Shown here piece by piece: positions 1 through 20,828 of a stretch of DNA of 20,828 bases. The position numbers and the translations under genes were made by a program. Below the pieces are notes generated by a model. It made no database searches, was not told the origin of the DNA, and saw only the letters and a program-made list of their open reading frames with translations. Location of the stretch: the IMG/VR virus record IMGVR_UViG_3300022591_000661, positions 1 through 20,828 of that record; one strand, given 5' to 3'. The stretch's first letter is position 1; each line of letters begins with the position of its first letter. Origin of the DNA: a virus.

Positions 1-1625
1 TGGCGCTTCGGCTCCAGGAAGCCATGGACTCAGGCGACAGCCTCTCTGCGAATGACATCCGCACCCGGCTCAACGACGCGATAAACGACCAGTACCGCGC
101 TACCGGCAAGTGGGCATATCTCATCGATTCGTTTGGCGATGCGGAATCCGGCGACGTGATCTACTCGACCGATGGCGAGGTCTACCGCTGCCCGTACGAG
201 ATGAGCGGCGGTGCGGGCGCGCAAAAGTGCATCATCGATTTCGACAAGTGCGAGGACGTCGTGCCGCGCACGATTTACGAGGTCGAAGCCGACGAGGGCG
301 AGCACCTGGCAGCGATGGAGTCGGCGCGCGCCGCTAAACTCTACGGCGATGTCGTGCCGCTGTACGAGCGCTTCATCGGCAAGTCGGAGCGCGAGAATGC
401 CTCCAGCGGATCGTTCGCCGGCAAGGGGAAATCTTTTCCGATTCTCAAGGCGGGCGACGTAGCGGCGGCGGCATCGAGCATCGGTCGCGCGGGCGCGGAC
501 AATTACTCCACCGACGTCATCAAGAAAAACATCATCCGCATCGCCAAGGAAAAGGGCTGGACGTCGGAGTTGCCGAAGGCATGGCAGGGCGATGACAAAG
601 CGGACGCAAAAGAGTCCCGGCCTACCGCTGCGGTCGGCACGCTGAAGATTCGCGAGGCGTCTGCTTTCCCCATCGACATCGAACTCCGCGAAGCGTTGAC
701 CACCGGCAAGAAAATCAAGCTCATCTCTCCGGGACCTGGCGCGACCGCCTATTACACAGAGTCGGCGCTAAAACAGGCTGCGGCAGACAAGATCTTTCAC
801 GCCGGACTTCCGATGCGTATCGATCACCCGACGCGCGCCGAAGAGGCCGCACGGCCCGAGGGCAGCGTGAAGGACTGGGGCGCGGTACTCGCCACAGATG
901 CCGCGTGGATGGAGAGTTACATCAGCGCTGGCAAAGAGCAAGGCCCCGGATTGTACTCCGAGGTCAAGCCATTCAGCGACCACGCGAAGACCATCGAGGA
1001 GAAAGGGCCGTACGCCGGTGTGAGCATCATGGCGAACGGCAAGCAGTTGCACGAGGCTGGCAGGCCGGTGACGAAGAACGGGCTGCCGGTGCTCGAAAAG
1101 TTCACATCTGCCGAGGGCTGCGACATGGTAACCCGTGCCGGCGCTGGCGGATTGTTTTTGCAGGAGTCGGCGCGAGACGCCAATCAACCACAGGAGAGTG
1201 ATATGACAGCAGACGAAAAACGGCTGCTCGAATCGTTGGTGGGCGACAAGCTGCGCCGCGATGCGATCAGTGAAGCGGCACGGGTATTTACCGGCGTCTC
1301 GGTTACCGAGGCGCAACGGGAGTATCTCATGGACAATGTGTTGGCGCGGCCTCTGCCCACGACGGCAGACGGGCTGCTCGATGCGACCAAGTTCCGCGAG
1401 TCGGTAAGCGCGGAATTGACCCGCTTCGGTTCCGCCATCAGCGGACGCCCGCTGGTCGCCAACATGGGCGCACCGGCTCCGGTGCAACTCACCGAGGCGC
1501 AACGCACCGAGCAGGCCGAAGCGCTCAAGGCCGAAGATCAGACGCTCAAGGAGGCTTGGGGTTCCGCATTCTTCCGCGGCGATCTCAAACTTGCGGAGCG
1601 CGCTATGAAAGGACGGGTGCAGTAA
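1..1625 (+). CDS. Phage head maturation protease with fused C-terminal scaffold region (5' end at window edge)
   Basis: Processing protease of capsid assembly. Numbering from the ATG at 24 (533 aa): the N-terminal ~90 residues form a small domain with the pattern W-A-Y-L-I-D...YRCPYEM that I associate with phage head proteases. Residues ~205-380 look like a prohead protease core with His268 (IDHPT), Ser334 (YAGVSIMA) and Asp367 in CDMVTRAGAGG, the usual His-Ser plus the VDxVTxAGxGG block of serine head proteases. The tail from ~394 is charged and helical, as expected of a scaffold, and has its own internal start (separate entry). The frame is open upstream of 24 (ALRLQEA) and the first two bases are TG in phase, so an ATG, GTG or TTG one base outside the window could be the true start. 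SD before 24 is only AGGAA with about 3 nt spacing. One base separates it from the next gene. Fold assignment is by motif, not search. Confidence 0.82.
   Translation, partial: ALRLQEAMDSGDSLSANDIRTRLNDAINDQYRATGKWAYLIDSFGDAESGDVIYSTDGEVYRCPYEMSGGAGAQKCIIDFDKCEDVVPRTIYEVEADEGEHLAAMESARAAKLYGDVVPLYERFIGKSERENASSGSFAGKGKSFPILKAGDVAAAASSIGRAGADNYSTDVIKKNIIRIAKEKGWTSELPKAWQGDDKADAKESRPTAAVGTLKIREASAFPIDIELREALTTGKKIKLISPGPGATAYYTESALKQAAADKIFHAGLPMRIDHPTRAEEAARPEGSVKDWGAVLATDAAWMESYISAGKEQGPGLYSEVKPFSDHAKTIEEKGPYAGVSIMANGKQLHEAGRPVTKNGLPVLEKFTSAEGCDMVTRAGAGGLFLQESARDANQPQESDMTADEKRLLESLVGDKLRRDAISEAARVFTGVSVTEAQREYLMDNVLARPLPTTADGLLDATKFRESVSAELTRFGSAISGRPLVANMGAPAPVQLTEAQRTEQAEALKAEDQTLKEAWGSAFFRGDLKLAERAMKGRVQ
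1203..1625 (+). CDS. Probable nested in-frame scaffold protein (internal start in the protease gene)
   Basis: An ATG at 1203 lies in the same frame as the protease and is preceded by AGGAG at 1192-1196 with 6 nt spacing, a better ribosome site than that of the outer gene in this window. It would give a 140-residue protein beginning MTADEKRLLESLVG, charged, helical and lacking the catalytic His/Ser domain. This matches the known lambda C/Nu3 arrangement, where the scaffold is made from an internal start in the protease gene so that it is produced in excess. No separate scaffold gene sits between protease and capsid protein, which supports the reading. That the product is made and acts as scaffold is inference. 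Confidence 0.6.
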   Translation: MTADEKRLLESLVGDKLRRDAISEAARVFTGVSVTEAQREYLMDNVLARPLPTTADGLLDATKFRESVSAELTRFGSAISGRPLVANMGAPAPVQLTEAQRTEQAEALKAEDQTLKEAWGSAFFRGDLKLAERAMKGRVQ

Positions 1626-1626
1626 C

Positions 1627-2028
1627 ATGAAAAACCAAGTCTATGCGGGCGCACCGACGAATCCGCGATTCGTCACCTGTCCGACCACGGTCAAGGCTGG
1701 CGATCTGGTGCTCGTCGGCACCGCGCCGGCGTGCGCGCTCAACGATTACCAGAGCGTGAGTGGCGGCGCGACATTCTACTTCTCGGGCAGCTTCACCGGC
1801 ACGGTGATCGGGTCCAGTTCGCACAGCCCGTACACGCCTGTAGCGATCAATCCAGGATCTCCGCTCTATGCAAGCGGCACTCTGGATAGCGCAACCAACG
1901 TGACCACCGGGCTACTCATCACCGCGACCACATCCGACACGCCGTTCGGTCGAATCGATGAGTCCGGCCCCGGCGTGAGTAGCGGCGCAACCAACACGGC
2001 GGCAATCATCCGCTTCGGGGACGCATAA
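1627..2028 (+). CDS. Capsid decoration/stabilisation-like protein (DUF2190-like)
   Basis: 133-residue, Gly/Ser/Thr/Val-rich all-beta protein placed between protease and major capsid protein, the classic position of a head decoration protein such as lambda gpD. The segment VKAGDLVLVGTAPACAL and the later alternation of short beta strands resemble DUF2190-type phage proteins, often linked with head decoration. Starts one base after the protease stop; the nearest SD-like stretch is AAAGGA at 1608-1613, rather far (13 nt), so translation may partly depend on coupling to the upstream gene. Role is inferred from position and composition. Confidence 0.6.
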   Translation: MKNQVYAGAPTNPRFVTCPTTVKAGDLVLVGTAPACALNDYQSVSGGATFYFSGSFTGTVIGSSSHSPYTPVAINPGSPLYASGTLDSATNVTTGLLITATTSDTPFGRIDESGPGVSSGATNTAAIIRFGDA

Positions 2029-2037
2029 GGAGACATC

Positions 2038-3468
2038 ATGTTTACACCCACCATTGGCGCACCGGAATACGCCCCCGGATTCGATCAACACGGCGCAATG
2101 CCACGCGGCGGAGGCGGAATGGATTTCGTCGCTACGCTGCCGGAATGGAGCGCGGAATCGATCTCCCCTCACGTGCAAGGCTATCAGCGCGCGGCACAGC
2201 AGGCGACGGCGCAACACACCCGCCGCGTCCTTGAGGCTGGCCGGCTGCTCAACGACGTCATCAGCGGACGCCTCGACCCGGTCTTCTGGCGCGAGGCGAT
2301 GAACCCCAGCAACGTCGTGCTGGTCGAGCATCTGCGGCAGACTTACCCGCGCGTGTACTCGCGTGACGGCCGCATGTTGGGACTGCGCGAAACAATGGCG
2401 CAGACCGACTACCAGGCGCTATTTGCCGACGTGCTCGACCGCGCGTACTACGGCAATTGGGCTGCGTGGCCGATCACGAACTCGCCGCTGCTCAAAGAGG
2501 CCAACCTGCGCGACTTCCGCCAAGTGAAGCGCTACATGTACGACGGTCTCGTGACCCCGTACACCGGCAGCGACCCGGGCGCACCGCCGACTCAACAGGC
2601 GATGTTGGGACCCGCCCCGCAGAATGGCGCGATCCCGCCGACCGCCGCAACCTCCACCGCCGCTGTCACGTACGCGCCGCTGCTCTACCAGGCATCCGCG
2701 TCGATCAACTGGGCGGCTCTCGTGGGCGACGATCTGGGCATCTTCCAGAGCGTGCCCCGCCGGCTGGCGATGAAGGGCAACCGCGGTATCGCCAAATTCC
2801 AGACCGGGCAGTACTGCGACGCCAACGGCCCGAACACAACCACGCCGAGCGCGAATCCGCTATTCCAGAGCGGCTACCACAATCAGTTGACCATCGCGAA
2901 TGGTGCCAGCGCGAACAACCCGCGCCTGACCATCAATTCGCTGGTGGATGCCTACACGATCCTGGCTGGCCAACTCGATTCGACCGGCGACCCGATCATG
3001 CTGGCTGGCCCGATGTACCTCGTGTACGGCGCCAGCGATTACGGCATCGCGAAGAACCTGGCCAACATGCTCGACGTGCTCACCCAGCAGCAGGGCGGCG
3101 TCGGCGGCGTGTCGACCAGTGCCACGGTCGGTCAGTTGATCCGCGTCCGAAACTGGGCGATGGAAAATCTCACGCTCATCTACGACCCGTATCTGTCGCT
3201 CGTCGCGACAAACAATCCGCATAGCTGGTTTCTCGTGGCCGACCCGAACATGCAGGAACGTCCCGGCATCGAGATCGGATTCCTCAGCGGCTTCAAGGAG
3301 CCCCAGCTTTTCACCGAGGTTCCGACCACGCAGCGCATGGGCGGCGGCCCGGATGCCACGATGGGCAACTTCTGGACGAGCAACCAGAACATCAAGATCA
3401 TGGGCGTCATGGGCGCCAGCCCGATGGACGGGCGCTCGTGGGTAGGCAGCAACGGAAGCGGCTCGTAA
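2038..3468 (+). CDS. Major capsid protein (HK97-fold type expected)
   Basis: 476 residues, the first large gene after protease and decoration protein, with a strong SD (AAGGAG at 2027-2032, 5 nt from ATG) overlapping the previous stop, fitting very high expression. The N-terminal ~50 residues are Gly/Pro-rich, then an Ala/Arg/Gln-rich helical stretch (HVQGYQRAAQQATAQHTRR), compatible with a delta-like assembly domain. The middle and C-terminal parts (SASINWAALVGDDLGIFQSV, IMLAGPMYLVYG, MENLTLIYDPYL, a final ASPMDGRSWVG) have the strand/helix pattern of HK97-fold capsid proteins, longer than the ~385 aa of HK97 gp5. I see no diagnostic motif; the call rests on position, size and SD strength. 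A terminator-like hairpin follows directly. Confidence 0.78.
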   Translation: MFTPTIGAPEYAPGFDQHGAMPRGGGGMDFVATLPEWSAESISPHVQGYQRAAQQATAQHTRRVLEAGRLLNDVISGRLDPVFWREAMNPSNVVLVEHLRQTYPRVYSRDGRMLGLRETMAQTDYQALFADVLDRAYYGNWAAWPITNSPLLKEANLRDFRQVKRYMYDGLVTPYTGSDPGAPPTQQAMLGPAPQNGAIPPTAATSTAAVTYAPLLYQASASINWAALVGDDLGIFQSVPRRLAMKGNRGIAKFQTGQYCDANGPNTTTPSANPLFQSGYHNQLTIANGASANNPRLTINSLVDAYTILAGQLDSTGDPIMLAGPMYLVYGASDYGIAKNLANMLDVLTQQQGGVGGVSTSATVGQLIRVRNWAMENLTLIYDPYLSLVATNNPHSWFLVADPNMQERPGIEIGFLSGFKEPQLFTEVPTTQRMGGGPDATMGNFWTSNQNIKIMGVMGASPMDGRSWVGSNGSGS

Positions 3469-3489
3469 GCTCTACTGGAGAGGCACGGA

Positions 3490-3568
3490 CCCGGCGCACC
3501 GGGCATAGGGATACGACGACAAAAAGCCGTCGCGCAACTCAGGGGAGGCGGCGCGGCGGCTTTCGTTT
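3490..3568 (+). terminator. Tandem hairpins after the capsid gene (intrinsic terminator/attenuator candidate)
   Basis: A 5-bp hairpin CCCGG-CGCA-CCGGG (3490-3503) is followed by a 13-bp stem, AAAGCCGTCGCGC (3523-3535) with GCGCGGCGGCTTT (3551-3563), containing one G-U wobble and a 15-nt loop. The 3' arm ends TTT and continues CGTTTT (to 3568), a modest U tract. It lies in the only sizeable gap of the head operon, where partial termination would lower expression of connector genes relative to the capsid protein. Strength is uncertain because the U tract is interrupted. Confidence 0.6.
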
Positions 3569-3578
3569 TGAGAGCGCA

Positions 3579-4031
3579 ATGGGATTCAGCTACATTCCGG
3601 GTACGCCAATCTTCTACTGCCGGCTGCTCATACCGGACACGCAGTCCCCTGGCATTTTCTCCGACGACGAGATCAACGGATTCCTTCAGATCAACCAGAT
3701 GACGTGGCAGTCGTCGATGTTCTACTCGGGCCCTGGCGGGGCGGTCAATCTCCCCCAGACTCCGAGCAACTTCCTCCGCGCGGCAGCGCTCGCGCTCAAC
3801 ACGCTGGCCGGCAACTCGTCGCGGTTGGCGGGCGTGACGCAACTGCTCGACGTCAAACTCAATCCGGCTGCGGCTGCGAAGGCATTGCAGGACACCGCAC
3901 AGCGCTACCTCGACATGGACGACAACTCAGGCGCGTTCGCGATCGCCGAGCAGGTAACGACTGTCTGGGCCTTCCGCGACCGCTGGCTTGCGCAACTTCA
4001 GCGGCAAACGGGTGGAGGATTTTTTTCTTGA
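3579..4031 (+). CDS. Head-tail connector protein (gp6-like adaptor)
   Basis: 150 residues from the ATG at 3579 (MGFSYIPGTPIFYC). The pattern FSDDEINGFLQI, then LRAAALALNTLAG and ALQDTAQRYLDMDD, is that of HK97 gp6-like connectors: a short acidic helix followed by Ala-rich helices. The frame is open further upstream, to 3438 inside the capsid gene, but that part is Arg-rich, overlaps the capsid gene and the terminator hairpin, and is unlikely to be translated. The SD before 3579 is weak (GAGAG), consistent with low copy number. The stop overlaps the next gene's TTG start (TTGA, 4028-4031). Confidence 0.66.
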   Translation: MGFSYIPGTPIFYCRLLIPDTQSPGIFSDDEINGFLQINQMTWQSSMFYSGPGGAVNLPQTPSNFLRAAALALNTLAGNSSRLAGVTQLLDVKLNPAAAAKALQDTAQRYLDMDDNSGAFAIAEQVTTVWAFRDRWLAQLQRQTGGGFFS

Positions 4032-4387
4032 ATATCAGCACTGGATTGGCGCTGGCAGGACTTGCTATATCCCTCATCACGTCGATAATTGCTGTGACCG
4101 CTGTGATAGTTCAGATGAAAACTAACGTGCAACGGCTCAATGATCGCGAGAAAACCCAGGACGCGCGGGAAGATGCTGCGGCCAAAGAAGTAGCCGAGTT
4201 TATTGGCGTTCTCAAGGCCTTCATGGCGGAGCAGACCGTCATCAATAAGACCGTTTCTGCGGCTCTCGATGGAGTAGTGCGTAAGCTGGAGGACGTCCAG
4301 AAGACGACAGTAGAAAGCTCCACAATCGTTAGTCTGCTCACGGAAGTTTTAAAGAAGAAAGCTCCTGGAGGATTGATCGAAGGATGA
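4028..4387 (+). CDS. Small membrane-anchored coiled-coil protein, TTG start
   Basis: 119 residues read from TTG at 4028, overlapping the previous stop in TTGA, with a strong SD (GGAGG 4014-4018, 9 nt away). Residues ~4-30 are one hydrophobic segment (TGLALAGLAISLITSIIAV); the rest is charged and helical with heptad-like spacing (NVQRLNDREKTQDAREDAAA...LEDVQKTTVE), a coiled coil. No family recognised. Position between connector and tail completion genes is unusual for a membrane protein. The DNA is visibly richer in A/T than its neighbours, which could mean later acquisition. It ends in an ATGA overlap with the RlpA-like gene, so the two are probably translated together. It could be a holin-like or spanin-like lysis protein, an ejected virion protein, or an exclusion protein; I cannot choose. 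Confidence 0.7.
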   Translation: MNISTGLALAGLAISLITSIIAVTAVIVQMKTNVQRLNDREKTQDAREDAAAKEVAEFIGVLKAFMAEQTVINKTVSAALDGVVRKLEDVQKTTVESSTIVSLLTEVLKKKAPGGLIEG

Positions 4388-4740
4388 TCACCGTAAAGGC
4401 CACGCGCGAAGGACTCATCGGGCACCAGACTGCCAGCGGTTACTATGTCGACACGGTCGTCTCTTTCGTCGCGTTGCCATCCGAGAATGCCCTGTTCCGA
4501 TTCGTGCGCGTGATCAACACCGTCAACGACCACGAGTGCATCGCTCAGGTGCTCGACGTTGGCCCCTGGAATATCGACGACGACGCCTATGTCTTCGGCG
4601 GGTCCCGGCCCCAGGCTGAGAGTGGCATCGACAAGCAGGGCCGCAAGACCAACGGCGCTGGCATCGACCTCGGTGAGAAGGTGTGGACGAAACTCGGAAT
4701 GCAAGACAATAGCGCGGTGATGTGGGAGTTCGTGTCGTGA
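4384..4740 (+). CDS. RlpA-like double-psi beta-barrel protein
   Basis: 118 residues. The pattern follows the RlpA/expansin-type double-psi beta-barrel: TASGYYVDT (17-24), VALPS (29-33, where RlpA has a His-containing xxLPxG turn), VRVINTVNDHE, then VLDVGPW (56-62; RlpA: VxDRGP, with the conserved Asp) and NGAGIDLGEKVWTKLGM (90-106; RlpA: IDLSxAAAxxLG) and a final strand VMWEFV. In this superfamily are lytic transglycosylases (RlpA, MltA) and cell-wall binding proteins. Asp58 is retained but the His usual before LPxG is absent, so catalysis is not assured. Overlaps the membrane coiled-coil gene by ATGA and the next gene by GTGA. Plausible roles: virion-associated wall-degrading activity or a structural barrel recruited as head closure. 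Confidence 0.62.
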   Translation: MITVKATREGLIGHQTASGYYVDTVVSFVALPSENALFRFVRVINTVNDHECIAQVLDVGPWNIDDDAYVFGGSRPQAESGIDKQGRKTNGAGIDLGEKVWTKLGMQDNSAVMWEFVS

Positions 4741-5177
4741 ATCAGGCCGCAATCACTCTCGCGATCCAAGGTGTGATGGCTGAGGCCGTTGCGACGGGCC
4801 TGTTTGTGTCGCTGTTTACCGCTCTGCAGCCGGTGCCTACGCAAGGTCCGAACGGTGCCATCGAATTCGATTACGTCGATGTCGCCGGCCTCAGCAACCT
4901 GGTCTGCATGGCATCGCAGCAGTCGCCGGACTCCATACAGGCGACCGAAGTACGCGCGCTCGAAGAGATCACTGCCAGCGAATTGCACTTGGCATTGATC
5001 CCGCAGTATTTGCCCCAGTTGGACGCCGGATGGCGTGGCGAGGCACCGGACGGCAAAGGCGCATGGATTTGCCAGATTCGCTGGCAGGGGGCCTGGTACA
5101 CGTACGAGATCCAAGGCGTCGGCAACGACTCGCAGAGCCAAGGCACGTGGGTCAAGGTCAAATTGGCTACCGTATGA
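4737..5177 (+). CDS. Head closure / tail completion-like protein
   Basis: 146 residues from GTG at 4737, in GTGA overlap with the previous stop and with GGGAG (4724-4728) 8 nt upstream; a GTG at 4722 in the same frame would lie inside that SD and is less likely. Begins with a helix (AAITLAIQGVMAEAVATGLF), then mixed alpha/beta with a late WYTYEIQGVG strand region and a positively charged end (WVKVKLATV). No family motif recognised; assignment to the neck (minor tail or head closure) comes from its place between the connector and the tail terminator-like gene. ATGA overlap with the next gene. Confidence 0.5.
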   Translation: MNQAAITLAIQGVMAEAVATGLFVSLFTALQPVPTQGPNGAIEFDYVDVAGLSNLVCMASQQSPDSIQATEVRALEEITASELHLALIPQYLPQLDAGWRGEAPDGKGAWICQIRWQGAWYTYEIQGVGNDSQSQGTWVKVKLATV

Positions 5178-5632
5178 GCACTCCGCTACAAGTCAAGATG
5201 TTCAAGCTGGCGGGCGCGGACTCGACCTTGCAGGGCTATCTGCTGGGTGCGAACAACACGCTCCGCTGGTTCCCGGTGCAGCTTGAGAAGGGCTACATTT
5301 ACCAGGGTGCGTGCGTGGTGGTGCGCCAGATCAGCAGCGTCGTGGATTACGTACAGAACGGGCCGCTGTGTCTTGAGGGAGTGCAGATGCAGGTTGAGTG
5401 CCGCTCACTTGACTCCCTGCAAGCGCAGGCACTCGCTCGATATCTGTTCGTCAGCTTCTTTCCAAACTCGAATTTCACGGTGGATAACCAGTTTCAATCT
5501 CCGCCGATTCCGGCGCCGCCCGCGCCGAACTTCAGGCTTTCGCAACGCTCAAGCCTCGATTATGAGGTGCAACCTAAACCGGCGTGGGTGGAGATCCTCA
5601 CCTACCGCCTCTGGAACAATGTAAACACTTAA
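5174..5632 (+). CDS. Tail terminator-like protein
   Basis: 152 residues from the ATG at 5174, overlapping the previous stop by ATGA. The central stretch MQVECRSLDSLQAQALARYL is typical of tail terminator/completion proteins (lambda gpU or DUF3168 type): a beta strand followed by a helix placing the subunit ring on the tail tube. The Pro-rich linker QSPPIPAPPAPNFR and a C-terminal strand pair (WVEILTYRLWN) follow. It sits immediately before the tail tube gene, the normal order. Family assignment is by pattern and position. Confidence 0.58.
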   Translation: MSTPLQVKMFKLAGADSTLQGYLLGANNTLRWFPVQLEKGYIYQGACVVVRQISSVVDYVQNGPLCLEGVQMQVECRSLDSLQAQALARYLFVSFFPNSNFTVDNQFQSPPIPAPPAPNFRLSQRSSLDYEVQPKPAWVEILTYRLWNNVNT

Positions 5633-5643
5633 GGAGAAACACA

Positions 5644-6099
5644 ATGTCCGCTTTGGCTTTACCGGCAATCGCAAGTTACAATACTCAGCTTTACCTCGGT
5701 GGCCCCACCAGCCCGCCGAGTTATGTACTGCAAGCCCGCATCGGAAACGTGAAGTTCGCGGGCATGACCATCGACATGGTCGACGTGAGCAACCAGACGA
5801 GCACGGCGCACCGCATGCTCGGCACGCTGCTCAAGCCCGGCGATGTGACATTCGACTTGTTTGTCGAGCCCGCATCGGCACAGGATCAGACTCTCATCGA
5901 TCTGATTATCACCGCACCGCCCGCACTCCAGCAGTGGAAGATCGTCACCGCGGCCGGCACGGACGGCACCGCGTTTGTGTTCAACGGCTATCTGAGCAAG
6001 TTCCCGCTCGATGCGTCCATCGGCAAGGCGCTGACTGTGGCTTGCTCGATCTCGATCGACAACAACGTCACCGTCGTCTACGGCGTGGGTCCGCTTTAA
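5644..6099 (+). CDS. Major tail tube protein
   Basis: 151 residues with strong SD (AAGGAG 5631-5636, 7 nt), fitting abundant expression. Sequence is beta-rich with the order expected of siphovirus tube proteins: ARIGNVKFAGMTIDMVDVSN, then HRMLGTLLKPGDVTFDLFVE (the loop-strand 'flip and tube' segment), a helix around DQTLIDLIITAP, and final strands TAFVFNGYLSKFPLD and TVACSISIDN. Preceded by the terminator and followed by the chaperone pair, the canonical tail order. Absence of a sheath gene beside it argues for a non-contractile tail. Confidence 0.8.
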   Translation: MSALALPAIASYNTQLYLGGPTSPPSYVLQARIGNVKFAGMTIDMVDVSNQTSTAHRMLGTLLKPGDVTFDLFVEPASAQDQTLIDLIITAPPALQQWKIVTAAGTDGTAFVFNGYLSKFPLDASIGKALTVACSISIDNNVTVVYGVGPL

Positions 6100-6113
6100 T
6101 CGAGGGCTGAGTT

Positions 6114-6509
6114 ATGACGCCAATCGAATACCCTACTATCACTGTCGGCGCACACGAGAATCTCGTCGTGCGCCTTTCGCTTGCGTCTCAACTGCTCCTG
6201 CGGCGCCGCGGCATGGATCCGGCGCGCATGGGAGAACTCATGCAGCCACGGATCGGCAACGAGCCCAATCCCGACGCGGTCGGCAACGTAATCGCCGTGT
6301 TCGCCTGCATGGTCGCGGAGAACTTCGTCGATCGCTCCAAGCCCCATCTGTGCGACCTCAGTAGCGCTCCGACAGCCGACTACTGGGCCATGCAGATTGA
6401 CGACTTCGCCGCCATCGAGCGCGTCGTATGGGCCGCCGTGGGAAAAGCAGTGGAGGAGCGGCGGAAGAAGCTGGCGGTGGTTCCTCCGGCGTCGGAAGTA
6501 GCCAGCTAA
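6114..6509 (+). CDS. Tail assembly chaperone, short (G-like) product
   Basis: 131 residues, SD GAGGG (6102-6106). Helical protein between tube and tape measure, the position of lambda gpG. N-terminal strands (YPTITVGAHENLVVRLSL) are followed by helices and an Arg/Lys-rich end. The last ~20 codons overlap a second open frame in -1 phase that begins being usable at a GGGAAAA slippery site (separate entry). This zero-frame product binds the tape measure during tail assembly in the families where it is known and is absent from the finished virion. Confidence 0.78.
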   Translation: MTPIEYPTITVGAHENLVVRLSLASQLLLRRRGMDPARMGELMQPRIGNEPNPDAVGNVIAVFACMVAENFVDRSKPHLCDLSSAPTADYWAMQIDDFAAIERVVWAAVGKAVEERRKKLAVVPPASEVAS

Positions 6510-6784
6510 GCGATCAGTATTGGGTGAGTCTTTGGGCGTTCGGGACCGCCGCAACTGGTCTCGGACGCTCAGAGCTCGAATTCTGGCTACTCACACCAGC
6601 CGAGTTTTTCTGGCTGAAGCGCGAGTGGTGCCGGGCTCACGGACAGAAGATCCCTCTCACTGTCGAGGAAAAATCTTCCCTCGACTACAACACAAAATGG
6701 GTGCAGGATCAGTGGATGAAGGCGCACGCCCGCGTGTCCGCACGGAAGCGTGAGGCGTTGTTGAAAGGGGCGCGAAATGGCTGA
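6114..6784 (+). CDS. Tail assembly chaperone, -1 frameshift (GT-like) product
   Basis: Join of 6114-6446 and 6446-6784: ribosomes slip one base back on G-GGA-AAA (6440-6446). After the slip the frame reads SSGGAAEEAGGGSSG and continues to a Trp-rich region (FWLLTPAEFFWLKREW) and a basic end (ARVSARKREALLKGARNG), giving about 223 aa. The downstream frame has no well-placed start of its own: its only candidate ATG at 6428 lies inside the upstream gene with no SD. This is the conserved G/GT arrangement of long-tailed phages. The last 8 nt overlap the tape measure start. Confidence 0.82.
6440..6487 (+). promoter_or_regulatory. Programmed -1 frameshift site: GGGAAAA plus possible stem
   Basis: GGGAAAA at 6440-6446 fits XXXYYYZ in the zero frame (G-GGA-AAA) and differs in the last base from lambda's GGGAAAG. 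Five bases later GGAGGA (6452-6457) can pair with TCCTCC (6482-6487), a 6-bp stem with 24-nt loop that may pause the ribosome. The heptamer is convincing; the stem is weaker because of its long loop. Confidence 0.82.
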
Positions 6785-9700
6785 CAGCGGCAGCGAGAAC
6801 ATCGGTGGCGTGAATGTCTCAATTGGCGCGGATTACTCACCGCTCGAAGCCGCATTCTCGGCAGCTGAGAGTAAGGCAGAGCAGGCAGGCAAGGACATTG
6901 CTGATGCTCTCGTTTCCGGCGCCTCCAGCGCGGGCGATGTCGCTGCCGAACTAACAGACCAGCTTGACGCCATCGGCCCAGCGGCGGACGGCGCTGCGCA
7001 CGGGCTGGACGATCTAGGCGAGTCAGCGGGACACGCTGCCGACGGCGCGCACGAGGCCGAGAGCGGGCTCGCCGCCATGGCTGAGCAGATGGCCGCGGTC
7101 GGTGAGGCGCTGGTCATCACCGAAGGGCTTCGCGAACTCGGGTCAGAGGCGCTGAGCGCCGCCGACAGCATCACTCACGCGAGCATCGCACTCACCACGA
7201 TCACGGGAGACGGAGGCAAGGCCGAGGAGACCATCCAGGGGCTGGAGCAGCTTGGAATGGCTGATGGACTCGCCATGCCATCGCTACTCTCTGCCGCCAC
7301 GCGCATGCAGGCCATACTTGGCCCGTCTGCCGACGTGGCAGGTGAACTCAAGATTGTTGCCGACGGTGCTGCGGTCATGGGCACCGACATCGAGACGGCC
7401 GCGCAGAAATTTGACATGATGGCGACGGCCGGCACGGCCAATGCGCGCACCATGACAGCGCTGGGCATCTCCCTCAGTAGTCTGGCGACGGCTTATGATG
7501 CGGTGATCGGCGGCAGCGATGCGACGGCTGCCAGCGTGGCCGTGATGTTCAAAGCGCTCGATCAATCGCAGCGTATCGACGTGCTCAACGCGGCGCTCGG
7601 AACGCTTGGCGGTACTGCGGAAAAGGTAGCAGAGCAGACCTTCGGCGGGCAGTGGCAGCAGCTGGCCAACGCCTGGGAAGGCATCATGGTGCAGGTCGGG
7701 CAGGCGATTCTGCCTGTGATATCTGATCTGCTCGAATTCACGAAGACGGATATCGTCCCGTTCATTCAGGGACTGGTGTCTGCGTTCACTGGGCTCCCCG
7801 AACCACTCAAGGACACGGCAGTCGCGGTCGGACTCGCCGCAGCGGCGGTCATCCCGCTGACTGGCGGCTTGGCTGCTCTCGGCCTGGCGTTCTCCGGGCT
7901 GGAGGGATTGCTGCCGGCCGTCACTGGGCTGCTGGAGACATTCGGCGTCACCGCTGGCGAGGTGGCCGCTGAGGAGACTATAGCGGCGACGGCGACGGAA
8001 GGCATAGGCGTGGCAGCGGAAGCGGCTTCCGTTGGCGCCGCAGGGCTGGCTGGTATCGTGGGCGGTGTCCTGGTGACGGGACTGGTAGCAGCGGTCGCAA
8101 GCCTCACGGATCTGCAAGCGAGGCTCAAGGCAGCACAGTCGGCGTACGAGGGAGTTTCGCAGACCGATTTCAATCAGTGGCTGCAATCCGGAATAGCCGG
8201 ACTCAAGACAGCAGCGATCAGTGTGGAGGATCTTGAGGCCCAGCAGGTAAAGCTCAAACAAGCTTTGGACCTCGGAGTAGTTTCTGCTCAACAGTATGCC
8301 AGTGCGATATCGGCCATTGAAGCTGCCATGAAGCGGGTATCGGCGGAAGATCTGGCAAGCGCCGTTTCACAGTACTCGTCCGGGCTGACGATTCTCAAAG
8401 AGGCAACGACCAAAGCGACCGATCAGCAGACCCTGCTCAACGCGGTGCTGGCTGACGCACAAGCCAAATTCCAGCAGGCGGCGGCTGGCTATCAGGCAGG
8501 CACAACGACGGCGCAGCAGTACCTGGCGGCGCAGAACGCCGTCACCACCGCACAGACGGCGCTGCAAGCCTCGATGGGTCCCCTCCCCGGATCGATGGAT
8601 GCGATCACGGCGGCTGCGACGAAGATGGCGACTGCGACCGGGTTCGTAGTCTCGGCTCAGCAGGAGCAAGCCAACGAGACCGCAGTCGCAAGATCCAGCC
8701 TCGACCTGGCAACCGTCTCGTACAACACCAGCATCGCCAAGCTCGATCTGCTCAAGGCGCAGCTTGACGACACCAACGCAGCGTATGTGGCAGGACAAGC
8801 GCCGCGGTCGGCCGTCATCGCGGCCGAACAGAACCTACAAAAGGCATACGCCGATTCGCAGAAGGAGAGTGCAGCGCTCACCACCACCGTGCAGGATTAC
8901 GCCAGCACGATGAAGACGCAAGTTGCCGCAGGAGAGGCGAACGCACTGAGCGGCATGGAGGCGCTTCAGACGGCGCTGGGCCCCACGATGTCCGCGTTCC
9001 TCGGAGTTGACGCGGCGGTGAATCGACTGGCGGCCGACGTGCCAAACTTCGGCGTCCAGACGCTCAACATAAGTACCGGGCCGCTGGTAGGCTTGCAATC
9101 GGCGCTGACGGAAGCGTCAGCCAAAGTGGCCGACTTGGCTGCGAAGATGGCGGATGGGGCGAATGTCGGCCAGCAGTACGAGAAGGCTCTGACGGCCCAA
9201 CTCAATGCACAGATCGCACTCGACCAGGAAATCGCCGTACTGAATACTGGACTCCAGGGCGCTACCGATGCCTACTCTCTGGCACGGGATGCGGTAGCGG
9301 CGGCAAAAGCCAAGGTAGACGATCTGACAGCCGCATTCCAGGCAGGCTTGGCGACCTACGCACAAGTGCAGTCGGCACAACAAGCGCTCGCTACGGCCGA
9401 GTCTAATCTGGCGAAAGAAACACAACAGACGACGAGCGCGACCACTGGATTGACGGCGGCAAATCAGGCTTTAGCATCGAGCGCCCCGGCAACTGTGTCC
9501 GCTATCGAGTCTATCGGTAGTGCCGCGGCGAGCACTGCCTCGGATGTCAGCACTGCTGCTGATGCGCTGGACAACCTAACATCGTCCCTCGAAAAGGGAA
9601 TACAGGTATCGACGGCGGCGAGCGCCATCATGTATACGATGGCGGGCAACGTGACCACCGCCGAAGGTCTGGCGGCCATGCTCGATGCAGAGAGCGCCCT

Positions 9701-10997
9701 CTACAATGAGTGGCAGGCTAAGACTCTTACATCCGCGCAGCAATCGGCGAACGATGCGGCCACCAAAGCGCAAGAGCAAGCGATGTACGATGCTGGATAT
9801 ACCCCGGCCAGCATCGCCAAGAAGACAGCCACTTCGCTCTCGCAAGTCCTCAGCGACTTAGGGCTGACTGCCTCGCAAGCGAACGAGACGAAATCGCAGG
9901 CGAGTGGTAGTACGAGTAGCACGAGCAGCAGCAGCGGTGGCAGTAATGCTCTGCTGACCTACTCGACGGAGACCGTCAGCGGGACCACCACCGCCGCAGC
10001 TTCTCTCTCCTCTACGTCCTCCACCTCGACTGGGTCTACGAGCGCTACCGTGTCGTCCAGCGGCGCCGGCACGTCAGCTATCGACGGGGGCAGCTACACG
10101 GCGGTCACTGCGCACCAGGCCGAGGGAGAGGTCTGGGCCGTCAACACGAGTGGCACATCATCGAGCGGATCGTCCTCCAGCAGCGGAGCGATCACCAGCG
10201 CGGCATCCTCGATTGACACTGCTGCTACCTCGATCAGTTCGGTCAGTAGTTCGGTCGGAGATTTGGCTGTCCAGGTTTCAGAGGTGGCCAAAGCAGTAGC
10301 CGATGTCGTCGGATACAACTCCACCTCTGGCGGTGCTATCGCGGGCGGATCGACCAGTAGCGCCAGCGCTGGAGGATCGGTCAGCACTACTTCTTCATCG
10401 TCCTCTGGTACTTCGTCCGGATCGTCTTCATCGAGCAATTCCGGAGGCGGGTCGGCCGCCGCTGGATCGGTGTACGACTCAGCGATTAACGCGCTGGCGC
10501 TACCGGCCGGGGCAACGTCACAATCTATCTCGCCGTTCCTCACCAAAGTGGAAGGGATGTTGACGAATGAGAGCGTGTCTCAGGTGGTGGCCTATCTGCA
10601 GCAGGTCTCTGCTACTACTACCCCGGCGTATCAGCAATACATATCGGAGATTGAGGCGATCATTGAGGGCGCTCCTCCTGGATATGTCGCCACCGGCAAC
10701 CCGCAGGGATCGTACATCCCGACCACCGGCACGACCAGCAGCACGACCGCGAGTAGCACCGGTAGCACAGCGGCAACGCCAGCCGTCGCAAGCGCCAGCA
10801 CGGCCAGCAGCACGACTGCTACAGTCCCCACCTCGACATCTACCTCTGGGACCAATAGCACGACGGTGCAGGTCAATGTCGACGCACGCGGGGCCGTTGG
10901 GCTAAGCAGCTCCAGCCTGCAATCGCAGATCACCTCTGCGGTCACGACGCAATTAGTCAGTCAGTTGTACGCCGCCGGAGCCCGGCTAACACGATGA
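6777..10997 (+). CDS. Tape measure protein
   Basis: 1406 residues, the longest gene, directly after the chaperone pair. N-terminus ADYSPLEAAFSAAESKAEQA is typical of tape measures; residues ~150-250 (LLSAATRMQAILG...LKIVADGAAVMG...MTALGISLSSLA) match the conserved domain. Residues ~340-450 hold long hydrophobic Ala/Gly/Val segments (AAAAVIPLTGGLAALGLAF, AAGLAGIVGGVLVTGLVAA), likely membrane-inserting during ejection. Residues ~480-890 contain about five degenerate helical repeats (separate entry). Residues ~1042-1230 and ~1315-1365 are Ser/Gly/Thr low-complexity, unusual for a tape measure. The end (VQVNVDARGAVG...QITSAVTTQLVSQL) is a typical tape-measure C-terminus. No peptidase or lysozyme motif seen. 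At ~0.15 nm per residue the tail would be ~210 nm if all residues count. SD GGGG 6767-6770. Confidence 0.88.
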   Translation: MADSGSENIGGVNVSIGADYSPLEAAFSAAESKAEQAGKDIADALVSGASSAGDVAAELTDQLDAIGPAADGAAHGLDDLGESAGHAADGAHEAESGLAAMAEQMAAVGEALVITEGLRELGSEALSAADSITHASIALTTITGDGGKAEETIQGLEQLGMADGLAMPSLLSAATRMQAILGPSADVAGELKIVADGAAVMGTDIETAAQKFDMMATAGTANARTMTALGISLSSLATAYDAVIGGSDATAASVAVMFKALDQSQRIDVLNAALGTLGGTAEKVAEQTFGGQWQQLANAWEGIMVQVGQAILPVISDLLEFTKTDIVPFIQGLVSAFTGLPEPLKDTAVAVGLAAAAVIPLTGGLAALGLAFSGLEGLLPAVTGLLETFGVTAGEVAAEETIAATATEGIGVAAEAASVGAAGLAGIVGGVLVTGLVAAVASLTDLQARLKAAQSAYEGVSQTDFNQWLQSGIAGLKTAAISVEDLEAQQVKLKQALDLGVVSAQQYASAISAIEAAMKRVSAEDLASAVSQYSSGLTILKEATTKATDQQTLLNAVLADAQAKFQQAAAGYQAGTTTAQQYLAAQNAVTTAQTALQASMGPLPGSMDAITAAATKMATATGFVVSAQQEQANETAVARSSLDLATVSYNTSIAKLDLLKAQLDDTNAAYVAGQAPRSAVIAAEQNLQKAYADSQKESAALTTTVQDYASTMKTQVAAGEANALSGMEALQTALGPTMSAFLGVDAAVNRLAADVPNFGVQTLNISTGPLVGLQSALTEASAKVADLAAKMADGANVGQQYEKALTAQLNAQIALDQEIAVLNTGLQGATDAYSLARDAVAAAKAKVDDLTAAFQAGLATYAQVQSAQQALATAESNLAKETQQTTSATTGLTAANQALASSAPATVSAIESIGSAAASTASDVSTAADALDNLTSSLEKGIQVSTAASAIMYTMAGNVTTAEGLAAMLDAESALYNEWQAKTLTSAQQSANDAATKAQEQAMYDAGYTPASIAKKTATSLSQVLSDLGLTASQANETKSQASGSTSSTSSSSGGSNALLTYSTETVSGTTTAAASLSSTSSTSTGSTSATVSSSGAGTSAIDGGSYTAVTAHQAEGEVWAVNTSGTSSSGSSSSSGAITSAASSIDTAATSISSVSSSVGDLAVQVSEVAKAVADVVGYNSTSGGAIAGGSTSSASAGGSVSTTSSSSSGTSSGSSSSSNSGGGSAAAGSVYDSAINALALPAGATSQSISPFLTKVEGMLTNESVSQVVAYLQQVSATTTPAYQQYISEIEAIIEGAPPGYVATGNPQGSYIPTTGTTSSTTASSTGSTAATPAVASASTASSTTATVPTSTSTSGTNSTTVQVNVDARGAVGLSSSSLQSQITSAVTTQLVSQLYAAGARLTR
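8225..9430 (+). repeat. Degenerate helical repeats within the tape measure
   Basis: At protein level roughly five units share a pattern of a long helix, a Gly turn, a Tyr or Ala, then AQxAL/AExxL: for example QQAAAGYQAGTTTAQQYLAA (~8475-8535), NAAYVAGQAPRSAVIAAEQN (~8775-8835), AAKMADGANVGQQYEKAL (~9140-9195) and TAAFQAGLATYAQVQSAQQA (~9330-9390), with a first weaker unit QALDLGVVSAQQYASAI (~8260-8310). Spacing varies, so DNA identity is low. Such units are common in tape measures, where copy number can set tail length. Confidence 0.5.
9900..10460 (+). repeat. Ser/Gly/Thr low-complexity segment in the tape measure gene
   Basis: Long runs of agc, tcg, tcc, acc and ggc codons encode stretches such as SSSSSGTSSGSSSSSNSGGG; a shorter similar block (TSSTTASSTGSTAAT) is at ~10725-10870. 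The serine codons are mixed rather than tandemly identical, so the composition is maintained at protein level and not by simple slippage. Expected to be disordered and flexible. Confidence 0.75.
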
Positions 10998-13756
10998 GCT
11001 ACACTCCACAGGTCAACGCCGACACGCTGCAGCTCTATCTCGGGATCTGCGCCACCGGGCGAGCGCGCGCCGGCAATACGACACTCGACAACGTCTCGTT
11101 CGGCACGGTATACAATCCGCGCCCGTCGATCACATTCACCCCGGATGACGTTGGCATGCCAATCGCGATCGTCGGCGGCGGCCCGGTCGATGCGCTCATG
11201 CCTCCGGTGTACTTCGTGCAGGGCGCGCTGTTCCACACGACCATCGCGGCCTACGTGAGCCCGACCGAAGTGACCCTCGCCGCGGCGCCGGATACCAGCA
11301 TCTGGAATACCGGGTTCGCGACGGTGATCTTGTACCGTCCGTGCCCATTCGCGTCGGATGTGGCCGGTGTCCCGACGCAATTCAAGTACGACTCCTCAAT
11401 TGCTCCGGGGACCGCCGACACGCTGCAATTCTCCGTGCTCAATTCGCTGGGAGGCGCATTGGGCCAGAGCAATCCGTACATCGATCGCTTTGGTCCGGTA
11501 CTGCTCGGCCAGCCGGTGTATCTGCACTCGACCGATTCGAGCGTCGGCGATATCTTCGGTGGCTACATCGACACTCTCACCACCAGCAGCCAGCCTGGAG
11601 TCAGCGGCAAGCCGTACTGCTGGTCGGCGACATGCGTCTCATGGACCGGACTGGCCAAGCGGCGTGTTGTGCCGCCCGCGATCCCGACCACATTTACCGG
11701 CGTGGCTGGGGACGTCGTGTTCCGCACTCTGGTCCTCGACTATCTCAGCGACGATGGAGTCTCGGTGTCGACCAGTGCGGCACCGGACATCTCTCTCAGC
11801 GCCGCCATAGGCGCCAACGTAGGCCAACTGCTGGATCAGGTGGTGAGCCTCATATCGACTGCGGACACGGCATGGTATTGGACATCGGATCCATGGCGCA
11901 CATTCGTCCTCACGACGCGCACAGCGACCCCGGCACCGTGGAACGTGAGCAATGGGGACGATCTACTTGCGGGTCAGACACCGTATCTTCAGTCACTCGT
12001 GCAGACCCACAATCAGCTGGCGAACAACGTATACATCATCGGGAGCGCCACGCTGCTCAACACGCTGATTGCGGATCTGGTCGGCAACGGCACGGCGACC
12101 ACCTTCAATTTGCCGGAGCCTGTCGGATCGGCGCCGACCGTCACTCTGAATTCGCTGCCGCAGACTGTAGGTGTGCTCAGCGTGGATTCGGGCAAAGATT
12201 GGTATTGGGCGCAGAGTTCGGCTGTCCTTACTCAGGCTACGGGAGCGACTGTTCTTCAGCCTACCGATGAGCTTCAAGTTACGTACACTCCCGAGGTTTC
12301 GGCGGTAGCGCAAGCGCCCAACACAGGTAGCCTGCAATCGCTCCAGGCAATCGAGGGGACCTCCGCTAACTACGATTATTCGGCGACGTTGAGCCAACCT
12401 ATCCTGCCTGACGATCTGCTGGCATTTGCCACCGCGTACGAGCTTGAGTACGGAGAGCCCGCCACGACCTGCCAATTCTACACGCTCCGGCCGGGGCTCG
12501 CGGCTGGACAATTGCAGACCATCGATTTACCCGAGGCCGGAATCCCAAGCGGGTCGTATCTCATCGCGACGATCAGCATGAGCACGATGAACAACGTCAT
12601 TGCGTGGCAGTACACTGCGTTCGGCGGCGCAAACATCGGCAATGCGATCACTCAGTTGACCCAGTTTATTAATCGCTCGCAAGCCACCCTAAGCCTTACT
12701 GCGGCTACTACTGCGATTACCGGGGCCGGGACTACCACGCCAAGCGGATATGTAGCCGGTGTGTGTGGCAATGGGGTAGGCGTCAATCCTCCACCTATTG
12801 CTTTGCCCGGATCAGTTGCCGCTGGAGATTTGATTTTTGTAGCCCATAATTCCACCTCTGACGCTCCCACCGATAGCGAGGGCAACACTTATACGATGGC
12901 TATTAGCCGATCTTACACTGGTCCATTCTCGCCAATCGTCAGCATCTGGTATACATTCGCCAGCGCGGCAGCGTATCCGGGGTCTCTGACGATCACAATG
13001 AACCCGCCGCGGCATATAATTGCGGGGACGATAAGTGGTGTCAACACAGCTGCCCCGGTTGACTCGACGGCATCCAATCTGGACACGGCTCCATCGATCA
13101 CCGTAGGATCCTCTGGGAATACTGTCGTCACCGCGTTCGCCAGCGGCACTACGAGCGTGACTGTCCCTACGGTGACAGCGCCAGAAGTGCTGGCTGGATA
13201 CACCGACATCGAGATTGAGGCCGCGGCGGTGGCTAAGCCCGGAGTCGGATCTTTCTCCTCTTCGCTGGCGCTGTCCGGTGGCGTATCGATGGTTTACGCG
13301 AGTGTCTCATTCGCGGCGACGCCTGGCACTACGCCACCATCGCAGACGACGACCGTACAAGCGAATCCGCAAGGCACTGTTACCCATTCGGTAGGCGCGT
13401 TGACCAGCGGCCTGCCTGTGATCGGGCACGGTGGTGGCGATATCACGGTAGGGACCAAGACTGGAGTGACGAGCGAATTCGCCAGCGTGGCGGCGGTCGG
13501 CAGTGTCGGAGAGCCGGTGTTGTGGGGCTCGACTGGCGACCAGGGCGCCGGAGTAGTGGGGCAGTTAGTTCCTCCTGGCGGCAGTACAAGCCAAGTTCTG
13601 ACTAAGACCAGCAATGCCGATTACGCTGTTTCTTGGCAAGTTAGCACCGATGACATACAAGTCAACGGGACGACTAGCCTAAATATTATTCAAGTAAATG
13701 GGACACAGGTCTGGATCGGACAGACCGAAATCCAAATAGAGGGGACTTTCATATGA
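10994..13756 (+). CDS. Tail hub/baseplate-type protein with fibre-like C-terminal domains
   Basis: 920 residues, ATGA overlap with the tape measure. Residues ~1-560 are beta-rich with short helices and belong to the distal tail/hub position: YIDRFGPVLLGQPVYLH, FGGYIDTLTT, DVVFRTLVLDYLSDDGVSVS, VGQLLDQVVSLI and LLAFATAYELEYGEP resemble the paired barrel/helix layout of gp27-like hubs. From ~595 the style changes: PGSVAAGDLIFVAHNS...DSEGNTYTMA is a common sugar-binding or adhesin-type beta domain, and ~850-890 has PPGGSTSQVLTKTSNADYAV, a typical fibre connector. The extreme end has a triple short repeat (IQVNGT, IQVNGT, IQIEGT). It looks like a hub fused to an exchangeable host-contact module. 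DNA from ~12650 is more A/T-rich, suggesting a mosaic join. Confidence 0.68.
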   Translation: MSYTPQVNADTLQLYLGICATGRARAGNTTLDNVSFGTVYNPRPSITFTPDDVGMPIAIVGGGPVDALMPPVYFVQGALFHTTIAAYVSPTEVTLAAAPDTSIWNTGFATVILYRPCPFASDVAGVPTQFKYDSSIAPGTADTLQFSVLNSLGGALGQSNPYIDRFGPVLLGQPVYLHSTDSSVGDIFGGYIDTLTTSSQPGVSGKPYCWSATCVSWTGLAKRRVVPPAIPTTFTGVAGDVVFRTLVLDYLSDDGVSVSTSAAPDISLSAAIGANVGQLLDQVVSLISTADTAWYWTSDPWRTFVLTTRTATPAPWNVSNGDDLLAGQTPYLQSLVQTHNQLANNVYIIGSATLLNTLIADLVGNGTATTFNLPEPVGSAPTVTLNSLPQTVGVLSVDSGKDWYWAQSSAVLTQATGATVLQPTDELQVTYTPEVSAVAQAPNTGSLQSLQAIEGTSANYDYSATLSQPILPDDLLAFATAYELEYGEPATTCQFYTLRPGLAAGQLQTIDLPEAGIPSGSYLIATISMSTMNNVIAWQYTAFGGANIGNAITQLTQFINRSQATLSLTAATTAITGAGTTTPSGYVAGVCGNGVGVNPPPIALPGSVAAGDLIFVAHNSTSDAPTDSEGNTYTMAISRSYTGPFSPIVSIWYTFASAAAYPGSLTITMNPPRHIIAGTISGVNTAAPVDSTASNLDTAPSITVGSSGNTVVTAFASGTTSVTVPTVTAPEVLAGYTDIEIEAAAVAKPGVGSFSSSLALSGGVSMVYASVSFAATPGTTPPSQTTTVQANPQGTVTHSVGALTSGLPVIGHGGGDITVGTKTGVTSEFASVAAVGSVGEPVLWGSTGDQGAGVVGQLVPPGGSTSQVLTKTSNADYAVSWQVSTDDIQVNGTTSLNIIQVNGTQVWIGQTEIQIEGTFI

Positions 13757-14598
13757 GTATAGTAAACTTAAACCACACGACACCAGCAGCGCCAAGTGGA
13801 AACTCGAATGTAACTTGGCAGCAAAGCGGTAATAACGTATCCGCATATGTTCCTAACTCAGTTACTCCACTTACCACCAAGGGAGACTTGCTCGGGTACG
13901 ACACCGCTCCGGATCGCATTCCTGTCGGATCAGACGGTCTGGTGTTGACGGCTGACAGCGGGGCCGCTCTCGGTGTGGCGTGGCAGCCAGTAGGGTCACC
14001 GCTTACAGCCCCCGTCCAGGCCGATTGGTCGAATCTAAACACTGGGTCTATGAGCCTCGCGCCAACCTACAAAGCATCGAGTTACTTTGAGATGGGTAGC
14101 CAAGGCAGCGGAGCAACGGTATTTGAGGGCATGTCTCATGCGCTTCCCACGGTCCCATACGTGGCCACGTTCAGACTCATCGGTAACTTGCCAGGTGGCG
14201 ATGCCGGCCCGTATGCTACATTTCAGGCCGGATGGGGTGATGGCACAAAGCATCTATTTGAGCAACTCCAAGTACAAGTAAATGGAGGCGTGCCATACGT
14301 CAACGTGGTGCAGTGGTCGAGCAACACGAGTGAAAGTTCCAATCCGTCTGGTTTCCCTCCGACTGGGCTAGATGGACGGACAGGTATTTCAAACGGTGTT
14401 CCTATTTGGGTGCGGATTATTGACGACGGAACGAATTGGACACTTGAGTGGTCGCAAGAGGCGACTCCGACCAAATATATCGTGGCCTGGACCGGGACAC
14501 GGAACACTTACCTGACAGCTACGCAGTTAGAAATCGGCGTCAATACTGGTGGCAGCGGGCACATCGTCCACCTGATATTCGATAGCTTCAGCGTCTAG
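13753..14598 (+). CDS. Tail fibre / receptor-binding protein with lectin-like C-terminal domain
   Basis: 281 residues, ATGA overlap with the hub gene. N-terminus MSIVNLNHTTPAAPSGNSNV and residues ~40-80 (TTKGDLLGYD, DRIPVGSDGLVLTADS) are the attachment/linker units found in many phage fibres. Residues ~85-281 form a beta-sandwich-like domain (YVATFRLIGNLPG, FQAGWGDGTKHLFEQLQVQV, PIWVRIIDDGTNWTLEWSQE, GHIVHLIFDSFSV) of concanavalin/laminin-G type, which in such proteins binds surface glycans. Likely decides host range. Base composition is more A/T-rich than the structural genes upstream, as often seen in exchanged fibre genes. Receptor unknown. Confidence 0.72.
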   Translation: MSIVNLNHTTPAAPSGNSNVTWQQSGNNVSAYVPNSVTPLTTKGDLLGYDTAPDRIPVGSDGLVLTADSGAALGVAWQPVGSPLTAPVQADWSNLNTGSMSLAPTYKASSYFEMGSQGSGATVFEGMSHALPTVPYVATFRLIGNLPGGDAGPYATFQAGWGDGTKHLFEQLQVQVNGGVPYVNVVQWSSNTSESSNPSGFPPTGLDGRTGISNGVPIWVRIIDDGTNWTLEWSQEATPTKYIVAWTGTRNTYLTATQLEIGVNTGGSGHIVHLIFDSFSV

Positions 14599-14671
14599 AG
14601 CGGCGGCATGCTCGCGGCGCTCTAGCAGGGGTTCAGCCACGCTAGAGTGCACGATTCGGCGCATGTCGCCG
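14595..14671 (+). promoter_or_regulatory. Structured RNA region with mutually exclusive hairpins
   Basis: CTAGAGCG (14595-14602, including the fibre stop) pairs perfectly with CGCTCTAG (14618-14625), 8 bp, 15-nt loop. The same middle arm, as GCGCTCTAGC (14617-14626), can instead pair with GCTAGAGTGC (14641-14650), 10 bp with one G-U, 14-nt loop. A third hairpin CGGCG-CATGT-CGCCG follows at 14657-14671. There is no U tract after any of them, so this is not a plain intrinsic terminator. A three-arm layout is what attenuators, riboswitch expression platforms and processing sites use. No known riboswitch aptamer recognised. Confidence 0.5.
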
Positions 14672-14692
14672 TACCGATATTAGCAGTACTGG

Positions 14693-14701
14693 TGGTATGA
14701 T
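14693..14701 (+). promoter_or_regulatory. Extended -10 promoter candidate
   Basis: TGGTATGAT: the -10 hexamer TATGAT (14696-14701, five of six consensus bases) carries the TG-N extension at 14693-14694, which lets sigma70-type polymerase work without a good -35; no -35 is seen 16-18 nt upstream. Transcription would start near 14708 and read the Ig-like gene. A 17-codon open stretch starting at ATG 14697 overlaps it but has no SD and is not called. Confidence 0.45.
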
Positions 14702-14869
14702 GGCTCACGAAAGGGGTTCATCACGAGCATTCTCGACCGAATCCTTATAGCGGTCCAGCAAGCGAGCGCGGCGGCTACGGCCAACGGGGCTAAGCTGGAT
14801 CAGATTTTGGCGATTTTGAACGAACCGGCCTCAGTCGACGGGGCCGAAATCACTTTCAAGGAAAACGAC

Positions 14870-15247
14870 ATGTCAAAACTACACCACAGCACCAAGGGCA
14901 AACTGAAATTTGTCCTCAACGATAACGGCACCGCGACCGGCACGATTTCTTTTGTCGACGCCGCTGGCGCCCACACCGCCCCCGCGGCCGGCGCAACCGT
15001 CGCGACCACTGTGACAAGCTCCGATCCCGGCGTAACTGTATCGGTCGACGCAACCGGCCTGATCGTGACCGCCGCGCCCGCAAGTCCGCTGCCCGATCCG
15101 CTGCCCCAGGGCGTCGTGATCACGGCCAGCGTGACGATCACCAACACCGATGGCACGGTCCTCGGTCCGTTCAGCTGCGACGACAGCAAGGACCCGCTCA
15201 ACGTGACTGCGGGCGGCCCGGCTGGCGCGACCATCACATTCGCGTAG
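14870..15247 (+). CDS. Ig-like (Big-type) beta-domain protein
   Basis: 125 residues from ATG 14870, with AAGGA (14858-14862) 7 nt upstream. After a short basic start (MSKLHHSTKGKLKF) the sequence is a single beta-sandwich domain: FVDAAGAHTAPAAGATVATT, SSDPGVTVSVDATGLIVTAA, GVVITASVTITNTDG, like bacterial Ig-like domains that decorate phage capsids and tails and bind weakly to host-surface glycans. Ends with a Gly/Ala strand GGPAGATITFA. The frame is open upstream to 14684 and reads a convincing helical sequence (ILDRILIAVQQASAAATANG) but has no ATG or GTG there; a TTG at 14807 has no SD. The longer form is discussed as a finding. Could be a decoration or tail-tip accessory protein. Confidence 0.7.
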   Translation: MSKLHHSTKGKLKFVLNDNGTATGTISFVDAAGAHTAPAAGATVATTVTSSDPGVTVSVDATGLIVTAAPASPLPDPLPQGVVITASVTITNTDGTVLGPFSCDDSKDPLNVTAGGPAGATITFA

Positions 15248-15255
15248 TTAATATA

Positions 15256-15284
15256 GGGCGGCGGGGCAACTCGCCGCCCTTAAC
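15256..15284 (+). terminator. GC-rich hairpin after the Ig-like gene
   Basis: GGGCGGCG (15256-15263) pairs perfectly with CGCCGCCC (15272-15279) around an 8-nt loop, and GTTAA/TTAAC on either side (15248-15252 and 15280-15284) extend the symmetry. Only two U follow the stem, so it may be a weak terminator, an RNA-stability element or both. The next gene's SD starts right after it. Confidence 0.45.
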
Positions 15285-15295
15285 CAGGAGACTCC

Positions 15296-16072
15296 ATGGC
15301 AGAATTCAGACTCGGTCGCAATCGTCCTCCAGTAGGCAAGCGCAAGATGCACTTCCGGGACTACCGCACGGGGGTGCCGCTGCCTGTGCCTCCGGCGACA
15401 TGCTCCTATGCGCCAAAAGCGGCTGGAGCGCTCAAGCAAATGTACCTCAACGACGAGTTGGGGGATTGCGTGATCGCCGGTATCGCGCACCTGCAAGGCG
15501 TGTTCACGGGCAATGCGGGCGCGGCCCCGGAGCAATTCACGCGCGACCAGATCATCGCCCTGTACAGCGCCATCGGCGGATATATCCCCGGCCACGATGA
15601 CACCGACAACGGATGCGACGAGCGCTCTGCGTTGTCGTACTGGCAGACCAATGGCGCTCCGTTCGGGCAAAATCAAATCAGCGGCTGGCTGTCGGTCGAC
15701 GGAACCAATTCTCACCAGGTGCGGCAAGCACTCTACCTCTTCGAGAATTTGGTATTCGGCATCGAGCTCCCGGACAAATGGATCAATCCGGCGCCGTCCG
15801 CTCCTGGCTTCGTGTGGGATGTGGCCGGACCAGCGGATCCGGACAACGGGCATTGCTTCGTCGGCGTCGGATACGATCAGACTGGAGTGCAGATCTCCAC
15901 CTGGGGGATGCTCGGGAAAATGACCGACCAGGCAATCGCGGCCTATGCGTCGGCATCGGGATCGGGCGAATTGTACGTCGTGCTCACCCCCGCGATCATC
16001 GCCAAGGCAACGCAAAAGTCTCCGGCCGGGTTCGAGTTTGCGCAGCTAGCGGCGGATTTCGAGAACTTCTAA
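15296..16072 (+). CDS. Papain-like cysteine peptidase-type protein
   Basis: 258 residues, SD AGGAG (15286-15290). Layout matches a papain-like fold: LNDELGDCVIAGIAH with Cys58 at the start of a helix (papain CGSCW position), and DNGHCFVGVGYD with His186 followed 15 residues later by STWG (201-204), where papain has NSWG. Thus the Cys-His pair is kept while the Asn position reads Ser201. A DNGCDE segment (104-109) and TNGAPFG lie between. No signal peptide or membrane segment. I have seen similar LGDCxxAA...H...VGYD...TWG proteins in phage and bacterial genomes without an assigned role. Next to lipoprotein and unknown genes after the tail module, it could serve lysis, virion entry or host takeover. 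Peptidase activity is not proven by sequence. Confidence 0.62.
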   Translation: MAEFRLGRNRPPVGKRKMHFRDYRTGVPLPVPPATCSYAPKAAGALKQMYLNDELGDCVIAGIAHLQGVFTGNAGAAPEQFTRDQIIALYSAIGGYIPGHDDTDNGCDERSALSYWQTNGAPFGQNQISGWLSVDGTNSHQVRQALYLFENLVFGIELPDKWINPAPSAPGFVWDVAGPADPDNGHCFVGVGYDQTGVQISTWGMLGKMTDQAIAAYASASGSGELYVVLTPAIIAKATQKSPAGFEFAQLAADFENF

Positions 16073-16084
16073 GGAACGACGATA

Positions 16085-16570
16085 ATGACGAAAACGACTC
16101 TGATCTTGACCATCATCGCGGTGATCATCGCCGCTTGCCTGTGCCTCACCGGCTGCGCCGTCAGCCCGGTGACAACCCTGGAGCTCGCCGTCGGAGCGAT
16201 CGAGATTGCCCTGCCACTAATCCCTGGCGTGCCGACTGACGTGGCGACGGCAGTAGAGTCCTATCTGTCGGCCACGTCCGCTGCGATCACACAGGCCTCT
16301 ACAATCCTTGCCGGTACTGGCAGCGATGCGCAGAAGGCCGCGGCCATCACTGCGGCTTTCGCCGGTATAGCTGAGCCTCTAGTACCGGCCCAGTACCAAT
16401 CGCTGGCGACCGCAGTACAGAAGGTGGCGCAGTACGTCGCGCAATTCCTGACCTCGACTGGATCGGCGGCGAACACGACATCCACGCATGCTCTCAGCGC
16501 CAAGGACGCATCGCGCCTGGCGGCGGTCAAGACCCGAGCGCAGACGACGACAGCCAAAGTGAGACGGTGA
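16085..16570 (+). CDS. Predicted phage lipoprotein
   Basis: 161 residues, SD AAGGAA (16071-16076). N-terminus MTKTTLILTIIAVIIAACLC is a signal peptide with lipobox LTGC, Cys24 being the lipidated residue. Mature part is Ala/Thr/Ser-rich and helical (TLELAVGAIEIALPLIPGVP, AAITAAFAGIAEPL, TAVQKVAQYVAQFL) and ends basic (AVKTRAQTTTAKVRR). Such lipoproteins in phages include outer spanins, superinfection-exclusion proteins and host-modifying morons; this one is longer than a typical Rz1 and lacks its Pro-rich part, and no inner spanin partner is seen. Stop overlaps the next start (GTGATG). Confidence 0.68.
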   Translation: MTKTTLILTIIAVIIAACLCLTGCAVSPVTTLELAVGAIEIALPLIPGVPTDVATAVESYLSATSAAITQASTILAGTGSDAQKAAAITAAFAGIAEPLVPAQYQSLATAVQKVAQYVAQFLTSTGSAANTTSTHALSAKDASRLAAVKTRAQTTTAKVRR

Positions 16571-16755
16571 TGGACTACAGCGCGCTCATCTCGCAGGTCC
16601 GCGGCGGCGTCATCACGACTCACCAGGCTGTCGAGCAGGTGTCGTACTCCATCTGGCGGTGGAGCGGTGCCGATGCTGTCGCCAACTGGTACATGGCGCT
16701 GACATCGCTGCGCAACTACTGCGCCCTGCGGAATATCGACATTTCCTGGGGTTGA
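16570..16755 (+). CDS. Small hypothetical protein
   Basis: 61 residues from ATG 16570, overlapping the lipoprotein stop as TGATG; a GTG at 16567 in the same frame would add one residue. Helical, with several Trp/Tyr (YSIWRWSGADAVANWYMALT) and no membrane segment or Cys pair. No family recognised. It is the last gene of the late block; its stop codon lies inside a TTGACA promoter element. Confidence 0.55.
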   Translation: MDYSALISQVRGGVITTHQAVEQVSYSIWRWSGADAVANWYMALTSLRNYCALRNIDISWG

Positions 16756-16784
16756 CAGACAGGACGAATTAGTACATAGTACTA
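16752..16784 (+). promoter_or_regulatory. Promoter candidate with palindrome over the -10
   Basis: Perfect -35 TTGACA (16752-16757), exactly 17 nt, then CATAGT (16775-16780, four of six -10 bases). The inverted repeat TAGTAC-ATA-GTACTA (16770-16784) covers the -10, as a repressor operator would. Start of transcription would be about 16787, only ~50 nt before an intrinsic terminator. Confidence 0.5.
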
Positions 16785-16805
16785 TTGGTTTCTTCGAGTA
16801 AAGCT

Positions 16806-16841
16806 GCCGCCGATCTTCCTCCGAGGCCGGCGGCGTTTTTT
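16806..16841 (+). terminator. Intrinsic terminator 1 at the module boundary
   Basis: GCCGCCG (16806-16812) pairs with CGGCGGC (16828-16834); a small inner CCT/AGG pairing is possible in the 15-nt loop. Followed by G and six T (16836-16841). A canonical rho-independent terminator for the late operon reading rightward. Confidence 0.85.
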
Positions 16842-16901
16842 GTGATATTCTATATTCGTCTCACAGTAATCAGTTTCAGACGATAAACACCTCACTTTCG
16901 C

Positions 16902-16934
16902 GAACGCCCGGCTGCTACCGGGCGTTCTGCTTTT
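16902..16934 (+). terminator. Intrinsic terminator 2 at the module boundary
   Basis: Perfect 10-bp stem GAACGCCCGG (16902-16911) with CCGGGCGTTC (16918-16927), 6-nt loop, followed by TGCTTTT. Backs up terminator 1, 60 nt downstream. Confidence 0.8.
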
Positions 16935-17035
16935 AGGGCAGAGTCTTTTCCGCAGCCCCATTGACGGACTGTTAGGATTCCAATGTGGCATCCGCCGCAT
17001 AGTACTCAGTTAACTTCAGATAGCACATTTTTATC

Positions 17036-17064
17036 TTGCGCCGAATCCAGTAAGGGTACATACT
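17036..17064 (+). promoter_or_regulatory. Promoter candidate for the recombination module
   Basis: TTGCGC (17036-17041; matches TTG of -35), 17 nt spacing, CATACT (17059-17064; four of six -10 bases). The surrounding GTACATA...CT..GGTTT resembles the promoter candidate at 16752-16784. Start near 17071 would leave a ~28 nt leader with an AGGAG SD. Hexamers are weak, so a phage-specific activator or other sigma factor may be used. Confidence 0.35.
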
Positions 17065-17098
17065 GGTTTTGTCAGCCACCAACTGATAGGAGAAAAAA

Positions 17099-17314
17099 AT
17101 GAACTACGTATTCCAACAGCCTAACGGCACACCGTACCCACACAACGATGAGGATTCATCGCCCATGCTCCTGGAATCAAGGGTGCACGCCAAGAGGGTC
17201 ATCGCATGGCTTGGGTTGACCGATGTGAAAATTGTGAAGGCCAGCGATGGACAATTGGCCTGCGGGCATCTGGTGATGGTACATAGCCGCGAGTACCGCA
17301 AAAGACTCCGCTGA
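17099..17314 (+). CDS. Small hypothetical early protein
   Basis: 71 residues with a clear SD (TAGGAG 17087-17092, A-rich spacer), first gene of the recombination module. Begins MNYVFQQPNGTPYPHNDEDS, middle ESRVHAKRVIAWLGLTDVKI, and a basic tail HSREYRKRLR. No family recognised. Small basic protein at the head of an early operon; host takeover or anti-defence roles are possible but unsupported. Confidence 0.68.
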   Translation: MNYVFQQPNGTPYPHNDEDSSPMLLESRVHAKRVIAWLGLTDVKIVKASDGQLACGHLVMVHSREYRKRLR

Positions 17315-17392
17315 GTTGCCTCGGCGCTCAGCCCTCCGTGACCAGCGGAGCGCGGCGGGTGGTACCGCCCGCTGGGGTGCGCAAGCCCCGGC
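17315..17392 (+). promoter_or_regulatory. Structured leader with competing pairings upstream of the Lar-like gene
   Basis: Between the two genes CTCCG/CGGAG (about 17335-17350), GCGGGTG/CGCCCGC (17355-17361 with 17366-17372, loop GTAC) and the repeat hairpin can all form. In addition CCAGCGG (17342-17348) is fully complementary to CCGCTGG (17369-17375), which would break the repeat hairpin. No U tract, so not a plain terminator. Confidence 0.45.
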
Positions 17393-17406
17393 AACAAATA
17401 AAGGAG
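17369..17406 (+). repeat. 38-nt direct repeat, copy 1: hairpin plus SD before the Lar-like gene
   Basis: Identical over 38 nt to 17715-17752. Inside it GCTGGGG (17371-17377) pairs with CCCCGGC (17386-17392), 7 bp with one G-U, loop TGCGCAAG; then AACAAATAAAGGAG, where AAGGAGG is a near-perfect SD 8-9 nt before the ATG at 17416. The copy is the ribosome-loading leader of the gene. Confidence 0.92.
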
Positions 17407-17415
17407 GTCAAGTAG

Positions 17416-17652
17416 ATGGGCGTATACCGTAGCATCCGTGGCATCCGGCAGTGCGTTTTCTGTGGATCTACCGACGAAGATCAGACCAATTACGACATGG
17501 ACAAGCCGCCAATCTGCGGATCGTGCAATACCCACGGTCCTTTCGGTGCTGGCTGGCCAGCCGCCGAATCCGGCGATCTGAAGGGCGTCAGCCCCCGCTA
17601 CAGAAAATCGGTCGCTGAAAAACTCGGCATCCGAGTCTCCACCAGTCGCTAA
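17416..17652 (+). CDS. Lar-like zinc-ribbon protein
   Basis: 78 residues with an excellent SD from repeat copy 1. Two Cys pairs, CVFC (13-16) and CGSC (34-37), with CxFCGSTDED...ICGSCNTHGPFG, match the short zinc ribbon of the restriction alleviation (Lar) family: CPFCGSxD...xCxxCGxxGP. Lar of Rac prophage and related phage proteins modulate type I restriction-modification in favour of the incoming DNA. The C-terminal half (PRYRKSVAEKLGIRV) is basic. Function in anti-restriction is by family resemblance; many Lar-like proteins are uncharacterised zinc ribbons. Confidence 0.58.
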   Translation: MGVYRSIRGIRQCVFCGSTDEDQTNYDMDKPPICGSCNTHGPFGAGWPAAESGDLKGVSPRYRKSVAEKLGIRVSTSR

Positions 17653-17714
17653 GTAATGTCCAACATTCTCGCCCTGGACGGCTATAACGTCCTCGATACC
17701 AAAGACAACGAGCA

Positions 17715-17752
17715 CCGCTGGGGTGCGCAAGCCCCGGCAACAAATAAAGGAG
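17715..17752 (+). repeat. 38-nt direct repeat, copy 2: hairpin plus SD before the small zinc-motif gene
   Basis: Exact copy of 17369-17406, 346 nt downstream. Hairpin arms 17717-17723 and 17732-17738; AAAGGAG lies 5 nt before the ATG at 17758. Sequence on both sides differs from copy 1, so the identity stops sharply at the SD end and at the base of the hairpin. Confidence 0.92.
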
Positions 17753-17757
17753 AAATT

Positions 17758-18054
17758 ATGCTATCTACGACGTACTGTGGGATCTACGATAATGCTCCCA
17801 TGATTCGCGCGCACATCGAGGCGTGCGAGGCATTCGACGCCAACCACGATCCATACTATCGGCTGGAGTTAGGCGGCGTATTGTACACGCTGACCGACGA
17901 GCATCTCCGCCATATCCTCGACGTCCTCAGCAGCGCTCTGCCGCTGCCGAAGTCGGAGCCGGAGTGCGAGTGCCATGACCTGGCGGGGGACGTGGCCGAC
18001 GCCAGCGGGTGCGCGCTGCACGGCCGGCGAGGAGGGTCCGATGCCCAATTCTGA
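17758..18054 (+). CDS. Small protein with C-terminal CxC...CxxH motif
   Basis: 98 residues from ATG 17758, chosen because the repeat-borne SD AAAGGAG precedes it; the frame is open to an ATG at 17656 right after the previous stop, but that start has no SD and would translate the repeat. Helical N-terminal part (APMIRAHIEACEAFDANHD, LTDEHLRHILDVLSSAL) and an end ECECHDLAGDVADASGCALH that could hold a metal (Cys-x-Cys-His and Cys-x2-His). No family recognised. Overlaps the ERF gene by 14 nt, so it is probably translationally linked to recombination. Confidence 0.68.
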   Translation: MLSTTYCGIYDNAPMIRAHIEACEAFDANHDPYYRLELGGVLYTLTDEHLRHILDVLSSALPLPKSEPECECHDLAGDVADASGCALHGRRGGSDAQF

Positions 18055-18844
18055 CCTGCTGCGTGTGACAAATGAGAGTCAGTTGGTGAGCCGAGACGCG
18101 ATGAGCGTGCAGCGCCAGCCGACGCCCATGGAGATGATCGCCGCCATTGCCCGCGACCCGTCCATCCCGGTCGACCGCATCGCGGCCCTGATCGGGCTCC
18201 AGGAGCGCATGGAGGCTCGCGAGGCCGAGAAGGCATACAATCAGGACTTCGCCGCGGCCATGCTGGAAATGCCCAAAGTGGCCAAGCGCGGCAAGAAGGA
18301 CATGACCAAGCGCGGGGACCCGGCTGGCAGCGGTGGCGTGATTCCGTACGAGACATACGAGGACCTTGACGCGGCGATCCGGCCGATTGAGACGCGCTAT
18401 GGGTTTGCGCGGTCTTTCTCCACGCGCCTCAGCGACAAGGGATCTGGCGTAATCCTGGTACTCACTCTGACGCACCGCGCCGGCCACAGCACGACGTCAG
18501 AGCGCTACTGTGCGCCAGATGAGGGACCGGGCCGCAATGCAATACAGGCCCTGGGAAGCGGCGAAAGCTATGGACGCCGCTACCTCACGAAGTCCAAGTG
18601 GAATATTGTGACCGTGGGCGCCGACGACGACGGCGACACCGCGGACCCAATCAGCGAGCAGCAGGCCATGGACCTGCACGACATGCTCGACGCGCTGGCG
18701 ATGACTCCGACACAGGCCGAGCGCTTCTGGGCATGGGTCGGGCCGCCCGCGGTCAACGTGGCGACCATCCAGCGCAAGGACTTCGAGCGGGTCGCGGCGT
18801 GGCTCAGGCAGCGGGTGAAGCAGAGAGAGGGAGGTGGACGGTGA
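18041..18844 (+). CDS. ERF family single-strand DNA annealing protein
   Basis: 267 residues from ATG 18041, SD AGGAGGG (18030-18036). ERF (P22 Erf type) proteins anneal complementary single strands during phage recombination and genome circularisation. Seen here: basic region PKVAKRGKKDMTKR, the strand-loop VIPYETYEDLDAAIRPIETR, and the hallmark ALGSGESYGRRYLTKSKWNI (~170-190) followed by acidic ADDDGD. C-terminal ~75 residues (DLHDMLDALAMTPTQAERFW...FERVAAWLRQRV) form the usual extra helical domain. Overlaps the next gene by GTGA. Paired downstream with a YqaJ exonuclease, forming a complete exonuclease/annealing pair. Confidence 0.88.
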   Translation: MPNSDLLRVTNESQLVSRDAMSVQRQPTPMEMIAAIARDPSIPVDRIAALIGLQERMEAREAEKAYNQDFAAAMLEMPKVAKRGKKDMTKRGDPAGSGGVIPYETYEDLDAAIRPIETRYGFARSFSTRLSDKGSGVILVLTLTHRAGHSTTSERYCAPDEGPGRNAIQALGSGESYGRRYLTKSKWNIVTVGADDDGDTADPISEQQAMDLHDMLDALAMTPTQAERFWAWVGPPAVNVATIQRKDFERVAAWLRQRVKQREGGGR

Positions 18845-19998
18845 AGACGGAATCGGTTGAACTGATGGTGGTTAATGCGCAGAACGCCGTGCAGATATTC
18901 ACTGGCGGCGGTCTCGCGGGCTTGCTCGATGGTATCGAGCAGCAAGTCCGGGCGATCAAACTAGACCCTTCCACGCCCGGCGGGCGTGAGGAGATTCGAT
19001 CTGTCGCTTATAAGATCTCGAGGACTAAGACTGCTCTGGATGCCGAGGGAAAGAAACTCACGGAGGAATGGCGTCAGGCCACCGCCAGAGTGAACGCTGA
19101 GCGCAAGAAAAGTGCCGAGCGGCTGGAAGCGCTGCAAGAGGAGGTGCGCAAGCCGCTCACCGATTTCGAGGGAAAGGAGCAACGCCGCGTTAGGGCGCAC
19201 GAAGATTCGCTTGGCCTCATTACCGGCATGCGCGAGATGCTCGCCGCTCACCCGGATATGTCGCTCGCTCTACTACTAGATCACCAACGGGACGTCGAGG
19301 CATTGCTTCCGGGGTATGTGTGGGAGGAATTCAAGTCCCGCGCGGAATTTGCGCGCGCCGATCTGGCTAAGTATCTAACTGACCGGATCGAATCACGCAA
19401 GAAATACGAGGAAGAGCAGGTGGAACTAGCCAGACTACGCAAGGCGGAAGCGGAAAGACTCCAGCGGGAGCGAGATGAAAGGCTGAAGGCTGAAGCCGCC
19501 GAAAACGCACGACTGCAAGCGGAGCGGAAAGCGAAAGCCGATGCCGACGCCGAAGCAAAGCGAGTGATCGAGGCGGCAGAGAAAGAGCGGTTGCGGGTGG
19601 CCAAGGAAGCAGAGCGCGTCCGGCTGGAAAACGAGCGCGCACAGAAGGCAATCGAAGACGCGCGGTGCAGGGAAGAGCAGGCTAAACTCGCGGCGGAACA
19701 GCGAGCCAAGGACGCCGAAGAGGCGCGCACGAGAGCAGAGGCACGGGCCGCCGCCGAACTCAAGGCCGCGCAGGAAAAGGCCGCGCGAGACGCCGAAGTG
19801 GCGGTGGCGCACGAACGAGCGAGGCAAGAGCGAGAGCGGAAGGAAGAGGAGGTAGCTCGCGCGAAGCGAGAGACAAATCAAAGATTGCGCGCCAAGATCC
19901 GCAGCGATATCGTCGCCGATCTGATAGAGAAATCCGCCGAAGAAATCGCGGATGCGCTACTGGCTGGGCACGTGCGCCATGTGCAGGTGGTGTTCTGA
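18841..19998 (+). CDS. Long coiled-coil protein of the ERF/YqaJ recombination module
   Basis: 385 residues from GTG 18841 (GTGA overlap; SD GGAGG 18830-18834, 6 nt). N-terminal ~125 residues are conserved-looking (GGLAGLLDGIEQQVRAIKLD, REEIRSVAYKISRTKTALDA, EEVRKPLTDFEGKE), a pattern I know from phage proteins located beside recombination genes. Residues ~185-350 are an uninterrupted, charged coiled coil rich in E, K, R, A (ERLQRERDERLKAEAAENAR). The end LIEKSAEEIADALLAGHVRH is a small separate helix pair. It may bridge ERF and the exonuclease, load them on ends, or act as a structural SMC-like arm; no ATPase motif is present. Its stop shares one base with the exonuclease start (TGATG). Function unknown. 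Confidence 0.78.
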   Translation: MKTESVELMVVNAQNAVQIFTGGGLAGLLDGIEQQVRAIKLDPSTPGGREEIRSVAYKISRTKTALDAEGKKLTEEWRQATARVNAERKKSAERLEALQEEVRKPLTDFEGKEQRRVRAHEDSLGLITGMREMLAAHPDMSLALLLDHQRDVEALLPGYVWEEFKSRAEFARADLAKYLTDRIESRKKYEEEQVELARLRKAEAERLQRERDERLKAEAAENARLQAERKAKADADAEAKRVIEAAEKERLRVAKEAERVRLENERAQKAIEDARCREEQAKLAAEQRAKDAEEARTRAEARAAAELKAAQEKAARDAEVAVAHERARQERERKEEEVARAKRETNQRLRAKIRSDIVADLIEKSAEEIADALLAGHVRHVQVVF

Positions 19999-20762
19999 TG
20001 CCTAACTACCGCTATGATCTAATTCAGGGTTCGGACGCCTGGCTCGAAGCGAGGCTCGGTATCCCGACCGCCTCCGAGTTCGACCGCATCATCACGCCAG
20101 CCAAACTGCAGTTGGCTTCGGCGGCGACGAAGTACATGCACCTTAAGCTGGCCGAGTGGATGTACGGCGCCCCGCTGGAGGCGTTCGTATCGCCGTGGAT
20201 GGAGCGCGGCCAGGCGCTGGAGGCTGAGGCCGTGCGCTACTACGAGATGGAGCGCGACGTCGAGACCACCAAGGTCGGCCTAGTGCTCACCGACGACGGC
20301 ATGATCGGAGCCAGCCCTGACCGACTAGTAACTGACCCGCTTGACTCGACTCCAGGGCTGCTTGAGCAAAAGTGCCCTGCGCTCGAAACGCACGTCGGCT
20401 ACATGCTCGATCCGGCCTCCCTGATCGCTGAGTACCGCCTGCAAGTCCAGGGGCAACTGTGGGTCTGCGAGCGCGAGTGGTGCGATATGCAGAGCTACTA
20501 TCCGGGGTTCCCTTCGGTCATTGCCCGCGTTTACCGCGAAGAAAAGGTACAGGCCGCGCTGAAGCAGCACATCCCGGCCTTCGTCGTCACGATGCTGGAG
20601 TGCCGCGCCAAGCTCACCCAGATGTACGGCGAACTCCGGCGGGAGCGGGTCGGCGCGGCGAAGGCGGCAGAGATCCTGGAGGCCCGCCGCGCGGCGCACG
20701 ACGAGTGGATGGATTCGCCGGTCGGAGGTGTGTGGTGTGAAGACGGTATATTTCGATTTTGA
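19998..20762 (+). CDS. YqaJ-type viral exonuclease (lambda Exo-like fold)
   Basis: 254 residues. N-terminus LIQGSDAWLEARLGIPTASE (9-27) is the YqaJ signature QGSxxWxxxRxGxxTAS. Then GQALEAEAVRYYEM, active-site Asp108 in GASPDRL and Glu123-x-Lys125 in LLEQKCP (PD-(D/E)XK), and QVQGQLWVCEREW. All nuclease residues are intact. The enzyme resects double-strand ends 5' to 3', giving single strands for the ERF protein to anneal. C-terminal ~70 residues are helical (AALKQHIPAFVVTMLECRAK). Overlaps the next gene by 26 nt. Confidence 0.9.
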   Translation: MPNYRYDLIQGSDAWLEARLGIPTASEFDRIITPAKLQLASAATKYMHLKLAEWMYGAPLEAFVSPWMERGQALEAEAVRYYEMERDVETTKVGLVLTDDGMIGASPDRLVTDPLDSTPGLLEQKCPALETHVGYMLDPASLIAEYRLQVQGQLWVCEREWCDMQSYYPGFPSVIARVYREEKVQAALKQHIPAFVVTMLECRAKLTQMYGELRRERVGAAKAAEILEARRAAHDEWMDSPVGGVWCEDGIFRF

Positions 20763-20828
20763 GACCGGTGGCGTGCTGGAAGCGCAGCCATCCATACAGC
20801 TTGCCGCCATCGTGATCGACGATCAGAC
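20737..20828 (+). CDS. DnaQ-like DEDD 3'-5' exonuclease, N-terminus only (cut by window end)
   Basis: Starts at GTG 20737 with GGAGG (20724-20728) 8 nt upstream inside the exonuclease gene. The 30 visible codons read VKTVYFDFETGG...PSIQLAAIVID; YFDFETGG is the Exo I motif with metal-binding Asp and Glu of DEDD nucleases. Typical of phage-encoded proofreading or RNase T-like 3' exonucleases near replication genes. Motifs Exo II and III would lie beyond the window. Confidence 0.7.
   Translation, partial: MKTVYFDFETGGVLEAQPSIQLAAIVIDDQ

Follow-up and report, generated by a model that had tools for sequence, protein, structure and literature searches.

Why should the same short sequence, letter for letter, precede the start codons of two small phage genes whose products (starts at 17416 and 17758) have no family in common? 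The locus that raises this question lies in a tailed-phage record of 20,828 bases (IMG/VR record IMGVR_UViG_3300022591_000661), the whole stretch of DNA that was analysed and which is referred to here as the window. The sequence forms an exact direct repeat of 38 nt at 17369-17406 and 17715-17752 on the plus strand (346 nt start to start). The repeat is maximal, in that the bases before and after it differ between the copies, and the chance expectation for such a pair in 20.8 kb is ~1.8e-14. Both copies comprise a GC-rich hairpin, an A-rich spacer and AAAGGAG, with an ATG downstream; the hairpin has 8 bp and the loop GCGCAA (predicted -16.3 kcal/mol) and is followed by AACAAATAAAGGAG, and the gap between GGAG and ATG measures 9 nt at copy 1 and 5 nt at copy 2. 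Copy 2 also lies inside an open frame (ORF 17656-18054), in frame with the start at 17758. An earlier note on this DNA had pointed out the identical 38 nt before two unrelated small genes, and this was borne out, also in L003, a contig of the phage's own population that is 100% identical to the window over the shared 3,496 nt. Since L003 was binned independently and has the same two-copy arrangement, the repeat is not an assembly artefact of one contig. A third copy with three or fewer mismatches was not found within the window, and exact and degenerate scans of IMG/VR with the 38-mer matched only the phage's own population.

The answer that we arrived at, and to which we assign a probability of about 70%, is that a cis-acting RNA module ends one cistron and starts the next and, being conserved, doubles as homology for gene exchange. 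The element would initiate the downstream cistron and would probably stabilise or process the mRNA at the cistron border. Through its conserved sequence it could also serve as homology for the exchange of genes between or behind such borders.

The phage and its relatives

Family searches of the window's proteins identified head maturation protease, capsid, tail, tape-measure, ERF and YqaJ genes. The features described between 17036 and 20762 lie on the plus strand. The ERF-type ssDNA annealing protein is encoded at 18041-18844 (phrog_155 E 6e-28, Pfam ERF E 4e-6) and the YqaJ-type recombination exonuclease at 19998-20762 (Pfam YqaJ E 9e-22). Upstream of ERF, three small genes are found: one of 71 aa with no confident family (17099-17314), whose stop codon lies in the first hairpin of the element described below; a zinc-ribbon-like gene of 78 aa (17416-17652), whose sole relative found (52%, in L014) stands upstream of an element; and, directly 5' of ERF, a conserved gene (17758-18054) with 44-49% identity to its counterparts in L015, L068 and L070. 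The relatives of the capsid protein (2038-3468) among GenBank phages are only two Methanoculleus viruses, at 24% identity.

Related phages were gathered via ERF, most of them at 54-79% identity, and the set was widened via YqaJ; L028, L045, L050 and L055, which are phages with a type A leader (see below), were reached otherwise than through ERF. Searches with blastn of the region and of the element against GenBank phages gave no matches. In the search for a prophage or host, no ERF relatives were found in GTDB contigs. The top YqaJ relative was located in a Chloroflexi MAG (49%) that is without the element; a scan of 201 genomes of the Chloroflexi phylum with model R2 (see below) recovered no element, and the distant YqaJ relatives (35-47%) are without the leaders. 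A few kb beyond YqaJ, both the continuation of the window and relatives contain tandem repeats of ~21 nt, perhaps iterons (L073 5241-5276, L076 12423-12508, L078 3382-3422 and L080 4933-4999; e.g. CGGGAGAAAATCCCA... and GGCGGAATCTGCC...).

The three-hairpin element and the 5' leader

In the relatives of the window the sequence of the 38-mer is gone, but structure and position are kept, with hairpins and then a Shine-Dalgarno (SD) sequence at the same place, and the proposal of a hairpin-SD start module was supported in that form. The comparison with relatives, which the earlier note had named as a test, did not refute its reading. The 38-mer had been taken as the unit; copy 1 is instead the last hairpin plus SD, and thereby the 3' end, of a three-hairpin intercistronic RNA element of ~110 nt, of which copy 2 is a truncated duplicate. 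The full copy in the window (17306-17418) ends in SD and ATG and is documented by covariation (alignments A3/A7) and by R1 and R2 matches. It is built from P1, a long imperfect stem (CUCCGCUGA...CAGCGGAG, 17306-17350), P2 (GGCGG-GUGGUA-CCGCC, 17354-17369) and P3 (17371-17392, loop GCGCAA); copy 1 corresponds to P3, the A-rich spacer and AAAGGAG, and copy 2 to P3 and SD only, the region 17692-17760 giving a weak R1 match (E 5e-4) and no R2 match at E<=0.5.

The carriers are soil phages, and homologues of the element were found in ten besides that of the window. Within this group the element separates the first two genes of the early operon. It holds the stop codon of the first gene or starts directly after it, and in most members it runs to the SD of the second; its layout in the relatives is P1, P2 (loop GUGGUA or a variant), P3 (loop U-R-S-G-Y-A-A, common to phages that otherwise differ), spacer, SD and start. 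In a sequence-only alignment of six phages, 95% of the cells in 20 P1-P3 pairs were paired, and 15 double-change cells were counted versus 5.0 after shuffling and at most 3 in slid structures; 27 pairs were predicted for these phages, 12 of them with compensatory double changes. The alignment of eleven phages, which was fitted to the model and leans to structure, was, together with copy 2, paired in 94.6% of the cells, with 47 double-change cells versus 13.6 (0/500 shuffles) and double changes in 17 of the 27 pairs. Within the eleven-phage alignment such changes affect 6/13 pairs of P1, 5/5 of P2 and 4/6 of P3, all of this evidence being drawn from few lineages.

The covariance model R1, trained on six phages, found matches outside its training set in L177 (E 1e-21), L178 (2.5e-16), L050 (1.7e-8), L045 (1.4e-7) and L014 (3e-4), and R2 added a weak member in L028 (20.9 bits, E 0.03 over 1 Mb), while a model search of 0.97 Mb of other sequence gave nothing below E 0.085. 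L071, L007, L017 and L072 have the 5' leader, and no element was detected in them in the R1/R2 searches. Neither the window nor the relatives contained an Rfam 15 family above the gathering threshold. Compensatory changes in several helices and a fixed genomic position, as looked for in a structured cis-regulatory RNA, were both observed, and the element is a candidate for a new, previously undescribed RNA family. The suspicion in the earlier note that selection acts on the leader can be specified as selection on RNA structure, with stems that covary and loops that are kept.

Translating the next gene cannot be the only role of the element, since in L177 a new promoter, and not the SD, comes directly after it, and in L028 a terminator-like U-run. 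Predicted SD accessibility is uneven (0.96 at copy 1, 0.21 at copy 2 and 0.11-0.12 in three relatives), and the idea that the hairpin keeps the SD open is unsupported, as this accessibility is not uniformly high. A possible H-type pseudoknot exists in L021 (66-183), where UUACGU, shortly downstream of P3, could pair over its full length with the P3 loop ACGUAA; as a general feature this pairing was dropped, being present in L021 only.

The first gene of the operon has a structure of its own at its start. In the window this is a type B leader (17070-17101; UGUCAG-CCACCAA-CUGAUA, AGGAG, ATG). Such leader hairpins abut the SD (stem, loop, stem, AGGAG, ATG) and have the loop AUCCA in type A and CCACCAA, CUACCAA or UACCA in type B. 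Their stems covary in the 19-member alignment A4, with 93.6% of the cells paired and 14 double-change cells versus 3.3 in shuffles and 4 in the best slid version. The 37 contigs with GATCGMATCCAKCGATC were mostly chance matches inside genes, and only those continuing with AGGAG and a start were kept. A sigma-70-like promoter for the early operon (TTGCGC-17-CATACT, 17036-17064) has its -10 box ending 6 nt before the leader hairpin. Its score of 7/12 is reached by 16% of random positions and is not significant alone; the promoter was called because the -10 box stands at a constant 6-7 nt from most such leaders across phages, and four leader sites match the sigma-70 consensus with a score of 9-10 of 12, which 0.9% of random positions reach. 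Given this distance of 6-7 nt, the leader hairpin is probably located at the 5' end of the mRNA.

Several related arrangements were observed in passing. The sequence GTTAACTTCAGATAGC, upstream of the early promoter (17008-17024), recurs in L177 and L017 and may be the site of a regulator or an activator. The genome of the window phage has a third hairpin-SD arrangement at 15255-15298, before the 258-aa gene at 15296; it consists of an 11-bp hairpin with a GCAA tetraloop (AGGGCGGCGGG-GCAA-CTCGCCGCCCT) and then AGGAG. In L066 (3300040758_000080, a 48-kb phage) a block of promoter and type A leader recurs before several early genes (2400-5100, reverse strand), with one change of the stem (TCCCGC/GCGGGA). 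Finally, L071 repeats a block CCGCTGAGCCTGTCTC..CTGCC.GACCAGCACAAGA.GGTCA between consecutive small genes (5454-6390), in which the type A leader is joined to another kind of intercistronic hairpin.

The 5' leader has a loop complementary to that of P2, and from phage to phage the two change together. The pair ACCA/UGGU is found in the window, L068, L070, L015, L067, L178 and L177, UCCA/UGGA in L050 and L028, and CAUCAC/GUGAUG in L014 (6/6 complementary), L045 being the only poor fit. When the eight distinct loop pairs were permuted, 24 of 40,320 orders reached the observed sum, a figure to be read in the light of only about three independent classes, which are related, and of an idea drawn from the same data. 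The complementarity suggests a kissing contact, for which it is a strong lead and not proof. We tentatively put forward that the 5'-terminal hairpin of the early mRNA and hairpin P2 behind the slot gene may form a kissing loop and so close the exchangeable cistron into an RNA loop, its two borders recognising each other by coevolving loops and the 38-mer acting as a restart module for the next gene.

Loops that are conserved while the stems covary could also be read by an RNA-binding regulator, of phage or host origin, that sets early-gene expression through translational operators or nut/boxB-like antitermination sites. The hairpins indeed occur at the 5' ends of early mRNAs and at cistron borders, where nut or operator sites would be, and the P3 loop is shared by phages whose other parts are different. 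However, no candidate regulator was identified, the sites of T4 RegA are unstructured (PMC3014915), and the joint change of the leader and P2 loops is explicable by loop-loop contact without a protein, an argument that does not extend to P3. Such a regulator is a possibility that we take seriously, at odds clearly short of even.

The gene slot and the second copy

A slot that holds a different gene in each of the phages compared is enclosed by two structured borders: the hairpin-SD leader, usually just after the -10 box, on the 5' side and the three-hairpin element on the 3' side. Unrelated genes replace the window's slot gene in eight other phages, no two of the nine slot products are related, and for nearly all of them no family was found. 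In L068, L178 and the window, the last two residues and the stop of the slot gene are specified by the 5' strand of P1, with the sequence CUC CGC UGA. A comparison of the nine phages that have both leader and element indicated that homology reaches the start codon of the first gene (-4 to +13), vanishes over the gene and returns at -6 to +0 of the element in most pairs, and in a few distant pairs only at +27 to +42, inside it. Most clearly, L015 and L067 are 96% identical over 309 nt up to codon 3, continue with unrelated genes, and regain an identity of 93% starting 1 nt ahead of the element. This pattern was also seen for the window paired with L068, L070 and L177, and for L068/L070, L068/L177, L177/L178 and L045/L050. 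In L015 the slot gene follows a type B leader and its 54% homologue in L007 one of type A, implying separate exchange of gene and leader type; a further gene, preceded by a type A leader in both phages, occupies the first place in L071 and the third in L007. The borders lend support to the view, voiced in the earlier note, of a homology block behind which small genes get exchanged. The neighbouring Erf and YqaJ genes form a lambda-Red-like recombination pair, and, judging from the known biology of such proteins, the phage's Erf annealase and YqaJ exonuclease plausibly carry out the exchange.

The origin of copy 2 can be approached in the same way. In L015, L068 and L070 the orthologue of the gene at 17758 sits directly behind the element, which makes the gene behind copy 2 and the 5' flank of copy 1 the ancestral neighbours, and the zinc-ribbon gene, together with one repeat unit, the insertion. 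Copy 2 fits insertion of this gene by recombination at the leader: it would have entered behind the element, leaving a truncated second copy, the 38-mer, before the old second gene. Leader-bounded insertions before the ERF-side genes were found not only in the window (38 nt) but also in L017 (21 nt), L067 (12 nt; TTCACAAGGAGA flanks the extra gene on both sides) and L071 (19 + 49 nt).

Another explanation would be that copy 2 is a mere scar of a recent insertion or tandem duplication with no function of its own. The copies are identical versus the strong divergence in relatives, copy 2 is without P1 and P2, and the insertions in L017 and L067 carry short direct repeats as well. Nevertheless, copy 2 retains the hairpin, the SD and a gap of 5 nt to the ATG of the conserved gene, and for this reason it most likely still starts translation at 17758; that it should be a scar and nothing else seems doubtful to us.

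An element that sits where gene cassettes meet, at a gene's 3' end, and that has sharp exchange junctions is also reminiscent of attC, and one could imagine a DNA-level element, either an attC-like recombination site with a dedicated recombinase driving the exchange or operator/promoter DNA. This is unlikely, considering that the attC core boxes RYYYAAC/GTTRRRY are paired in 0/11 elements, that the element is always sense to the operon and ends at an SD in most members, that changes preserving G-U pairs fit RNA, and that no integrase was found among the window proteins scanned, which covered part of the ORFs. A T-box-like tRNA sensor, suggested by the resemblance of GGGUGGUACCGC in P2 of the window to the T-box bulge UGGN (UGGU or UGGA being present in the P2 loop of most members), is highly improbable, as no Rfam T-box match was obtained for the window (E<=5) or the relatives (E<=1) and the reading is largely refuted by L014, whose P2 loop GUGAUG is unable to pair with CCA and pairs with its own leader loop.

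Known systems and implications

Bacterial mRNAs can carry 5'-terminal stabilising hairpins of the ompA type. The leader hairpins resemble these in lying beside the SD and, because they follow the -10 box by ~6-7 nt, probably at the 5' terminus of the mRNA; the conserved loop and its complement in P2 are not features of that model, and the 38-mer is internal. The promoter early stem-loops (PeSLs), reportedly described by Arbiol in 2010 and Comeau in 2014, are said to be composite promoter-terminator motifs of T4-like myoviruses. According to PMC4503421, the PeSLs of T4-type phages are short cassettes of regulatory sequence placed among the early genes, through which modules are shuffled, and in this the present module is alike. 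Compared by description, it differs in that the element is without a terminator in most members and ends at an SD; promoter-like boxes do precede the 5' leaders, but a U-run follows the element in L028 only, and only the promoter-leader blocks of L028 come near to a PeSL.

The earlier note had drawn a parallel with the start-associated sequences (SAS) of cluster K mycobacteriophages, a constant 13-bp sequence (GGGATAGGAGCCC) within a few nt of the start that occurs in 11-19 copies before non-structural genes, about half of them with an upstream inverted repeat, and whose function is unknown (Pope et al. 2011, PMC3203893). The layout is alike, a repeated SD-containing motif just before the start codons of non-structural genes, but here the sequence varies while the hairpin structure is kept, the copies are few and they are associated with a gene slot. 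With the 13-bp SAS, AACAAATAAAGGAG and the relatives' leaders have only AGGAG in common, and the extended form (ESAS) consists of imperfect 17-bp inverted repeats with little support for RNA hairpins (PMC3203893), whereas the stems described here are mostly 5-8 bp and covary. In T4, RegA acts as one early regulator on many initiation regions, at sites that overlap or adjoin the AUG and lack clear structure (PMC3014915), unlike the structured element. From these comparisons, the module would work like the cluster K SAS or the T4 PeSL cassettes; it is not a member of the former and probably not of the latter.

The proposed module would explain how tiny early genes can be exchanged without breaking expression, namely via structured, expression-ready borders at start and stop. 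It would also add a strongly covarying candidate RNA family, in phages for which no cultured relative was found here, and, should the kissing contact prove real, a novel type of RNA architecture that closes a cistron. Host takeover or counter-defence are likely tasks to look for in the slot genes, which encode nine unrelated small proteins and are good candidates for such roles, and the slot borders provide a handle for finding more of these genes.
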